64,000 bases of DNA from Leucobacter massiliensis (lineage in GTDB: Bacteria > Actinomycetota > Actinomycetes > Actinomycetales > Microbacteriaceae): positions 124,001 through 188,000 of the forward strand of contig NZ_MWZD01000017.1 of NCBI RefSeq assembly GCF_002982315.1. The letters run 5' to 3'. Below are positions 1 to 64,000 of this stretch, piece by piece (position 1 is the first letter of the stretch; every line of letters begins with the position of its first letter). Position numbers and translations under genes: made by a program. The notes under the pieces were generated by a model. That model was not told the origin of the DNA. It saw only the letters and a list, made by a program, of their open reading frames with translations, and made no database searches.

Positions 1-65
1 CTAGGATGGAATCCCGGTGCCCCGCGCCGGATCCTCCCCTCCGACGACTCCGAAGGAACCGCTTG

Positions 66-1658
66 ATGTCTGCGCCGGTCGTGCTGATCGCCGAACAACT
101 CTCGCCCGCCACCATCGCCGCTCTCGGCCCCGACTTCGAGGTGGTGCACGTCGACGGAACGGACCGCGACGCGCTGCGTTCGTCGCTCGCGACCGCGGAC
201 GCGGTGCTCGTGCGGTCCGCTACGCAGATCGACGCGGAGGCGCTCAGCTGGGCGCCGAAGCTGAAGATCGTGGCCCGTGCCGGCGTCGGCCTCGACAACG
301 TCGACATCAAGGCGGCCACCCAGGCCGGGGTCATGGTCGTCAACGCCCCGACCTCGAACATCATCAGCGCGGCGGAGCTGACCGTCGCCCACATCCTCGG
401 CCTCGCGCGCCACCTGCCCCGCGCGCACGCCTCCCTCTCCTCCGGCGCCTGGAAGCGGTCCTCCTTCACCGGCGTCGAGCTCTACGAGAAGACCGTCGGC
501 ATCATCGGGCTGGGGCGGATCGGCGCCCTCGTCGCCGAGCGCCTGCGCGGTTTCGGCGTCGAGCTCATCGCCTACGACCCCTACGTCACCGCGGCCCGGG
601 CGCAGCAGCTCGGCGTGCAGCTCGTCACGCTCGACGAGCTCGTCGAGCGCGCCGACTTCCTCACGATCCACATGCCCCGCACGCCCGAGACGCTCGGCAT
701 GATCGGCGCGGAGCAGCTGCGCGCGATGAAGCCGAGCGCCTATGTGGTCAACGTCGCGCGCGGCGGGCTCATCGACGAAGAGGCGCTCGCCGCCGCGCTC
801 GCCGCCGGCGAGATCGCCGGCGCGGCGCTCGACGTCTTCGTGCAGGAGCCCCCGGCGGACACCGCGCTCACCGGCCTGCCGAACGTGAACGTGACGCCCC
901 ACCTCGGCGCCTCCACCGAGGAGGCGCAGGAGAAGGCCGGCGTCTCGGTTGCGAAGTCGGTGCGCCTGGCGCTCGCCGGCGATCTCGTCCCCGACGCGGT
1001 GAACGTGGCGGGCGGCGTGATCGACGAGGTCGTGCGCCCGGGTCTCCCGCTCACCGAGAAGCTCGGCCAGATCTTCGCCGGCCTCGCGGACGGCCCCATC
1101 GCCTCGCTCGACATCGAGGTGCACGGCGAGCTGGCCGAGCGCAATGTCGAGGCGCTGCGCCTCGCGGCCCTCAAGGGCGTGTTCTCCCAGGTGGTCAGCG
1201 AGCCGGTCTCCTACGTGAACGCGCCGCTGCTCGCCGAGCAGCGCAACGTCGAGGTGCGCTTCTCCGTCGACGGCGTCTCGGAGAGCTACCGCAATGTCAT
1301 CACGCTGCGCGGCGCCCTCACCGACGGCACGCAGGTGTCGGTGTCGGGAACCCTGACGGGCCCCAAGCAGGTCGAGAAGATCGTGGAGATCAACGGCTAC
1401 GATCTGGAGCTGCCGATCCCGGAGCACCTGATCGTCTTCAGCTACGTCGACCGGCCGGGCATCGTCGCGACCTACGGCGGCATCCTCGGGGAGGCGGGCG
1501 TCAACATCGCCGGGCTGCAGATCGCCCGCGACGAGAAGAAGGGGACCGCCCTGTCGGTGCTCGCCGTCGACGCTCCCGTCGAGGAGTCGCTGATCGGCGC
1601 GCTGCGCGGTGCGATCGGGGCGGAGCGCCTCGTCACGATCGACGTCGACGCGCTGTAG
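66..1658 (+). CDS. serA: D-3-phosphoglycerate dehydrogenase
   Basis: Cytosolic NAD-dependent oxidation of 3-phosphoglycerate to 3-phosphohydroxypyruvate, the entry to serine synthesis. The 530 aa length fits the long actinobacterial/plant type with an intervening substrate-binding domain and a C-terminal ACT domain (about 456-530) that usually senses serine. Visible motifs: Rossmann GLGRIG at 148-153 and the catalytic set Arg232 (VARGG), Glu261 (EPP) and His279 (TPHLGAST). An in-frame ATG lies 60 bases upstream at position 6, but it sits inside a likely -10 box (TAGGAT, 2-7). The ATG at 66 follows GAAGGA at good spacing and begins at the family's usual N-terminus, so I chose it. It runs convergently into the GntR gene. 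Confidence 0.96.
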   Translation: MSAPVVLIAEQLSPATIAALGPDFEVVHVDGTDRDALRSSLATADAVLVRSATQIDAEALSWAPKLKIVARAGVGLDNVDIKAATQAGVMVVNAPTSNIISAAELTVAHILGLARHLPRAHASLSSGAWKRSSFTGVELYEKTVGIIGLGRIGALVAERLRGFGVELIAYDPYVTAARAQQLGVQLVTLDELVERADFLTIHMPRTPETLGMIGAEQLRAMKPSAYVVNVARGGLIDEEALAAALAAGEIAGAALDVFVQEPPADTALTGLPNVNVTPHLGASTEEAQEKAGVSVAKSVRLALAGDLVPDAVNVAGGVIDEVVRPGLPLTEKLGQIFAGLADGPIASLDIEVHGELAERNVEALRLAALKGVFSQVVSEPVSYVNAPLLAEQRNVEVRFSVDGVSESYRNVITLRGALTDGTQVSVSGTLTGPKQVEKIVEINGYDLELPIPEHLIVFSYVDRPGIVATYGGILGEAGVNIAGLQIARDEKKGTALSVLAVDAPVEESLIGALRGAIGAERLVTIDVDAL

Positions 1659-1665
1659 GCGGGGC

Positions 1666-2331
1666 CTACCGCCCGGCGCGGATGGCGGCGGCGACGGCGT
1701 CGATGTGGTGCCGCGCGGCGCGCTCGGCGGCCGCGCGGTCCCCGGCCTCCACGGCGGCGAGGATCTCGGCGTGCTCCACGTCGGAGTCGCGCTGCCGGGC
1801 CTGGGTGATGTTGAGGAACTCCGACTGCAGGTCGAGCGACCGCCGCATGGACGCCGTGATGCTCACGAGCACGGAGTTGTGGCTGGCCTCGGCGATGAGC
1901 GTGTGGAAGTCGCGGTCGAGGCGCACCCACTCGTGCAGGGACACGGTGTCGACCATGCGCGCGACGAGCTGCCGCATGGCGTCGAGCTCGGCCTCGGTGC
2001 GTCGCTCTGCGGCGTGGCCGGCGGTGGGGACCTCGACGTGGATGCGCGCCTCCATGAGCTCGTCGGGGTCGAAGCCGCCAAACTCGGAGACCCCGGAGGG
2101 GGTCTTCGAGACGACGTAGGTGCCGCTGCCGCTGCGCGTCTCGGTGAGTCCGAGCGTGGCGCAGGCGTGCAGCGCCTCGCGCACGACGGAGCGGCTCACG
2201 CCGAACTGGCGGGCGAGGGCGATCTCGCCTGGGAGGCGGTCGCCCACTGTGAGCTCGGCGTCGTCGATGAGCGCGCGGATCGCCTGGAATGCGGCTTCGG
2301 TGGCGCTGACGCGCTGGACGGGGGAGTGCAT
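1666..2331 (-). CDS. GntR-family (FadR/FCD) transcriptional repressor, probably of asparagine use
   Basis: 221 aa one-component regulator. The N-terminal winged helix (about 10-75) contains LPGEIALARQFGVSRSVVRE followed by the wing GSGTYV. The C-terminal all-helical FCD ligand domain carries the conserved Asp/His pattern (RDFHTLIAEASHN, then EHAEILAAVEAGD). It is divergent from the asparagine permease/asparaginase pair, and a GntR-type inverted repeat lies over the permease promoter. By the usual logic of divergent FadR-type regulators it probably represses that operon until its ligand (asparagine or aspartate, inferred) is present. Only 7 bases separate its stop from that of serA. Confidence 0.9.
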   Translation of the reverse strand: MHSPVQRVSATEAAFQAIRALIDDAELTVGDRLPGEIALARQFGVSRSVVREALHACATLGLTETRSGSGTYVVSKTPSGVSEFGGFDPDELMEARIHVEVPTAGHAAERRTEAELDAMRQLVARMVDTVSLHEWVRLDRDFHTLIAEASHNSVLVSITASMRRSLDLQSEFLNITQARQRDSDVEHAEILAAVEAGDRAAAERAARHHIDAVAAAIRAGR

Positions 2332-2414
2332 GGCGTGGGCCTTTCGGGGGCGCGGTGTCGGAGCGCCGCGCGAGGCCGGCGTCGTCGAGGGCGGGATCTT
2401 CCGAGAACAGCGTA

Positions 2415-2461
2415 TTGAGATTTTCGAAGATTCGGGTAATCTGTCGGACAGCCGGACAGAT
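2415..2461 (+). promoter_or_regulatory. ansP promoter with overlapping GntR operator
   Basis: Near-consensus sigma-70 promoter: -35 TTGAGA (2415-2420), 16-base spacer, -10 TAATCT (2437-2442). Overlapping the -10 and start site is an inverted repeat at 2439-2461 with perfect 7-base outer arms ATCTGTC/GACAGAT. Inside it lies the odd palindrome CTGTC-G-GACAG (2441-2451), which fits the FadR-type consensus built on TGT...ACA half sites. A repressor here would block RNA polymerase. Confidence 0.75.
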
Positions 2462-2502
2462 CATTCGTGCTCCGGCCCACGCCAGACAGAAGGACCTCAC
2501 AC

Positions 2503-4128
2503 ATGAACGACGGAGTTCTCCCGCATCGGGATCCCGAGGGCACCGCGCCCGCCACTGCCGTGGACCAGGGCGACCACGGCTACCACCGCGGCCTCAAGCG
2601 CAGGCACCTCACCATGATCGCCATCGGCGGTTCGATCGGCACCGGCCTCTTCCTCGGCGCGAGCGGGCGCATGGAGATCGCCGGCCCGTCCCTCGCCTTC
2701 GTCTACATCATCTGCGGGCTCTTCGCCTTCCTCGTGGTGCGGGCGCTCGGCGAGCTCGTGATGTACCGCCCCTCATCGGGCGCCTTCGTCTCCTATGCGC
2801 GGGAGTTCATGGGGGAGAAGGGCGCCTACACCGTGGGCTGGCTCTACTTCCTCAACTGGTCGACGACCGTGATCGCCGACATCACCGCCGTCGCGCTCTA
2901 CATGCACTTCTGGGCCGTCTTCGTGCCGATCCCGCAGTGGGTGCTCGCCCTCATCGCGCTCGCGATCGTGTTCGCCATGAACGTCGCCTCGGTGAAGCTC
3001 TTCGGCGAGATGGAGTACTGGTTCGCGATCATCAAGGTCGGCGCGATCGTGATCTTCGGGCTGATCGGCATCTTCCTCCTCGTCACCCAGACGCCGGTCG
3101 GCGGTCAGACCCCCGGCTTCCACCTCATCGCGGAGAACGGCGGATTCTTCCCCAACGGCGTCGGCGCCATGTTCGTGATCGCCCTCGGCGTGGTCTTCGC
3201 CTTCGGCGGCACCGAGATGGTCGGCGTGGCCGCGGGAGAGTCCGAGAATCCGCGGGCCGCGATCCCTCGCGCCGTGAACTCGATCATGTGGCGCATCATC
3301 CTCTTCTACGCGGGATCGGTGATCCTCTTCACGCTGCTGCTGCCGTGGAACGCCTACTCCGGCAGCGAGAGCCCCTTCGTCACCGTGATGAACTCGATCG
3401 GCGTGCCCTACGCCGGAGACATCATGAACCTCGTCGTCCTCACCGCCGCGATGTCGAGCCTCAATGCGGGCCTCTACGCGACCGGTCGCACGCTGCGCTC
3501 CCTGGCCGTCGCCGGCACCGCTCCCGCCTTCGCCAAGCGCCTCAACCGCGCGGGCGCCCCCTACGGCGGCATCATGATCACCGCCGCCATCGGCGTCGCC
3601 GGGGTCGGCCTCAACTTCATCGTCCCCGCGCGCGCCTTCGACATCGTGCTCAACCTCGCGGGCATCGGCATCGTCGGCACCTGGGCCGCCATCATGCTCT
3701 GCCACTGGCTGTACGTGCGCCGCACCCGGCGCACCGGCGAGCAGCGACCCGGCTACCGGCTGCCCTTCGCGCCGCTCACGAATGCGGTCACGCTCGTCTT
3801 CCTCGCGGGAATCGTGATCCTCATGGCCCTCGACGCCGCGATCGGCCGGATCACCCTGCTCGTCTTCCTGGGCGTCGTCGTGCTCATGGTGGTCGGCTGG
3901 TTCGCGGTGCGCGGACGCATCAACCCCGAGGCCTTCACCTCGGTGTTCACCATCCCGGAGGACGCGGCCGAGCCCGTCTGGGCGGGCGCGGGGGCCGTGC
4001 CGCACGCCGGATCCGCGTCCGCATCGGGATCCGTATCGGGATCGGGACCGGGATCCTCCACCGGGGCCGGACCCGGCACCGCCGGCTCGGGCGAGGGCGA
4101 GCCGGGCTCGGAGCACAGGCCCCGATGA
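2503..4128 (+). CDS. ansP: L-asparagine permease (APC superfamily)
   Basis: Inner-membrane amino acid/proton symporter with about 12 membrane segments, 541 aa. The N-terminal half closely follows the enterobacterial AnsP pattern: GGSIGTGLFLGAS, then ALGELV, RPSSGAFVSYAREF and VGWLYFLNWS. Asparaginase follows with an ATGA overlap, so the substrate assignment is well supported. AGAAGGA precedes the ATG at 2503 at good spacing; an upstream in-frame GTG (2467) falls close to the predicted transcription start and has no ribosome site. Odd feature: the last ~45 residues are a Gly/Ser/Pro-rich tail written with a roughly 6-base repeat around 4010-4070, not a normal part of the family. Confidence 0.92.
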   Translation: MNDGVLPHRDPEGTAPATAVDQGDHGYHRGLKRRHLTMIAIGGSIGTGLFLGASGRMEIAGPSLAFVYIICGLFAFLVVRALGELVMYRPSSGAFVSYAREFMGEKGAYTVGWLYFLNWSTTVIADITAVALYMHFWAVFVPIPQWVLALIALAIVFAMNVASVKLFGEMEYWFAIIKVGAIVIFGLIGIFLLVTQTPVGGQTPGFHLIAENGGFFPNGVGAMFVIALGVVFAFGGTEMVGVAAGESENPRAAIPRAVNSIMWRIILFYAGSVILFTLLLPWNAYSGSESPFVTVMNSIGVPYAGDIMNLVVLTAAMSSLNAGLYATGRTLRSLAVAGTAPAFAKRLNRAGAPYGGIMITAAIGVAGVGLNFIVPARAFDIVLNLAGIGIVGTWAAIMLCHWLYVRRTRRTGEQRPGYRLPFAPLTNAVTLVFLAGIVILMALDAAIGRITLLVFLGVVVLMVVGWFAVRGRINPEAFTSVFTIPEDAAEPVWAGAGAVPHAGSASASGSVSGSGPGSSTGAGPGTAGSGEGEPGSEHRPR

Positions 4129-5159
4129 CCGGGGCCGACGGAGCCGAGAGGCTGCTCCTCGTCTACTGCGGCGGAACCTTCGGCATGCGCGACTCTGGCC
4201 GCGGGCTCGTCGCGCAGCGGGATCTCGGCGGCGTATTGGGCGAGCTCGTGCGCGAGTGCTCCGCGCAGCGCAGCCGGGACGTCGACTGGGAGCTGGCGCA
4301 GCCGCCGGAGATCATCGACAGCGCCGAGGCCGGGCACGGGACCGCCCTCTCCATCGCCGACCTGATCCGCGAGCGGCTCGGCTCAGCCGACCGTGCCGGC
4401 TCGCCGTTCGCCGGGGTGCTCGTGGTGCACGGCACCGACACGCTCGCCCACGCCGCCGCGCAGGCGGCGTTCGCCCTCGCGGATCTGCGCACCCCCGTCG
4501 TCTACACGGGCGCGATGCACCCTCTGGGCACGCCCGGCGGCGACGCCGAGCGGAACTTCGCGCGCGCCTTCGCCGCCGCGCTCGCCGGCGGCGGTCCCGG
4601 CGTGCGGCTGGTGTTCGGGAGCGCGGATCTGCCCGCCGTGCGGGCGGTGAAGCGCTCGAGTGAGGCGGATGAGGCCTTCGCCGCCACGCGCCCGCTCGCC
4701 GAGCCCACGACCTCCGTGCCGGGCCTCGCCGCAGCGCTCGCCGGAGCAGCGGGAGCGATCCCGCCGCGGGTGGGCATGCTCACCGCCGTGCCGGGCCTGC
4801 CTCCCGCGCTCGTCGAGGCGGCCCTGCTGGCCTTCCCCGACGGACTCGTGCTCGAGTGCTACGGGGCGGGCACCGCCCCGCTCTCGGGCCGTGACGCGAG
4901 GGAGGTGCTGCTCGGCGCCAGGGATCGTGGCACGCCCGTGCTCGCGATCACCCGCTGCGCGCACGGCGCGGTCGAGCTGCAGCGCTACGCCGTGGGGGCG
5001 GCGCTCGCGGAGGCCGGGGTGATCGGTGGCTCCGATCTCACCGCCGAGGCGGCGATCGCGAAACTCCGCGCGCTGCTGCGCGCGGGCTATACCGGCGAGC
5101 GGCTCGCGCTGCTGTTGCGCCTCAACCTCGTCGGCGAGCAGCGGCCCCTGGGGGAGTAG
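4125..5159 (+). CDS. ansA: L-asparaginase, type I-like (cytoplasmic)
   Basis: Hydrolyses asparagine to aspartate and ammonia. 344 aa, no signal peptide, so cytoplasmic, and translationally coupled to the permease (ATGA). The N-terminal motif reads YCGGTFGM (14-21); the nucleophile Thr18 is kept, but the Thr three residues before it, usual in TGGT, is Cys. The second signature HGTDTLAHAA (Thr/Asp pair) and a downstream Lys in AVKRSSEADEAF are present. The order fits AnsA-type enzymes (YTGGTIGM in E. coli). Together with the permease and regulator it forms an asparagine uptake and breakdown unit. Confidence 0.92.
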   Translation: MTGADGAERLLLVYCGGTFGMRDSGRGLVAQRDLGGVLGELVRECSAQRSRDVDWELAQPPEIIDSAEAGHGTALSIADLIRERLGSADRAGSPFAGVLVVHGTDTLAHAAAQAAFALADLRTPVVYTGAMHPLGTPGGDAERNFARAFAAALAGGGPGVRLVFGSADLPAVRAVKRSSEADEAFAATRPLAEPTTSVPGLAAALAGAAGAIPPRVGMLTAVPGLPPALVEAALLAFPDGLVLECYGAGTAPLSGRDAREVLLGARDRGTPVLAITRCAHGAVELQRYAVGAALAEAGVIGGSDLTAEAAIAKLRALLRAGYTGERLALLLRLNLVGEQRPLGE

Positions 5160-5224
5160 CGGCCACGGGCGCCGGGCGATCCCGCCCGCGAGCCGTATTC
5201 CCCGGCATCCGGCTGCTCCGGTGC

Positions 5225-5254
5225 TATCCTGGGGACTGCGGGCATCCGCCCGCA
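5225..5254 (+). promoter_or_regulatory. Possible pnp -10 box and start-site hairpin
   Basis: TATCCT (5225-5230) is a plausible -10 with no convincing -35. Directly downstream is a perfect 7-bp hairpin, TGCGGGC (5237-5243) / GCCCGCA (5248-5254), which would sit at the 5' end of the pnp transcript. Confidence 0.4.
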
Positions 5255-5256
5255 CA

Positions 5257-5371
5257 GAAGAACCGAGCGCGCCGGCCGGCGGGCTGGTCTTCGGTAGTGG
5301 ATTCCCCTGACCGCCCGCGCGTGATCCGCATGGCTCAGGCGTCGGGAAGGCGCAGGGTGACCTTCTACTGA
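5257..5371 (+). ncRNA. Structured pnp leader, candidate actino-pnp RNA
   Basis: The pnp 5' untranslated region is rich in pairing. GAAGAACC (5257-5264) can pair with GGTCTTC (5285-5291) with one bulge. Inside it, AGCGCGCCGG (5266-5275) pairs with CCGGCGGGCT (5276-5285 area) with one mismatch. A conserved RNA motif called actino-pnp is known at exactly this place in actinobacteria and is thought to relate to pnp autoregulation. Position and general shape fit; I could not check the covariance model. Confidence 0.55.
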
Positions 5372-5455
5372 ACATCAGCACCCGCGGTGCTCCGCAGCGA
5401 AGGCTCGCAGCACTTCGAGCTGCCGCCGCGCGCTCACCGACGCGAAGGAGAACCC

Positions 5456-7735
5456 GTGGAGGGTCCTGAGATCAAGTTCGCCGAGGCCGTGCTCGACAAC
5501 GGCAAGTTCGGCAAGCGCACCATCCGATTCGAGGCCGGTCGCCTCGCGCAGCAGGCGCAGGGCGCCGTTGCCGCGTACCTCGACGAGGAGACGATGCTCC
5601 TCTCGGCCACCAGCGCCTCCAAGCAGCCGAAGGATCACTTCGACTTCTTCCCGCTGACCGTCGACGTCGAGGAGCGCTCCTACGCCGCGGGCAAGATCCC
5701 CGGCTCGTTCTTCCGCCGCGAGGGCCGTCCCTCCACCGAGGCGATCCTCGTCTGCCGTCTCATCGACCGCCCCCTGCGCCCGTCCTTCGTGGACGGCCTG
5801 CGCAACGAGGTGCAGATCGTCGTGACCGTGCTCTCGATCGCCCCCGGCGAGTTCTACGACGCGCTCGCGATCAACGCGGCGTCGGCGTCGACCCAGATCT
5901 CGGGCCTGCCGTTCTCGGGTCCCATCGCGGGCGTGCGCCTCGCGCTCATCGGCGATCAGTGGGTTGCGTTCCCCAACGAGGAGCAGCTCACGGAGGCCGT
6001 CTTCGACCTGATGGTCGCCGGCCGGGTCGTCACGAAGGCCGACGGCTCCGAGGACGTCGCGATCATGATGGTCGAGGCCGAGGCCACCGAGGGCTCCTGG
6101 AACCTCATCCAGGGCGGCGCCACCAAGCCCGATGAGGCGGTCGTGGCCCAGGGCCTCGAAGCCGCCAAGCCGTTCCTCACCCAGCTCGTCAAGGCACAGG
6201 AGCAGCTCGCCGCGCAGTCGGCGAAGGAGGTGCAGGAGTACCCCGTGTTCCTGCCCTACGCCGAGGAGACCTACGCCGCGGTGGCCGAGCTTGCCGAGGC
6301 CGAGCTCTCGGGCATCTACCAGATCGCCGACAAGCAGGAGCGCCAGGACGCCGACGATGCGCTGAAGGCGCGCGTCAAGGAGGCCATCGCCGCCAAGGTC
6401 GCCGCTGGCGAGCTGCCGGCCGAGGCAGAGGGCCAGGTCTCCGCCGCCTACAAGTCGGTCACGAAGAAGATCGTGCGCGGCCGCATCCTCTCCGAGGGCG
6501 CCCGCATCGACGGCCGCGGCCTGCGCGACATCCGCGCGCTCGACGCCGAGGTGCAGGTCATCCCGCGCGTCCACGGCTCGGCGATCTTCCAGCGCGGCGA
6601 GACCCAGATCCTGGGCGTCTCCACGCTGAACATGCTCAAGATGGAGCAGCAGATCGACTCGCTGTCGCCGACCACGTCGAAGCGCTACATGCACCACTAC
6701 AACTTCCCGCCCTACTCGACCGGTGAGACGGGCCGCGTCGGCAGCCCGAAGCGCCGCGAGATCGGTCACGGCTTCCTGGCCGAGCGCGCGCTCGTGCCGG
6801 TGCTGCCCAGCCGCGAGGAGTTCCCCTACGCGATCCGCCAGGTCAGCGAGGCGCTCGGCTCCAACGGTTCCACCTCGATGGGCTCGGTCTGCGCCTCGAC
6901 GCTGTCGCTGCTCAACGCGGGCGTGCCGCTGCGCGCCCCCGTCGCAGGCATCGCGATGGGCCTCGTCTCCGACGAGGTCGACGGCGAGACCCGCTACGCG
7001 ACGCTCACCGACATCCTGGGCGCCGAGGACGCGCTGGGCGACATGGACTTCAAGGTGGCCGGCACCTCCGAGTTCGTGACCGCGCTGCAGCTCGACACGA
7101 AGCTCGACGGCATCCCCTCGGACGTCCTCGCGGGTGCGCTCTCGCAGGCGAAGGAGGCGCGCACGACGATCCTCGACGTGCTCTCGCAGGCGATCGACGC
7201 TCCCGATGAGATGGCGCCGACCGCGCCCCGCGTCATCACGGTGCAGATCCCCGTCGACAAGATCGGCGAGCTGATCGGCCCGAAGGGCAAGACGATCAAC
7301 GGGATCCAGGATCAGACCGGCGCCGACATCTCGATCGACGACGACGGCACCGTGTACATCGGCGCTGTCGACGGCCCCTCGGCAGAGGCCGCCCGCGCCC
7401 AGGTCAACGCCATCGCGAACCCGCAGAACCCCGAGGTGGGCGAGCAGTACCTCGGCACCGTCGTGAAGAACGCCGCCTTCGGCGCCTTCGTCTCACTGCT
7501 GCCCGGCAAGGACGGCCTGCTGCACATCAGCGAGGTGCGCAAGCTCGCCGGCGGCAAGCGGATCGACTCGGTCGACGACGTGCTCTCGATCGGCCAGAAG
7601 ATCCTCGTGAAGATCACGAAGGTCGATGACCGCGGCAAGCTCTCGCTGGAGCCCGTGATCGAGGAGTCCGCCGCCGAGGAGGCCCCGGCCGCCGAGGCCG
7701 CGCCTGCTGAGACCGTGGAGAGCGCAGCCGAGTAA
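5456..7735 (+). CDS. pnp: Polyribonucleotide nucleotidyltransferase (PNPase)
   Basis: 3'-to-5' phosphorolytic exoribonuclease of RNA decay; in actinobacteria such as Streptomyces it also makes 3' tails. 759 aa with two RNase PH-like domains (first about 1-220, second about 330-560), then KH ([20 protein letters not shown]) and S1 ([20 protein letters not shown]) RNA-binding domains and an acidic/Ala-rich tail. The GTG start at 5456 follows AAGGAG (5445-5450); the frame is open upstream but without homologous residues. rpsO, its usual partner in many bacteria, is not here. A strong terminator follows. Confidence 0.97.
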
Positions 7736-7777
7736 ACGGCTCCGGCCCCCGAGCCGGTCGGAGCCTGACCGGCTCCC

Positions 7778-7817
7778 GCAGCGCCCGCCGCACCCGAGAA
7801 GGTGCGGCGGGCGCTGC
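7778..7817 (+). terminator. Rho-independent-like terminator of pnp
   Basis: Perfect 17-bp stem: 7778-7794 pairs with 7801-7817 around a 6-base loop (cgagaa). The downstream T content is weak, as is common in GC-rich actinobacteria. Confidence 0.8.
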
Positions 7818-7939
7818 GTCGTTCCTGGCGGTGTGCGCCGCTTCCGAAGGAGCGCGCCGAAGCGAGATGCGACATGCGGCGTCATATCCGGGCGACGAGA
7901 ACGACGCTCGACGCATTCGGGGGCATAATGGGTCGCATT

Positions 7940-8467
7940 ATGAATCCTGTGGTCGTTGCGCTGATCCTGCTCGGACTGGTGGCGTTCGCATCGGCGCTCG
8001 GCGTCGTGCTCCGCCGGACCCAGACCCGCGTGCGACGGCTGGCGCCGCAGACTGCCCCGGGTCGCCGGGACGGTGACGGAGGCGGGGTTCCGCGCGCCAC
8101 GAGCGGGCCGGATCCCGTCGTCCCCGCTGAGCTCGCGGCCGCCGGGGAGCCCGCGCCGCGCTTCGGCGAGCAGCTCACGGTGCTGCAGTTCAGCACGGAG
8201 AGCTGCGCGCGCTGCCCCGGCACCGCCCGGGTGCTCGCCGCGGCCGTGGCCGAGCGCGACGGGGCCGCCCATGTCGAGATCGACGTGACCCGCCGGGACG
8301 AGCTCATCGCGCGGTTCTCGATCATGCGCACCCCCACGCTGCTCGTGCTCGACGCGGACGGCCGCCCGCTGACGCGGGTTTCGGGGCCCGTCGGCACCGC
8401 GCAGGCCCGTGCCCTGCTCGACGAACACCTCGCCGCGCCGCACGCCCTCGAAGGGAGCCGGAGATGA
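7940..8467 (+). CDS. Membrane-anchored thioredoxin-like protein
   Basis: 175 aa: one N-terminal membrane segment (about 3-24), a flexible Gly/Pro/Arg linker, then a thioredoxin fold with the dithiol Cys89-Ala-Arg-Cys92 and a cis-proline (RTPTLL, Pro132). The N-in anchor with positive residues after the helix makes the side of the thioredoxin domain uncertain; the Arg-rich stretch favours cytoplasm. It overlaps by ATGA with a DUF4395 membrane protein, a pairing that suggests a joint thiol-redox role. Start: the ATG at 7928 lies inside a CATAAT -10-like box (7924-7929), so I prefer 7940, which also begins right before the hydrophobic segment. Confidence 0.75.
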   Translation: MNPVVVALILLGLVAFASALGVVLRRTQTRVRRLAPQTAPGRRDGDGGGVPRATSGPDPVVPAELAAAGEPAPRFGEQLTVLQFSTESCARCPGTARVLAAAVAERDGAAHVEIDVTRRDELIARFSIMRTPTLLVLDADGRPLTRVSGPVGTAQARALLDEHLAAPHALEGSRR

Positions 8468-9045
8468 CCGACCGTTCGACCGCTGCCGCAGGCCGCACTG
8501 GCCCTCGGAGCGGGGGCCAGGCGCCGGCGACGAAGACCCCGCCCGCCGACGCCGTCGATCCGCGCGGCCCGCGTTTCGCCGCCGCCATCACCGCGACGCT
8601 GCTCTTCGCCGCCGTCGCCCTGGCGCTGCTGACGGGCACCGCGACGGACCCTGCCGCGCTCGCCGCCCTGAGCCCGCTGCAGCGCCTCGTCGAGCCGGCT
8701 TCCCTGCTGCTGCTCGTGCTCTTCGCGCTCTTCGTCTGGGGCGCCGCGGCCGGCGTGAAACGGCATCCTTTCGGGCTGATCTTCGCCCGGCTCGTGCGTC
8801 CCCGGCTCGCACCGCCGGCTGAGTTCGAGGCCGCGGCGCCGCCCACCTTCGCGCAGGGCGTCGGGGCGGTCGTCACCGGTGCGGGTCTCGCGCTGCACCT
8901 CGCCGGGGTGCCCTGGGCGCTGCCCGTCGCCGCGGCCGCCGCCTTCATCGCGGCGTTCCTCAACGCCGCCTTCGCCTTCTGCCTCGGCTGCGAGCTCTAC
9001 CTGCTGCTGCGCCGCGCCCGCCTCGCGGGCCGCGCCGCCCGCTGA
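8464..9045 (+). CDS. DUF4395 family membrane protein
   Basis: 193 aa with four hydrophobic segments (about 40-58, 75-95, 130-147, 150-170). Near the end of the last one sits the family's CxxC-like pair in FCLGCELY. It is coupled by an ATGA overlap to the thioredoxin-like gene, matching the common co-occurrence of DUF4395 with thioredoxins or sulfurtransferases. A role in passing electrons or sulfur across the membrane is inference only. The first ~35 residues are polar and low-complexity. Confidence 0.75.
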   Translation: MTDRSTAAAGRTGPRSGGQAPATKTPPADAVDPRGPRFAAAITATLLFAAVALALLTGTATDPAALAALSPLQRLVEPASLLLLVLFALFVWGAAAGVKRHPFGLIFARLVRPRLAPPAEFEAAAPPTFAQGVGAVVTGAGLALHLAGVPWALPVAAAAAFIAAFLNAAFAFCLGCELYLLLRRARLAGRAAR

Positions 9046-9101
9046 CCCGGCGCGGTCCGTCGCCCGGCGGGGGAGCCAGTGGGCGCACAGGCGGGCGGCG
9101 A

Positions 9102-9107
9102 TAGTGT
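9102..9107 (+). promoter_or_regulatory. -10 box of leaderless M16 peptidase transcript
   Basis: TAGTGT ends 6 bases before the ATG at 9114, so transcription should start at or next to the start codon. No Shine-Dalgarno is needed. Confidence 0.6.
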
Positions 9108-9113
9108 GAGGGG

Positions 9114-10499
9114 ATGCGCGAACCGATCCTGCTGCCCCTCGATCTCCCCGAGCTCGACGTCGACCTGAGCGGCGGCCAGGTCCGGCGCACCGTCCACCCG
9201 AGCGGCCTGCGCGTGCTCACCGAGCGCATGCCCGGCGCGCGCAGCGCCTCCATCGGCTTCTGGGTGGGCGTCGGCTCCCGCGACGAGCAGGCCGAGCGCG
9301 ACGACGCTCCCGGAAGCCTCGGGTCCACGCACTTCCTCGAGCACCTGCTGTTCAAGGGCACGCCCACGCGCGACGCCTACGCGATCGCCACCAGCTTCGA
9401 CCGCATCGGCGCCGAGCACAACGCGCTCACCGCCAAGGAGTACACCTGCTACTACGCGAAGGTGCGCGACGCCGACCTCGAAGACGCCGTCACCGTGCTC
9501 GCCGACATGGTCACCAACTCGGTGCTCGACCCCGGCGAGTTCGAGACCGAGCGGGGCGTGATCCTCGAGGAGCTCGCGATGGCCGCAGACGACCTCGGCG
9601 ACGTCGCCAACGAGCGTTTCTTCGAGGCGGTGCTGGGGGAGCACCCGCTCGGCCGACCCATCGGCGGCAACCCCGAGACCATCCGCGCCGCCAGGCGCGA
9701 CGACGTCGAGCTGCACTACCGCGAGCGCTACGATCCGTCCACGCTGGTGATCACTGCGGCGGGCGCCGTCGATCACGACCGTCTCGTCGCCCAGGTCCTC
9801 GCGGCGCTGCAGCTGGCGCCCGACGAGCGCTGGCGCACGGACCGCAGCGCCGAACCCGCGCGCCGCGTCCAGCGGCTCGACGACGCCGCGGCCACGGAAG
9901 CGGTGTCCGCCGGGCAGGACGCGGCCGCCCCCGCCCTGCACCTCACCGACCGGCCCTCGGAGCAGCTGAACCTGATGATCGGCACGCGCGGCCTGTGCTC
10001 GGCCGACCCTCGGCGCTTCGCCTTCGGGGTGATGAACTCCGTGCTCGGCGGCGGCATGTCGAGCCGGCTCTTCCAGGAGATCCGCGAGAAGCGCGGCCTC
10101 GCCTACACCGCCTACTCCTTCGGAGCGAGCTACTCGGACGGCGGCGTCTTCGGCATCTACGCCGGGACCGCGCCCGAGAAGGCGTCCGAGGTGATCGAGC
10201 TCGCCCGGCTCGAACTTGAACGGGTCGCCGCAGAGGGCATCACCGAGGAGGAGCGCGAGCGCGCGCTCGGGCAGATCGCCGGCTCCTCCGCGCTCGCGCT
10301 CGAGGACTCCGACACGCGGATGGGCCGTCTCGCCCGGGCGGAACTCGGCAGCGGCGAACTCTACGACCTCGACGCCTCGCTCGAACGCTTCGCCGCGGTC
10401 ACCGCCGAGGAGATCCGGGAGATCGCGGGCGTGCTCGCCGCGCGGCCGCTCACCGTGGTCGGGGTCGGAGAGCTCGGCCGCTCCGGCCTCTCCGCCTGA
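9114..10499 (+). CDS. M16 family zinc peptidase (processing-peptidase-like)
   Basis: 461 aa single-chain insulinase-type protease. The inverted zinc motif HFLEH is at 73-77 (His73, Glu76 catalytic, His77), and the third ligand is in ETERGVILEEL. The C-terminal half shows the family's Arg/Tyr pair region (FQEIREKRGLAYTAYSFGA). It lies between pnp and dapB, as in most actinobacteria, where it is annotated as a mitochondrial-processing-peptidase-like protein of unknown natural substrate. It appears cytoplasmic with no signal peptide. About 30 residues around 280-305 form a non-conserved linker between the two halves. Confidence 0.93.
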   Translation: MREPILLPLDLPELDVDLSGGQVRRTVHPSGLRVLTERMPGARSASIGFWVGVGSRDEQAERDDAPGSLGSTHFLEHLLFKGTPTRDAYAIATSFDRIGAEHNALTAKEYTCYYAKVRDADLEDAVTVLADMVTNSVLDPGEFETERGVILEELAMAADDLGDVANERFFEAVLGEHPLGRPIGGNPETIRAARRDDVELHYRERYDPSTLVITAAGAVDHDRLVAQVLAALQLAPDERWRTDRSAEPARRVQRLDDAAATEAVSAGQDAAAPALHLTDRPSEQLNLMIGTRGLCSADPRRFAFGVMNSVLGGGMSSRLFQEIREKRGLAYTAYSFGASYSDGGVFGIYAGTAPEKASEVIELARLELERVAAEGITEEERERALGQIAGSSALALEDSDTRMGRLARAELGSGELYDLDASLERFAAVTAEEIREIAGVLAARPLTVVGVGELGRSGLSA

Positions 10500-10532
10500 G
10501 GCGCCTCCCCGAGGGCCCCGGGCGCCGTGCCC

Positions 10533-10538
10533 TAGGCT
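10533..10538 (+). promoter_or_regulatory. -10 box of leaderless dapB transcript
   Basis: TAGGCT, 6 bases before the dapB ATG; the same geometry as at the other leaderless genes in the window. Confidence 0.6.
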
Positions 10539-10544
10539 GGACGC

Positions 10545-11276
10545 ATGTCTGTGAGTGTTGCGGTGGCCGGGGCCACCGGCCGGCTCGGACGCCTCGTCTG
10601 CGAGGTCGTCGAGGAGCACCCCGGGTTCGAACTCGTCGCGCGCCTCACGAGCGCCTCGGGGCCGGAGGAGGGAGCCGGTGCCGGGATCCTCGTCGACGTG
10701 AGCCACCCGGACGCCTCACCCGGCATCGTCGAGCGCGCGATCGGCCGGGGCCAGAAGGTGATCGTCGGCACGAGCGGCTGGTCGGCCGATCGCCTCGCGC
10801 GGATCGAACAGCGGATCGCGGCCACCCCGGGTGCGGGCGTCATCGTCGTGCCGAACTTCTCGCTCGGCTCGGTGCTGGGCACGGCACTCGCCGCGCTCGC
10901 CGCCCGCTACTTCGACGCCATCGAGGTCATCGAAGCCCACCACCCCGGCAAGGTCGACTCGCCGAGCGGCACCGCGGTGCGCACCGCGGAGCTCATGGCC
11001 GAGGCGCGCGCCGGGCGTCCCGTCGAGGCCCCCTTCGCCGAGCAGCCCGCGCGCGGCGAGCTGGTGGCCGGGATCCCCGTGCACAGCCTGCGGCTCGCGG
11101 GCGTCGTCGCGAAGCAGGAGGTGCGCTTCGGCGGAGCCGGCGAAGTGCTCACGATCACGCACGACACGCACTCGAACGAGGCCTACCGGGCGGGGATCCG
11201 GGCCGCGCTCGAAGCCGCTGAGGCGCAGCGGGGGCTCACCGTCGGCCTCGACCGCGTGCTGGGGATCGGCGCGTGA
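10545..11276 (+). CDS. dapB: 4-hydroxy-tetrahydrodipicolinate reductase
   Basis: Second committed step of the diaminopimelate/lysine pathway, NAD(P)H-dependent. 243 aa with the nucleotide-binding motif AGATGRLGR at the N-terminus and the signature EAHHPGKVDSPSGTA, containing the catalytic His and Lys. Length and motifs match the short actinobacterial enzymes. dapA (15029) and dapF (31526) lie in the same window. No ribosome-binding site precedes the ATG, consistent with a leaderless mRNA. The next gene overlaps its stop. Confidence 0.96.
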   Translation: MSVSVAVAGATGRLGRLVCEVVEEHPGFELVARLTSASGPEEGAGAGILVDVSHPDASPGIVERAIGRGQKVIVGTSGWSADRLARIEQRIAATPGAGVIVVPNFSLGSVLGTALAALAARYFDAIEVIEAHHPGKVDSPSGTAVRTAELMAEARAGRPVEAPFAEQPARGELVAGIPVHSLRLAGVVAKQEVRFGGAGEVLTITHDTHSNEAYRAGIRAALEAAEAQRGLTVGLDRVLGIGA

Positions 11277-11755
11277 CGCCGCGCCTCCGGGCGATCCTCG
11301 GCGTCGCGATCATGAGCGCGCTGCTGGCGCTCTATTTCGTATTCGCGGGTGTCCTCGCGTTCACGCTGCTCGCGAGCGGCGAGGCGCTGGCGGTCGTGAT
11401 GGGGGCCGCGCTGCTCGTCCTCCCGCTCATCGGGGTCTGGGCCCTGGTGCGTGAGCTGCGATTCGGCGTGCAGTCGACGCGGCTCGCCGACCGGCTCGAA
11501 GCCGAGGGCCGCATGCCCGACGAGCCCGTCGCCACGCACCCCTCCGGACGGGCGATGCGGGAAGATGCGGAGGCCGCCTTCCCCCGCTACCGGGCGGAGG
11601 CCGAGGCGGAGCCGGAGGCGTGGCAGAGCTGGTTGCGCCTCGGCATCGTGTACGACGCGTGCGGGGACCGGCGTCGCGCACGAGCCGCGATCCGCGAGGC
11701 GATCGCGCGGGAGCGCGCGGAGCGCCGCGCAGCCGACGGCGCGCGGGAACTCTGA
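11273..11755 (+). CDS. Small membrane protein with a TPR-like C-terminus
   Basis: 160 aa with two hydrophobic helices (about 8-33 and 37-58), then a charged helical tail. The segment WQSWLRLGIVYDACGDRRRARAAIREAI is a single TPR-like helix pair. The GTG start overlaps the dapB stop (GTGA), so it is co-translated. Similar uncharacterised proteins follow dapB in other Microbacteriaceae. No function can be assigned. Confidence 0.7.
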   Translation: MTPRLRAILGVAIMSALLALYFVFAGVLAFTLLASGEALAVVMGAALLVLPLIGVWALVRELRFGVQSTRLADRLEAEGRMPDEPVATHPSGRAMREDAEAAFPRYRAEAEAEPEAWQSWLRLGIVYDACGDRRRARAAIREAIARERAERRAADGAREL

Positions 11756-11957
11756 CGGCGCCGAAGGCTCGGGTGCCGGTGCGGGCGCCGGTGCGGGCGC
11801 CGGCTGAAGATTCTGCGGCCGGTTAGGTGCTCACCGCACCCCCGGCCTACAATCATCGGCGGACGATCGTCGCTGGGGGTCCGTATGACCCCCACGGGGG
11901 AACGCGAGATCGCGATGCGCAACGGGCGGCTTCGCCGGGGAAAGCTACGGGAAACAC
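11756..11957 (+). promoter_or_regulatory. Permease leader region
   Basis: The 200 bases before the APC permease contain a GCCGGTGCGGGC-type short repeat (11774-11806), a plausible -10 TACAAT (11848-11853) and a perfect 7-bp hairpin GGGGGTC (11875-11881) / GACCCCC (11887-11893). This implies a transcribed leader of about 100 bases. I could not match it to a known riboswitch. Confidence 0.4.
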
Positions 11958-13556
11958 ATGACCAAATACGACCTGACGTCCCCGGAACCGGCGACGCGCA
12001 CCCTCGACTCCGTCACAGGTATCAGCAAGAAGGGGCTTCCCTCCGGCACCGTCGGCGTGCTGGGAGCGCTGGTGATCGGGCTGTCGGTCTGCGCCCCCGC
12101 CTACACCCTCACCGCCGCCGTCGGCCCGGCCGCCAGTGAGGTGGGCTACCAGACGCCCGCGATCTTCCTCATGGGCTTCATCCCGATGCTGCTGGTGGCG
12201 CTCGGCTACCGCGCCCTGAACTCGGCGATGCCCGACTCCGGGACCTCCTTCACCTGGGCCACCCGCACCTTCGGCCCGTGGATCGGCTGGATGGCGGGCT
12301 GGGGCCTCATCGCGGCCACCGTGCTCGTGCTCTCGAATCTCGCGGGCATCGCCGTCGAGTTCCTGTTCCAGTCGATCAGCATCGCCGTGGGGGATCCCGC
12401 GATCGCGGAGATCGCCTCGAACCGCCTCATCAACATCGTCGTGTGCCTCGGCTTCATGGCCGTCGCGACGGTCATCTCCTACCGCGGCATGACCTCCACG
12501 AAGGTGTTCCAGTACATCACCGTGATCTTCCAGATGGCGGTGCTCGTGTGGTTCATCATCGCGATGTTCGTGGGCGCCGGCGATCCCGCCAACACCGAGG
12601 GCAAGCTGCCCGAGCTGTCCTGGTTCAACCCGCTCGAGGTGGACAGCTTCAGCGCCTTCGCCGCCGGCATCGCCGTCTCCATCTTCGTCTACTGGGGCTG
12701 GGACACCGTGCTCACCATGGGCGAGGAGACGAAGCCCTCCAAGGGCCGCCTCTCGACCGAGAGCAAGGCCGCGATGATCCTCGTGCTCATCCTCGTCGTG
12801 CTCTACGTGGGCACCGCGGCCGCCACGGTCGCCTTCGCCGGCCTGGGCGACGGTCCCACGGGTCTCAACAACCCCGACATCGCCGAGAACGTCTTCGCGG
12901 CCCTCGCTCACCCGGTGATGGGTCCGGCAGCGATCCTGCTCTCCATCGCGATCCTCGTCAGCGCGATGGCCTCGATCAACTCGACCGCGATCTCGCCCGC
13001 GCGCACCCTGCTCGCCATGTCGCACTACGGGGCGCTGCCGAAGTCCATGAAGCGGATCCACCCGAAGTACAAGTCGCCCTACGTCGCGCTGCTGTGGTCC
13101 TCGATCATCGCCTCGGCGTTCTACGCCGTGATGCGCTTCATCAGCGAGGACGTGCTGTGGGACACGATCACGGCGCTCGGCATGATGGTCTGCTTCTACT
13201 ACGGGATCACGGCCCTCGCGAGCCCGTGGTACTTCCGCAAGACGGCGTTCCGCGAGGGCCTGGGCGCCGGCCTCTCGAAGATCGTGCTGCCGCTCATCGG
13301 CGGCGTCCTGCTGCTCATCGTCTTCGTGCAGACCACGATCGACAGCATGGATCCGGCCTTCGGCTCGGGCAGCAACATCGGCGGCGTCGGCCTCGTGGGC
13401 ATCATCGGCGTGGTGGTGCTGGGTCTCGGCGTGGTGCTCATGCTGATCTACTCGCGCATCGCTCCTGACTTCTTCCGCGGGCGCGTGCTGGCCAAGGCCG
13501 ACGCGAGCAGCGACACCTCTGCCGTGGAGCTCTTCGACGACGGGCTCGGCAGCTAG
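11958..13556 (+). CDS. APC-family amino acid permease
   Basis: 532 aa inner-membrane transporter with about 12 helices. The N-terminal signature [20 protein letters not shown] and the segment [22 protein letters not shown] identify the APC superfamily; the loop [12 protein letters not shown] is typical of the actinobacterial subgroup. No neighbouring catabolic gene reveals the substrate. It stands between dapB and thyA as an apparent single transcription unit with its own leader. The start codon is preceded only by a weak GGGAAA site. Confidence 0.85.
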
Positions 13557-13608
13557 GGTGTGGCGGGCCGCCTCGGGCCCGCGCGCCGGATCGCGCGGGC
13601 TCGGAAGG

Positions 13609-13614
13609 TAGACT
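13609..13614 (+). promoter_or_regulatory. -10 box of leaderless thyA transcript
   Basis: TAGACT, 7 bases before the thyA GTG. Confidence 0.6.
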
Positions 13615-13621
13615 CGAGGGT

Positions 13622-14431
13622 GTGAGTGCGAACGCGATCCCGACCCCCTACGAAGAACTGCTCCGCGAGGTCTACGAGCACGGAGCGGCGAAATCCGACC
13701 GCACCGGCACCGGCACCCGCAGCCTCTTCGGACGTCAGATCCGCTACGACCTCTCAGAGTCGTTCCCGCTGATCACCACGAAGCGGGTGCACTTCAAGTC
13801 GGTGGCGATCGAGCTGCTGTGGTTCCTGCGCGGGGAGAGCAACACGGCCTTCCTGAAGGAGCACGACGTCACGATCTGGGACGAGTGGGAGGACGAGCAG
13901 GGCGAGCTCGGCCCCGTCTACGGGGTGCAGTGGCGCTCGTGGCCGGCGCCGAACGGCGAGCACATCGACCAGATCGCGAAGGTGGTCGATCAGCTGCGCG
14001 ACACGCCCGACTCCCGGCGCATCATCGTGTCGGCGTGGAACGTCGCCGAACTGGATCAGATGGCCCTGGCGCCGTGCCACGCCTTCTTCCAGTTCTACGT
14101 GGCCGACGGCAAGCTCTCGTGCCAGCTCTATCAGCGCTCGGCGGACATGTTCCTCGGCGTCCCGTTCAACATCGCCAGCTACGCGCTGCTCACGCTCATG
14201 CTCGCGCAGCAGACGGGCCTGGAGCCCGGTGAGTTCGTCTGGACGGGCGGCGACTGCCACATCTACGACAACCACGTGGAGCAGGTCGAACGGCAGCTCG
14301 CACGTGCCCCGTACCCCTACCCGCGCATCGAGATCCGCAAGGCCGCCTCGATCTTCGACTACACCCTCGAGGATTTCGAGCTGCTCGATTACCAGCACCA
14401 CCCGGGTATCAAGGCCCCGGTGGCGGTCTAG
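13622..14431 (+). CDS. thyA: Thymidylate synthase
   Basis: Methylates dUMP to dTMP using methylene-tetrahydrofolate, which is oxidised to dihydrofolate. 269 aa, the standard ThyA length. The active-site Cys is in [11 protein letters not shown]; folate/dUMP elements [17 protein letters not shown] and the C-terminal PGIKAPVAV are intact. The DHFR gene, which regenerates tetrahydrofolate, starts 15 bases downstream. GTG start in leaderless context. Confidence 0.97.
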
Positions 14432-14446
14432 GCTGCGGGCGCGCTC

Positions 14447-14944
14447 ATGCGCATCGGGATGATCTGGGCCGAGGCCCGCGGCGGCGCGATCGGCCGCGGC
14501 GGGGAGATGCCCTGGCATCTGCCGGAGGATCTGGCGCACTTCCGCCGCGTCACGAGCGGCGCGCCGGTGATCATGGGCCGGCGCACCTGGGAATCCCTGC
14601 CGGAGCGCTTCCGGCCGCTGCCCGGCCGCGAGAACGTGATCGTCACGAGTGATGCGGCCCTCGCGGCGCCCGGAGCGGAGATCGCGCGCTCCCTCGACGG
14701 CGCGCTCGGAGTGGTCCGGGATCGCGGGGCCGAGCGCGCCTGGATCATCGGCGGCGGGCAGCTCTACCGTGCCGCCATGCCGCTCGCCGCGGAGCTCTCG
14801 GTGACCCGCATCGAGCTCGACGTGCCCGACGCCGACACCTTCGCGCCCGAGATCCCCGGGGCCTTCGCTCACGTCGAGGAGAGCGAGGAAGCGCGCTCGG
14901 CCACCGGTCTCCGGTATCGCTTCCAGCGCTGGACGCGCGACTGA
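14447..14944 (+). CDS. dfrA: Dihydrofolate reductase
   Basis: NADPH-dependent reduction of dihydrofolate, recycling the product of ThyA. 165 aa. Conserved parts are visible in order: IGRGGEMPWHLPEDLAHFRR (substrate loop with the acidic residue), VIMGRRTWESLP, and IIGGGQLYRAAM (NADPH site). Same operon as thyA with a 15-base gap. The protein has no unusual insertions. Confidence 0.96.
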   Translation: MRIGMIWAEARGGAIGRGGEMPWHLPEDLAHFRRVTSGAPVIMGRRTWESLPERFRPLPGRENVIVTSDAALAAPGAEIARSLDGALGVVRDRGAERAWIIGGGQLYRAAMPLAAELSVTRIELDVPDADTFAPEIPGAFAHVEESEEARSATGLRYRFQRWTRD

Positions 14945-15016
14945 GGGAGCCCCCGGCACCGCGCGGGCTTCGCGGCTCCGTCGCGGACGCGAAGCGGTCT
15001 TTGCGGGGGAGTCCGG

Positions 15017-15022
15017 TAGCCT
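15017..15022 (+). promoter_or_regulatory. -10 box of leaderless dapA transcript
   Basis: TAGCCT, 6 bases before the dapA GTG. Confidence 0.6.
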
Positions 15023-15028
15023 AGTGAG

Positions 15029-16006
15029 GTGGCAAACCAGGAGAACCCCTTCGGTCAGGTGCTCGTCGCCCTCGTCACGCCGTTCCAGGCGGACGGCGAG
15101 GTCGACTGGGCCGCGACCGAGCAGCACATCGACGACTGCATCGCGAGCGGAGCCGACGGCATCGTGGTCACCGGCACCACCGGCGAGACCTCGACGCTGA
15201 CCGACCCCGAGAAGATCAAGCTGGTCGAGGTCGCGAAGTCGGTGTCCGGGGGCCGGGCGAAGGTCATCACCGGTGGCGGATCCAACGAGACCGCGCACGC
15301 CATCGAGCTCTACAAGGCCAGCGAGAAGGCCGGGGCGGACGGCGTCATGATCGTCACCCCCTACTACAACAAGCCCACGCAGGCGGGCCTGCTCACCCAC
15401 TTCCGCATGGTCGCCGACGCGACCGAGCTGCCCGTCATCCTCTACGACATCCCCGGCCGCACCGGCGTCCCCATCACCTACGAGACGATCCTGCGCCTCG
15501 CGAAGCACCCGAACATCCTCGCCGTGAAGGACGCCAAGGGCGACTTCAGCGAGGTCAGCCGGGTGCTCAACCAGACCGATCTCATGTACTTCTCCGGCGA
15601 CGACGCGAATGTGCTGCCGCACCTCGCCATCGGGGCGACCGGCCTCATCGGCGTCACCGCGAACATCGCCGCCGCCCCCTACCGCGCGATCATCGACGCC
15701 GTCAATGCCGGCGATCTGCGCACGGCGCGCGACATGCACCAGCGGCTGGAGCCGCTCGTGCGGGCCGTGATGACCCACGTGCCGGGCACGGTCGCCGCCA
15801 AGTACATCCTGCACGGGCTGGGCCGCATCGGCAGCCCCCGCGTGCGTCTGCCGCTCGTCGGACCCGAAGAGTGGGAGGCGGCCCTCATCGAGGACGAACT
15901 CGCGCTCGTCGGCGACGTGCCCGGCATCGAGCTCTCCAACTTCAGGCCGGACCGCAACGCGGCTGCCGGCGGTGCCCTGCCGAAGATCGCAGGCACCACC
16001 CGCTAA
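15029..16006 (+). CDS. dapA: 4-hydroxy-tetrahydrodipicolinate synthase
   Basis: Condenses pyruvate with aspartate semialdehyde, the first lysine/diaminopimelate-specific step. 325 aa. Visible: VTGTTGETSTLT (substrate loop), the catalytic Tyr in YDIPGRTGVP, and the Schiff-base Lys in LAVKDAKGD. The last ~25 residues extend past the usual ~300 aa end. GTG start, leaderless. RNase J follows 103 bases later, a conserved actinobacterial neighbourhood. Confidence 0.95.
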   Translation: MANQENPFGQVLVALVTPFQADGEVDWAATEQHIDDCIASGADGIVVTGTTGETSTLTDPEKIKLVEVAKSVSGGRAKVITGGGSNETAHAIELYKASEKAGADGVMIVTPYYNKPTQAGLLTHFRMVADATELPVILYDIPGRTGVPITYETILRLAKHPNILAVKDAKGDFSEVSRVLNQTDLMYFSGDDANVLPHLAIGATGLIGVTANIAAAPYRAIIDAVNAGDLRTARDMHQRLEPLVRAVMTHVPGTVAAKYILHGLGRIGSPRVRLPLVGPEEWEAALIEDELALVGDVPGIELSNFRPDRNAAAGGALPKIAGTTR

Positions 16007-16109
16007 CAATGAAACCGCCGTGCAGCTCGGGAGCAGGGGAGGGGATCGGGGCCGTCGGGCCGCACGATCCCTGGCCCACGCCCCGGCGCTGCCGGCGGGG
16101 AAAGAACAC

Positions 16110-17786
16110 ATGACGAATCCTCCCTACGCCCCGCCCGCGCTCGAACCGGGCACCCTTCGCATCACGCCGCTCGGCGGTCTCGGAGAGGTCGGCCGCAACA
16201 TGACCGTCTACGAGATCGACGGCAAGCTGCTGATCGTCGACTGCGGCGTGCTCTTCCCCGAGGTCCAGCACCCCGGGGTCGACCTGATCCTGCCCGACAT
16301 CACCAAGATCGAGGACCGCCTCGGCGACATCGTCGCGGTCGTGCTCACCCACGGGCACGAGGACCACATCGGCGGCGTGCCCTACCTGCTGAAGATGCGG
16401 GAGGACATCCCCCTCGTCGGTTCCAAGCTCACCCTCGCCTTCGTCGAGGCGAAGCTCAAGGAGCACCGGATCCGCCCCGTCACGCGCGTCGTCGCCGAGG
16501 GTGACCGCGTGGAGTACGGCCCCTTCGACCTGGAGTTCGTCGCCGTCAACCACTCCATCCCCGATGCGCTCGCGGTCGCGATCCGCACCGAGGCCGGCCT
16601 GGTCATCGGCACCGGCGACTTCAAGATGGACCAGCTTCCCCTCGACGGGCGCATCACCGATCTGCGCGCCTTCGCGAAGCTCGGTGAGGAGGGCGTCGAC
16701 CTCTTCATGACCGACTCCACGAACGCCGACGTGCCCGGCTTCACGCCGCTGGAGAAGGACATCGGCCCCGTCATCGAGCAGGTCATCGCGAAGACGCCGG
16801 GCAAGGTCGTCGTCGCCAGCTTCTCCAGCCACGTCCACCGCGTGCAGCAGGTGCTCGACGCCGCCCAGGCCAACGGGCGACGGGTCGTGCTGCTCGGCCG
16901 CTCCATGGTGCGCAACATGAAGATCGCCTCGGACCTCGGCTATCTCGACGTGCCCGAGGGAGTCCTGGTCGACCTGAAGAAGAGCGGGGACATCCCCGAC
17001 CACCGCATCGTCTACATGTCGACCGGATCCCAGGGCGAGCCGATGGCCGTGCTCAGCCGCATGGTCAATCGCGAGCACCAGGTCGAGGTGGGCACGGGCG
17101 ACACGGTCATCCTCGCCTCCAGCCTGATCCCCGGCAACGAGACCTCCGTCTACCGGGTGATCGACGGTCTCATCAAGCTCGGCGCGCACGTCGTGCACAA
17201 GGGCAACGCGAAGGTGCACGTCTCCGGGCACGCCGCCGCGGGCGAGCTGCTCTACTGCTACAACATCGTGCGCCCCAGGAACGTCATGCCCATCCACGGC
17301 GAGTACCGCATGCTCGTCGCCAACGCGGCGCTCGCCATCGAGACGGGCGTGCCGCAGAACCGCACCGTCATCGCCGAGAACGGCACCGTGGTCGACCTCG
17401 CCGGCGGGGTCGCGCGTGCGGTCGGCCAGCTCGACACCGAGTTCATCTACGTCGACGGCAAGAGCGTCGGCCGGGTCACCGACGACGACCTCCGCGACCG
17501 CCGCACGCTCGCGGAGGAGGGCTTCATCTCGGTGATCACCGTGGTCGAGCCCACCACCGCGCACATCGTCTCCGGCCCCGACATCCACGCCAAGGGCGTC
17601 GCCGAGGAGGCGCAGGTCTTCGAGAAGATCAAGCCGCAGATCGCCGACGCCCTGGAGGCCGCCATGAAGGACGGCGTCACCGATCATCACCAGCTGCAGC
17701 AGATCACGCGCCGCACGGTGGGCCGCTGGGTCGGCACGAAACTGCGCCGCAAGGCGATGATCGTGCCCGTCGTGGTGGTGGTGTAG
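16110..17786 (+). CDS. rnj: Ribonuclease J
   Basis: 558 aa metallo-beta-lactamase/beta-CASP nuclease with 5'-exo and endonuclease activity for RNA maturation and decay. Zinc motif His81-Gly-His83-Glu-Asp85-His86; beta-CASP elements include TDSTNAD, STGSQGEP and VHVSGHAA. The frame is open 138 bases upstream into dapA, but the ATG at 16110 follows GGGGAAAGAA and begins at the family N-terminus. PNPase, another main RNA-decay enzyme, is encoded 8 kb upstream. Confidence 0.96.
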   Translation: MTNPPYAPPALEPGTLRITPLGGLGEVGRNMTVYEIDGKLLIVDCGVLFPEVQHPGVDLILPDITKIEDRLGDIVAVVLTHGHEDHIGGVPYLLKMREDIPLVGSKLTLAFVEAKLKEHRIRPVTRVVAEGDRVEYGPFDLEFVAVNHSIPDALAVAIRTEAGLVIGTGDFKMDQLPLDGRITDLRAFAKLGEEGVDLFMTDSTNADVPGFTPLEKDIGPVIEQVIAKTPGKVVVASFSSHVHRVQQVLDAAQANGRRVVLLGRSMVRNMKIASDLGYLDVPEGVLVDLKKSGDIPDHRIVYMSTGSQGEPMAVLSRMVNREHQVEVGTGDTVILASSLIPGNETSVYRVIDGLIKLGAHVVHKGNAKVHVSGHAAAGELLYCYNIVRPRNVMPIHGEYRMLVANAALAIETGVPQNRTVIAENGTVVDLAGGVARAVGQLDTEFIYVDGKSVGRVTDDDLRDRRTLAEEGFISVITVVEPTTAHIVSGPDIHAKGVAEEAQVFEKIKPQIADALEAAMKDGVTDHHQLQQITRRTVGRWVGTKLRRKAMIVPVVVVV

Positions 17787-17789
17787 CGA

Positions 17790-18992
17790 GTGCCGGGATC
17801 CCGCTCGGGGGCAGGCTCGCCGGGGGCGCAGGCCCCGGGCGGGGCTCGCGCGCGCCTCGCGAGCGCGGGGGAGGCGTCCCGCTGGGACGCGCTCGTCGCG
17901 GCGAACCCCGGCGGCGGCGAGGTCTGGATGGGCGATGCCTATCTCTCGCTGAAGCGACGCGAGGGGCGATACCGCGACTATCGCGTGATCGTCGAGCGTG
18001 ACGGGCTGCCGCCGGTCGCGGTCGGGGTGCTCGCGAAGCGCGTGCCGCTCCTGGGGGAGTGGTGGCATCTGCCCGCAGGCCCGGCCGGTGAGGACGTCGA
18101 GGCGGTGCTGGAGCTCGCCTCGGCGGTGGCGCGCCTGGCGCGATCCCGGGGTGCGTTCCTGCTGAAGATCGAGCCGCGCCTCGATCCCTCCGCCCGCGAC
18201 GCGATCCACGCCGCGGGCTACCGCGACACGGTCCGGATCATCCCGAACCCCTCCACGGTGCTCGTCGAGCTGGGGGATCCCCGCGATCCCGGCAGCGAGG
18301 CAGGCCTCGGCTCCGGCGAGGGATCCGGCCCCGATTCCCGCCTCGACGACGCCGAGCTGCTGCGGCGGCTCGGCAAGAAGGCCCGGAACGCGATCACCCG
18401 CGCCGGGCGCGACGGCATCGTGGCGGAGCGGGTGCCCGCCACCGACGCCAACTGCGCCGCGCTCTTCGGGCTGCTGAGCGAGACCGCCGAGGGGCGCTTC
18501 GTGCTGCGCAGCGAGCGCTACTACCGGGAGTTCTGGCAGTCCTTCGAAGCGGCGGGGGCCGGGCAGATGTTCCTGGCCTACCGGGTGGGGGACGGCCGCG
18601 ACGGCGGCGAGGGGTCGCGGGAGCTCGTTGCCGGGGCCTTCGCGATGGCGCTCGGCGAGAAGACCACCTACAAGGACGGCGCCTCGATACGGGCCAAGAC
18701 CGCCTACGGCGCCTCGCACGCGCTGCAGTGGGAGGTGATCCGCTGGGCCCGGGATCGCGGTGCGCGCGTGCACGACCTGTGCGGTGCACCCCCCGCGGAC
18801 CGCGCCGACGACCGCGAGCACCCCCTCTTCGGGGTGGGGCAGTTCAAGCGCTCGTTCTCGCCGGAGATCACCGACTACGCCGGAGCCTTCGATCTGCCGC
18901 TGCGCCCCGCCGCCTACGCGTTCTGGGTGCGGCTGGGCGACCGGATCGCGCGCCGCGCCTCGCTGGCGCTGCAGAAGGATCCGTACTACTGA
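17790..18992 (+). CDS. FemX/FemAB-like peptidoglycan interpeptide-bridge transferase 1
   Basis: 400 aa GNAT-fold protein of the FemABX group, which adds amino acids from aminoacyl-tRNA to lipid II. Evidence: the two-lobed layout, LGKKARNAITRAGRDGI before the central region, the acceptor loop FLAYRV...AGAFAMALGEKTTYKDGAS, and YGASHALQWEVIRWARDRGARVHDLCG. It begins with a GTG 3 bases after the rnj stop and ends in a TGATG overlap with murJ. A Gly/Ser/Asp-rich insert (about 165-185) is unusual. The amino acid added is unknown; Microbacteriaceae have unusual B-type cross-links. Confidence 0.82.
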   Translation: MPGSRSGAGSPGAQAPGGARARLASAGEASRWDALVAANPGGGEVWMGDAYLSLKRREGRYRDYRVIVERDGLPPVAVGVLAKRVPLLGEWWHLPAGPAGEDVEAVLELASAVARLARSRGAFLLKIEPRLDPSARDAIHAAGYRDTVRIIPNPSTVLVELGDPRDPGSEAGLGSGEGSGPDSRLDDAELLRRLGKKARNAITRAGRDGIVAERVPATDANCAALFGLLSETAEGRFVLRSERYYREFWQSFEAAGAGQMFLAYRVGDGRDGGEGSRELVAGAFAMALGEKTTYKDGASIRAKTAYGASHALQWEVIRWARDRGARVHDLCGAPPADRADDREHPLFGVGQFKRSFSPEITDYAGAFDLPLRPAAYAFWVRLGDRIARRASLALQKDPYY

Positions 18993-20611
18993 TGGCATCG
19001 GGAATCATGCGCGCGAGCGCGGTCATGGCCTCGGGGACGATGGTCTCCCGGGTGCTCGGACTGGTGAAGGCGATCCTGCTCGCCTACGCCATCGGCTCCG
19101 TCGGCTCGCAGTCGGCCGACGCGTTCCAGAACGGCAACCTGCTGCCCAACACGCTCTACATGATCCTGCTCGGCGGCATGCTGAACGCCGTGCTCGTGCC
19201 GCAGATCGTGAAGGCCGCGCAGAACCCCGACGGCGGCGCCGGATACATCAACCGGATCCTCACGCTGATCTCGGTCGGGATGTTCGCGATCACCGCGATC
19301 GCGATGCTCGCCGCGCCCTGGATCGTGTGGGCCACGGCGCTCGCGTGGCCGCCGGAGCAGCTGGCGCTCGCCACCGCGTTCGCCTACTGGTGCCTGCCGC
19401 AGATCGTCTTCTACGGCCTCTACACGGTGCTCGGCGAGGTGCTGAACGCACGCAGCGTCTTCGGGCCGTTCACCTGGGCGCCCGTGCTCAACAACGTGAT
19501 CGCGATCGCCGGCATCGTGGTGTTCATGCTCATGTTCGGGAGCGACCCGACGGGGGAGGCGCGCACCACCCTCGACTGGAACGCCGCCTCGATCGCGGTG
19601 CTCGCCGGCAGTGCCACACTGGGGGTGGCCGCGCAGGCGCTCATCCTGTTCGTCTCCTGGCGGAAGGCGGGGCTGCGCTACCGTCCCGACTTCCGGTGGC
19701 GCGGCATGGGGCTCGGCGCGACCGCCCGCATCGCCGCCTGGAGCCTCGCGACGATCGCGGTGATGCAGCTGGGCGGCTTCATCACGAACAACATCGTGGC
19801 GACGGGATCGGGTGCCGGGCCCTCGACGAGCGCGATGGCGAACGTCTGGCTGATCTTCATGATGCCGCACTCGGTGATCGCGGTGTCGCTGGCCACCGCC
19901 TACTTCACGCGGCTCTCCGAGTGGGGGCAGAGCGGCCGGATGGGCGAGTTCATCGCCGATTTCTCGGCTTCGGCCCGGCAGATCGCCCTCGTGATGGTCT
20001 TCGCCGCCGTCGCGCTCTTCGCCGCGGCGCCGTTCGTGGCGCGCATCATCAACTTCGGCGCCACGCCGCTCCAGGTCGAGCAGTTCGCGGAGGCGCTGCA
20101 GGGGTACGTCATCAGCCTCGCCGCCTACAGCTTCCTGTTCATGGTGCAGCGCGCCTTCTACGCGCTCTCCGACACGCGCACCCCCTTCCTCTTCACCTCC
20201 GTGCAGATGGGATTGGTCGTGGCGCTGTCGCTGCTGCTCCTCCTCGCGCCACCGGCCCGGGTGGGCATGCTCTTCGCGCTCGTCTGGTCGTTCGCGACGA
20301 TCGTGCAGGCCGTGCTCGCGACGTGGCTGCTGCGCCGGAAGATCGGGGCGATCGACGGGCGCCGGATCTCACAGAGCCTCGTGAAGTTCGTGCTGGCCGC
20401 CATCCCGGCCCTGCTCGCCGGCCTCCTCGTCGGCTGGCTGCTCCGGCTGGCCGTGCCGGGCTTCGACGCGATCGTCGCCATCCCCTTCGCGCTCGCCGTC
20501 GCCGCCGTCTCGGGGGCCGTGTACGCCGTGCTCCTCGCGCTGCTGCGGTCGCCCGAGCTCGGCGAGCTGACCGCCTTCGTCTCCCGCAAACTCGGAAGGA
20601 ACCGCACGTGA
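18992..20611 (+). CDS. murJ: Lipid II flippase MurJ
   Basis: 539 aa with about 14 membrane helices of the MVF/MOP superfamily; moves lipid II to the outer face of the membrane. The N-terminus has the typical SGTMVSRVLGLVKAILLAYAIG, then FQNGNLLPNTLYMILLGGMLNAV. The Arg/Lys positions lining the cavity in MurJ appear kept (SRVLG; QRAFYALSDTRTPF). TGATG overlap with FemX 1 upstream and GTGA overlap with FemX 2 downstream tie modification and flipping of lipid II into one operon. Shorter than the fused MviN proteins of mycobacteria, with no kinase-like tail. Confidence 0.9.
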   Translation: MASGIMRASAVMASGTMVSRVLGLVKAILLAYAIGSVGSQSADAFQNGNLLPNTLYMILLGGMLNAVLVPQIVKAAQNPDGGAGYINRILTLISVGMFAITAIAMLAAPWIVWATALAWPPEQLALATAFAYWCLPQIVFYGLYTVLGEVLNARSVFGPFTWAPVLNNVIAIAGIVVFMLMFGSDPTGEARTTLDWNAASIAVLAGSATLGVAAQALILFVSWRKAGLRYRPDFRWRGMGLGATARIAAWSLATIAVMQLGGFITNNIVATGSGAGPSTSAMANVWLIFMMPHSVIAVSLATAYFTRLSEWGQSGRMGEFIADFSASARQIALVMVFAAVALFAAAPFVARIINFGATPLQVEQFAEALQGYVISLAAYSFLFMVQRAFYALSDTRTPFLFTSVQMGLVVALSLLLLLAPPARVGMLFALVWSFATIVQAVLATWLLRRKIGAIDGRRISQSLVKFVLAAIPALLAGLLVGWLLRLAVPGFDAIVAIPFALAVAAVSGAVYAVLLALLRSPELGELTAFVSRKLGRNRT

Positions 20612-21639
20612 CCCTCACCGTGACCCCCTGCGCAGATCGCGCCGAGTGGGACGCCACCGTTCGATCCCTCGGCGGCCACCCGCTGCAGCTCTGGGGGTGG
20701 GGCGAGCTGAAGTCGGCGCACCGCTGGAGCGCGGAGCGGGTCCTGGTGCGCTCGGGATCGGATGTCTCGGCGCCCGTGGTCGGCGCCTGTCAGCTGCTCA
20801 CCCGCGCCCTTCCCGGCCCGCTCGGCGGGTTCGTGTATGCGCCGCGCGGGCCGGTGGTGCTGCGCTCGGAGGCCGACCCTTCGCGTCTGGCCGAGGCGCC
20901 TGGCGCGGGCGCGGTGGCGGATGCGGTGGCGGACTACGTGCTCGGATCCCGGCGCGCGGTCGCCGTGTCGATCGAGCCGGACGAGCCGGCGGGGACCTTC
21001 CCGCTCGACGGGCGGTGGCGGGAGGCGAAGACGCCCGTGCTCCCGGCGCGGACCCTGATCCTCGACCTCCGCCGCAGCGAGGAGGAGCTGCTCGCGGACA
21101 TGTCGAAGAAGCACCGGCAGTACGTGCGCAAGGCCGGCCGCGAGGAGGCCCTGTCGATCCGCCCCGTCGAGTCGATCGAGCAGCTCGACGCGTGCCTGGA
21201 GGTGTACCGCGAGACCAGCGAGCGGGCCGACTTCGGGCTGCACGAGGACTCCTACTACCACGACGCCTTCACCATGCTCGGTGACGACGCGCCCGTGTGG
21301 GCCGCCTACGTCGAGGAGCGGCCCGTCGCGTTCCTGTTCATGGCGAAGTCGGCGCGCACCGCCTTCGAGCTGTACGGCGGCATGAACGAGACCGGTCAGC
21401 GGCTGCGGGCCAACTACGCGCTCAAGTGGCACGTCATCCGGCAGATGCGGGAGCTCGGGATCGAGCGCTACGACTTCGGCGGGCTCATCAACGACGGCGT
21501 GACCACCTTCAAGAAGGGCTGGGCCTCGCACGAAGATCTGCTGGCGGGATCCTGGGATCGGCCGGGTTCCGGCTACACGCTGTGGACGGAGGGCCTGCCG
21601 CTCGCCAAGAAGGTGGTCCGCGCGCTGCGTCGGCGCTGA
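20608..21639 (+). CDS. FemX/FemAB-like peptidoglycan interpeptide-bridge transferase 2
   Basis: 343 aa. Typical Fem features: [14 protein letters not shown] near the N-terminus, [16 protein letters not shown] in the middle, and [22 protein letters not shown] near the C-terminus. It belongs to the same family as the gene on the other side of murJ but is clearly diverged from it, so the two probably add different residues or act at successive positions (inference). GTG start with AAGGA upstream, overlapping the murJ stop. Its stop codon is the first triplet of a 28-bp tandem repeat. Confidence 0.85.
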
Positions 21640-21748
21640 GCCGGCCGCTTCCCGGCGAGCGCACGTTCCGGCCGCTTCCCGGCTCCGGTCCCGTTCCGGC
21701 CGCTTCCCGGCTCCGGCCCCGTTCCGGCCGCTTCCCGGCTCCAGCCGT
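21637..21748 (+). repeat. Four tandem 28-bp repeats starting at the FemX stop codon
   Basis: Copies begin at 21637, 21665, 21693 and 21721; the shared core is CCGGCCGCTTCCCGGC. The first copy contains the TGA stop. Each copy can fold GCCGG-type short stems, so the array probably works as, or grew from, a 3' terminator region. Confidence 0.9.
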
Positions 21749-21824
21749 GCGCCGCCGCCCGGCTGGAGCACCGTCGAATCGCCCCGGCTCGGAGCGTCAC
21801 CTCGCGAATGTCGGAGGGCGCACG

Positions 21825-21830
21825 TACCCT
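21825..21830 (+). promoter_or_regulatory. -10 box of leaderless ftsK transcript
   Basis: TACCCT, 6 bases before the ftsK ATG at 21837; the nearest GGAGGG is about 17 bases away, too far to act as a ribosome site. Confidence 0.55.
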
Positions 21831-21836
21831 CGTAGC

Positions 21837-24749
21837 ATGGCCAGCAAAGCTTCACCGCGCGAAAAATCGGGCAAGACCGCGGCACGGGGAACCCGTTCCA
21901 CGGCCACCCGGTCGACCGCGAAGACGCGCGTGCTCGCCGAGCCCGAGCCCACGGACGGCGTGATCGTCCGCGCCTGGAACGGGCTTTCGCACGCCGTCGG
22001 CGGTGCCGCGCGAGCCTTCCGCGTCGAACCGCTCGCCCCGGAGGACCGGCGCGACGGCATCCCCATGCTGCTCGTGCTGCTGGCCGTGGTGGGCGCGGTG
22101 GTCGAGTGGTTCTTCATCGGCCAGCCGGTGGCCGTGCAGCTCGACGCCTGGACCTTCGGCGGTCTGTTCGGGCGGGTCGCCTTCGGCCTGCCCATCATCA
22201 TGGCCGGCTTCGCCCTGTGGCTCTTCAACCACCCGTCGAGCGTCAACGACAACCGGCGGATCGCGATCGGGCTCTTCCTCGCGGTCACGAGCATCGCGGG
22301 TCTGAGCCACGTGTACGGCGGGCAGCCGGTGCCGCGCGAGGGCATGCCCGCGCTCGCGGAGGCGGGCGGGCTGCTCGGCTGGATGATCGGCACGCCGCTG
22401 CTGGCCCTCACGATCTGGGCGGCGGTCCCGGTGCTCTCGCTGCTGCTCGCGCTCTCGGTGCTGATCGTCACCAAGACGCCTCCGGGGAGGATCCTCCGGC
22501 GGCTGCGCGAGGCCTATGACTTCCTCTTCGGCGTGGTCGATCGCCCGGAGCCCGCGCCTGCTCAGGAGCAGGCGGAGAGCAAGAAGCCGCGCCGCGGGAA
22601 GAAGCGCGAGGACGACGCGCTGTTCGACCTGGAGGACCAGGAGCCCGAGGGCGGCTCGCTCCCGTGGTGGCGGCGGACGGAGACCGGCCGGGAGGAGGAC
22701 CCCGCCTACGCCGGCGACCGTGCCGGGCTCGATTCCGCGCTCGGCGGCGCGCAGGAGCCCGCTGATGGCGCCTTCGAGTCGGCGCTGACCCCCGACCCGG
22801 CCACCGACGTCTTCCCCTCCGATCTCTTCGACGAGCTGGACCAGGCGGAGGCCGCCGTGCAGGCCGCCGGGACGCCGCGCGCCTCCGGGCTCGGCGACGA
22901 CTCGTGGGACGCCGCTGCGGAGCCTGCCGAGGAGGTGCCCCGCGCGGCAGAGCCGGCGCAGACCACGCCGTTCGCGGTCGCGCCTCCCCACGACCCCTCG
23001 GCGAGCCGCGCCGAATACCGGCTGCCCGATCAGTCCGCGCTGTCGGCCGGTGACGCGCCGAAGGCCCACACCGAGGCCAACGATCAGATCATGGCGGCGC
23101 TGGCGCGCGTTTTCGCGGAGTTCAAGGTCGATGCGCAGGTCACCGGCTTCTCCCGCGGTCCCACGGTCACCCAGTACGAGGTGGAGCTGGGCCCCGGCGT
23201 GAAGGTCGAGAAGGTCACGGCGCTCTCGAAGAACCTCTCCTATGCGGTGGCCTCGAACGAGGTGCGCATCCTCTCGCCGATCCCCGGCAAGAGCGCCATC
23301 GGCATCGAGATTCCCAACAAGGATCGCGAGAACGTGGCGCTCGGCGACGTGCTGCGCTCGAACAAGGCGCAGCGCAGCACCCACCCGATGACGATCGGCG
23401 TCGGCAAGGACGTGAAGGGCGGCTTCGTCGTGGCCAACCTCGCGAAGATGCCGCACCTGCTCGTCGCGGGCGCCACCGGCTCGGGCAAGTCGAGCTTCAT
23501 CAACTCGATGATCACGAGCATCCTCATGCGGGCCACGCCCGCCGAGGTGCGGATGGTGCTCGTCGATCCGAAGCGCGTCGAGCTCACGGTCTATCAGGGG
23601 GTGCCCCATCTGATCACCCCCATCATCACGAACCCGAAGAAGGCCGCTGAGGCCCTCCAGTGGGTCGTGAAGGAGATGGACATGCGCTACGACGATCTGG
23701 CGAGCTTCGGCTTCCGTCACATCGACGACTTCAACGAGGCGGTGCGATCCGGCTCCATCGTGCTTCCGGAGGGAAGCCAGCGCGTGCTCAAGCCCTACCC
23801 GTACCTCCTCGTCGTCGTCGACGAGCTCGCGGACCTCATGCTCGTCGCCCCGCGCGACGTCGAGGACTCGATCCAGCGCATCACCCAGCTCGCCCGCGCC
23901 GCAGGAATCCACCTGGTCCTCGCTACGCAGCGTCCCTCGGTGAACGTGGTGACGGGCGTGATCAAGTCGAATGTGCCGAGCCGTTACGCCTTCGCGGTGG
24001 CCTCCGGGACCGACTCGCGCGTCATCCTCGACGAGGTCGGCGCCGAGCGGCTCATCGGCCAGGGCGACGGGCTGCTGCTGCTCAACGGCGAATCGACGCC
24101 CATGCGCGTGCAGGGCGCGTGGGTGAACGAGGCCGAGATCGCCCAGGTGGTCTCGCACGTGAAGGCGCAGGCGCAGCCGGAGTATCGTGCCGATGTGGCG
24201 CAGTCCGCGGAGAAGAAGGAGATCGACGAGGACATCGGCGACGACCTCGAGGTGCTGCTCGCCGCGATCGATCTCGTGGTCACGTCCCAGTTCGGTTCGA
24301 CCTCGATGCTGCAGCGCAAGCTGCGCGTCGGCTTCGCGAAGGCGGGGCGCCTCATGGACCTCATGGAGTCGCGCGACATCGTCGGTCCCTCCGAGGGCTC
24401 GAAGGCGCGCGATGTGCTCGTCACCCCTGAGCAGCTGCCCGAGGTGCTGGCCCGGATCAAGGGCGGTTCTGCGGCCCCGGCGCCCTTCGCGGCTCCCGCA
24501 GCCGCGCAAGCGCCGTCTGCAGCAGCACCGGCGACGCCGGCGCCGCAGGCGGCGGCCGGCCCGGTGAGCGGCGGCGAGCAGGCCACCGACGTGATCGAGC
24601 CTCTCGGGGCGGACAGCCCCACGGATGCCTTCGACGGCGGTTTCGGCGACGATCGCTACGACGATCCCATCGCGCGTCATCAAGACGCGCTGGAGGAGGT
24701 CGACGGCGACGGCGACGAGGACGCGTGGCAGCTGACGGGACGGGACTGA
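21837..24749 (+). CDS. ftsK: DNA translocase FtsK/SpoIIIE
   Basis: 970 aa septal DNA pump. Order: basic N-terminus, four membrane helices (about 75-220), a variable acidic/Pro-rich linker (about 225-395), alpha/beta motor with Walker A GATGSGKS (545-552) and Walker [12 protein letters not shown], and a C-terminal gamma winged helix ([20 protein letters not shown]) that reads polar sequences such as KOPS/SRS. A further Ala/Pro tail and acidic end follow the gamma domain, which is unusual because gamma is often terminal. The start was chosen at 21837 because the upstream open frame crosses the repeat array. Confidence 0.96.
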
Positions 24750-24753
24750 CGCC

Positions 24754-25359
24754 GTGAGCCTTCCTGGAGCGAGCGCGCCCCGAGCCAAGCCGAGCAACTG
24801 GAACGCGCCGAACCTCATCACGATCGCGCGGATGGTCGCGACGCCGTTCTTCGTCTGGATGCTGCTGGCCGACGACGGGCGGAACGGGCCCTGGCGCTGG
24901 GCGGCGGCTGCGTTCTTCGTCGTCGCGATCGCCACCGACGCGTGGGACGGCTACCTCGCGCGTTCGCGCGGCCTGATCACCGATCTCGGCAAGCTGCTCG
25001 ATCCGATCGCGGACAAGCTGCTCACCGGGGCGGCCCTCGTCGCGCTCTCCGTCCTGGGCGAGCTGCCGTGGTGGGTGACGATCGTCGTACTGGTGCGGGA
25101 GATCGGGATCACCGTCCACCGCCTGATGGTCGCCCGCGACGTCGTCGTGGCGGCGGCGTGGATGGGCAAGCTGAAGACGGTGGCGCAGTCGGTCGCGATC
25201 ACGCTCGCGCTGCTCCCGCTGGCAAGCGTGCTCGGCTCTGCGGCCCCGCTCGCCGTATGGGCGAACATCGTGACGATGACGGCGGCCGTGCTGCTCACGA
25301 TCCTGAGCGGCATCGACTATGTGCTCGCCTTCGCGCGGGCGGGGAAGGGAAGGCGATGA
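24754..25359 (+). CDS. pgsA: CDP-diacylglycerol-glycerol-3-phosphate phosphatidyltransferase (PgsA-type)
   Basis: 201 aa membrane enzyme of anionic phospholipid synthesis (phosphatidylglycerol phosphate). It has the full CDP-alcohol phosphatidyltransferase signature: Asp62, Asp65-Gly66, Ala69-Arg70, Gly79, Asp83, Asp87. About six hydrophobic segments. The GTG start lies 4 bases after ftsK. The ftsK-pgsA-cinA order is conserved in actinobacteria. Which alcohol acceptor is used cannot be read with certainty from sequence alone. Confidence 0.9.
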   Translation: MSLPGASAPRAKPSNWNAPNLITIARMVATPFFVWMLLADDGRNGPWRWAAAAFFVVAIATDAWDGYLARSRGLITDLGKLLDPIADKLLTGAALVALSVLGELPWWVTIVVLVREIGITVHRLMVARDVVVAAAWMGKLKTVAQSVAITLALLPLASVLGSAAPLAVWANIVTMTAAVLLTILSGIDYVLAFARAGKGRR

Positions 25360-25907
25360 GCGAACTCGGAGTCAGTGACGACGCCTACCGCGCTGCTGCC
25401 GCGGCGGCCATCGAGTGGGCCGCCTCGCGGGGGCTGCGCATCGCCACCGCCGAGTCGCTGACGGGCGGGCTGCTCGCCGACGCGCTGGTGACGGTACCCG
25501 GCGCCTCACGCTCGTTCTCGGGCGGGGTCGTGGCCTACGACACGGCTCTGAAGCACAGCATGCTCGGCGTCGACGCCGACCGCCTGCGCGAGACGGGCCC
25601 CGTGGACGAGGAGGTCGCGCGGCAGATGGCCGCCGGCGTGCGCGCCGCCTGCGCGCTGCCCGGTGAGGGGGAGGAGGATCCCCGCCCCGCCGAGCTCGGC
25701 ATTGCGACCACCGGTGTGGCCGGGCCGGACCCCGACCCCCAGACGGGCGAACCGGCGGGCACCGTGTGGATCGGACTGAGCTCCGAAGCCCGCACCTTCG
25801 CGCGCTTGTTCCACTTCTCCGGCGATCGCGATGAGATCAGGGAAGCCAGCGTCCGGGCCGCCGTCGAACTGCTCGCCGCCGAAGTATCCGCGCTCCTGGA
25901 TAGTTGA
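25356..25907 (+). CDS. cinA: CinA C-terminal family protein (NMN deamidase-like)
   Basis: 183 aa, only the C-terminal CinA domain. Motifs: TAESLTGGLLADAL near the N-terminus, SFSGGVVAYDTALK, and ATTGVAGPDPD. This domain hydrolyses nicotinamide mononucleotide to nicotinate mononucleotide in other bacteria (PncC activity), recycling NAD. ATGA overlap with pgsA. A short insert (PGEGEEDPRPAE) precedes the TTGVAGP motif. Confidence 0.9.
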   Translation: MSELGVSDDAYRAAAAAAIEWAASRGLRIATAESLTGGLLADALVTVPGASRSFSGGVVAYDTALKHSMLGVDADRLRETGPVDEEVARQMAAGVRAACALPGEGEEDPRPAELGIATTGVAGPDPDPQTGEPAGTVWIGLSSEARTFARLFHFSGDRDEIREASVRAAVELLAAEVSALLDS

Positions 25908-26073
25908 GTCGACCCGGCTCAGGTTCAGCGAAATATCAGGAATACCGCCGCTCTCGCCGGGGTTACTCTCAGTGACGCCCGTCAGACTGGACGGTGTCCC
26001 CGCAGCGGCACTCCCGCCGGTGAGCGGGTATGGTGGACGCACGAGGGGTTCGTGCGAGTGAAGGAGGGCCCAC

Positions 26074-26394
26074 ATGGTGCTGATGCGTCAGGAGATCGGC
26101 GATGTGCTGCGGGACTTCCGGTTGCAGAAGGGCCGCACGCTCCGTCAGGTCGCCGGTGAGGCGAGCGTCGCGCTCGGGTATCTGAGCGAGGTCGAGCGCG
26201 GGCAGAAGGAAGCGTCGAGCGAGATCCTCGCCGCCGTGGCGGACGCCCTCGACACGCCGCTCTCGGTGATCATGGGCGAGGTGAGCGAGCGTCTCGCCGT
26301 GGTCGAGGGGCTCACGATGCCGCTCGGCGACCGGGTGCCCGACACGGTTCCCGCGGAACTCGTCTCGGGGTACGCCACCGAGCTGGTGTCGTAG
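26074..26394 (+). CDS. clgR: ClgR-like XRE-family regulator
   Basis: 106 aa with an N-terminal helix-turn-helix (about 14-65; [27 protein letters not shown]). Position before DUF3046-recA and the SEVERGQKE motif match ClgR, which activates clp protease genes in Streptomyces, Corynebacterium and Mycobacterium. A strong GGAGGG site precedes the ATG. A TATGGT box (26029-26034) may be its -10. The C-terminal ...TELVS could serve as a degradation signal, since ClgR is itself a Clp substrate, but that is inference. Confidence 0.85.
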
Positions 26395-26536
26395 GGCGGT
26401 GCACGTCCCGCGCGTGAACGGCGGCGGCCGCTCGGCGGCGCCGCGATCAGGGCGCTCGATCCTCCGGGATGCGGGCGCCCTTCCGCTGTCCGCTCCGCGG
26501 GGCGCCGGAGGGCTGCGCGTTTCCTCCCGGGCGCCG

Positions 26537-26553
26537 CACCTCGCTGCGAGGTG
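26537..26553 (+). promoter_or_regulatory. Hairpin hiding the DUF3046 ribosome site
   Basis: CACCTCGC (26537-26544) and GCGAGGTG (26546-26553) form a perfect 8-bp stem with a one-base centre. GAGGTG is the only Shine-Dalgarno-like stretch before the GTG at 26563, so the stem could limit translation. The same CACCTCGCTGCGA string occurs at 32443. Confidence 0.45.
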
Positions 26554-26562
26554 GGCCGCCCG

Positions 26563-26784
26563 GTGAAGCTGAGCGAGTTCCGGCGCGCCTGCGCCGATGA
26601 GTTCGGCGCCGACTACTCCGGCGTGCTGCTGCGGGATCACTGGCTCGCGAGTCTCCAGGGCACCCCCGAGGAGGCGCTGGAGCGGGGGGTGCCGGCCCGA
26701 GAGGTGTGGGAGGCGCTCTGCGTCGATCTCGGGGTGCCCGAGCAGCGTCGCTACGGCAGGGGCCTGCGCGACCCGCGCGACTGA
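26563..26784 (+). CDS. DUF3046 family protein
   Basis: 73 aa. Short acidic helical protein starting MKLSEFRRACADEFG and containing VPAREVWEALC, the recognisable DUF3046 pattern. The gene always sits between the clgR-like gene and recA in Micrococcales; its function is unknown. An in-frame GTG at 26551 is possible, but 26563 gives the conserved N-terminus. Confidence 0.8.
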   Translation: MKLSEFRRACADEFGADYSGVLLRDHWLASLQGTPEEALERGVPAREVWEALCVDLGVPEQRRYGRGLRDPRD

Positions 26785-27114
26785 CCGAGCCGGGCCTGCG
26801 GCCCCGGTGGGTCGCCCGGCGGTAAGGGAGGTGCCCTCTGCGCAGTGCTCGCCCCTGTCCCTGCCGGCGCCACGCCCCGACACTCCGAGCAGCGGTGTTC
26901 GAAGATGTGTTCGAGTGGTGGTATCTTCGTCCACAGGTGAGCTGAACTGTTCCCCATCCACAGATCGATCCCTCGGCATCGTCAGTGTCAGTGGTCCCTC
27001 CTAGGGTGAGAAGCAATCGGCCATCGATGCCTTGTCTGCCCCGCACCGGGGTCGAGACAGTCGGTAGGCAGCAACCCGGCGGCGACCGCCGCGCAGAGAC
27101 GAAGGAGCAGGACC
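26785..27114 (+). promoter_or_regulatory. recA upstream region: terminator-like hairpin, SOS promoter and long leader
   Basis: A GC hairpin (26790-26807) after DUF3046 is followed by the SOS box (26899-26914), a -10 TATCTT (26922-26927) and about 180 bases of leader before the recA ATG. A second TAGGGT (27002-27007) might be another -10. No open reading frame in the leader looks real. Confidence 0.6.
26899..26914 (+). promoter_or_regulatory. SOS (LexA) box of recA
   Basis: TCGAAG-ATGT-GTTCGA, one mismatch from the actinobacterial consensus TCGAAC-N4-GTTCGA. It lies about 8 bases before the -10, covering the -35 position. It agrees at 14 of 16 positions with the box before the LysM gene (56545). 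Confidence 0.85.
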
Positions 27115-28182
27115 ATGGCAGCACCGAAGGACCGCGAGAAGGCGCTCGAGGCCGCGCTCGCCCAGATCGACAAGAACTTCGGCAAGGGCGCGATCATGCG
27201 CATGGGCAGCGTCGAGCGCGCGCCCGTCGAGGTGATCCCCACCGGCTCGGTCGCGCTCGACGTGGCGCTCGGCATCGGCGGCCTGCCGCGCGGGCGCATC
27301 ATCGAGATCTACGGCCCGGAGTCCTCGGGCAAGACCACGCTGACCCTGCACGCGATCGCCAACGCGCAGCGCGCGGGCGGCATCGCCGCCTTCATCGACG
27401 CGGAGCACGCCCTCGACCCCGAGTACGCGCGCAAGCTGGGCGTGGACATCGACGCGCTGCTGGTCGCGCAGCCCGACACCGGCGAGCAGGCGCTCGAGAT
27501 CGCGGACATGCTGATCCGCTCGGGCTCGGTCGACCTCGTCGTCATCGACTCCGTGGCGGCCCTCGTACCCAAGGCGGAGATCGACGGAGAGATGGGCGAC
27601 AGCCACGTCGGCCTGCAGGCGCGGCTCATGTCGCAGGCGCTGCGCAAGATCACCGGCAGCCTCAATGCCACGAAGACCACCTGTATCTTCATCAACCAGC
27701 TGCGCGAGAAGGTCGGCGTGTTCTTCGGCAGCCCCGAGACGACCTCCGGCGGCAAGGCGCTGAAGTTCTACGCCTCGGTGCGACTCGACATCCGCCGTAT
27801 CCAGACCCTCAAGGACGGCACCGACGCGGTCGGCAACCGCACCCGGGTCAAGGTCGTGAAGAACAAGATGGCTCCGCCCTTCAAGCAGGCCGAGTTCGAC
27901 ATCCTCTACGGGGTCGGCATCTCGCGCGAGGGTTCGCTGATCGACTACGGCGTGGAGCACGGCTTCATCAAGAAGAGCGGCGCCTGGTTCACCTACGACG
28001 GCGATCAGCTCGGGCAGGGGATGGAGAACGCGCGGCGCTTCCTCATCCAGAATCCGGAGGTCGCAGCCGAGATCGAGGAGAAGATCCTCACCAAGCTCGG
28101 CGTCAACGGCCGCGGCGAAGAGGAGGCGGCTGCGGCGGAGGCCCCGGCCGTGGCGCCCGCCCCGCAGCGCGCGAGCGCCTGA
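27115..28182 (+). CDS. recA: Recombinase RecA
   Basis: 355 aa recombinase for strand exchange and co-protease that triggers LexA self-cleavage. Walker [11 protein letters not shown] (68-77); other landmarks [15 protein letters not shown] and [18 protein letters not shown] are intact. No intein. GAAGGAG lies before the ATG. The acidic/Ala-rich C-terminus is usual. recX follows after 4 bases. Confidence 0.98.
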
Positions 28183-28186
28183 GCGC

Positions 28187-28945
28187 ATGGCTGTCCGATT
28201 CCTGCCAGACCCGGGCGAGCGACCCGCGCACGGCGCGCCGGACCGGGAAGACCTGGCCGAGGTGATCGAACTGCGGTCGCTGCTCAGCCGCCGCGGCCGG
28301 GAGGCCGAGGACCGGCCGGCGGGGGAGCCCGGCCACGACGGCGAGTCGTCGGCGGGCGAGGCGGCGACGGCGCCCGAGCGCGTCGGCGCTGCCTCCGAAG
28401 CGGAGGAAGCCGAGGAACTCGGCGAGGCCCCCGGCTCGGTCGAGCGGCCGACCGCGAAAGCGGACGGTGTGCGCATTCTGGCGCGCCGCGCGCGATCGAG
28501 CGGAGAGCTCCGGGAGGAACTGCTGCGCCTCGACCACGAGCCGGGCGAGGTGGAGGCGGTCATCGCGGAGTTCGCGGACAGCCTCTATCTCGACGACCTC
28601 GGTCTCGCCCGCGCCCTCACCGAGAAGCTGCGCGACGCCAAGCGTGCGAGCCGATCCCAGATCCGGGTCAAGCTCCGCGAGCGCAGGCTGCCCGACGCGG
28701 TCATCGAGGAGGCCGTCGGCGAGCTCGATGCCGAAGAGGAGTTCGCGATCCTGCGCGAGACCGCCGCGGAGCGGGCGCGGAAGCTGGGTGGGGTGGACCG
28801 CCAGACCGCCGAGCGCCGACTGCTCGGCTACCTCGCCCGCCGCGGCTGGTCGGGTGAGCCGGCCCTCCGCGCAGCTCGCGACGCGCTCGACGGCGTCGGA
28901 GGCGAGGGCCGCGGCGGCTGCGCAGGCGGAGTGCGCTTCGTCTGA
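28187..28945 (+). CDS. recX: RecX, regulator of RecA
   Basis: 252 aa. After a poorly conserved charged N-terminal ~95 residues come three helical repeats typical of RecX ([57 protein letters not shown]). In other bacteria it caps RecA filaments. It is coupled to recA, so it should be SOS-induced by read-through. The Gly-rich end ([11 protein letters not shown]) is not conserved. Confidence 0.92.
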
Positions 28946-29033
28946 GCCGGTTCCGCTCGCGCGCCTCGCGGCCGGGAGCGTTGCAGCCGTGTCCCCGGCG
29001 CCGTCCGCGGGGCTCGGCCCAGGCTCCCCTCGG

Positions 29034-29039
29034 TAGACT
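29034..29039 (+). promoter_or_regulatory. -10 box of leaderless miaB transcript
   Basis: TAGACT, 7 bases before the miaB ATG. Confidence 0.6.
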
Positions 29040-29046
29040 GGATCGC

Positions 29047-30588
29047 ATGACTGCCGCCACCTCCGCACCCACCGAGATCGCACCGTCGCCCGCCGCGCTG
29101 CGTCCCGACGGGAGTCCGCGGAGCTACACCGTGCGCACCCTCGGCTGTCAGATGAACGTGCACGACTCCGAGCGCATGTCGGGCTCGCTCGAAGCCGCCG
29201 GCTACGTCGCCGCCGACGATCCCGAGAACGCCGACGTCGTCGTCATCAACACCTGCGCGGTGCGCGAGAACGCCGCCAACCGCCTCTACGGCAACCTCGG
29301 ACACCTCGCCGGCGTGAAGCGCGAGCGGGCCGGCATGCAGATCGCCGTCGGTGGCTGCCTCGCGCAGAAGGACCAGGGCGTCATCGTCGAGAAGGCCCCC
29401 TGGGTGGACGTGGTCTTCGGCACCCACAACATGGGCTCCCTGCCACAGCTGCTCGAACGCGCCCGCCACAACGCCGAGGCGCAGGTCGAGATCCTCGAGG
29501 CGCTCGAGGTGTTCCCCTCGACGCTGCCCACCAAGCGGGACTCGTCCTCGAGCGGATGGGTGTCGATCTCCGTCGGCTGCAACAACACCTGCACCTTCTG
29601 CATCGTGCCCTCGCTGCGCGGCAAGGAGAAGGACCGGCGCCCCGGCGACGTGCTCGCGGAGGTGCAGGCGCTCGTGGACGACGGCGCGATCGAGGTCACC
29701 CTGCTCGGCCAGAACGTGAACACCTACGGCGTCGAGTTCGGGGACCGGTTCGCATTCGGGAAGCTGCTGCGCGCCATGGGCGACATCGACGGGCTCGAGC
29801 GGGTGCGCTTCACCAGCCCCCACCCGGCCGCCTTCACCGAGGACGTCATCGCCGCAATGGCCGAGACCCCGAACGTCATGCCGCAGCTGCACATGCCGCT
29901 GCAGTCGGGCTCCGACACGGTGCTCAAGGCCATGCGCCGCTCCTACCGCTCCCGTCGCTTCCTCGGCATCCTCGACGCCGTGCGCGAGCGGATCCCGCAC
30001 GCCGCGATCACCACCGACATCATCGTCGGCTTCCCCGGTGAGACCGACGCCGACTTCGAAGACACCCTGCGCGTCGTCGAGCAGTCGCGCTTCTCCAGCG
30101 CCTTCACCTTCCAGTACTCCATCCGCCCCGGGACCCCCGCAGCCACCATGGAGCAGCAGGTGCCCAAGGCCGTCGTGCAGGAACGCTACGAGCGACTCAT
30201 GGAGCTGCAGGAGCGCATCTCGCTCGAAGAGAACCAGGCGCAGATCGGCCGCACCGTCGAGGTGCTCGTCTCCGTCGGCGAGGGCAAGAAGGACGCGGAG
30301 ACGCGGCGCCTCTCCGGGCGAGCGGAGGACAACCGCCTCGTCCACTTCGCCGTCCCCGAAGGGGGCGCGGAGCCCCGTCCCGGCGATGTCGTCACCGTCG
30401 CCGTGACCTCGGCCGCCCCGCACTTCCTCATCGCAGACCTCAGCGGCAGCTACGCGGTCCGCCGCACCCGCGCCGGCGACGCCTGGGATCGCCGCCAGGC
30501 CGACAGCTGCGGGGTGCCCGCGCCGTCCGGGACGCCACGCGCGGTCGGACTCGGCATGCCCGCGATCCGCGCCGTCGCCGCGAACTGA
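29047..30588 (+). CDS. miaB: tRNA-2-methylthio-N6-dimethylallyladenosine synthase
   Basis: 513 aa radical-SAM methylthiotransferase acting on i6A37 of tRNA. The N-terminal UPF0004 domain has its three cluster cysteines ([22 protein letters not shown]); the radical-SAM CxxxCxxC is in CNNTCTFC; the TRAM domain follows (about 390-460). It acts after MiaA, the next gene. The last ~40 residues are variable. The upstream in-frame ATG (28981) was rejected because the -10 box lies between it and 29047. Confidence 0.96.
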
Positions 30589-30589
30589 C

Positions 30590-31492
30590 GTGGACGGGAC
30601 CGCAGCCGCCGACGCAGGCCCGCGCCTCTGGGCGGTGGTCGGCGCGACCGGCACCGGCAAATCGGAGCTGTCGCTCGATCTCGCCGAAGAGCTCGCAGCC
30701 TCGGGACGGCCCGCTGAGATCGTGAATGCCGACGCCATGCAGCTCTATCGCGGCATGGACATCGGCACCGCCAAGCTGCCGCCCGGAGAGCGCCGCGGGA
30801 TCCCGCACCACCTCCTCGACGTGCGCGAACCCTCCGAGGAGGCCGCGGTCGCCTGGTACCAGCCGCTCGCCCGCGCCGTCATCGGCCAGCTCATGGCCTC
30901 CGGATCCGATGTCATCCTCGTCGGAGGCTCGGGACTCTACGTGTCGAGCGTCATCTTCGACTTCCGCTTCCCGCCTCGCGACGACGCCCTGCGGGCCGAG
31001 CTCGAGGCCGAGCTCGCTGCAGGCGGCACCGAACCGCTGCTCGAACGGCTCCGCACCCTCAGCCCCGCCGCCGCGGAACAGGTCGACGCCCGCAACCCCA
31101 GGCGCGTGGTGCGGGCGCTGGAGGTCGTGCTGCTCGGCGGAGACCCGCAGCTCACGCTGCCCAGCGCCCCCGCTCTGTGGCACCCGAACACCAGCCTCCT
31201 CGGCCTGCGCCGCGATCGCGCAGCGCTCGTGGAACGACTCGACCGGCGCGTCGAGCGCATGTGGGCGGAGGGCCTGCTCGACGAGGTGCGCGGCCTCCTC
31301 CCGCGCGGCATCGCCGAGGGCAGGACCGCGAGCCGCGCCATCGGCTACGCGCAGGCCCTCGCGCAGCTCGACGGCCGCCTCAGCGAGGCCGAGGCCATCG
31401 CCCAGACGCAGGCGCTCACCCGCCGCTACGCGCGCCGCCAGATCGGCTGGTTCAAGCGCTACCCCGGCGTGGAGTGGATCGACGCGCGCTGA
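30590..31492 (+). CDS. miaA: tRNA dimethylallyltransferase
   Basis: 300 aa. Adds a dimethylallyl group to A37 of tRNAs reading UNN codons, making the substrate of MiaB. P-loop [10 protein letters not shown] near the N-terminus, [15 protein letters not shown] substrate motif, and the C-terminal RQIGWFKR typical of the family. GTG start one base after the miaB stop. Confidence 0.96.
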
Positions 31493-31513
31493 CGCCCCGT
31501 GCGAGCCCCGCCC

Positions 31514-31519
31514 TAGACT
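31514..31519 (+). promoter_or_regulatory. -10 box of leaderless dapF transcript
   Basis: TAGACT, 6 bases before the dapF ATG. Confidence 0.6.
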
Positions 31520-31525
31520 GGAGGG

Positions 31526-32401
31526 ATGACGACGCTCTCCTTCACCAAGGGCCACGGCACCGGCAACGACTTCGTGCTCTTCACCGACCCCGAGGGCGAA
31601 CGGCCGCTCACCCCCGAGCAGATCCGCTTCCTCTGCGACCGCCGCTTCGGGGTCGGCGCCGACGGAGTCATCCGCGCCGTCCGTTCCCGATCCCTCCCCG
31701 AGGGCGCCGCGATTCTCGAGGAGGAGCCGGAAGCCGAGTGGTTCATGGACTACTGGAACGCCGACGGCACGCCGGCCGAGATGTGCGGCAACGGCATCCG
31801 CGTCTACGCCCACTACCTCATCGCCGAGGGGCTCGTCGCGCCCGAGCGCCGCGACACGCTGCCCATCGGCACCCGCGCCGGGGTGAAGGACGTCCTGGCG
31901 GGAGTCAGCGGCTACACCGTGGACCTCGGGCGCTGGCGGCTCTCCGAGGAGCGCCTCGTCGCCGCGCACGGCCTCGACGTGGCCCGGCCGGGGCTCGGGA
32001 TCGACCTCGGCAACCCGCACCTCGTCGTCGCGCTCGCCCACCTCGGGGAGCTCGAAGGACTCGATCTGCACCGTCCGCCGGCCATCGAGCCCGCCCCCGC
32101 CCAGGGCGCCAATGTGGAGTTCGTCGTCCCCGAGGAGCCGCTGATCCGCGACGGCGTCGCTCGCATCCGCATGCGCGTGCACGAGCGGGGCTCCGGCGAG
32201 ACGCTCTCCTGCGGCACCGGCACGGCGGCCGCCGCGCTCGCCTTCCGCCACTGGGGTGGCGAGGGCATGCCGCACCACTGGAGCGTCGAGGTGCCCGGAG
32301 GCCGCCTCGCGGTGCGGATGTTCCCCACGGAGGAGGGGGAGCACGTTTCTCTCAATGGACCCGCCGAGCTCGTCTTCTCAGGGGAGATCACCCTTCCCTG
32401 A
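31526..32401 (+). CDS. dapF: Diaminopimelate epimerase
   Basis: 291 aa PLP-independent epimerase converting LL- to meso-diaminopimelate. The two catalytic cysteines are Cys87 ([11 protein letters not shown]) and Cys229 ([11 protein letters not shown]); the N-terminal [12 protein letters not shown] is canonical. The last 13 codons and the following 40 bases are repeated 125 bases downstream (see the duplication entry). dapF normally adjoins hflX in actinobacteria; here hflX is 20 kb away. Confidence 0.96.
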
Positions 32402-32564
32402 CTCGGCGGGGCTGCCGTTCTCGCCGCCGTGGGCGGCGCTTTCACCTCGCTGCGAAATGCTGTGCATTTCGCGGCCGCGAGGTGCCCGCCGAGCTCGTCT
32501 TCTCGGGGGAGATCGCCCTTCCCTGACTCGGCGGGGCTGCCGTTCACGCCGCCGTGGGCGGCGC
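32360..32564 (+). repeat. 80-bp direct duplication of the dapF 3' end
   Basis: 32360-32439 and 32485-32564 match at about 77 of 80 positions, offset exactly 125 bases. The first copy encodes the end of DapF and its stop; the second would encode the same tail ([12 protein letters not shown]) but has no gene in front of it. A large hairpin occupies the 45-base gap. Confidence 0.92.
32443..32484. repeat. Large interrupted palindrome between the dapF-tail copies
   Basis: Outer arms CACCTCGC (32443-32450) and GCGAGGTG (32477-32484) enclose an inner perfect 9-bp stem GCGAAATGC (32452-32460) / GCATTTCGC (32464-32472) with loop TGT. It may act as a terminator for dapF or be a small palindromic mobile repeat. 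Confidence 0.75.
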
Positions 32565-32587
32565 CGTGGCCCTGCGCGAAGATCCTC

Positions 32588-32615
32588 TTGCGCACTGGCA
32601 ATAAGTTTGTATTAT
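32588..32615 (+). promoter_or_regulatory. Promoter of the BFD/FAD-dehydrogenase operon
   Basis: TTGCGC (32588-32593), 16-base spacer, TATTAT (32610-32615). The stretch 32598-32615 is strikingly AT-rich for this genome. Unlike the core genes, the operon has a ~35-base leader with an AGGAA ribosome site. Confidence 0.7.
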
Positions 32616-32655
32616 GGTGATACCGGGCGAAGGCATCGACGACGAAGCAGGAAAC

Positions 32656-33000
32656 ATGACACGCAAGGAAGCGCGCAGGGCGGTGATCTGCCCCTGTCAC
32701 GACGTGACGGTCGGAGACATCGAGGACGCCATCGCGCATGGCCACACCGATCCCGAGACGATCAAGCGCGCGACGGCCGTGTACATGGGGGCGTGCCAGG
32801 GCAAGTTCTGCTCGCCCCTCGTCCAGCGACTCCTCGCCGAGCGTGGCGTCGAGCGTGTCGGCGAGCAGCGCCGCCCCGCCGCCCGCGTGCCCGTCGCCCC
32901 GGTCGCCCTGGGTGCGCTGATCGAGGTCGACCCGAGCGCGGAGCGCGAAGGAACCGGCGCACCCGCTCCCCGCGAGCTCCCCGAGGGCGAGGCGGCCTGA
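32656..33000 (+). CDS. Stand-alone BFD-like [2Fe-2S] subunit of a heteromeric FAD dehydrogenase
   Basis: 115 aa. The first ~65 residues form a bacterioferritin-associated-ferredoxin-like domain with Cys12-Pro-Cys14 and Cys47-x4-Cys52, the CxC...CxxxxC set that holds a 2Fe-2S cluster. The remainder is Pro/Ala-rich. In HCN synthase, octopine/nopaline oxidase and sarcosine-oxidase-type complexes this domain is usually part of the FAD/NAD subunit or a small partner. Here it is the first gene of the operon, and its stop shares a base with the next start (TGATG), so it is almost certainly a subunit. ATG at 32656 follows AGGAA. Confidence 0.8.
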   Translation: MTRKEARRAVICPCHDVTVGDIEDAIAHGHTDPETIKRATAVYMGACQGKFCSPLVQRLLAERGVERVGEQRRPAARVPVAPVALGALIEVDPSAEREGTGAPAPRELPEGEAA

Positions 33001-34202
33001 TGGCGCTGCCCGGTGTCTCGACGAGCCCGCTCCGCTCCGGATACGACACGATCATCATCGGAGCGGGGGTGCAGGGCGTCGCCATCGCCTACGAGCTCGC
33101 GAAGCGCGGGCACAGCGACGTGCTCGTCCTGGATCGCTCCTGGCCGGGCGGCGGCGCGAGCGGCCGAAACGGGGAACTCATCCGCTCGGCATTCGGCTCC
33201 CGCGAGTGGTGCGAGCTCTTCGAGCTCTCCCGCCGGAAGTGGCTCGGGCTCTCCCAGGAGCTCGACATGAACGTGCTCTTCAACCGGAGCGGCTATGCCG
33301 TCCTCGCCTCGACCGAGCAGCAGTGGGATCAGTGCCGCGCCGATCACCGATTCCAGCACGGTCTCGGCATCCGCACCGAGCTGCTCGACGAGCGCGAGGC
33401 GCGGCGCGCGCTGCCCGCCGCGAACCCCGATCTCGTGCGCGGTGCGGTGCTGCAGGAACAGGCCGGCTTCGCCCACCACGACTCGGTCGTGGCGGCGTAC
33501 CTGGAGAACGCGGCGCGCCTCGGCGTGCAGATCGTGGCCGGTGAGCAGGTGGTGGAGCTCCTGCGCGACGGCGACGCCGTGATCGGCGTCCGCACCGCGC
33601 GGGGGCAGGAGGTGCGCGCGAGCACCGTCGTGAACGCCGCCGGCGGGCAGGCGCTCGAGATCAACGCGATGGCGGGCCTCCGGATGCCACTCGTCGCGGC
33701 CCGCCTGGAGATGCTCGTCACGCAGCCCGTGCGCCCCTTCCTCAAGCCCGGGGTCGCCGCCCTCGAACTGCTCGGCTACTGCCACCAGACCGGACGCGGC
33801 GAGTTCGTCGGCGGGACCGAGCTGGCCCGGGTCGACGAGAGCACGAGCCTCAACGGGACCTGGACGGTGCTGCAGGACATGGCGAGCAAGTTCGTGCGGC
33901 TCTTCCCCATGCTCGCGGGCGTCCGCCTGCTGCGGCACTGGGCGGGCACCGTCAGCCAGACCCCCGACCTCGCCCCGGTGCTCGGCCCGGTGCCCGAAGT
34001 GCCCGGTCTGGTGCTGAGCGTCGGCTGGGTGTATGGCTTCATGGGCGCCCCCGGCGCCGCGGAGCTGCTCGCCCGGCACATCGTGTCCGGTGACACGGAT
34101 CCGCGGATGGCCCCCTTCGGCATCGAGCGCACCCGGAGCGGCGCGTGGATCCGCGAGGGCTCGCTTGTGGTGGACATGGATCTTGCGGAGGAGACCGCGT
34201 GA
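33000..34202 (+). CDS. DAO-family FAD dehydrogenase, catalytic (beta-like) subunit
   Basis: 400 aa. N-terminal dinucleotide fold IIIGAGVQGVAIAYELAKRG and GGGASGRNGELIRSAFGS flavin motif, with a C-terminal sheet ending in SVGWVYGFMGAPGAAELLARHI. The layout matches the beta subunit of heterotetrameric sarcosine oxidase, HcnC and OoxB, which oxidise the C-N bond of an N-substituted or free amino acid. It is sandwiched and overlapping between two Fe-S subunit genes. The exact substrate is unknown; the ABC genes downstream suggest an opine-, polyamine- or imino-acid-like compound. Confidence 0.88.
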   Translation: MALPGVSTSPLRSGYDTIIIGAGVQGVAIAYELAKRGHSDVLVLDRSWPGGGASGRNGELIRSAFGSREWCELFELSRRKWLGLSQELDMNVLFNRSGYAVLASTEQQWDQCRADHRFQHGLGIRTELLDEREARRALPAANPDLVRGAVLQEQAGFAHHDSVVAAYLENAARLGVQIVAGEQVVELLRDGDAVIGVRTARGQEVRASTVVNAAGGQALEINAMAGLRMPLVAARLEMLVTQPVRPFLKPGVAALELLGYCHQTGRGEFVGGTELARVDESTSLNGTWTVLQDMASKFVRLFPMLAGVRLLRHWAGTVSQTPDLAPVLGPVPEVPGLVLSVGWVYGFMGAPGAAELLARHIVSGDTDPRMAPFGIERTRSGAWIREGSLVVDMDLAEETA

Positions 34203-35653
34203 GCACCGAACGAGAACTGAGCTTCACCTTCGAGGGCCGACGGATCCCGGCGCGTTCCGGGCAGTCGATCGCGGGGGCGCTGCACGCCACGGGGACCCGG
34301 ACCCTGTCGCGCGGCATCAAGTATCACCGGCCGCGCGGATACACCTGCGGCTTCGGCGCGTGCGGGGACTGCCCGCTGCGCGTCGATGGCATGCCCTCGA
34401 CGGTGTCCTGCACCACGCCGGTGCGCGGCGGGGAGCGGGTCCGGCGCGAGACGGGGCTGCCGAGCACCCGCTTCGACCTGCTGCGCACGGCCGACCTCAT
34501 GCGCCCCTTCCTCAGGGCGGGCTTCCAGTTCACGTTGTTCGCCCGGCAGCCGCGGCTCTCCCGGCTCGCCGGAGCCGTGCTCGCCGTGCTCGCCGGCGGC
34601 GGCCGGGCCCCCGACGCGGCCGCCGCCGCCGCCGCGAAGATCGCCCGCGTGGAGCGGCACGAGCCGGAGGTGCTCGTCATCGGCGGGGGTGCGAGCGGGC
34701 TCACCGCGGCGCTCGCCGCCGCAGACGCAGGCGCGAGCGTGCTGCTCGTCGATCAGGAGCTCATCGGCGGGCGCAGCCGCGTGCGCACGGAAGCGGTGCG
34801 CGTGGGATCCGCCGCCTCCCGCCCGGCAGATGTGGTGCGCGAACTGCTGCGCCGGGCTTCGGCGCACGCACGGATCACGATGCTGCGCGGCACCGCGATC
34901 GGGCTCATCGACGGGCTGGTGCCGGTGATCGACGCGGATCGGCCGGTGCGCCACGAGGTCCGTCCGTTCTCGATCGCGCTGGCCACCGGAAGCTACGAGA
35001 CGCCGCTGCTCATCCCCGGACACGATCTCCCCGGGGTGATGCTCCCCGACGGCGCGCTCAGGCTCGCCGAAGTGGAGGGCGTGCGCCCGGCGCGACGTGC
35101 CGTGGTGATCGACGGAGACCCGCGCGCCGGCGATGTGGCCGCGGCGCTGGGCGCGCACGGCGTGCGGATCGTCGCGACCGTGCCCGCCGAGCGGGTGGAG
35201 CGCATCACCGGCTGGTCGCGCGCCACCGGCGTGCGCTTGCGCGGCGCAGCCGGGCCCGGAGACGCGGTGCTGCCCCGGCGCATCCGCGCCGAGCTGGTCT
35301 GCGCCGTCGGCCCGCGCCGCGCCGCCGAGGAGCTCTCGTTGCACGCCGTCTACGGCGACTCGGGTTCGCACGACGAGATCCGCAGTGACGCCGAGGCCGC
35401 TCCGGACGCCGTGAGCCGGGCGGGCGGCGAGCGCATCGTCGTCGTCGGCTCGGCGCGCGGCGAGGCCGCCTACTCGCTCGACGAGGCCAGCGCCGCCGGG
35501 GTGCGGCTCGCCGCCCTGTCGCGCGGCGCCCGGCCAGCGCGCGCCTCCCGCTCGGCGCCCGCCTCCTCGCGCGCCGAAGCGGAGGTTCCGCCGGCCCCGA
35601 GCCGGCCGGACGCCCCCGCAGCTGCCTCGACCGGCAGCAGGATCCGCAGCTGA
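34199..35653 (+). CDS. 2Fe-2S ferredoxin/FAD-NAD fusion, alpha-like subunit of the dehydrogenase
   Basis: 484 aa. N-terminal plant-type-like Fer2_4 domain with Cys50, Cys55, Cys58, Cys71. Then a pyridine-nucleotide-disulfide oxidoreductase fold with an intact first FAD motif (VLVIGGGASGLTAALAAADAG). The second nucleotide fold is degenerate (VVIDGDPRAGDVAAALGA lacks GxGxxG), and a third glycine stretch is IVVVGSARGEA. It resembles the N-terminal half of the sarcosine oxidase alpha subunit or an HcnA-HcnB fusion, but the aminomethyltransferase half and the C-terminal BFD domain are absent, the latter being encoded by 32656-33000. GTG start overlaps the previous stop. Ser/Ala/Pro-rich tail. Confidence 0.82.
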   Translation: MSTERELSFTFEGRRIPARSGQSIAGALHATGTRTLSRGIKYHRPRGYTCGFGACGDCPLRVDGMPSTVSCTTPVRGGERVRRETGLPSTRFDLLRTADLMRPFLRAGFQFTLFARQPRLSRLAGAVLAVLAGGGRAPDAAAAAAAKIARVERHEPEVLVIGGGASGLTAALAAADAGASVLLVDQELIGGRSRVRTEAVRVGSAASRPADVVRELLRRASAHARITMLRGTAIGLIDGLVPVIDADRPVRHEVRPFSIALATGSYETPLLIPGHDLPGVMLPDGALRLAEVEGVRPARRAVVIDGDPRAGDVAAALGAHGVRIVATVPAERVERITGWSRATGVRLRGAAGPGDAVLPRRIRAELVCAVGPRRAAEELSLHAVYGDSGSHDEIRSDAEAAPDAVSRAGGERIVVVGSARGEAAYSLDEASAAGVRLAALSRGARPARASRSAPASSRAEAEVPPAPSRPDAPAAASTGSRIRS

Positions 35654-35761
35654 TCCAGACCGGATGCGCACCTGATCAGCCCCCCATCCGCCCCCCCCGA
35701 TCCGCACCACCTCAGCCACGACCACGATCCCCACCACACCGGAGTGATGAAGGAGAACACC

Positions 35762-36805
35762 ATGAACACCATCAGCAGAGCCCTCACGGCGACCGCGCTC
35801 GTCGCGGCCGGCGCGCTCGCCCTGAGCTCCTGCGCGGGCGGGCCCGCCGCGGAGGGCGGAGACAGCACGACGATGACCGTCGTCTCCTACGGCGGCCCCT
35901 ATCAGGAAGCGCAGTCGAGCGCGTTCTTCGCCCCGTTCTCCGAGGAGAGCGGCATCGAGGTCGTCGAGGACAGTCCCACCGACTACGCGCAGCTGCGCAG
36001 CATGGTGGAGAGCGAGCGGCCCGCCTGGGATCTCGTGCTCGTCGCGAACGACTTCGGCACCACCGCCGACGCCGACTACCTGGAGCCGATCGACTACGAG
36101 GTGGTCGATGCGGATCAGCTGATCGACGGGGCCGCCCAGGAGTACCGCGTCGCCGCCGACGTGGAGGCCACCGTGCTCGCGTACCGCACGGACGAGTACG
36201 CATCCGCCCCCAGCAGCTGGGAAGACCTCTTCGACACCGAGAAGTTCCCGGGCAAGCGCATGTTCAACAAGCTCGTCTCGGGCGGGGTCCTCGAAGCCGC
36301 CCTGCTCGCGGACGGCGTCGCCCCCGAGGACCTCTTCCCGCTCGACGTGGACCGGGCCCTGAAGAAGCTCGACACGATCAAGGACGACATCGTCTGGTGG
36401 GAGACCTCGGCGCAGTCGCAGCAGCTCCTCGCCTCCGGGGAGGCCTCGATGGGGCTCGCCTGGGTCGGCCGCGCGGTCGACGCCGGCAAAGAGGCCCCGG
36501 TCGGGATCAGCTGGGACTCCTGGCTGCAGGTCGACGCCTACTGGGTCATCCCGAAGGGCGCGCCGAACGCCGCGAACGCCCAGCGGGCCCTCGGCTTCCT
36601 GCTGCAGGAGGATCCGCAGCTCGCCTTCGCGAAGCTCTCGGACTACGGCCCGGTGAACGCGGCGGCGGCCGAGAACCCCGAGGTGCAGGAAAACGCGAAC
36701 CGGCCCACGAACCACCTGGACACGCAGGTGCCCATCGATGACGAGTGGTGGGGCGAGCACCAGGAGGAGACCGACCGGAAGTTCCAGGAATGGCTGCTGA
36801 GCTGA
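35762..36805 (+). CDS. ABC transporter substrate-binding lipoprotein (PotD/opine type)
   Basis: 347 aa. Lipoprotein signal with lipobox LSSC (Cys24). The mature part has the PotD/PotF-like order: TVVSYGGPYQEAQ, WDLVLVANDF, then VLAYRTDE, WEDLFDTEKFPGKR and DAYWVIPKGAPN. Members bind polyamines, opines, iron-citrate or similar small cations/acids. AAGGAG precedes the ATG at 35762. The permease start overlaps its end by 16 bases, so the four ABC genes are one transcript. Confidence 0.9.
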   Translation: MNTISRALTATALVAAGALALSSCAGGPAAEGGDSTTMTVVSYGGPYQEAQSSAFFAPFSEESGIEVVEDSPTDYAQLRSMVESERPAWDLVLVANDFGTTADADYLEPIDYEVVDADQLIDGAAQEYRVAADVEATVLAYRTDEYASAPSSWEDLFDTEKFPGKRMFNKLVSGGVLEAALLADGVAPEDLFPLDVDRALKKLDTIKDDIVWWETSAQSQQLLASGEASMGLAWVGRAVDAGKEAPVGISWDSWLQVDAYWVIPKGAPNAANAQRALGFLLQEDPQLAFAKLSDYGPVNAAAAENPEVQENANRPTNHLDTQVPIDDEWWGEHQEETDRKFQEWLLS

Positions 36806-37641
36806 CGGTGCGCCGGCCGGCGGCGGCGCGGTCGGCGGGGTGGCTGCTGCTGCTCCCCGCCGCGCTGCTGCTGGCGCTCTTCTTCGTGATCCCGCTGGGC
36901 CTGATGGTCCAGACGAGCCTGCGCGACGGGATCGACACCTACGCGGAGATCTTCACCTCGCCGATCTACCGGCTGGTGCTCGGCAACACGCTCCGCACGG
37001 CCGTCCTCACGACGCTCCTCTGCCTGCTACTGGCCTACCCCTACGCCTATGTGCTGACGCGGGTGGGCCCGCGCATGCGGCTCGTCATGCTGGGCGTCGT
37101 GCTGCTCCCGTTCTGGACGAGCCTGCTCGTGCGCAGCTTCGCCTGGGTGGGGCTGCTGCAGGACTCGGGGATCGTGAACGGGGCCCTGCGCGCACTCGGC
37201 CTGATCGACGAGCCGCTGCAATTGATCCGCACGCCGCTGGGGGTGCTCATCGGCATGGTGCACGTGCTGCTGCCCTACATGGTCCTGCCGCTGGTGACGA
37301 CGATGGGACAGATCGAGCCCTCGGTGCTGCGCGCCGCCGGCAGCCTCGGAGCCGGCCCGTGGCGTCGTTTCGTCCGGGTCTTCCTGCCGCTGAGCCTGCC
37401 GGGCGTCCTCTCGGGCTGCGTGCTGGTGCTGGTGCTGTCGCTCGGCTTCTACATCACGCCGGCGCTGCTCGGCGACGCCCGTGACGCGATGATCGGCGAG
37501 ACGATCGTGCAGGAGGTCACCCGCTACGGCCCGGTGACGGCCAGCGCGCTCGGCCTGGTCCTGCTCGTGGGAACCCTGATCTCGCTCGCGCTGCTCTTCG
37601 CGGTGCAGCGCCTCGGATCGAGCCGAAGGAGTGCACGATGA
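36790..37641 (+). CDS. ABC transporter permease (PotB-like)
   Basis: 283 aa, six membrane helices; the EAA loop that contacts the ATPase is AAGSLGAGPWRRFVRVFLPLSLPG. Belongs to the spermidine/putrescine-type permease group. The ATG at 36790 lies within the end of the binding-protein gene; the open frame upstream contains no further family residues. Confidence 0.9.
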   Translation: MAAELTVRRPAAARSAGWLLLLPAALLLALFFVIPLGLMVQTSLRDGIDTYAEIFTSPIYRLVLGNTLRTAVLTTLLCLLLAYPYAYVLTRVGPRMRLVMLGVVLLPFWTSLLVRSFAWVGLLQDSGIVNGALRALGLIDEPLQLIRTPLGVLIGMVHVLLPYMVLPLVTTMGQIEPSVLRAAGSLGAGPWRRFVRVFLPLSLPGVLSGCVLVLVLSLGFYITPALLGDARDAMIGETIVQEVTRYGPVTASALGLVLLVGTLISLALLFAVQRLGSSRRSAR

Positions 37642-38423
37642 AGCGGATTCATGCGCGCTGGGTGCTGCTGGGCGTGTTCGCCGCGCTCGTGGGCGTCTAC
37701 CTCATGCTGCCCACGCTGATCGTCATCCCGATGTCGCTCAACGCGTCCTCGGTGCTCGGCGTCTTCGGCGAGGGGTGGACGCTCGACTGGTTCTCGCAGA
37801 TCCTCACCGAGCCGAGCTGGGGGCGGACCGCGCTGACGAGCCTGCAGGTCGCGCTGGGCACCGTCGCGCTCGCCACCGCGATCGGCACGGCGGCCGCGCT
37901 CGGACTGCAGCGCGTGTCCGCGAGGTGGCGGCTCCCGATCACCGCCGTGATCGTCAGCCCGATGATCATCCCTCCGGTGATCATCGGCATCGGCACCTAC
38001 GTGCTCTACCTGAAGTGGTACCTCGACGGATCCGTCATCGGCCTGATCTTCGCGCACACCGTGCTCGCGCTCCCGTTCGTCGTGGTGACCGTGACGGCGA
38101 CGCTGAGCCAGCTCGACCCCGTTTACGACCGGGCCGCGGCGAGCCTCGGTGCCGGCCCCTGGACGCGCTTCCGGCGCGTGACGCTGCCGCTGATCGCCCC
38201 CGGCATGTTCGCCGGCGCGCTCTTCGCCTTCGTCATGAGCTGGGACGAGGTCGTGGTGTCCATCTTCCTCACCGACGCCCAGACGCGCACGCTCCCGGTG
38301 TTCATGTGGACGCAGGTGCGCACGCAGCTGACGCCGACGCTCGCCGCGGTCGGCGTGTTCCTGACCGTCCTCTCCATCGTCGCGCTCGTCTCGATGCGCC
38401 GACTCCAGAAGGGAAACGACTGA
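37638..38423 (+). CDS. ABC transporter permease (PotC-like)
   Basis: 261 aa, six helices; EAA loop AAASLGAGPWTRFRRVTLPLIAPG. Partner of the preceding PotB-like permease, with which it overlaps (ATGA). It ends in a TGATG overlap with the ATPase gene. Confidence 0.9.
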   Translation: MKRIHARWVLLGVFAALVGVYLMLPTLIVIPMSLNASSVLGVFGEGWTLDWFSQILTEPSWGRTALTSLQVALGTVALATAIGTAAALGLQRVSARWRLPITAVIVSPMIIPPVIIGIGTYVLYLKWYLDGSVIGLIFAHTVLALPFVVVTVTATLSQLDPVYDRAAASLGAGPWTRFRRVTLPLIAPGMFAGALFAFVMSWDEVVVSIFLTDAQTRTLPVFMWTQVRTQLTPTLAAVGVFLTVLSIVALVSMRRLQKGND

Positions 38424-39610
38424 TGTCCCCAGATTCGCAGCGGGGCCGACCCGGCCCCGGCACCGAGGCCTCCCGCTTCGCGCTCGAAGTGAGCGGGGTG
38501 ACGAAGCGCTACGGCTCGCAGGCCGCCGTCGACGACGTCTCCTTCGCACTCGAACCCGGCACCTTCCTCACCATGCTCGGCCCCTCGGGGTCGGGCAAGA
38601 CCACCACGCTCAGCATGATCGCCGGATTCACGCAGCAGGACCAGGGCACGATCACGGTCGCCGGGCGCGACATCTCCGCCGTCCCGCCCCACCAGCGCGG
38701 CATCGGCGTCGTCTTCCAGAACTACGCGCTGTTCCCGCACCTGAGCGTGGAGCAGAACGTCGCCTTCCCCCTCGAAATGCAGGGCGTGCGCCGCCGCGAA
38801 GCCCTCGCGAAAGCTCGCGAGGCGCTGGAGATGGTGGAGCTCGGCACGCGCGCGGGCTCGAAGCCCCGCGAACTCTCCGGCGGGCAGCAGCAGCGCGTCG
38901 CACTGGCCCGCGCGGTCGTGTTCGAGCCGCCGCTGCTGCTCATGGACGAGCCGCTCGGCGCTCTCGACAAGCGGCTGCGCACCCAGATGCAGATCGAGAT
39001 CATGCGGATCAGCCGCAAGCTCGGCTCCACGGTGGTGTACGTCACGCACGATCAGGAGGAGGCGCTCGTCATGAGCGATCTCATCGCGGTCTACAACAAC
39101 GGCGCCATCGAGCAGCTGGGGACGAGCCGCGAGCTCTACGAAACGCCGCGGACCCGGTTCGTCGCCGACTTCATCGGCGAGTCCGTGCTGCTGCCCTGCG
39201 TCGCGGAGCCCGACGGCAGCTGCCACGGGCTCGGCTGGCACGGCACGCTGCCGAAGCGGGCGGAGTTGCGCGAGGGACGCGGCGTGCTGGTGCTCCGCCC
39301 CGAGGACCTCACCATCGCCCCCGACGATGCCACCGGGGGAGCAGCGGGCGCGGCGAACAGCATCGCCGGCACCGTCGCCGACGTCATCTATGTCGGATCG
39401 GCGCTGATCTCGCTCGTCCGCACCGACGACGGAGCGGAGCTGGAGGTGCGCACGCCGCGCTCTGAGGCCGCGCTCGCGGTGCGCGGTGGCGACCGGGTCC
39501 GCGTACACTGGCGACCGGAGCATGCCGTCGTCGTCCCGGAGGACGAGCGCGCGACGCGTGGCGGCGAGGAGGAGCTCGCGACCCGCCAGCTCCTCGCGCC
39601 GGGAAGGTGA
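38423..39610 (+). CDS. ABC transporter ATP-binding protein (PotA-like)
   Basis: 395 aa. Walker A GPSGSGKTT, Q-loop VVFQNYALFPH, signature LSGGQQQR, Walker B LLLMDEPLGALD, H-loop THDQ, followed by a C-terminal TOBE domain (about 290-370) usual in PotA/FbpC-type importers. Last of the four transporter genes; an FAD oxidase gene follows after 7 bases. Its N-terminal ~18 residues are polar and variable. Confidence 0.92.
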   Translation: MSPDSQRGRPGPGTEASRFALEVSGVTKRYGSQAAVDDVSFALEPGTFLTMLGPSGSGKTTTLSMIAGFTQQDQGTITVAGRDISAVPPHQRGIGVVFQNYALFPHLSVEQNVAFPLEMQGVRRREALAKAREALEMVELGTRAGSKPRELSGGQQQRVALARAVVFEPPLLLMDEPLGALDKRLRTQMQIEIMRISRKLGSTVVYVTHDQEEALVMSDLIAVYNNGAIEQLGTSRELYETPRTRFVADFIGESVLLPCVAEPDGSCHGLGWHGTLPKRAELREGRGVLVLRPEDLTIAPDDATGGAAGAANSIAGTVADVIYVGSALISLVRTDDGAELEVRTPRSEAALAVRGGDRVRVHWRPEHAVVVPEDERATRGGEEELATRQLLAPGR

Positions 39611-39617
39611 GGACGCC

Positions 39618-41018
39618 GTGAGGAACGGGGAGATCTCGTACTGGATGCAGTCCCGCGGACTCGCTTCCGGCCGTCGCGACGGTGCTCGCGCCGAGCTGAA
39701 CGGCGATGTGGACGCCGATGTGTGCATCGTCGGCGCCGGGTTCACGGGGCTGTGGGCCGCCTACCACCTTCTGCTGCGTGATCGGGCCCTCCGGATCGTG
39801 ATCCTCGAACGCGAGATCGCGGGATACGGGGCCTCGGGCCGCAATGCGGGGTGGCTCTCGCCGCTGGTCCCGGGGAATCGCCGCGTGTTCTCCCGCTCTG
39901 CCGGTTCTCGGGAGGCGGGCGTGCGGCTGCAGCGGCGCATGCTGGAGGCGGTCGACGAGGTGCTCGGCATCGTCGAACGCGAGTCCATCGACGCTGCGGC
40001 CATCCGCAGCGGCAATGTGGTGGTGGCGCGGAATCCGGCGGCGATGCAGCGCCTCAGGGACCGCCTGGCCGCTGATCGCGCCTGGGGATATACGGTCGCC
40101 GAGGGCGCCGAGCTCTCCGCCGCGGAGCTCGCCGAGCGCATTCGCGTGCGGGGCGCCGTGGGAGGGCTGTTCTACCCGACGGTGGGCCGCATCGACCCGG
40201 GCGGGCTGGTGCGCGGGCTGGCGGCGCTGGTGGAGCGCCGCGGCGCGGTGATCCACGAGCACAGCGAGGTCACGGGGATCGCATCCGGCGTGGCCCGCAC
40301 CGCCTCCGGATCGGTGCGGGCCCGTGTGGTGCTGCGCTGCACCGAGGGATACTCCGTCGACCTCGCCGATGACCCGCGCCGCATCATCCCCATCAACAGC
40401 TCGATCATCATCACGGAGCCGCTGCCGCAGCAGGTCTGGGACGAGATCGGCTGGAATCGGAGGGAACTCTTCAGCGATGCGGCGCACGTGTTCAGCTACT
40501 CGCAGCGCACCGACGACGGGCGCATCCTGCTCGGCGGCCGGGGCAACCCCTACCGTTTCGGCTCGGGAACGGGCGGCGACGGCCGCGTGGACCGCGCGAC
40601 CGTCGAGGCGCTCACCTCGCGGCTGCACGCGATGTTCCCGGCAACGGCAGCGCACGGGATCGCGCACGCCTGGTCGGGGGTGCTCGGCGTGACCCGCGAC
40701 TGGTGCGCCTCGGTGCGCTTCGACCCGTCCAGCGGGCTGGGCCACGCGCAGGGCTATGCCGGTCACGGCGTCACCTCGGCGTACCTCGCTGCGAAGACCC
40801 TCGCCGAGCGGGTGCTGGGGGAGCGCGACGGAGACGCCGCGCTGCCGTGGGCGGGACGCCAGACGCGCAACTGGGAGCCGGAGCCGATCCGCTGGGCCGG
40901 CGTGCACGCGATGTACCGGATGTTCGCCTTCGCGGACTGGGACGAGGAGCGGCGCGGGGCGACGCGGACCTCGATCTTCGCCCGCCTCGGATCCCGGCTC
41001 GCGGGCTTGCACGAGTAG
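39618..41018 (+). CDS. FAD-dependent amine/amino-acid oxidase (DAO family, PuuB-like)
   Basis: 466 aa. N-terminal SYWMQS and DVCIVGAGFTGLWAAYHLL with GYGASGRNAGWLSP, as in gamma-glutamylputrescine oxidase-like DAO proteins. The C-terminal part has GHAQGYAGHGVTSAYLAAKTLAERV. It sits directly behind the ABC importer and probably acts on the imported compound or its breakdown product. GTG start with GGTGAGGA upstream. It is a second, unrelated-subtype FAD oxidase in the same operon besides the heteromeric enzyme. Confidence 0.85.
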   Translation: MRNGEISYWMQSRGLASGRRDGARAELNGDVDADVCIVGAGFTGLWAAYHLLLRDRALRIVILEREIAGYGASGRNAGWLSPLVPGNRRVFSRSAGSREAGVRLQRRMLEAVDEVLGIVERESIDAAAIRSGNVVVARNPAAMQRLRDRLAADRAWGYTVAEGAELSAAELAERIRVRGAVGGLFYPTVGRIDPGGLVRGLAALVERRGAVIHEHSEVTGIASGVARTASGSVRARVVLRCTEGYSVDLADDPRRIIPINSSIIITEPLPQQVWDEIGWNRRELFSDAAHVFSYSQRTDDGRILLGGRGNPYRFGSGTGGDGRVDRATVEALTSRLHAMFPATAAHGIAHAWSGVLGVTRDWCASVRFDPSSGLGHAQGYAGHGVTSAYLAAKTLAERVLGERDGDAALPWAGRQTRNWEPEPIRWAGVHAMYRMFAFADWDEERRGATRTSIFARLGSRLAGLHE

Positions 41019-41068
41019 TCTGGGACGGAGTGGGCGGTGCGCATGCCGCGACGGTGAGGAGTGAGGCT

Positions 41069-41713
41069 ATGTCGACGACGTCGCTCACCGAGGCGGCCAC
41101 GGGCGAGGAGGGGCGTGCGCTCGATCCCGTCGCCGAGGAGCGCCGCCAGGCGATCCTCGCCGCGGCCTCGGAGTGCATCGCCCTGCAAGGGTACGACGGG
41201 GTGCGGCTGCGCGACGTCGGCAAGCGCGCCGGCGTCTCCATCGGACTCATCCAGCACTACTTCGAGACGCGCGACGAGCTGCTCGCGCAGGCGATCCGGC
41301 ACCTCAGCGAGGAACTGCTCGCCGCCTTCGCGCAGCCTCCGGCCGCGCCCGTCGGCGCTTGGGGGAGGATCGAGCTGCTGGTCGACCGGCTGTGCTCGGT
41401 CCCCGGGCTGCAGGAGCACAGCTTCATGTGGGTCGCGTTCGGCGCCGCCGTGGCCGGGCATCCGGAGCTGCGGCCGCACCTGGAGCGGGTGTACCGGTCC
41501 TGGGAGGAGTACGTGCGGAGCGCGGTCCGGGAGGGAGTGCGCAGCGGTGAGCTGTCGCCGCTCGGCGAGCTCGAGGACGCGGTCGCGGTGTACCTCGCCT
41601 TCTTCGACGGCTACGAGTACGACATGGGAGCCGGCCTCGTGCCGGCCGACGCGGAGGAGCTCCGCCGTCGGGCGCTGCTGCTCGGTCGCGCCCTGTTCCG
41701 CCCGCGGGACTGA
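41069..41713 (+). CDS. TetR-family regulator (BetI-like)
   Basis: 214 aa. N-terminal helix-turn-helix about 28-70 (GYDGVRLRDVGKRAGVSIGLIQHYFETRDEL). The C-terminal ligand domain is of the BetI type. It may control the operon behind which it stands, the acyl-CoA dehydrogenase operon in front of it, or both; an inverted repeat lies in the promoter of the latter. Start: ATG 41069 has GAGGAGTGAGG, but an in-frame GTG at 41030 sits 8 bases after a TAGTCT box (41016-41021), so a longer leaderless form (13 extra residues) is possible. Confidence 0.87.
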   Translation: MSTTSLTEAATGEEGRALDPVAEERRQAILAAASECIALQGYDGVRLRDVGKRAGVSIGLIQHYFETRDELLAQAIRHLSEELLAAFAQPPAAPVGAWGRIELLVDRLCSVPGLQEHSFMWVAFGAAVAGHPELRPHLERVYRSWEEYVRSAVREGVRSGELSPLGELEDAVAVYLAFFDGYEYDMGAGLVPADAEELRRRALLLGRALFRPRD

Positions 41714-41764
41714 GCCTCCGGGGCGGAGCTTCGCCCGTGGAACTGAGCCTCCGGGGCGGAGCTC
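41699..41764 (+). repeat. 33-bp tandem duplication spanning the TetR stop codon
   Basis: 41699-41731 holds the last four codons and stop of the TetR gene plus 18 bases; 41732-41764 repeats it with about three changes. The second copy creates the perfect palindrome used as a terminator stem (41753-41770). Confidence 0.85.
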
Positions 41765-41770
41765 CGCCCC
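41753..41770 (+). terminator. Terminator-like palindrome after the TetR gene
   Basis: Perfect 18-base palindrome GGGGCGGAGCTCCGCCCC followed by GCCCTCTTC. Confidence 0.6.
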
Positions 41771-41852
41771 GCCCTCTTCATGCGACGCGGTGTCAGGCAC
41801 GCCGATCATTATCGTATCGACGGTTTCGAGTGTTCCGGCGCTTGCTTCGCTC

Positions 41853-41881
41853 TTGATGTGAGACTCCGTCTCAGTCATACT
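41853..41881 (+). promoter_or_regulatory. Acyl-CoA dehydrogenase promoter with operator in the spacer
   Basis: -35 TTGATG (41853-41858), 17-base spacer, -10 CATACT (41876-41881). The spacer contains the perfect inverted repeat TGAGAC-TCC-GTCTCA (41859-41873), the size and place expected for a TetR-family operator. The TetR gene is immediately upstream. Confidence 0.75.
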
Positions 41882-41948
41882 TCATGTGTGCGGCATGAAC
41901 CGAGTGTGCGTTCCGCATGCGAAGATGGGCAGAAGGAAAGGAACCGCA

Positions 41949-43112
41949 ATGCAGCGCAGAATCTACGATGAGGATCACGAGGCGTTCCGCGACGTGGTGA
42001 AGGAGTTCCTCCGCCGGTACGCCACAAACGAGCGGGCGGAGCAGTGGAACCGCGACGGAGAGATCGACCGGCAGACGATCCTCGCCGCTGGAGAGCAGGG
42101 GATCATCGGGCTGTCGGTGCCCGAGCAGTTCGGCGGTGCCGGGATGATCGGGGACTACCGCTTCCGCGCCGTCGTGAACGAGGAGACGATCCGAGCCGGT
42201 CTGGGCTCGCTCGCGGGCACCTTCGGCGTCCACGAGGATCTCGCAGTGCCCTATCTCGTGCACTTCGGCACCGAGGAGCAGCAGCAGAAGTGGCTGCCGA
42301 AGATGGCCTCCGGCGAGGCGCTCGGCGCCCTCGCCATGACCGAGCCAGGCGCGGGCAGCGATCTGCGCGGCGCGACGACCACCGCGAAGAAGGTCGATGG
42401 CGGGTATCTCGTCAACGGGGCCAAGACCTTCATCTCGAACGGCAAGACCGCGGACGTCGTCGTCACCTTCGTGAAAACCGGCGAGGGCAATCGCGCGGGC
42501 GACTTCAGCCTGGTGGTCATCGAGCACGGCATGGAGGGCTTCGAGCACGGCAAGAAGCTCGACAAGATGGGCTTCCACGGTCAGGACACCGCGGAGCTGA
42601 GCTTCAGCGACGTGTTCGTGCCCGAGGCGAATCTCCTCGGCGGCCGGGAGGGGCTGGGCTTCGTCCAGCTGATGCAGAACCTGCCGCTCGAACGGCTCTC
42701 CATCGGCGTCTGCGCGGCCGCGGCCGCGCAGGCCGGCTTCGAATGGACGCTGGAGTACACCTCGAACCGCACCGCCTTCGGACAGGCCGTCGCCGACTTC
42801 CAGAACAGCCGCTTCAGGCTCGCCGACATGGCCACCACGGTCGAGGCGATGTGGGCCTACGTCGATCAGGCCATGGATCTCTACAGCCGCGGCGAGCTCA
42901 CCGCCGACGACGCGGCCAAGCTGAAGTTCTGGTGCACCGAGCGCGAGTGGGAGGTGCTCGACGCCGGGGTCCAGCTGCACGGAGGGTACGGCTACATCAC
43001 CGAGTACCCGATCACCCGCGCCTTCCTCGACGCGCGCGTCCACCGCATCTACGGCGGGTCCAACGAGGTGATGCGGGAGATCGTCGCCCGCGCGGTCACC
43101 GGCCGCAAGTGA
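41949..43112 (+). CDS. Acyl-CoA dehydrogenase, long-chain (LCAD) type
   Basis: 387 aa flavoprotein making the alpha-beta double bond of acyl-CoA. FAD/substrate motifs AMTEPGAGSDLRG and NGAKTFISNG; the C-terminal motif is RIYGGSNEVM, with Gly where MCAD has its catalytic Glu. This is normal for LCAD/isovaleryl-type enzymes, whose base lies on an earlier helix near LPLERLSIGV; VQLHGGYGYITEYPI also matches LCAD. It is followed by both ETF genes, its electron acceptor. ATG at 41949 follows AAGGAA. In Mycobacterium an LCAD-like gene (fadE20) also lies near hflX. Confidence 0.93.
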   Translation: MQRRIYDEDHEAFRDVVKEFLRRYATNERAEQWNRDGEIDRQTILAAGEQGIIGLSVPEQFGGAGMIGDYRFRAVVNEETIRAGLGSLAGTFGVHEDLAVPYLVHFGTEEQQQKWLPKMASGEALGALAMTEPGAGSDLRGATTTAKKVDGGYLVNGAKTFISNGKTADVVVTFVKTGEGNRAGDFSLVVIEHGMEGFEHGKKLDKMGFHGQDTAELSFSDVFVPEANLLGGREGLGFVQLMQNLPLERLSIGVCAAAAAQAGFEWTLEYTSNRTAFGQAVADFQNSRFRLADMATTVEAMWAYVDQAMDLYSRGELTADDAAKLKFWCTEREWEVLDAGVQLHGGYGYITEYPITRAFLDARVHRIYGGSNEVMREIVARAVTGRK

Positions 43113-43156
43113 CCCAAGTGACCCCCGAGCCCTGACGGAACAGAGTGGAGCGCCCG

Positions 43157-43933
43157 ATGAAGATCGTCGTCCTGCTGAAGGAAGTGCCCGACACCTACGG
43201 CGAGCGCGAGCTGAGCCTGGAGACCGGCCTCGCGGTGCGCGCCGGCGGCGAGAACGTGCTCGATGAGATCTGCGAGCGAGCGCTGGAGGTGGCGCTGTCG
43301 CACGCGGACGCGAACGACGGCGTCGAGGTGACGCTGCTCGCGATGTCGCCGGAGGGCGCCACGGCATCGGTGCGGAAGGGGCTCGCGATGGGAGCGGACG
43401 CCGCAACGCACATCGTGGACGACGGGCTCGCGGGCGCGGACCTCGGTCTCACGGCAGAGGTGCTCGCCGCCGCGCTGCGGGCCGAGGGCTTCGATCTGGT
43501 CCTCGCGGGCAACCAGTCGACGGACGGCATGGGCGGCATGGTGCCCGTGTGGCTCGCCGAGCTGCTGGGGGTGCCGGCGGTGACGAATCTGTCCGAGGTG
43601 ACGATCGGCGCCGATGGCGTGAGCGGTGCGCGGGTGAGCGACGGCGCGACCCAGCGGGTCACGGCGCCGCTCCCCGCGGTCGCGTCGATCACGGAGGCGC
43701 TGCCGGATGCGCGGTTCCCGAGCTTCAAGGGCATCATGGCGGCGAAGAAGAAGCCGATCGAGGTGAAGAGCCTCGGCGACTACGGCATCGATGCGAACGA
43801 CCTCGGTCCCTCGCGGGCGATCATGCTCTCGCTCGCGGAGCGGCCTCCGCGCACGGTCGGGGTGAAGATCGTCGACGAGGGAGACGGCGCGCAGCGGCTC
43901 GCAGCGTTCCTGGCCGAGAACAAGCTGATCTGA
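43157..43933 (+). CDS. etfB: Electron transfer flavoprotein, beta subunit
   Basis: 258 aa AMP-binding subunit. Starts [16 protein letters not shown], contains [25 protein letters not shown] and the C-terminal recognition helix region [17 protein letters not shown]. Takes electrons from the acyl-CoA dehydrogenase just upstream. GGAG lies before the ATG. Confidence 0.94.
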
Positions 43934-43949
43934 CGAGCCCGAAGGGAAC

Positions 43950-44921
43950 ATGACGATGACGGAGTTTGCGGCAGACGCGATCCTGGTGCTGGTGGACGTC
44001 ACCCCTGAGGGCGAGCCGGCGAAGTCGGCGGCGGCGCTGCTGGGTGCGGCGTCGGAGCTGGGGACCCCGGTCGCCGTGGTCGTCGGACCCGAGAGCGCCG
44101 CCGAGCAGGCAGCGGAGTTCGGAGCGACGGCCGTGTTCCGGGCCGACGCCGCAGCCGTGGTCGGCGCGGGAGCAGCGGACGCCCTCGTGGCCGCCGCCGC
44201 GGTCGTGCGCCCCGACGCGGTGCTCGTCTCGCACTCGATCGAGGGGCGCGAGGCCGCGGCCCGCTTCGCCGCCCGCACCCGCTCCGCGGTCATCGCCGAC
44301 GCGGTGGCGGTCGCCCGCGATGCGGAGGGCGTGGTCGCGACGAACTCGGCCTACGGCGGGGCGTACACCGTGCAGTCCGCGGTCACCCACGGGGCGCCGG
44401 TGATCACGGTGCGGCAGGGCGTGATCGACGCCCGTGCCGCAGCGCAGCCGGTGAATGTCGTGCCGCTGGAGGTGCCCGAGCGCGGCGCGCCGGCGGCCGA
44501 GGTGCTGTCGGTGGAGCCGGCGGCCACCGGAGGCTCCAGGCCCGAGCTGCGCGGCGCGAAGATCGTGGTGTCGGGCGGACGCGGGCTGGGCGGCAAGGAG
44601 CAGTTCGAACTGGTCGAACAGCTCGCGGACGCCCTGGGGGCGGCCGTGGGGGCCTCCCGGGCCGCGGTGGACGCGGGCTGGATCCCGCAGTCACATCAGG
44701 TGGGGCAGACAGGGGTTTCGGTGTCGCCGAATCTGTACATCGCGCTCGGCATCTCGGGGGCGATCCAGCACCGGGCGGGCATGCAGACCGCCAAGTTCAT
44801 CGTGGCCGTCAACAAGGACGCCGAGGCGCCGATCTTCGAGCTCGCCGACTTCGGGGTCGTGGGGGACCTCTTCACGGTGGTGCCCGCGCTGCTGGCCGAG
44901 ATCGAGAAGCTGAGGGCCTGA
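43950..44921 (+). CDS. etfA: Electron transfer flavoprotein, alpha subunit
   Basis: 323 aa. The C-terminal FAD domain is complete: [74 protein letters not shown]. It forms the heterodimer with EtfB. The next gene, four bases on, encodes a membrane cytochrome b rather than the usual ETF:quinone oxidoreductase, which is not in the window. Confidence 0.94.
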
Positions 44922-44923
44922 CC

Positions 44924-46336
44924 GTGGCGAGGTACGCGGCTGGACGTGTCCGCCAGGGACTGCCGCGGGTGCCGGGCGGGGAGCCGTGGCCGCCCGCCGG
45001 TGCCGTCGCGGGGGATCGCGGAACGCCCGCGCCCCACGCGGTCACCGCCCCGGGTGAGGATGTCTCGCCGGATCCCGGATTCGCTCCGGCCACGGCCGCA
45101 GCGCCCCCGTCTTCGGTTCCCGCTCCCGCCGCTTCGGCGAGCGTGTCGGCCGTGGAGCCGGGAGCCGGCTTCACGACGGTGGCAGAGGAGCTCGTGCTGC
45201 GGCGCGGACTGCCGCGGAAGCCGGGCGGGGAGCCCTGGCCGCCCGCCGGCACGGTCACCGTGCAGCGCGCCGTCGCGCAGGCCCCGGCCAGCCTCGCCGC
45301 TGCGCCGGAGCCCGGACCGTCGTCCGCGCCGCAGGCGGAGGCCCGGGCCGTTCAGATCTCCGATCCCGGACCCCGGGCGGCGGCCACCGGGAAACCGGCT
45401 CCCGCTGCCGCACCGGCCACCAAGCGGGAGCCGGTGACGATCGGCTCGCGCACGCTCGGCCAGTGGGCGAAGCTCGTGGTGCTGTGGGCGGTGGGCGCGG
45501 TCGTCGCGGCCGCGATCATCGTGCTCGCCGCGCGCGGGGTGACCACCCTGCCGGGGGTGCCCGCGTTCCTGGAGCGTTACCCCGGCGAATACCACCCCGC
45601 CGTGCCCGTGGACGAGGGCTTCCCGGCATGGGCGCGCTGGCAGCACTTCCTCAACTTCTTCCTGATGGTCCTGATCATCCGCTCCGGCCTGCTCGTGCGC
45701 ACGAAGCAGCGGCCGGACGCCTTCTTCGCGCCGAGGCGGGGCGGGAGGAAGGTGTCGATCCACCTCTGGATGCACACCTCGCTCGACGTGCTGTGGCTCG
45801 CGAACGGCGTCGTCTTCGTGGTGCTGCTGTTCGCGACGGGGCACTGGGCGCGGATCGTGCCCACGAGCTGGGAGGTGTTCCCGAACGCGCTCTCCGCGGG
45901 GCTCCAGTATCTGACGCTGGACTGGCCGCTCGAGAACGGGTGGGTCAACTACAACGCGCTGCAGCAGCTGATGTACTGCGTCGTCGTGTTCCTCGCAGCC
46001 CCGCTCGCGGCGATCACCGGGGTGCGGATGAGCGCGTGGTGGCCCGAGCGGGCGGAGCGGCTGAACCGGATCTACCCGGCGCCGCTGGCGCGTGCGCTCC
46101 ACTTCCCGGTCATGCTGTTCTTCGTGCTGTTCATCGTCGTGCACGTGTTCCTCGTGTTCGCGACCGGTGCGCTGCGCAATCTGAACCACATGTTCGCGGG
46201 CAGTGACGCCGCCACCTGGACCGGATTCTGGTGGTTCGCGGCAGGCCTGCTCGTCACCGCGCTCGCCACCTGGGCCGCCCGTCCCCTCGTGCTCGCCCCC
46301 ATCGCGAGCGTCTTCGGCCGGGTCAGCGAGCGCTGA
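44924..46336 (+). CDS. Membrane cytochrome b561-like protein with repeated N-terminal motif
   Basis: 470 aa. A ~170-residue, Pro/Ala-rich, presumably cytoplasmic N-terminus is followed by about six helices (first about 178-205). Candidate haem ligands are His in [23 protein letters not shown] and two His 14 apart in [16 protein letters not shown], the spacing of a bis-His b haem. The N-terminus contains the near-identical 15-residue motif [15 protein letters not shown] twice (12-26 and 95-109). The GTG start is 2 bases after the etfA stop. The context suggests it accepts electrons from ETF (inference). Confidence 0.75.
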
Positions 46337-46370
46337 GGTCTCCGGCCCGCCCTCGGGAATCCGCCCGTGG

Positions 46371-46410
46371 CCCGGCCTAGGGTCGCTGCGCCCGGCCTAG
46401 GGTCGCTGCG
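46371..46410 (+). repeat. 20-bp tandem repeat spanning the methyltransferase stop codon
   Basis: CCCGGCCTAGGGTCGCTGCG occurs at 46371-46390 and again, identical, at 46391-46410. The second copy contains the last codons and stop (minus strand) of the methyltransferase gene. Confidence 0.9.
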
Positions 46411-47053
46411 CCCGGATCACGTGGAAGCCCTTGTCGCGCGCGACCCGATCGACGTCGAGCTCGGGGAACTCGGCGGCGATCCAGCGCTGCAGCGAGTCCG
46501 CGCCGAGGTGCTTCGCGACCACGAGGCGGGCGATGCCTCCCTCCGCGAGCCGGGGGAGCCACGCCCGCAGGATCCCGTGCAGCGCCTCCTTACCGACGCG
46601 GATCGGCGGGTTCGAGCGGATCTCCGCGAAGCGCAGCGCTGCGGGCACCTCCTCGGGGGCGGCCACCCGCACCCGCGCGAGGCCGAGCCGCTCCGCGTTC
46701 AGCCGGGTCAGTTCCCGCGAGCGCTCGTTCACGTCGACCGCCCACACCTCGCGCTCCGGCTCCTGCAGCGCGGCGTGGAGCGCGATCGGCCCCCAGCCGC
46801 AGCCGAGGTCGAGCAGCGGGCCGGGGGCCGCGCCCGGGTCCGCCTCGGCTCCCGCGTCCGCCTCCGCAGCGGGGTCGTCCGCGGCGTCCTCCCCGACGAC
46901 GCGCAGCAGCACCGCCGTGCCACGGTCGAGCTGCTCCGGGCTGAACACGCCGCCAGACGTCACGACCGTGCGCGGCGCCCCCGCGAGCCGCACTTCGATC
47001 TCGCGGGTGCGGAACTCGCCGGCCGGTGTCTCGGAGAAGTAGTGCTGCGTCAC
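46397..47053 (-). CDS. Class I SAM methyltransferase, RsmC-like
   Basis: 218 aa. SAM motif LLDLGCGWGPIALHAA and the catalytic-type motif SNPPIRVGK (NPP followed by a non-aromatic residue) resemble the RsmC/RlmG branch that methylates guanine N2 of rRNA. An acidic Asp/Ala/Glu insert (about 70-92) is unusual. The GTG at 47053 lies 6 bases after a GATACT box; the open frame extends far upstream but carries no family residues. It is convergent with the cytochrome b gene and divergent from moxR. Confidence 0.85.
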   Translation of the reverse strand: MTQHYFSETPAGEFRTREIEVRLAGAPRTVVTSGGVFSPEQLDRGTAVLLRVVGEDAADDPAAEADAGAEADPGAAPGPLLDLGCGWGPIALHAALQEPEREVWAVDVNERSRELTRLNAERLGLARVRVAAPEEVPAALRFAEIRSNPPIRVGKEALHGILRAWLPRLAEGGIARLVVAKHLGADSLQRWIAAEFPELDVDRVARDKGFHVIRAQRP

Positions 47054-47059
47054 CCCCTC

Positions 47060-47065
47060 AGTATC
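47060..47065 (-). promoter_or_regulatory. -10 box of leaderless methyltransferase transcript
   Basis: GATACT read on the minus strand, 6 bases before the GTG. Confidence 0.45.
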
Positions 47066-47107
47066 CCAGCCTGGGCCACCCCTCCTCACCTCGGAATCCG
47101 GCCCGGT

Positions 47108-47162
47108 CAATCCGAGCCGGCACTCGCGGAGCTCAGACGAACCGGGCTGGAATCTCGGATTG
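47108..47162. repeat. Inverted repeat in the methyltransferase/moxR intergenic region
   Basis: CAATCCGAG (47108-47116) and CTCGGATTG (47154-47162) are perfect 9-bp inverted arms 37 bases apart in the 247-base gap. Role unknown; an operator for the moxR operon or a long hairpin is possible. Nothing else recognisable is in this gap. Confidence 0.4.
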
Positions 47163-47300
47163 GGCGGGGAGCGGCGTGCGTCGGGGTGGCGCATTCCCAG
47201 GCGGGGCTGACAGCATGGACTGCGCCGCCATGGCGCCTGCACAGCGTGCGGGCGCGGTGACCACGGCGACGACGCACACCACTGAGCGATTGCGGGGCTC

Positions 47301-48275
47301 ATGACGCAGACGACCGAGCGCGAGGCGGCCGCGGTCGCCGCGATCGCACGCCGGATCGCCGATGAAGTCGGCACGGCCGTGGCGGGGAAGCCCGCCGAGA
47401 TCGAGAGCGCCGTGGCCACCTTGCTCGCGGGCGGCCACCTGCTCATCGAGGACGTGCCGGGAGTGGGCAAGACGACGCTCGCCTCGGCGCTCGCGCGCAG
47501 CTTCGGCGCCCACGCCGTGCGCATCCAGTTCACCTCCGACATGCTGCCCACGGATGTGACGGGCGTCTCGGTGTTCGACCAGGCGACGCGCGAGTTCCGC
47601 TTCCACGAGGGGCCTGTGTTCGCAAACGTGGTCGTGGCCGACGAGGTGAACCGCTCGACGCCGAAGACGCAGTCGGCGCTGCTGGAGGCGATGGCGGAGG
47701 CCAGGGTCACCGTCGACGGCACCGGCTACCCGCTGCCCGAGCCGTTCATGGTGGTCGCCACCCAGAACCCGCAGGACATGGAGGGCACCTTCCCGCTGCC
47801 GGAGGCGCAGCGCGACCGCTTCATGACGCGGATCTCGCTCGGCTACCCCTCGCTGGAGGCGGAGGTCTCGCTGCTCGAAGCGCGCGAGGCCGGGAGCGCG
47901 CTCGCCGGGATCGAGGCGGTCGTGCCGCTCGCGCAGGTGATCGCCGCGCGGCGCGCGGTCGCGCGACTGCACCTGGCGCCGCCGGTGGCGCGCTACCTCG
48001 TGAGCATCGTTGCGGCGACGCGCGAGCATCCCGGCGCCGTGCACGGGGCGAGCCCGCGGGCCTCGCTGCACCTCGCGCAGATGGCGCGGGCGCGGGCGGC
48101 GATGTCGGGACGCGCCTTCGTCTCTCCGGACGATGTGGCGACGATGGCGGAGATCGTGCTGAGCCACCGCATCGTGACCGGCGCGCTCCACGCCTCGGCC
48201 TCAGAGGCACTGGCGGCCGCGGTGCGGATCGTGCGCGAGGTGGTCGCGCGCACCGGGGTGCCCGGGCTGTCATGA
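47301..48275 (+). CDS. MoxR-family AAA+ ATPase
   Basis: 324 aa. Walker A DVPGVGKTTLA, Walker B VVVADEVNRSTPKTQSALLEAM, sensor region TQNPQDMEGTFPLPEAQRDRF, and a C-terminal lid domain. MoxR ATPases work as chaperones with a DUF58/VWA-type partner, which is encoded next with an ATGA overlap. The target of the module is unknown. Confidence 0.92.
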   Translation: MTQTTEREAAAVAAIARRIADEVGTAVAGKPAEIESAVATLLAGGHLLIEDVPGVGKTTLASALARSFGAHAVRIQFTSDMLPTDVTGVSVFDQATREFRFHEGPVFANVVVADEVNRSTPKTQSALLEAMAEARVTVDGTGYPLPEPFMVVATQNPQDMEGTFPLPEAQRDRFMTRISLGYPSLEAEVSLLEAREAGSALAGIEAVVPLAQVIAARRAVARLHLAPPVARYLVSIVAATREHPGAVHGASPRASLHLAQMARARAAMSGRAFVSPDDVATMAEIVLSHRIVTGALHASASEALAAAVRIVREVVARTGVPGLS

Positions 48276-49564
48276 GCGCGAGACCCCGGCGGCTTCGCGC
48301 CCTGCCGCTGAGCCCGACCGTGGCGGGCGCCGGACTGCTCGGCGTCGCGGTTGCGGCGGGCATCGGCTGGGGGTTCGCGGGGCTGCGGGATCTGCTGGGT
48401 CTCGTGGCGCTCGCAGCCGGGGCCCTCGCGGTGGCACTGCTCTGGCTGCTGCTGCTGCGCGCGCTGCTGCGCCCGCGGGCGGAGATGATGAGCGAGCGGC
48501 GGACGCCGACCGCAGGCGAAGAGGTGACGGTCACGGCGACGCTGTGGCACGGTCTGCCGCTCGCGCAGCGTGCGGAGCTCGCTTGGCGGGGACCGGAGGG
48601 CTCACGCGAGCTGCCGGTGCTGCTGCCACGGGGTGCGGCCGCGCGGCAGAGCTCCGGGTGGCTCGTGCGGCGGCGCGGTGCGCAGCTCATCGCGGTCGAG
48701 GCGCTGCTGGTGACGGACCCGCTCGGACTGCTGCGACTCCGGATCCCGTTGCGTGCGAGCGCGGAGTTGCTCGTGCTGCCGCGTCCGCTGCCACCTGAGC
48801 GCCTGCCCGACGAGCTTGCGGGCCGCGGAGGCGTGCGCGGGACGAGCTCCGGAGCATTGGCGGGAGCGCCGTCGGGCGGAAGCGGCGGTGCGGCGGCCGA
48901 GTCGAGCGGCGGTCTGCGCGAGTACCGCCCCGGCGATCCGCCCCGGCGCGTGCACTGGAAGCAGAGTGCGCGACAGGACCGCCTGCTCGTCCACGAGCCC
49001 GAACGCGGGGCGGGGGAGCGGATCGCGACCGCGCTGCTGCTCGACGCCGAGGCCTACCCGGGAGGCGCCGAGGACTTCGAGTGCGCGGTGTCGCTCGCGG
49101 CGGCGCTCGTGACGCGGCGGGCCGGGACCGGGCGGCAGGATGAGTCGCCCGGGCGCGCGACGGATCTCTGCACGGTGCGTGCCGGGGCGGCCGGGCCGCG
49201 GGTCGAGCGCCTCGGCTCCTCGCCGTCGGAGGCGCTCCGCGCGCTCGCGCTCGCCGAGCCGGACGGCGGTGGTGCTCGCGGCCCCGCGGACGGCCCGGCC
49301 GCCGCTTCGGCCGCCCCCGCCGTCTTCGCCCCCACCGTGATCGTCACCGGGGCCGTCACCTCCGCGGTCGCTGCGCTCGCCGCCGCGAGCGCAGCCGGGG
49401 TGGTGGTCGCGGTGTCCGAGCGGGGGGCCGGGGGCGAGCGGACTCCCGGGACCCGGGCACCGTTGCCGCCGGGCTGGAAGGTGCTCCGCCCGTTCCCCTC
49501 CGGGGACCCCGAGCCGCTCGCCGGTGACATCGATCCTGCTCGGCTCGCGGGGGCCGAGCGGTGA
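48272..49564 (+). CDS. DUF58 membrane protein
   Basis: 430 aa. Two N-terminal membrane helices (about 15-60), a beta-rich segment, then the DUF58 core GGLREYRPGDPPRRVHWKQSARQDRLLVHE (the RxYxxGDxxRxIxWK pattern). It is a typical partner of MoxR and TgpA. The C-terminal third is Ala/Gly-rich and poorly conserved. It overlaps its neighbours on both sides (ATGA and GTGA). Confidence 0.88.
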   Translation: MSARPRRLRALPLSPTVAGAGLLGVAVAAGIGWGFAGLRDLLGLVALAAGALAVALLWLLLLRALLRPRAEMMSERRTPTAGEEVTVTATLWHGLPLAQRAELAWRGPEGSRELPVLLPRGAAARQSSGWLVRRRGAQLIAVEALLVTDPLGLLRLRIPLRASAELLVLPRPLPPERLPDELAGRGGVRGTSSGALAGAPSGGSGGAAAESSGGLREYRPGDPPRRVHWKQSARQDRLLVHEPERGAGERIATALLLDAEAYPGGAEDFECAVSLAAALVTRRAGTGRQDESPGRATDLCTVRAGAAGPRVERLGSSPSEALRALALAEPDGGGARGPADGPAAASAAPAVFAPTVIVTGAVTSAVAALAAASAAGVVVAVSERGAGGERTPGTRAPLPPGWKVLRPFPSGDPEPLAGDIDPARLAGAER

Positions 49565-52011
49565 GCGCGCAGGCGACCGCTGCCCGCGCAGGGCGCGATC
49601 CCGCGTCGCCGATCCGGGCGAACCGCACGCCCGGGGCCCGAAGCCTCGGCGCCCCAGCGCCCGGCTCGACCCGCCGTTCCTGGCGGCCCCTGCTCGCAGC
49701 GGCGCTGCTCTGGGCGCTGTGGGCGGTGTGCCTGATCGCGCTGCGCGAGCTCTTCGTCGGCGCCGCCTGGACCGGACGCGCGCTCGTGCTCGCCGCCGCC
49801 GTGCTCGCCGCCGCGGGGGCGCTGCGCAGCCTGCGGCCGCGCTCCGGCACGCTCGCGTGGCTGCTCGGCGCGCTGGCGGGCGCGGCGCTGCTCGGCTGGT
49901 GGGGGCTTGCCGACGGGCGGCTCGCGGCCTGGCTGATCGCCCCGCAGCAGGCCCTGCAGCAGACCTGGCTCGCCGTCTCCGCCGGGGTGCCGCCGATGGA
50001 GCTGAGCGGGCCGCTGCTCGACGTCGTCCTGGCGGCGTGGTTCGCCGGACTGCTGCTCTCCGTGCTGCTCTCCGCCCGCTTCGGCCTGCTGCTCGCCGCG
50101 GGGCTGCCGTCCGCGCTGCTCATGCTGGCGCCGGTCACCGTGACCTCGCTGCGCGTCTCGCCGCCGCTGCTGCTCGCGGCGGGTGCGCTGCTGCTGCTGT
50201 TGCTGTGGCTCGAGGCGCCGCCGGCGGCGGGCCGGTGGCGCGGGATCGCGGCGGCGGGGATCGCGCTCGCCCTCGCGGCCGGGATCATGGCGGCGCTGCC
50301 GCCGAGCCGGGACCGGGTGTGGAACGCGAGCGCGGTGTCGGTGGGCCCGGTCTCGGCGAGCGTGCCCGATGTGACGATCGCGCTCGGCGAGGAGCTGCGC
50401 TCCGGCAGCGGCACGGTCGCCTTCGACTATCGCGTGGATGACCGCGCCGCGCCGGTGCGCTTCACGCTTGCCGTGCTCGATGACTTCGAGCGCGGCACCT
50501 GGCTGCCCGAGGACGCCCTCGACGCCTCCGGCGCCACGGTCGATGCAGCCCGGAACGGGGGCGGTGCGACGGGTGGCGGCGCGGATCCCCGTCGCCGCGA
50601 AGCCTCGGTGACGGTGCGATCGCAGGGGCTCGTGAGCTCCTGGCTGCCGCTGCCGCAGACCGTGCAGCGCGTGGAGGCGGTGGACGGGGACTTCGACCCG
50701 GGGAGCTGGAACTGGGTCGCGGGCACCGCGACCGCGCGCTCCGACACCGCGCTTACTCGGCCGCGGGACGCCTACCGCGCCGTGGTGGGCCCCGAGGCCT
50801 TCGGGTCGCTGCGGGTGGCCGAGCGCTACACCGCGGAGCAGCTGGCCGAGTTCGATCCCGAGCCCTACACCGAACTGCCCGCGGGCATGCCGGCCGCGAT
50901 TACGGAGGCCGCGCAGGAGGCGACGGCCTCCGTCGACGCGGACCTGGAGCTGCTCCGCTCGAATCCGGGCGGGGCGATGCACTACACGAGCGGCACCGTC
51001 GTGCCCTCCGGGCTCGGCGAGGAGGCGACTCGTGAGCTCCTCACCGCGGCCTCGCTGGAGCAGTGGTTCCGCTCCGGCGACTTCGCCTATGACGTGAGCG
51101 CCCCGTACGAGCCCGGCCTCGACAGGAGCGACCCCTATGCCGTGATGGAGACCTTCCTCGAGCAGCGCAGCGGCTACTGCGTCCACTACGCCTCGACCTT
51201 CGCGGTGATGGCCCGCTCGCTCGGCCTCCCCACCCGCGTCGCGGTCGGCTACGTCTCCCGGCCCGCGGACGACGGCTGGACCCCGGTGCGCGCCCGTGAA
51301 CTGCACGCTTGGCCGGAGGTGTTCGTGACCGGGATCGGGTGGGTCGCCTTCGAGCCCACCCCGGGCGGGGCCGGCTACCGGGCCGAGACCGGACAGGCCA
51401 CGGTTTCGGCGTCGGCCCCAGCGGGGGAGCAGTCGTCGCCACTGCAGGCCCCGGACACGCCGATCGAACGCGAGCAGCCGCAGGATCCGGCGCGCCCCGA
51501 CGCCATCGAGCCGGGTGCGACTGCCGAGACGGAGCCGGGAGCAGCCACGGCGACGGGCCACGCCGTGCCCGCCCCGCTCGCCGCGCTGCTCGGGACGCTC
51601 GGGGTGATGCTCCTGCTGCTCGGCATCGCCCCCGCGCTGCGGGCGCTTCGCCGCGCGCAGCGGATGCGGCGCGCCAGGAGAGGCCACGATCCCGCCTCGC
51701 AGCTGTGGGCGGAGTTCGTGGACACGGCCGCGGACCTCGGCCTGCACCGACCGGGCGCGGGCGGCACCCGGGCGCGCACCCCCGAGGCGCTGGTCGAGCA
51801 CCTGGCCGGGCGGGGCCTGCTCGGTACCACGGGCGCGGAGGCGGCCGGGGCGCTGGCTCGCGCCGTCGTGGCGGAGCGCTTCTCGGGCGCCGCGAGCACC
51901 GCCCCGTCCCGCGCCGAGGCTCGGCTCGCAATCGGCGCGCTGCGCGCAGGGGCACGGCCCCGAGCCCGCTGGCGCGCCGCGTTCCTGCCCCGCTCCGTGC
52001 TCGGCCGGTAG
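49561..52011 (+). CDS. tgpA: TgpA-like membrane transglutaminase
   Basis: 816 aa. About six N-terminal helices (DUF3488-type, to about 245), an extracytoplasmic transglutaminase-like domain with Cys in RSGYCVHYASTFAVMARS, His in ELHAWPEVFV and an acidic residue in FEPTPGG, one further helix (about 660-690) and a cytoplasmic DUF4129-like tail (HDPASQLWAEFVD...GTRARTPEALVEHL). Such enzymes may cross-link or cleave surface proteins. Third gene of the moxR operon. GTG start overlapping the DUF58 stop. Confidence 0.9.
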   Translation: MSAQATAARAGRDPASPIRANRTPGARSLGAPAPGSTRRSWRPLLAAALLWALWAVCLIALRELFVGAAWTGRALVLAAAVLAAAGALRSLRPRSGTLAWLLGALAGAALLGWWGLADGRLAAWLIAPQQALQQTWLAVSAGVPPMELSGPLLDVVLAAWFAGLLLSVLLSARFGLLLAAGLPSALLMLAPVTVTSLRVSPPLLLAAGALLLLLLWLEAPPAAGRWRGIAAAGIALALAAGIMAALPPSRDRVWNASAVSVGPVSASVPDVTIALGEELRSGSGTVAFDYRVDDRAAPVRFTLAVLDDFERGTWLPEDALDASGATVDAARNGGGATGGGADPRRREASVTVRSQGLVSSWLPLPQTVQRVEAVDGDFDPGSWNWVAGTATARSDTALTRPRDAYRAVVGPEAFGSLRVAERYTAEQLAEFDPEPYTELPAGMPAAITEAAQEATASVDADLELLRSNPGGAMHYTSGTVVPSGLGEEATRELLTAASLEQWFRSGDFAYDVSAPYEPGLDRSDPYAVMETFLEQRSGYCVHYASTFAVMARSLGLPTRVAVGYVSRPADDGWTPVRARELHAWPEVFVTGIGWVAFEPTPGGAGYRAETGQATVSASAPAGEQSSPLQAPDTPIEREQPQDPARPDAIEPGATAETEPGAATATGHAVPAPLAALLGTLGVMLLLLGIAPALRALRRAQRMRRARRGHDPASQLWAEFVDTAADLGLHRPGAGGTRARTPEALVEHLAGRGLLGTTGAEAAGALARAVVAERFSGAASTAPSRAEARLAIGALRAGARPRARWRAAFLPRSVLGR

Positions 52012-52031
52012 GACGTCTCGGCCGCCGCTCC

Positions 52032-52065
52032 CGCCCTCGCCTCCGGCGGCGCTGCGCCGAGGGCG
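52032..52065 (+). terminator. Hairpin after tgpA
   Basis: CGCCCTCG (52032-52039) pairs with CGAGGGCG (52058-52065); no T run. Confidence 0.5.
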
Positions 52066-52095
52066 AACGGGCGACACGCCCGAGCGCGCAGCGCA

Positions 52096-52101
52096 TACAC
52101 T
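52096..52101 (+). promoter_or_regulatory. -10 box of near-leaderless hflX transcript
   Basis: TACACT, 9 bases before the hflX ATG. Confidence 0.55.
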
Positions 52102-52110
52102 GGAGACCAC

Positions 52111-53733
52111 ATGACTCATCGCTCCGCAGAAGACCCAGCCCCCACCGACGCCGACGTCGACACCGAAGCCGCGACGCACGCGCCGCCGCGCGACGCCGAT
52201 CCCGCAGCCCGTCCCGACCCGCTCGACCGGGTGCTTTCACGCACCAGGGGCGCGGGATCCGCCACCGTCATCCGCGAAGCCGAGCGCAGCTCCTCGCTGC
52301 TCGACGGGGAGGCCCAGGCGCTCGGAGACGCCGCCCACGATCAGCTCGCCGAAGACCTCGAACTCATCCGCATGGAGCGAGAGGACCGGGCCTCGCTGAA
52401 GCGCGTCGCCGGCCTCTCCACCGAACTCGAAGACGTCACCGAGGTCGAGTACCGGCAGCTGAGGCTCGAGAACGTCGTGCTCATCGGCGTCTACTCCGGC
52501 TCGAACCGCAGCGGGGCGGAGGACGCCGAGAACTCGCTGCGCGAGCTCGCCGCCCTCGCGGAGACCGCGGGCGCGCGCGTGCTCGACGGCCTGCTGCAGC
52601 GCCGCGCCCACCCCGACCCGAGCACCTACCTCGGCAAGGGCAAGGCACAGGAGCTCGCCGAGCTCGTCGCGGCCGTGGGCGCCGACACCGTGGTCGCCGA
52701 CACCGAGCTCGCGCCCTCGCAGCGCCGAGCCCTGGAGGACGTCGTCAAGGTGAAGGTCATCGACCGCACCGCCGTCATCCTCGACATCTTCAGCCAGCAC
52801 GCGAAGAGCCGCGAGGGCAAGGCCCAGGTCGAGCTCGCGCAGCTCGAGTACCTGCTGCCCCGCCTGCGCGGCTGGGGCGAGTCGATGTCGCGGCAGGCCG
52901 GCGGCCAGGTGGGCTCCGGCGGCGCCGGCATGGGCTCCCGTGGCCCCGGCGAGACGAAGATGGAGCTTGACCGCCGCAAGATCCACACCCGCATGGCGAA
53001 GCTGCGCAAGCAGATCGCCGGCTTCGCGCCCGCCCGCGAGGCGAAGCGCGCCAACCGCAAGCGCGGCGAGGTGCCCTCCGTGGCGATCGCCGGCTACACG
53101 AACGCCGGCAAGTCGAGCCTGCTCAACCGCCTCACCGGCACGCAGGAGCTCGTGCAGAATCAGCTCTTCGCGACGCTCGACACGGCGGTGCGCCACGCCG
53201 AGACCGATGACGGCCGCAGCTTCACCTACGCCGACACGGTCGGCTTCGTGCGGCAGCTGCCGCACCAGCTGGTCGAGGCCTTCCGCTCCACCTTCGAGGA
53301 GGTCGGCGAGGCGGACGTGATCCTGCACGTCGTCGACGGCTCCCACCCCGACCCGGAGGCGCAGCTGCGCACCGTGCGCGAGGTCATCGCGGAGGTCGAC
53401 GCGCAGGGCATCCCCGAACTGGTCGCCTTCAACAAGGCGGATCTGCTCGACGACTCCCAGCGGCTCGTGCTGCACGGTCTCGCGCCGGACGCGGTGTTCG
53501 TGTCGGCGCGCACCGGTGAGGGGATCGAGGAGCTGCGGCGGCGCATCGACGCCGCGCTGCCGGTGCCGGACCGGGAGCTCACGGCGGTGATCCCGTACGA
53601 CCGCGGCGAGCTCGTGGCCGAGCTGCACGAGCGGAACCGGGTGCTCGCCACCGACTATGTCGAGGACGGCACGCGGGTCCGCGCCTACGTCACCGCGGAA
53701 ATGGCCGCGAAGCTCGAACCCTACGTCGCGTAG
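52111..53733 (+). CDS. hflX: Ribosome-associated GTPase HflX
   Basis: 540 aa. N-terminal HflX domain with GLLQRRAHPDPSTYLGKGKAQE, glycine-rich GGxGxGSRGPGETKME linker, G domain with G1 AIAGYTNAGKSSL, G3 DTVGFVRQLP and G4 AFNKADLL, and a short C-terminal domain. HflX rescues stalled ribosomes by splitting them. A ~90-residue charged N-terminal extension is usual in actinobacteria. Normally adjacent to dapF; here separated by a 20-kb accessory block. Confidence 0.95.
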   Translation: MTHRSAEDPAPTDADVDTEAATHAPPRDADPAARPDPLDRVLSRTRGAGSATVIREAERSSSLLDGEAQALGDAAHDQLAEDLELIRMEREDRASLKRVAGLSTELEDVTEVEYRQLRLENVVLIGVYSGSNRSGAEDAENSLRELAALAETAGARVLDGLLQRRAHPDPSTYLGKGKAQELAELVAAVGADTVVADTELAPSQRRALEDVVKVKVIDRTAVILDIFSQHAKSREGKAQVELAQLEYLLPRLRGWGESMSRQAGGQVGSGGAGMGSRGPGETKMELDRRKIHTRMAKLRKQIAGFAPAREAKRANRKRGEVPSVAIAGYTNAGKSSLLNRLTGTQELVQNQLFATLDTAVRHAETDDGRSFTYADTVGFVRQLPHQLVEAFRSTFEEVGEADVILHVVDGSHPDPEAQLRTVREVIAEVDAQGIPELVAFNKADLLDDSQRLVLHGLAPDAVFVSARTGEGIEELRRRIDAALPVPDRELTAVIPYDRGELVAELHERNRVLATDYVEDGTRVRAYVTAEMAAKLEPYVA

Positions 53734-53750
53734 GGGCCGCGCAGGCCGCC

Positions 53751-53783
53751 GCGGGGAGCACCCGGACGGGGTCCGGGCTCCCG
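53751..53783. terminator. Bidirectional terminator between hflX and lipA
   Basis: GCGGGGAGCACCCGGA pairs with TCCGGGCTCCCGC around a short loop, with a small bulge, in the 100-base gap between the convergent genes. Confidence 0.6.
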
Positions 53784-53833
53784 CGACGGCCACTGCGCGC
53801 CCACCGGGCTCGGCGTCTCGAACACGGGGCGGC

Positions 53834-54853
53834 TCAGACGGCCTGCGGGAAGGTCTCGGCGGCGCGCTCCGCGAGGTGACGCAGCGCCTCGGGCACGTCG
53901 CGCCCCTTGCGGGCCATGGTCTGCGCCCAGAGGCGCCCTGCGCGATAGGACGATCGCACCAGGGGGCCCGCGAGCACGCCCGCGAAGCCGAGCGCGTCGG
54001 CCTCGGCCTTCAGTTCGACGAACTCCTCGGGTCGCACCCAGCGATCGACGGGGTGGTGCAGTCTCGAGGGGCGCAGGTACTGGGTCAGGGTGAGGATGTC
54101 GCAGCCCGCGTCGCGCAGTTCGCGCATCGTGCTCGTGATCTCGGCGCGGGTCTCGCCCATGCCGAGGATCAAGTTCGACTTCGTGATCATGCCGGCGTCG
54201 CGGGCCTGCGAGATGACGCCGAGGGAGCGCTCGTAGCGGAAGCCCGGCCGGATCCGCCGGAAGATGCGGGGCACCGTCTCCAGGTTGTGGGCGAAGACCT
54301 CCGGGGCGGCGTCGAAGACCCGCGCGAGATCCTCGGGCCGCCCGCCGAGGTCGTCGGCCAGCACCTCGACGCCCGAGCCCGGGTTGAGCGCGTGGATCTG
54401 CCGGATCGTCTCGGCGTAGAGCCAGGCGCCCGTGTCGGGCAGGTCGTCGCGCGTGACGCCCGTGATGGTGGCGTAGCGCAGCCCCATGGTGCGCACCGAT
54501 TCGGCGACGCGACGCGGCTCGTCAGTGTCGAGGGGCAGGGGCTTGCCGGTGTCGATCATGCAGAAGTCGCAGCGGCGCGTGCAGATGGAGCCGCCGATCA
54601 GGAAGGTCGCCTCGCGGTCCTCCCAGCACTCGAAGATGTTGGGGCAGCCGGCCTCCTGGCAGACGGTGTGGAGCTCCTCCCGCTGCACGAGCGCGTGCAC
54701 ATCGCGGTACTCCGGGCCGAGGCGGGCACGGGTCTTGATCCACTCGGGCTTCTTCTCGATGGGGATCTCGGCGTTGCGCGCCTCGATGCGCAGGAGCTTG
54801 CGGCCCTCGGGCTCGGGCCGGACGCCGGTGGCGGGCAGGATCCGGGCGCTCAC
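53834..54853 (-). CDS. lipA: Lipoyl synthase
   Basis: 339 aa radical-SAM enzyme inserting two sulfurs into octanoyl-lipoyl domains. The auxiliary cluster cysteines are Cys65, Cys70, Cys76; the radical-SAM cluster Cys91, Cys95, Cys98 (CTRRCDFC); the C-terminal RSSY serine is present. ATGA overlap with lipB, which makes its substrate. The stop lies 100 bases from the hflX stop, convergent. Confidence 0.97.
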
Positions 54854-55584
54854 TCGGCGGCCTCCGCGAGCGCGGCGGCGAGCCTCGCCGAGAGCGCCGG
54901 TGCGATGTCCGCGGGCGCGATGCGGCGCCCTGCGAGTTCACTGAGCGTGGTGACCCCGGCGTCGGCGATGCCGCAGGGGATGAAGGTGCCGAAGGGGGCG
55001 AGATCGTTGCAGCAGTTCACGGCGAGCCCGTGGGTGACGACGCCGCCCGCGGTGTGGATCCCGATCTGGGCGAACTTCGAGGGAGCCGGGGCGCCCGCGT
55101 CAGCCCACACGCCGGTGCGGCCCTCGATGAGGAAGCCGGCGACGCCGAAGTCGGCGGCGGTGCCGATGATGACGCGTTCGAGCGCGCGCACGAAGTCCAC
55201 GACCCGGAAGCGCTCGCGCAGCCGGATCACCGGGTAGACGACGAGCTGGCCGGGCCCGTGCCAGGTGACCTTGCCCCCGCGGTCGACCGGGATGACCGGC
55301 GTACCGTCGCTCGGGTACTCCTCGGGCAGCGCCCGCCGGCCGGCGGTGTAGACGGCCTCGTGCTCCAGGATCAGCACCGTGCCGCGATCCCGGCCCTCGC
55401 GAACGCGCTGCGCCGCTGCGCGCTGCAGTTCGAGGCCGCGTGCGTACGGCACGAACTCGGGCGCGAGGCCCGCGGTGACGAAGCGGGGCGAATGCGGCGG
55501 AGCGCTTGAAGGGCGGTGGTTCCGGAGAGCGGGTTCGGGATCAGCGGCGGACGCCTCGGAGGGCGCCGCGAGTGAGGATCGCAT
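54850..55584 (-). CDS. lipB: Lipoyl(octanoyl) transferase
   Basis: 244 aa. Moves octanoate from acyl-carrier protein to lipoyl domains. Signature [18 protein letters not shown], the catalytic Lys in SKFAQIGI and Cys in FIPCGI are present. The first ~30 residues are variable, so the start could be later, but a TATTCT box lies 7 bases before this ATG, supporting a leaderless start at 55584. Confidence 0.95.
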
Positions 55585-55591
55585 GCCCGCC

Positions 55592-55597
55592 AGAATA
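55592..55597 (-). promoter_or_regulatory. -10 box of leaderless lipB-lipA transcript
   Basis: TATTCT on the minus strand, 7 bases before the lipB ATG. Confidence 0.6.
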
Positions 55598-55633
55598 GTT
55601 TTACCGGGTGCAACAAATCAAGTCGACGAAGAA

Positions 55634-55669
55634 AGCGGGCCGCGCTTCCGGCTGGAAGCGCGGCCCGCT
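55634..55669 (-). terminator. Rho-independent terminator of lexA
   Basis: Perfect 16-bp stem, 55634-55649 with 55654-55669, 4-base loop, followed on the minus strand by TTTCTTCG. It separates lexA from the lipB promoter. Confidence 0.85.
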
Positions 55670-55692
55670 CTGCGTTGCGGACTGCGGTGCGG

Positions 55693-56358
55693 TCAGACGG
55701 AGCGGAAGACCGCCACCACGCGCCCGAGCACCTCCGCGTGATCGCCGAGGATCGGCTCGAAGGCGCTGTTGCGGGGGAGGAGCCAGGTGTGCCCGTCGCG
55801 ACGGCGGAAGACCTTCACCGTCGCCTCGCCGTCGAGCATCGCGGCGACGATGTCGCCGTTCTCTGCCTCGCGCTGCTGGCGGATCACCACGAAGTCGCCG
55901 TCGCAGATCGCGGCGTCGATCATCGAGTCGCCCACCACGCGGAGCATGAAGAGCTGACCGTCGCCCACGAGCTGGCGGGGGAGCGGCACGATCTCCTCCA
56001 CCTGCTGATCCGCGGTGATCGGCACGCCCGCCGCGATCTGGCCGACGAGCGGTACGTAGGCGGCCTCCTCGGGCTGCTGGGCCGGGGAGTCCGCCACCGC
56101 GGCGCTGGTCCCGGCGAGCTCGACCAGGATCTCGAGCGCGCGCGGGCGGTTGGGATCGCGGCGGATGTAGCCGCCGAGCTCGAGCCTGCTGAGCTGGTGG
56201 GTGACGCTGGAGAGCGAGGACAGGCCGACCGCGTCGCCGATCTCGCGCATGCTCGGCGGATAGCCGCGGCTCTCGACCGAGCGGGCGATGTACTCCAGGA
56301 TCGCCTGCTGCTTCTCGCTGAGAGGCTTCACGGACTGGGGCGAGGCAGCGTTGCTCAT
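55693..56358 (-). CDS. lexA: SOS repressor LexA
   Basis: 221 aa. N-terminal winged helix ([20 protein letters not shown] and [16 protein letters not shown]), Ala110-Gly111 self-cleavage site, Ser145 (GDSMID) and Lys182 (ATVKVF) catalytic dyad. Represses SOS genes until RecA filaments trigger cleavage. AAGGAA lies before the ATG at 56358; the longer open frame upstream crosses its own control region. Divergent from the LysM gene; boxes in the shared intergenic region and before recA fit its actinobacterial recognition sequence. Confidence 0.96.
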
Positions 56359-56440
56359 CGCTGTTCCTTTCTCGGCCGGGGCGGTGCTCAGGTCGTGCGA
56401 TCCGTGAGTGTCAGTGGTTGCTGATTCAGTGATCCCGTTG

Positions 56441-56476
56441 TTCGAAACCCTAGCCGCTGCCCGTGAACGCGGGCAA
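56441..56476 (-). promoter_or_regulatory. Candidate lexA promoter with LexA half-site
   Basis: On the minus strand: TTGCCC (56476-56471), 18 bases, TAGGGT (56452-56447), then TTCGAAC overlapping the start site (half-site TCGAAC perfect, other half poor). Weak but correctly placed for autoregulation. Confidence 0.4.
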
Positions 56477-56502
56477 ACACACCTTCGAGTGTCGGGAAAA
56501 AC

Positions 56503-56521
56503 ATCGAAAGTCAGTTTCGAT
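56503..56521. promoter_or_regulatory. Second LexA-like palindrome in the lexA/LysM gap
   Basis: ATCGAAA (56503-56509) and TTTCGAT (56515-56521) are perfect arms separated by GTCAG; it resembles an SOS box with the spacing one base too long. Confidence 0.4.
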
Positions 56522-56528
56522 CCGGGGC

Positions 56529-56560
56529 TTGCCGATTCGAACAATCGAAGATATATTCGA
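56529..56560 (+). promoter_or_regulatory. SOS-controlled promoter of the LysM gene
   Basis: -35 TTGCCG (56529-56534), 17-base spacer, -10 TATATT (56552-56557): the strongest promoter in the window by eye. The SOS box TCGAAG-ATAT-ATTCGA (56545-56560) covers the -10. It agrees with the recA box at 14 of 16 positions. Confidence 0.82.
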
Positions 56561-56612
56561 AACAGATGTTCGCTCGGCCTGGCTGACGAGGATCGACAGA
56601 AGGGACGGCAAG

Positions 56613-57062
56613 ATGAACGCCACGATGGACGCCACAATGAACGTGCAGGCTCTTCGCGCGCAGGCAGTGCCCGCAGGGGCCGTGCCCGTCGAAGCCCCCG
56701 CTCACGTCACGGGCAGGCTGCGCCTCACGCGCCGCGGACGCGTGGTGCTCGGCGGATTCGCCACCGTGCTCATCGCCGGGCTGCTGGCCTTCATCGCCGC
56801 GCTCGGCGCTCCCCAGGCCATCGCCAGCGACGCCGAGGGGGGCGAGCAGCAGTTCCACTACGCGGTCGTGCAGCCCGGATCATCGCTCTGGGAGCTTGCG
56901 TCCGAGCTGGATCCCGCCGCGGATCCCCGCGACCTCGTCGCCGAGATCGTCCGCCTCAACCAGCTCGAAGGCTCCGGCGTCGAGGCCGGCCAGCCCCTCG
57001 CCGTGCCGCTGCGCTACTCCGAGAGCTCCGGTGTCGTCTCCGCCGACGAGCTCGGCCTCTGA
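56613..57062 (+). CDS. SOS-controlled LysM membrane protein (YneA/DivS/Rv2719c-like)
   Basis: 149 aa: a polar N-terminus (1-45), one membrane helix (about 47-70), then an outward LysM-like domain ([19 protein letters not shown] ... [27 protein letters not shown]). The same place, divergent from lexA, is held in Mycobacterium by the SOS-induced LysM protein Rv2719c and in Corynebacterium and Bacillus by the division blockers DivS and YneA. It is therefore probably an SOS checkpoint inhibitor of septation; it could alternatively be a wall-binding accessory protein. AGAAGGGA precedes the ATG at 56613. Confidence 0.82.
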
Positions 57063-57065
57063 TTC

Positions 57066-57201
57066 GATTGCCGGCCGGCTATGGGCCGGCCTCTGAACTT
57101 TTGGCCGGCCGGCTATGGGCCGGCCTCTGAACCGATGGTCGGCCGGCGATGGGTCGGCCTCTGAACCGATGGTCGGCCGGCGATGGGCCGGCCTACGAGC
57201 C
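57066..57201 (+). repeat. Four tandem 34-bp hairpin repeats after the LysM gene
   Basis: Copies start at 57066, 57100, 57134 and 57168. Each holds a GGCCGGC / GCCGGCC stem with a 4-5 base loop and ends CGGCCTCTGA, the same ten bases that contain the LysM stop codon just upstream. The array fills most of the gap to hisC and probably terminates the SOS transcript. Confidence 0.92.
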
Positions 57202-57278
57202 GATTGTCAAGCGGCGCCGGCTTCACCTGTGAAGTCGCCCGGCTGCGGCCGTGGCAGCCCGCCGCGTCGGCGGGCAAA

Positions 57279-57284
57279 TAGAAT
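57279..57284 (+). promoter_or_regulatory. -10 box of leaderless hisC transcript
   Basis: TAGAAT, 6 bases before the hisC GTG. Confidence 0.6.
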
Positions 57285-57290
57285 GGGGCG

Positions 57291-58379
57291 GTGACCAGCC
57301 TCAGCGATCTGCCCCTCCGCGACAACCTCGTCGGCCTCGAACCCTACGGTGCGCCGCAGGAGCCCGTGCCGGTGAGCCTCAACGTCAACGAGAACACGCA
57401 CCCGATCCCCGAGAACGTGGTCGCCGACATCGTCGCATCGCTTGCCGAGGCGGTGCGCGGCGTCAACCGCTACCCCGACCGCGAGTTCATGGAACTGCGT
57501 GAAGCGCTCGCAGGCTACCTCGGGCACGAACTCGTCCCGGAGCAGATCTGGGCGGCGAACGGCTCCAACGAGGTGCTCCAGCAGGTGCTCCAGGCCTTCG
57601 GCGGACCCGGCCGCACCCTCCTGAGCTTCACCCCCACCTACTCGATGTACCCGCTGCTCGCCTCCGGCACCGACACCGAGTGGATCGGGGTGCCCCGCCC
57701 CGACGACTTCGCGCTCACCGCCGAGGGCGTCGCCGCCGCGCTCCGCGAGCACCAGCCCGACATCGCGATCCTCTGCGGCCCCAACAACCCCACCGGCACG
57801 CCCACGGAGCGCGAGGTCATCCGCGCCGCGTATGACGCCTTCGACGGCATCCTCATCGTCGACGAGGCCTACCAGGAGTTCGACGCGGAACGGCCCAGCT
57901 CCGTTGAACTCCTGCCCGGCCGTCCCCGGCTGCTCGTCTCCCGCACCATGAGCAAGGCCTTCGCCTTCGCCGGCGTGCGCCTCGGCTACCTCGCCGCAGA
58001 CCCCGCCGTGATCGATGCGCTGCGCCTCGTCCGCCTGCCCTACCACCTCTCCGCGCTCACCCAGGCCGCCGCCACCGCGGCGATCCGCCACTCCGGAGAG
58101 ATGCTCGCCACCGTCGCCGACATCCGCGCCCAGCGCGAGCGGCTCGCCGCCGCCCTCACCGGGCTCGGCTACCGCGTCCACCCCTCCGGGGCGAACTTCC
58201 TGCTCGTCGGCGGCTTCGCCGATCCCGCAGCCGCCTTCGAGGCCCTCCGCGCGCGCGGCATCCTCGTCCGCAACCTCGCCATCCCCGGGCACCTGCGCAT
58301 CACCGCGGGCACCGAGGCGGAGACCAGCGCGCTCATCGAAGCCATCACCGCGCTCGGCGAGCCCCCCGCAGCCGACTGA
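57291..58379 (+). CDS. hisC: Histidinol-phosphate aminotransferase
   Basis: 362 aa PLP enzyme of histidine synthesis. Motifs: NENTHPIP near the N-terminus, ANGSNEVL, GPNNPTGTP, IVDEAYQEF, and the PLP Lys222 in SRTMSKAFAFAG. It probably also serves phenylalanine transamination in some actinobacteria, but the histidine role is the default. It stands alone here; hisB and others, often next to it in actinobacteria, are not in the window because a minus-strand operon follows. Confidence 0.92.
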   Translation: MTSLSDLPLRDNLVGLEPYGAPQEPVPVSLNVNENTHPIPENVVADIVASLAEAVRGVNRYPDREFMELREALAGYLGHELVPEQIWAANGSNEVLQQVLQAFGGPGRTLLSFTPTYSMYPLLASGTDTEWIGVPRPDDFALTAEGVAAALREHQPDIAILCGPNNPTGTPTEREVIRAAYDAFDGILIVDEAYQEFDAERPSSVELLPGRPRLLVSRTMSKAFAFAGVRLGYLAADPAVIDALRLVRLPYHLSALTQAAATAAIRHSGEMLATVADIRAQRERLAAALTGLGYRVHPSGANFLLVGGFADPAAAFEALRARGILVRNLAIPGHLRITAGTEAETSALIEAITALGEPPAAD

Positions 58380-58437
58380 GCGGCAGAGGCCGGAAGCGCG
58401 CGCCCATCCCGCCTGACGCACCTCGCACGCTCGCCGC

Positions 58438-58478
58438 ACGCGCCGCCGACCGCTCGCTCAGGCCGGCCGGCGGCGCGT
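58438..58478. terminator. Terminator between hisC and the ABC ATPase gene
   Basis: Perfect 11-bp stem: ACGCGCCGCCG (58438-58448) with CGGCGGCGCGT (58468-58478), in the gap between the convergent genes. Confidence 0.6.
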
Positions 58479-58482
58479 CCGC

Positions 58483-59544
58483 TCAGTGGTGGAGCAGCAC
58501 CAGATCTGCGGCGGCGACATGGAAGGCCGAACTGCGATCGACCGGAAGCTCCTCGTCGGCGGGCACCCGAGCGGTGAGCTCCGTGCCGTCCGTCGTCGTC
58601 AGGCGTACCAGCATCTCTTCGCCCGTGTAGACCTCGCGGCTCGGCGTCGCGGCGAACGCGAGCGCCGCCCCGTCGCCCGTGCCGGGCTTCACGCTGCCGC
58701 TGCGGAATGCGACCGCGTCCCCCGGCTGCGCGCCGGACAAGCCGCTCACCGGCAAGCCTGCCGCGACGGCGCGCGTGCCGTCGGCGGCCACCTCGCCGAG
58801 TTCGAGGATGTTCTCGTAGCCCACGAAGTCGGCGACATAGCGCGTCTCCGGCGAGGAGAAGATCTCCCGTGGCGTGCCGGCCTGCTCGATGCGGCCGCCA
58901 TTCATGATGACGATGCGGTCCGAGATCGCGAAGGCCTCCTCCTGATCGTGCGTGACGTAGATCGAGGTGTGCCCGAACTCGTCGTGCAGGCGGCGGACCT
59001 CGTCGCGCATCTTCACGCGCAGCTTCGCGTCGAGGTTCGACAGCGGCTCGTCGTAGAGCATCACCTCTCCCGCAGCCACGAGGCCGCGCGCGAGCGCGAT
59101 CCGCTGCTGCTGGCCGCCGGACAGCTCATGCGGGTACCGCGAGGCGTAGGCCGACATGCCCACCGCTTCCAGGGCCCGCTCGGCGGCAGCACGCTGCTCT
59201 GCCCTGCTGCCCTGCTTGCGGCGGCGGAGCGGGAACTCCACGTTCGACAGTGCCGACATGTGCGGCCAGATCGCGTAGCTCTGGAAGACCATGCCCACGC
59301 GGCGCTTGTGCGGTGGCACGAAACTGGCCCGCTCACCATCGGCGACGGTCTGCGCGCCGATACTGATCCGGCCCGAGGTGGGCGTCTCCAGGCCGGCGAC
59401 GCAGCGCAGCGTCGTCGTCTTCCCGCATCCGCTCGGCCCGAGCAGCGTGACGAACTCGCCCTCCGCGACGTGCAGGTCCAGGGCGTGCAGCACACGCGTG
59501 GCGTGGAAGGTCTTCTCCAGGCCTTCGATCACGATCTCTCCCAT
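58483..59544 (-). CDS. ABC transporter ATP-binding protein (PotA/FbpC type), no permease nearby
   Basis: 353 aa. Walker A GPSGCGKTT, VGMVFQSYAIWPH, signature LSGGQQQR, MLYDEPLSNLDAKLR, H-loop THDQ, then a TOBE domain. AAGGAG lies 8 bases before the ATG. It is the last gene of the minus-strand operon; permease and binding protein are not downstream, so they should lie upstream of the window edge (beyond 64000) or the subunit is shared with another importer. Confidence 0.9.
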   Translation of the reverse strand: MGEIVIEGLEKTFHATRVLHALDLHVAEGEFVTLLGPSGCGKTTTLRCVAGLETPTSGRISIGAQTVADGERASFVPPHKRRVGMVFQSYAIWPHMSALSNVEFPLRRRKQGSRAEQRAAAERALEAVGMSAYASRYPHELSGGQQQRIALARGLVAAGEVMLYDEPLSNLDAKLRVKMRDEVRRLHDEFGHTSIYVTHDQEEAFAISDRIVIMNGGRIEQAGTPREIFSSPETRYVADFVGYENILELGEVAADGTRAVAAGLPVSGLSGAQPGDAVAFRSGSVKPGTGDGAALAFAATPSREVYTGEEMLVRLTTTDGTELTARVPADEELPVDRSSAFHVAAADLVLLHH

Positions 59545-59573
59545 GGGAGGCTCCTTCTGGTTGCGGGGCGGCG

Positions 59574-60710
59574 CTACAGCGCGCCGCCCTTCTGGTCGAT
59601 CATGTGCGCGGCAGCCGACACCACGAAGGCGATCTGGGCGCGCACCACCCGCGCAGCCTCCTCGGCGTCGCGTGCCGCGATTGCCGCGGTCAGCTCGGGG
59701 ATGAAGGGGTGGCCGAGCTTCTCCTGCCACACTTCGGAACGGTAGGTGTCGCGCCAGGCAGCGGAGATGCTCAGCTGCCGGAACTGCGAGACGAGACGGC
59801 GGGATCCGGCGAGCGCCACGATGGCGCAGTGCAGATTGAGGTTCGCCTCGAGGAAAGCGTCGAGCTCTTCGGAGTTCCGCGGTTCACGCGCGGCGAGATC
59901 CTCCGCGAGGCGGGTGATCTCCGCGATGGTCGCATCCGAAGCGGAGGCGAGATACTGCTGGATCACCCCCGACTCGATCGTCTCCCGTGCGCTGTACAGA
60001 TTCTCGACGAGCGAAGCGGTGATAGGGGTCGGGACGAACGCGCCCCCGGGCTCGCGCGACACCAGCCCCTCCGCTTCGAGCCGCACGAGCGCGTTGTATA
60101 CGGATGGCTCGTCCGACTGCACGATCGCGGCGAGCTCGCGCACGGCGATCGGCTCGCCCAGGGGCGTGCCACGGCCGAGCACGCGGAGACGGACCCGGTC
60201 GTAGGCCTCCGTCTCGAGCGAGGTCCGCTCCAGGGCGTCGAAGCGTCCGCGGAAGTAGGCGAGCGGATCACCGGGACGCGCCTGCGCGGCCGTCACCTCG
60301 CCAAGGAACACGGTGTGGGTGCCGCCGATCGCGGTCTCTGCGACGACGCACTCGATGGTCGCGAGCGCGCCGTCGATGAGCGGCAGGCCCTGCTCGCTGA
60401 GCGTGTGCGAGACCCCGGAGAACTTGTCGGCGCCCTTGCGGCCGAAGTGGGCGGCGAGGTCGCCCTGATCGACGGCGAGGATGTTGATCGCGTACCGGCC
60501 GGCCGCGACGACGTGATCGTGCGTGGAACTGGAACGGTTGAGGCAGGCCAGCATCATCGGCGGATCCATCGAAAGGGACGACACCGCCGAGGCGGTCGTG
60601 CCGTAGAGGACGCCGTCGTGGTTCGTGGTGATGACGGTCACCCCCGAGGCGAAGTGGCCGACGACGTGCCGGAACGCGGCCTGATCCATCTGCGCAAGCT
60701 GCTCGTTCAT
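59574..60710 (-). CDS. Flavin reductase fused to a GntR/FCD regulator
   Basis: 378 aa with two parts. Residues about 12-160 are an HpaC-like flavin reductase (FASGVTVITTNHDGVLYGTTASAVSSLSMDPP, then GTHTVFLGEVTAAQ), which supplies reduced FMN/FAD to a monooxygenase. Residues about 165-375 are a short winged helix (LAAIVQSDEPSVYNALVRLEAEGLV) plus an FCD ligand domain (LNLHCAIVALAGS, AIAARDAEEAARV). The joined frame is continuous with no break, so the fusion looks genuine. ATGA overlap with the MarR gene. The partner monooxygenase is not in the window. Confidence 0.85.
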   Translation of the reverse strand: MNEQLAQMDQAAFRHVVGHFASGVTVITTNHDGVLYGTTASAVSSLSMDPPMMLACLNRSSSTHDHVVAAGRYAINILAVDQGDLAAHFGRKGADKFSGVSHTLSEQGLPLIDGALATIECVVAETAIGGTHTVFLGEVTAAQARPGDPLAYFRGRFDALERTSLETEAYDRVRLRVLGRGTPLGEPIAVRELAAIVQSDEPSVYNALVRLEAEGLVSREPGGAFVPTPITASLVENLYSARETIESGVIQQYLASASDATIAEITRLAEDLAAREPRNSEELDAFLEANLNLHCAIVALAGSRRLVSQFRQLSISAAWRDTYRSEVWQEKLGHPFIPELTAAIAARDAEEAARVVRAQIAFVVSAAAHMIDQKGGAL

Positions 60711-61285
60711 GATTCTCCGATCGAGAGGAGGGAGGAATTGATGGCCTTGCCCGGGCCGAAGCGAAGGGCGCTCGGGCTCGACATCAGCTTGCCGAGCAAG
60801 CCCAGCAGGATCTGCTGCTCGGGGTCGGAGAGCGGCGAGAGCCACTCCTGCGTGAGTGCGAGGTGCCGGCGGTACGTCTCCTCCGTGCTGGCCACGCCCT
60901 CGGGCGTCAGAGACATCACGATCGAGCGCTGATCGGTGGGGGAGTCGACCGTGGTCACGTAGCCGCGCTCGGTGAGCGTCTTGCGCGCCGAAGAGACGGC
61001 GGCGCGGCTCATCGAAGACAGCAGGGCGACGCGTCCGGGTTCCAGCGGGCCGCGCACCCACAGCGCGAAGCAGACGCGGAAGCTCGCCCAGGTGAGCCCC
61101 TCGGGGATGATTCCCTCGAGCTCCACCTCGACCGCCATGAGCTTGTGGAGGCGGCGCAGGATCATGCCGACGGGGACGGCGTTGCTGCGCCCGATGTCCC
61201 CGAGCCGCTCGCGCGCCCGATCCTGGGCGTCGGCGACGAAGCCCTCGAAGGTCTGGGGCGAACGGGAAGATTCTTCGTCAGTCAT
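60707..61285 (-). CDS. MarR-family regulator
   Basis: 192 aa. Winged helix LSSMSRAAVSSARKTLTERGYVTTVDSPTDQRS with the MarR wing pattern D-x-R-S; helical dimer segments on both sides. Overlaps the aldehyde dehydrogenase by 8 bases upstream and the flavin-reductase fusion downstream, so it is embedded in the catabolic operon it presumably controls. Aromatic or phenolic ligands are common for the family. Confidence 0.88.
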   Translation of the reverse strand: MTDEESSRSPQTFEGFVADAQDRARERLGDIGRSNAVPVGMILRRLHKLMAVEVELEGIIPEGLTWASFRVCFALWVRGPLEPGRVALLSSMSRAAVSSARKTLTERGYVTTVDSPTDQRSIVMSLTPEGVASTEETYRRHLALTQEWLSPLSDPEQQILLGLLGKLMSSPSALRFGPGKAINSSLLSIGES

Positions 61286-62735
61286 GGTCTGCTCCTGCCG
61301 TTCCGATGGTCTTCAGCTCACAGTATGCGTCGAGACCGGCCCGCCCGCCCTCGCGTCCGAGCCCCGACTCGCGCATTCCCCCGAAGGGCATGCCCGGGTC
61401 GGGAACGGGGGTGCGGTTGACCCAGGTCATGCCGACGTCGAGTCGGCGGGCGAGTCGTTCGCCCGCGGCCTGGTTCGCCGTCCAGATCGTGGCGCCCAGC
61501 CCGTACGGCCCGGCGTTCACGGCGTCGACCAGCGCGTCGAGATCCTCGTACGGGACCAGCGGCAGCACCGGCCCGAACTGCTCCTCCTGCACGAGCTCGC
61601 CATCCGGGTCCGGCCCGGTGACGACCGCGGGCCGGACCCCCAGGAATCCGGGGACGGCTTCGGCGCCGCCGGTGCGGATCGTCGCGCCCTCGCGCTCCGC
61701 ACCCGCGAGCAGTCCCAGCACCCGGCGGTACTGATCCTCTCCGGAGAGCACGGGGTGGCTCGCCTCGGGATCGTAGGGGCTTCCCACGCGTGCCGCGTTC
61801 GCGAGCTCGACGAGGCGTTCCGTGAGTGCGCCGAGCACCCCGGGAGGTGCGTAGACGCGCTTGACCGCGACGCAGGCCTGGCCGCTCGATGCGAACGCGG
61901 AACGGAAGATCTCTGGGGCGACCCGTTCGACGTCGGCATCGTCGAGGAGGATGGCCGGGTCGTTCCCGCCGAGCTCGAGTTGCAGGCGGGTGATCGTGGC
62001 CGAGGCGGCCGCCATGACCTCCCGTCCGGCCCGGCGTGAACCGGTGAGCGTGATCATGCCGACGCCCGGGTGGGCGACCAGGGTGCGGCCGAGCTCCGCT
62101 CCGCCGGGAAGCACCCGGAACACCCCGGGCGGAAGCAGCGGCCTCGAGAGGCTCTGCAGCATCAGCGCAGACAGCGGGGTCTGGGGGGAGGGCTTCGCGA
62201 TGACGGTGTTGCCCGTCAGCAGTGCGGCGGCGAGCTTGTTCACGAGCATGAGCAGCGGCATATTGGCCGGTGTGACGGCTGCGACCACGCCCACCGGCTC
62301 GCGCACCAGACGGAGACGACCGGAGGCGTCGTCGCGCAGGACCTCTTCCGGGATGTCGAGGCCCGCATGGTGGCGGAGCGAGCCGATCGCGGCGCCCACC
62401 TCCATGGCCGCCGAGCGCTGCAGCTTGCCGTTCTCGAAGCAGATGAGATGGGTGAGGAGTTCTTCCTCCGCGGCGAGCGCGTCGGCGAGCTCGGTGAGCG
62501 CGCGTCGCCGGGGCGCCGCATCGAGCCGCCACTCGCGCAGCGCGTCGCGCGCCGCCTGCACCGCGGCCCCCACGTCCGCCGGCTCGGCGTCGCGCAGCTC
62601 GAATGCCCAGTCGAGCCGCCACGGGACGCGGACGCGGCTCACTCCCGGGGTGCCGGGCGGGGCTGTGATGCCCCGGGTGCGCAGCGTCTCGGCGATGCGG
62701 TCGCGCCAGTGCTCGGCGCTGGTCTGATCGTGCAC
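61278..62735 (-). CDS. NAD(P)-dependent aldehyde dehydrogenase
   Basis: 485 aa. Catalytic Glu254 (LQLELGGND) and Cys288 (SSGQACVAVKR), cofactor Lys in IAKPSPQTP, and a PANMP in place of the usual PWNFP. Probably oxidises the aldehyde made by the GMC oxidoreductase in front of it. The frame could begin at a TTG (62747) touching the preceding stop, but GGAG lies 6 bases before the GTG at 62735, which I prefer. Confidence 0.9.
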   Translation of the reverse strand: MHDQTSAEHWRDRIAETLRTRGITAPPGTPGVSRVRVPWRLDWAFELRDAEPADVGAAVQAARDALREWRLDAAPRRRALTELADALAAEEELLTHLICFENGKLQRSAAMEVGAAIGSLRHHAGLDIPEEVLRDDASGRLRLVREPVGVVAAVTPANMPLLMLVNKLAAALLTGNTVIAKPSPQTPLSALMLQSLSRPLLPPGVFRVLPGGAELGRTLVAHPGVGMITLTGSRRAGREVMAAASATITRLQLELGGNDPAILLDDADVERVAPEIFRSAFASSGQACVAVKRVYAPPGVLGALTERLVELANAARVGSPYDPEASHPVLSGEDQYRRVLGLLAGAEREGATIRTGGAEAVPGFLGVRPAVVTGPDPDGELVQEEQFGPVLPLVPYEDLDALVDAVNAGPYGLGATIWTANQAAGERLARRLDVGMTWVNRTPVPDPGMPFGGMRESGLGREGGRAGLDAYCELKTIGTAGADHD

Positions 62736-62747
62736 GCGGGTCTCCAA

Positions 62748-64000
62748 TCAGCGGGCGAGGTCGGGGGTGCGTCGCAGGAAGCGGTCTGCGACGGCGAGCA
62801 CGGTGAGCAGCGTGTTCGCGGAGGGGACGGTGGGCAGCACTGAGGCGTCGCAGACGCGCAGGCCCTCGATGCCGTGAACGCGCAGTTCGGGATCGACGAC
62901 GCTGTCGCGGTCTCCCGCTGCGCCCATGCGCGCGGTGGAGGTGAGGTGCATCGTGTCCTTGACGCCGGCGAGCAGCTCGCGGTCGTCGCGCGGGGCGCGT
63001 ACGGGGCCGAGTGCGCGCGAGGCGAAGGCGTCGTGCTGCATCAGCTCCAGCGTGCGCGCGACGCCGTCGCGTGCGCGGTCGAGGTCGCGCGGGTCCGAGA
63101 GCAGCCGGAGCTCGAAGTGCGGATCCTGGCGCGGGTCTGCCGAGGTCAGGGTCATGTGCCCGGTGCTGAGTGGTTGCTCGAGGGACACGGCGACGCCTGC
63201 GGTCGGCTGCCCGAACCAGTAGTTGTGGTTGGTGGCGAGCAGCATCATGTCGTTGCTGCGCCCGCCCGGGAGTCCTGAGGTGTAGCGGAGGATCGTGTTC
63301 GTGGGGCGGTTGCCGACACTGCGCTGTTCCTCCTCGCGCACGCTCACCTCCGCGAAGACCACGGCGTGGTCCTGGGCATGATGGCCGACGGGCAGATCGG
63401 CGACGGGGTCGATGCCCAGGGCCCGCAGATCCTCGGCGGGCCCGATGCCCGACCTCCACAGCATCGCGGGCGTGTGCACTGCGCCCGCGCAGAGGATCAC
63501 CTCGCCCCCGGGTGCGAGCGGGTATTGCGTGCCCTCCGCATCGAGCACCGCGCGGGCGCGATCGCCGGAGAGGAGCACGCGGTCGACGTGGGTGTCACCG
63601 TGGATGGTCAGATTGGGGCGGCCGCGCACCGGATCGAGCCAGGCGTGGTTGGTGGAGACGCGCAGGCCGTCGCGGATGTGCATCGCGAAGGGGGAGACGC
63701 CGCTCGAAGCGGGGTCGTTGTGGTCGGGGGCCCAGGGGTGCCCGGCGTCGAGGGCGGCGTCGCGCAGTGCGCGGTCCATGCCGCCCCAGCCGCTCTCGGG
63801 TTCGCGATACACGGGGAAGGGGCCGCCGGTGCCGTGCCAGGGGGCGTCGGGGAAGTCATGTTCGTCCTCGATGGCGATGTAGCTCTCCAGCATGTCCTGC
63901 GGGCCCCAGCCTGTCGCCCCGAGCGATTCCCAGTGGCGGAAGTCGTCGGGGACGCCGCGGATCGCGTAGAGGCCGTTGACGGTGGAGGAGCCCCCGAGGC
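62748..64000 (-). CDS. GMC-family oxidoreductase (5' end beyond the window)
   Basis: Partial: the gene runs off the right edge; about 417 C-terminal residues are visible. The visible upstream part has the GMC signature LGGSSTVNGLYAIRG. The FAD motif PGGEVILCAGAVHTPAMLWRSGIGP and the C-terminal MHLTSTARMG...VVDPELRVHGIEGLRVCDAS with PTVPSANT are typical; the catalytic-region His is in MHLTSTARMG. Such flavoenzymes oxidise alcohols to aldehydes (choline dehydrogenase-like), which fits the aldehyde dehydrogenase next to it. An internal ATG at 63893 is not the start. Confidence 0.92.
   Translation of the reverse strand, partial: LGGSSTVNGLYAIRGVPDDFRHWESLGATGWGPQDMLESYIAIEDEHDFPDAPWHGTGGPFPVYREPESGWGGMDRALRDAALDAGHPWAPDHNDPASSGVSPFAMHIRDGLRVSTNHAWLDPVRGRPNLTIHGDTHVDRVLLSGDRARAVLDAEGTQYPLAPGGEVILCAGAVHTPAMLWRSGIGPAEDLRALGIDPVADLPVGHHAQDHAVVFAEVSVREEEQRSVGNRPTNTILRYTSGLPGGRSNDMMLLATNHNYWFGQPTAGVAVSLEQPLSTGHMTLTSADPRQDPHFELRLLSDPRDLDRARDGVARTLELMQHDAFASRALGPVRAPRDDRELLAGVKDTMHLTSTARMGAAGDRDSVVDPELRVHGIEGLRVCDASVLPTVPSANTLLTVLAVADRFLRRTPDLAR

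Follow-up and report, generated by a model that had tools for sequence, protein, structure and literature searches.

We found that a single gene in the window (the whole 64-kb stretch of DNA that was analysed, G000:C9:124001-188000) encodes a flavin reductase joined to a GntR-type winged helix and an FCD domain. With a probability of roughly 0.6, this protein serves a two-component FMN-dependent monooxygenase as its reductase, and its C-terminal part, a former regulator, would gate the activity in response to a ligand. The gating part of this reading is drawn by analogy with the MarR domain of the C1 reductase.

The reading frame runs unbroken from an ATG at 60710 to a stop at 59574. Three Pfam families match the product above their curated cut-offs, namely Flavin_Reduct (PF01613, residues 18-160; E 9.9e-42, 143.1 bits, cut-off 27), GntR (residues 167-225; E 4.9e-8, 33 bits, cut-off 27) and FCD (residues 238-360; E 1.4e-12, 48.6 bits, cut-off 24.3). 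The original prediction of one continuous frame combining a reductase, a winged helix and an FCD domain is therefore borne out. Twelve NCBIfam models also match the fusion, none of them at its cut-off (the HsaB model reaches 137 bits and the RutF model 92.5). The fusion ATG overlaps the TGA stop of the preceding MarR gene in the sequence ATGA; CGGAGAATCATG lies upstream of this ATG, and CGGAGAATC precedes it. The winged helix starts at residue 167 of 378 and is thus not N-terminal, as it is in GntR/FCD transcription factors. An AlphaFold model of the protein, made from one sequence, had a mean pLDDT of 42.2 and was unusable. Coordinates are collected in Table 1.

Table 1. Features of the fusion gene and its surroundings, in window coordinates (L006 is the window locus extended past the edge; window coordinate = L006 + 56999)
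Feature	Position	Strand	Basis and remarks
Fusion gene, flavin reductase + GntR-type winged helix + FCD, 378 aa	59574..60710	-	ORF and Pfam
Flavin reductase domain, residues 8-160	60231..60689	-	Pfam Flavin_Reduct at residues 18-160
GntR-type winged helix, residues 167-231	60018..60212	-	Pfam GntR and winged-helix alignment
Recognition helix SDEPSVYNALV, residues 199-209	60084..60116	-	Profile alignment
FCD domain, residues 238-362	59625..59999	-	Pfam and alignment
MarR-family regulator	60707..61285	-	Pfam; overlaps fusion start by 4 nt (ATGA)
Aldehyde dehydrogenase	61278..62735	-	Pfam
GMC oxidoreductase	62748..64000, continuing to about 64271 past the window	-	Pfam
ABC transporter ATPase	58483..59544	-	29 nt downstream of fusion; best NCBIfam model PhnT2, below cut-off
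hisC	57291..58379	+	Identified by eye; borders the inserted catabolic cluster on the left without belonging to it
NtaA/DmoA-family FMN monooxygenase	68174-69508 (L006 11175-12509), 4.2 kb past the edge	rightward, divergent operon	TIGR03860

A survey of sequence databases, which had been suggested along with the original prediction, turned up the same architecture at 14 further loci. One is a paralog in the same genome (C9:714482-715588), 56% identical along almost its entire length; 12 more are spread over 11 other genomes, and the last is on a plasmid of Dietzia lutea. The 15 full-length fusions that we read (the window, L007, L024-L030, L032, L033, L036 and L097-L099) come from several actinobacterial families. 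They also rule out a sequencing error or other artefact, or a misreading of two genes as one. Within the genus, 5 of 54 genomes, including the window's own, carry fusions at seven loci, and a sixth, G039, has an N-terminal fragment that ends at a contig end. Since only four candidates per genome were scored in the wider samples, the counts there are lower bounds: at least four further genomes among 396 of the phylum (G139, G353, G468, G481) and at least three among 394 of the class (G720, G750, G789).

A Pfam scan of 14 of these fusions (L025 was left out) recognised Flavin_Reduct and FCD in every one. GntR was recognised in 11, in seven of them, including the window protein, above the cut-off, and was not reported for L026 and L033 (scanned to E 0.001) or for L028 (scanned to E 1). 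In Pseudarthrobacter chlorophenolicus A6 and Arthrobacter sp. YC-RL1, plasmids encode 259-aa cousins that consist of a reductase and a winged helix with no FCD domain (by Pfam for the first only). Searches of genome contigs with one protein and of viral contigs with an alignment each gave a single relative, with 27% identity confined to residues 38-178 and 39% identity over residues 6-139, respectively.

The fusion lies in a leftward operon in the order GMC oxidoreductase, aldehyde dehydrogenase, MarR regulator, fusion and ABC ATPase; the ATPase probably belongs to one operon with the fusion. Facing it is a rightward operon of a solute-binding protein, a SnoaL-like protein, a permease, a monooxygenase and a CocE/NonD hydrolase. 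This monooxygenase, roughly 7.5 kb from the fusion, scores 473.1 bits against TIGR03860 (cut-off 279.7). NtaA-type enzymes require a separate FMN reductase. The original prediction also stated that no monooxygenase is present in the window, and this holds for the NtaA, luciferase-like and HpaB families, six queries from which gave no tblastn match there at E up to 0.01.

The order of the fusion and monooxygenase genes is common to G000, G004 and G011. In G011 (L024) and G004 (L025), homologs of eight other cluster genes flank the fusion with their order kept, and the ninth, CocE, begins there too and runs past the end of the stretch compared. In G032 (L027), the neighbours of the fusion include an NtaA-type gene of 54% identity, an aldehyde dehydrogenase and another ABC system. 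We take the NtaA/DmoA-type enzyme as the candidate partner because of the TIGR03860 match and the gene order kept in the three genomes. That the reductase feeds a monooxygenase, as originally proposed, is therefore probable, with a partner outside the window and a conserved neighbourhood. The best model matches of the ABC transporter are 2-aminoethylphosphonate types, below cut-off; together with the GMC oxidoreductase, the aldehyde dehydrogenase and the CocE hydrolase, they suggest that the pathway compound is organic and contains an ester or alcohol.

The divergent intergenic regions between the GMC and solute-binding protein genes in the three genomes have TTGACTAA in common, with a possible -10 element recognised by eye. 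No conserved palindrome was seen in these regions, so TTGACTAA does not tell which regulator binds. The MarR-family protein is a candidate for the actual transcription factor of the cluster.

The whole catabolic cluster (58483-64000 and on to 71211; L006 1484-14212) is located between hisC and hisB, both named by eye. In 5 of 10 congeners checked, hisB directly follows hisC; these include G004 and G011, whose copy of the cluster is elsewhere. In the other five, hisB is not within the 1.5 kb examined. A gap of 10 nt separates the end of the CocE gene from hisB, and the catabolic operon may therefore read into hisB. The paralogous fusion (region L007 8977-10149 with its flanks, G000:C9 near 714482) is accompanied by a regulator with an AAA lid and a Fis-type helix-turn-helix, whose best match, below cut-off, is DhaR. 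A CocE hydrolase also lies beside it, an ABC system of the branched-chain type and an SDR were recognised there by eye, and no monooxygenase was seen.

The association with monooxygenases extends across the family. A Bac_luciferase or HpaB-type gene is found within 10 kb of the fusion in 10 of the 15 loci, and these genes are of three sorts. NtaA-type genes accompany the window fusion (L006), L024, L025 and L027. Other luciferase-like genes are divergent neighbours in L097, L098 and L099 and lie about 2 kb away in L030. HpaB-type genes are the next gene on the same strand in L029 and a divergent neighbour in L032. The remaining loci (L007, L026, L028, L033 and L036) count against the partner reading, as no such gene was found nearby by inspection of the gene lists (for L036, the record annotation) or by a tblastn search (E up to 0.01) with six monooxygenase sequences.

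Within the genus, a monooxygenase with more than 50% identity occurs in 6 of 54 genomes (G000, G004, G011, G032, G039, G050). The fusion, counting the G039 fragment, also occurs in six, with G047 in place of G050. The two thus coincide in five genomes (Fisher p 1.1e-5, which overstates independence because the genomes are related). G050, which has the monooxygenase and no fusion, is a 76%-complete draft. As a separate matter, L097, L098 and L099 form a conserved group in which the fusion and an LLM monooxygenase are transcribed divergently. After the fusion of L099 come a gene with a weak CMD-like match, below cut-off, and one for an alpha/beta hydrolase, an arrangement that resembles rhizobial clusters.

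The original prediction held that the protein might report flavin or NADH status, or substrate, directly to DNA. It would then be a bifunctional trigger enzyme, able both to reduce flavin and to bind DNA with a non-canonical winged helix. We aligned the winged helices to a profile for which the same nine genomes supplied stand-alone GntR/FCD proteins. The stand-alone set consists of 28 of 138 FCD matches (loci were taken for 30, high-scoring in each genome, and two were fusions), and it is biased to canonical proteins because the profile was seeded with 27 ORFs picked by an Arg-containing motif. The fused side comprises 17 winged helices, from 15 fusions and two HTH-only proteins. All of them could be aligned except those of L026 and L028, which leaves 15.

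The second Arg of the motif SRxxVREAL is present in all 28 proteins of the motif-seeded stand-alone set versus 1 of 15 fused proteins (L036 retains it). The first is found in 25 of 28 stand-alone proteins and in 5 of 15 fused ones, with Lys in a further fused protein. This contrast is large despite the bias of the stand-alone set. Both are absent from all four members of the window clade (window, L007, L024, L025). In the window protein they are replaced by E201 and Y205, and the recognition helix is acidic, with a net charge of -3. The net charge of the whole winged helix differs only modestly between fused and stand-alone proteins.

These replacements make direct reporting to DNA doubtful. 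The absence of a Pfam winged helix from L026, L028 and L033, the existence in Variovorax of a reductase with an FCD domain and no winged helix, and the operon's own MarR regulator likewise argue against a trigger enzyme. On the other hand, the winged helix exceeds the Pfam cut-off in half of the scanned fusions, it is under purifying selection in L026/L028 (see below), and some members keep an Arg and a Tyr in the recognition helix. The last of these are L029, L030 and the HTH-only L034 and L035, which have the first Arg followed by Tyr (R...Y), presumably the pattern of DNA-binding TrmB-type winged helices. The R...Y members, and L036 with its second Arg, count against a uniform loss of DNA contacts, and because of the R...Y members fusions outside the window clade may still bind DNA. 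Overall, we consider a trigger enzyme unlikely for the window protein.

The FCD domain is also altered in the window clade. Four positions, which we take to be metal ligands with the usual residues Asp/Asn, His, His and His, are N290, H294, I337 and Q359 in the window protein, i.e., two His are lost. In the stand-alone members, these two His are present in 25 of 28 and in 28 of 28, respectively. All four window-clade members have the N and H at the first two positions and lack the other two His; because of this absence, their pocket is probably not of the usual metal-assisted type. All three His are kept in L026, L028, L029, L030, L032 and L033, and L097-L099 have Tyr at the last position. As far as these residues indicate, the FCD sensor is not uniformly altered across the fusions, which weighs against the reading that we favour.

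A Variovorax plasmid protein (L039 4001-4891, 297 aa) has Flavin_Reduct followed directly by FCD, with no winged helix detected by Pfam at E up to 1. We built a tree of reductase domains with 26 rows, leaving out the long rows L004 and L005; long branches meet around L044. In this tree, the Variovorax protein is separated from all fusions by a branch with support 100/99 and groups with single-domain and rhizobial reductases, and two single-domain reductases, L037 and L044, lie on the fusion side. The FCD part of the Variovorax protein is closer to stand-alone FCDs than to fused ones. Given its different branch and the affinity of its FCD, it seems that reductases acquired FCD at least twice, once without the DNA-binding part. 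The Variovorax protein occurs at full length in three plasmid records with at least 90.9% identity.

Among the three modules, the reductase domain is the most conserved: when 12 fusions were compared, it was higher in identity than the winged helix and FCD in all 66 pairs. Winged-helix identity exceeds FCD identity in 362 of 378 pairs of stand-alone proteins and in 74 of 105 pairs of fused ones. Restricted to close pairs, the numbers (10 of 19 and 5 of 12) do not discriminate. We calculated dN/dS for four pairs, of which only L026/L028 has low dS. In this pair, the winged helix (0.124) and the FCD domain (0.081) are under purifying selection, the reductase having 0.069, and the winged-helix value counts against the ex-regulator reading. 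For window/L025, where dS is 0.7-0.9, the winged helix resembles the FCD (0.495 and 0.506) and the reductase has 0.34. For window/L024 and L097/L098, values were obtained for all domains but one each.

Another explanation is that the C-terminal module is structural or docks a partner, i.e., that it serves oligomerisation or the hand-over of FMNH2 to the monooxygenase without sensing a ligand. GntR-FCD proteins are usually dimers, and NTA-MoB, a flavin reductase of the same fold, is described as a homodimer (PMC3169409). The partner monooxygenases differ widely, as do the C-terminal parts, which would suit such a role. However, FCD is a ligand-binding family and was recognised in all 14 scanned fusions, and many two-component reductases function with no such C-terminal domain. 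The precedent set by C1 is one of ligand gating (PMC10816480). We therefore judge a purely structural or docking role to be quite unlikely. A degenerating passenger, in which a chance fusion left a functionless C-terminal part, would fit the faster divergence of the winged helix and FCD relative to the reductase, but is very improbable given the full-length frames kept in 15 loci of several families and the purifying selection on FCD in L026/L028.

Returning to the ligand-gated reductase that we favour, the fusion would be the NADH:flavin oxidoreductase component, and its partner would be the NtaA/DmoA-type enzyme of the divergent operon. We infer its catalytic activity as well as its flavin preference. 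The GntR-FCD module would derive from a ligand-sensing transcription factor and would have lost its canonical DNA contacts, and presumably DNA binding with them. It would most likely act as an autoinhibitory allosteric sensor, such that binding of a substrate or product of the pathway releases the reductase. Such gating would prevent wasteful oxidation of NADH and formation of H2O2, and control of transcription would be left to the separate MarR protein.

A more general proposition, to which we give even odds, is that sensory transcription factors or parts of them (MarR, GntR winged helix, GntR-FCD, FCD alone) have repeatedly been captured as reductase gates. In the window clade, which would have lost both its DNA contacts and its FCD metal site, an ex-repressor would then switch electron flow and not a promoter. 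If this is true, substrate-gated flavin reduction extends beyond C1 to a wider set of catabolic reductases, and the fusion clearly exemplifies a transcription factor that has been put to new use in gating an enzyme. It would also follow that "GntR" matches within reductases should not be taken to mark gene regulators, and that the family offers testable ligand-gated FMNH2 suppliers for biocatalysis.

Several known systems are related to the fusion. GntR/FCD (FadR-subfamily) factors, e.g., PDB 3fms and 3sxy, have the same order of winged helix and FCD and match the same profiles. In the fusion, by contrast, the module is C-terminal to an enzyme, and the recognition-helix Args and two FCD His are lost. 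Single-domain reductases of the NtaB/RutF/HsaB type belong to the same family as the fusion and presumably play the same role for NtaA systems, but are not known to carry a GntR-FCD part.

Rhizobial reductases of the PDB 3rh7 type (L114 5968-6957 from Rhizobium, L116 4992-5918 from Leisingera, L117 4980-5951 from Agrobacterium) also have an extra C-terminal part, of about 150 aa, and occur in clusters with an LLM monooxygenase, an aldehyde dehydrogenase and a hydrolase. L114, the one compared, matches 3rh7 over almost its whole length. Unlike in the fusion, the C-terminal part of these proteins is not recognisably GntR or FCD, as a Pfam scan up to E 0.1 gave no match for it.

CphB-type reductases of 4-chlorophenol, 4-fluorophenol and 4-nitrophenol monooxygenases resemble the fusion in joining a reductase to a winged helix. 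L034, the reductase that pACHL02 of P. chlorophenolicus A6 encodes, is 46% identical to residues 8-229 of the fusion, and the cph cluster suggests that it is CphB. These reductases differ in having no FCD and an HpaB-type, not NtaA-type, partner. For their C-terminal HTH, a role in substrate recognition is "expected" according to a published account (PMC6205950). Fusions of a reductase to a C-terminal HTH or MarR domain, and the idea that the HTH is no gene regulator, are therefore already in print; we found no description of the GntR + FCD form in open-licence PMC full texts.

The precedent for the proposed gating is C1 (AbHpaC), the reductase of p-hydroxyphenylacetate 3-hydroxylase from Acinetobacter baumannii (PDB 5zc2, 5zyr). 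The N-terminal reductase is shared (E 8e-22 over residues 8-160), and both proteins have a C-terminal domain of transcription-factor origin and a two-component monooxygenase partner, here the NtaA/DmoA candidate encoded nearby. However, C1 carries a MarR domain and has 315 aa, whereas the fusion has a GntR winged helix plus FCD and 378 aa, and scores 112.8 against the model NF045919 (cut-off 340). The MarR domain of C1 is reported to have an autoinhibitory effect that is lifted when 4-HPA binds, and substrate-gated flavin reduction is called uncommon apart from C1 (PMC10816480). Ligand gating is thus reported for C1, and by analogy the GntR-FCD module may gate the fusion in a similar manner.
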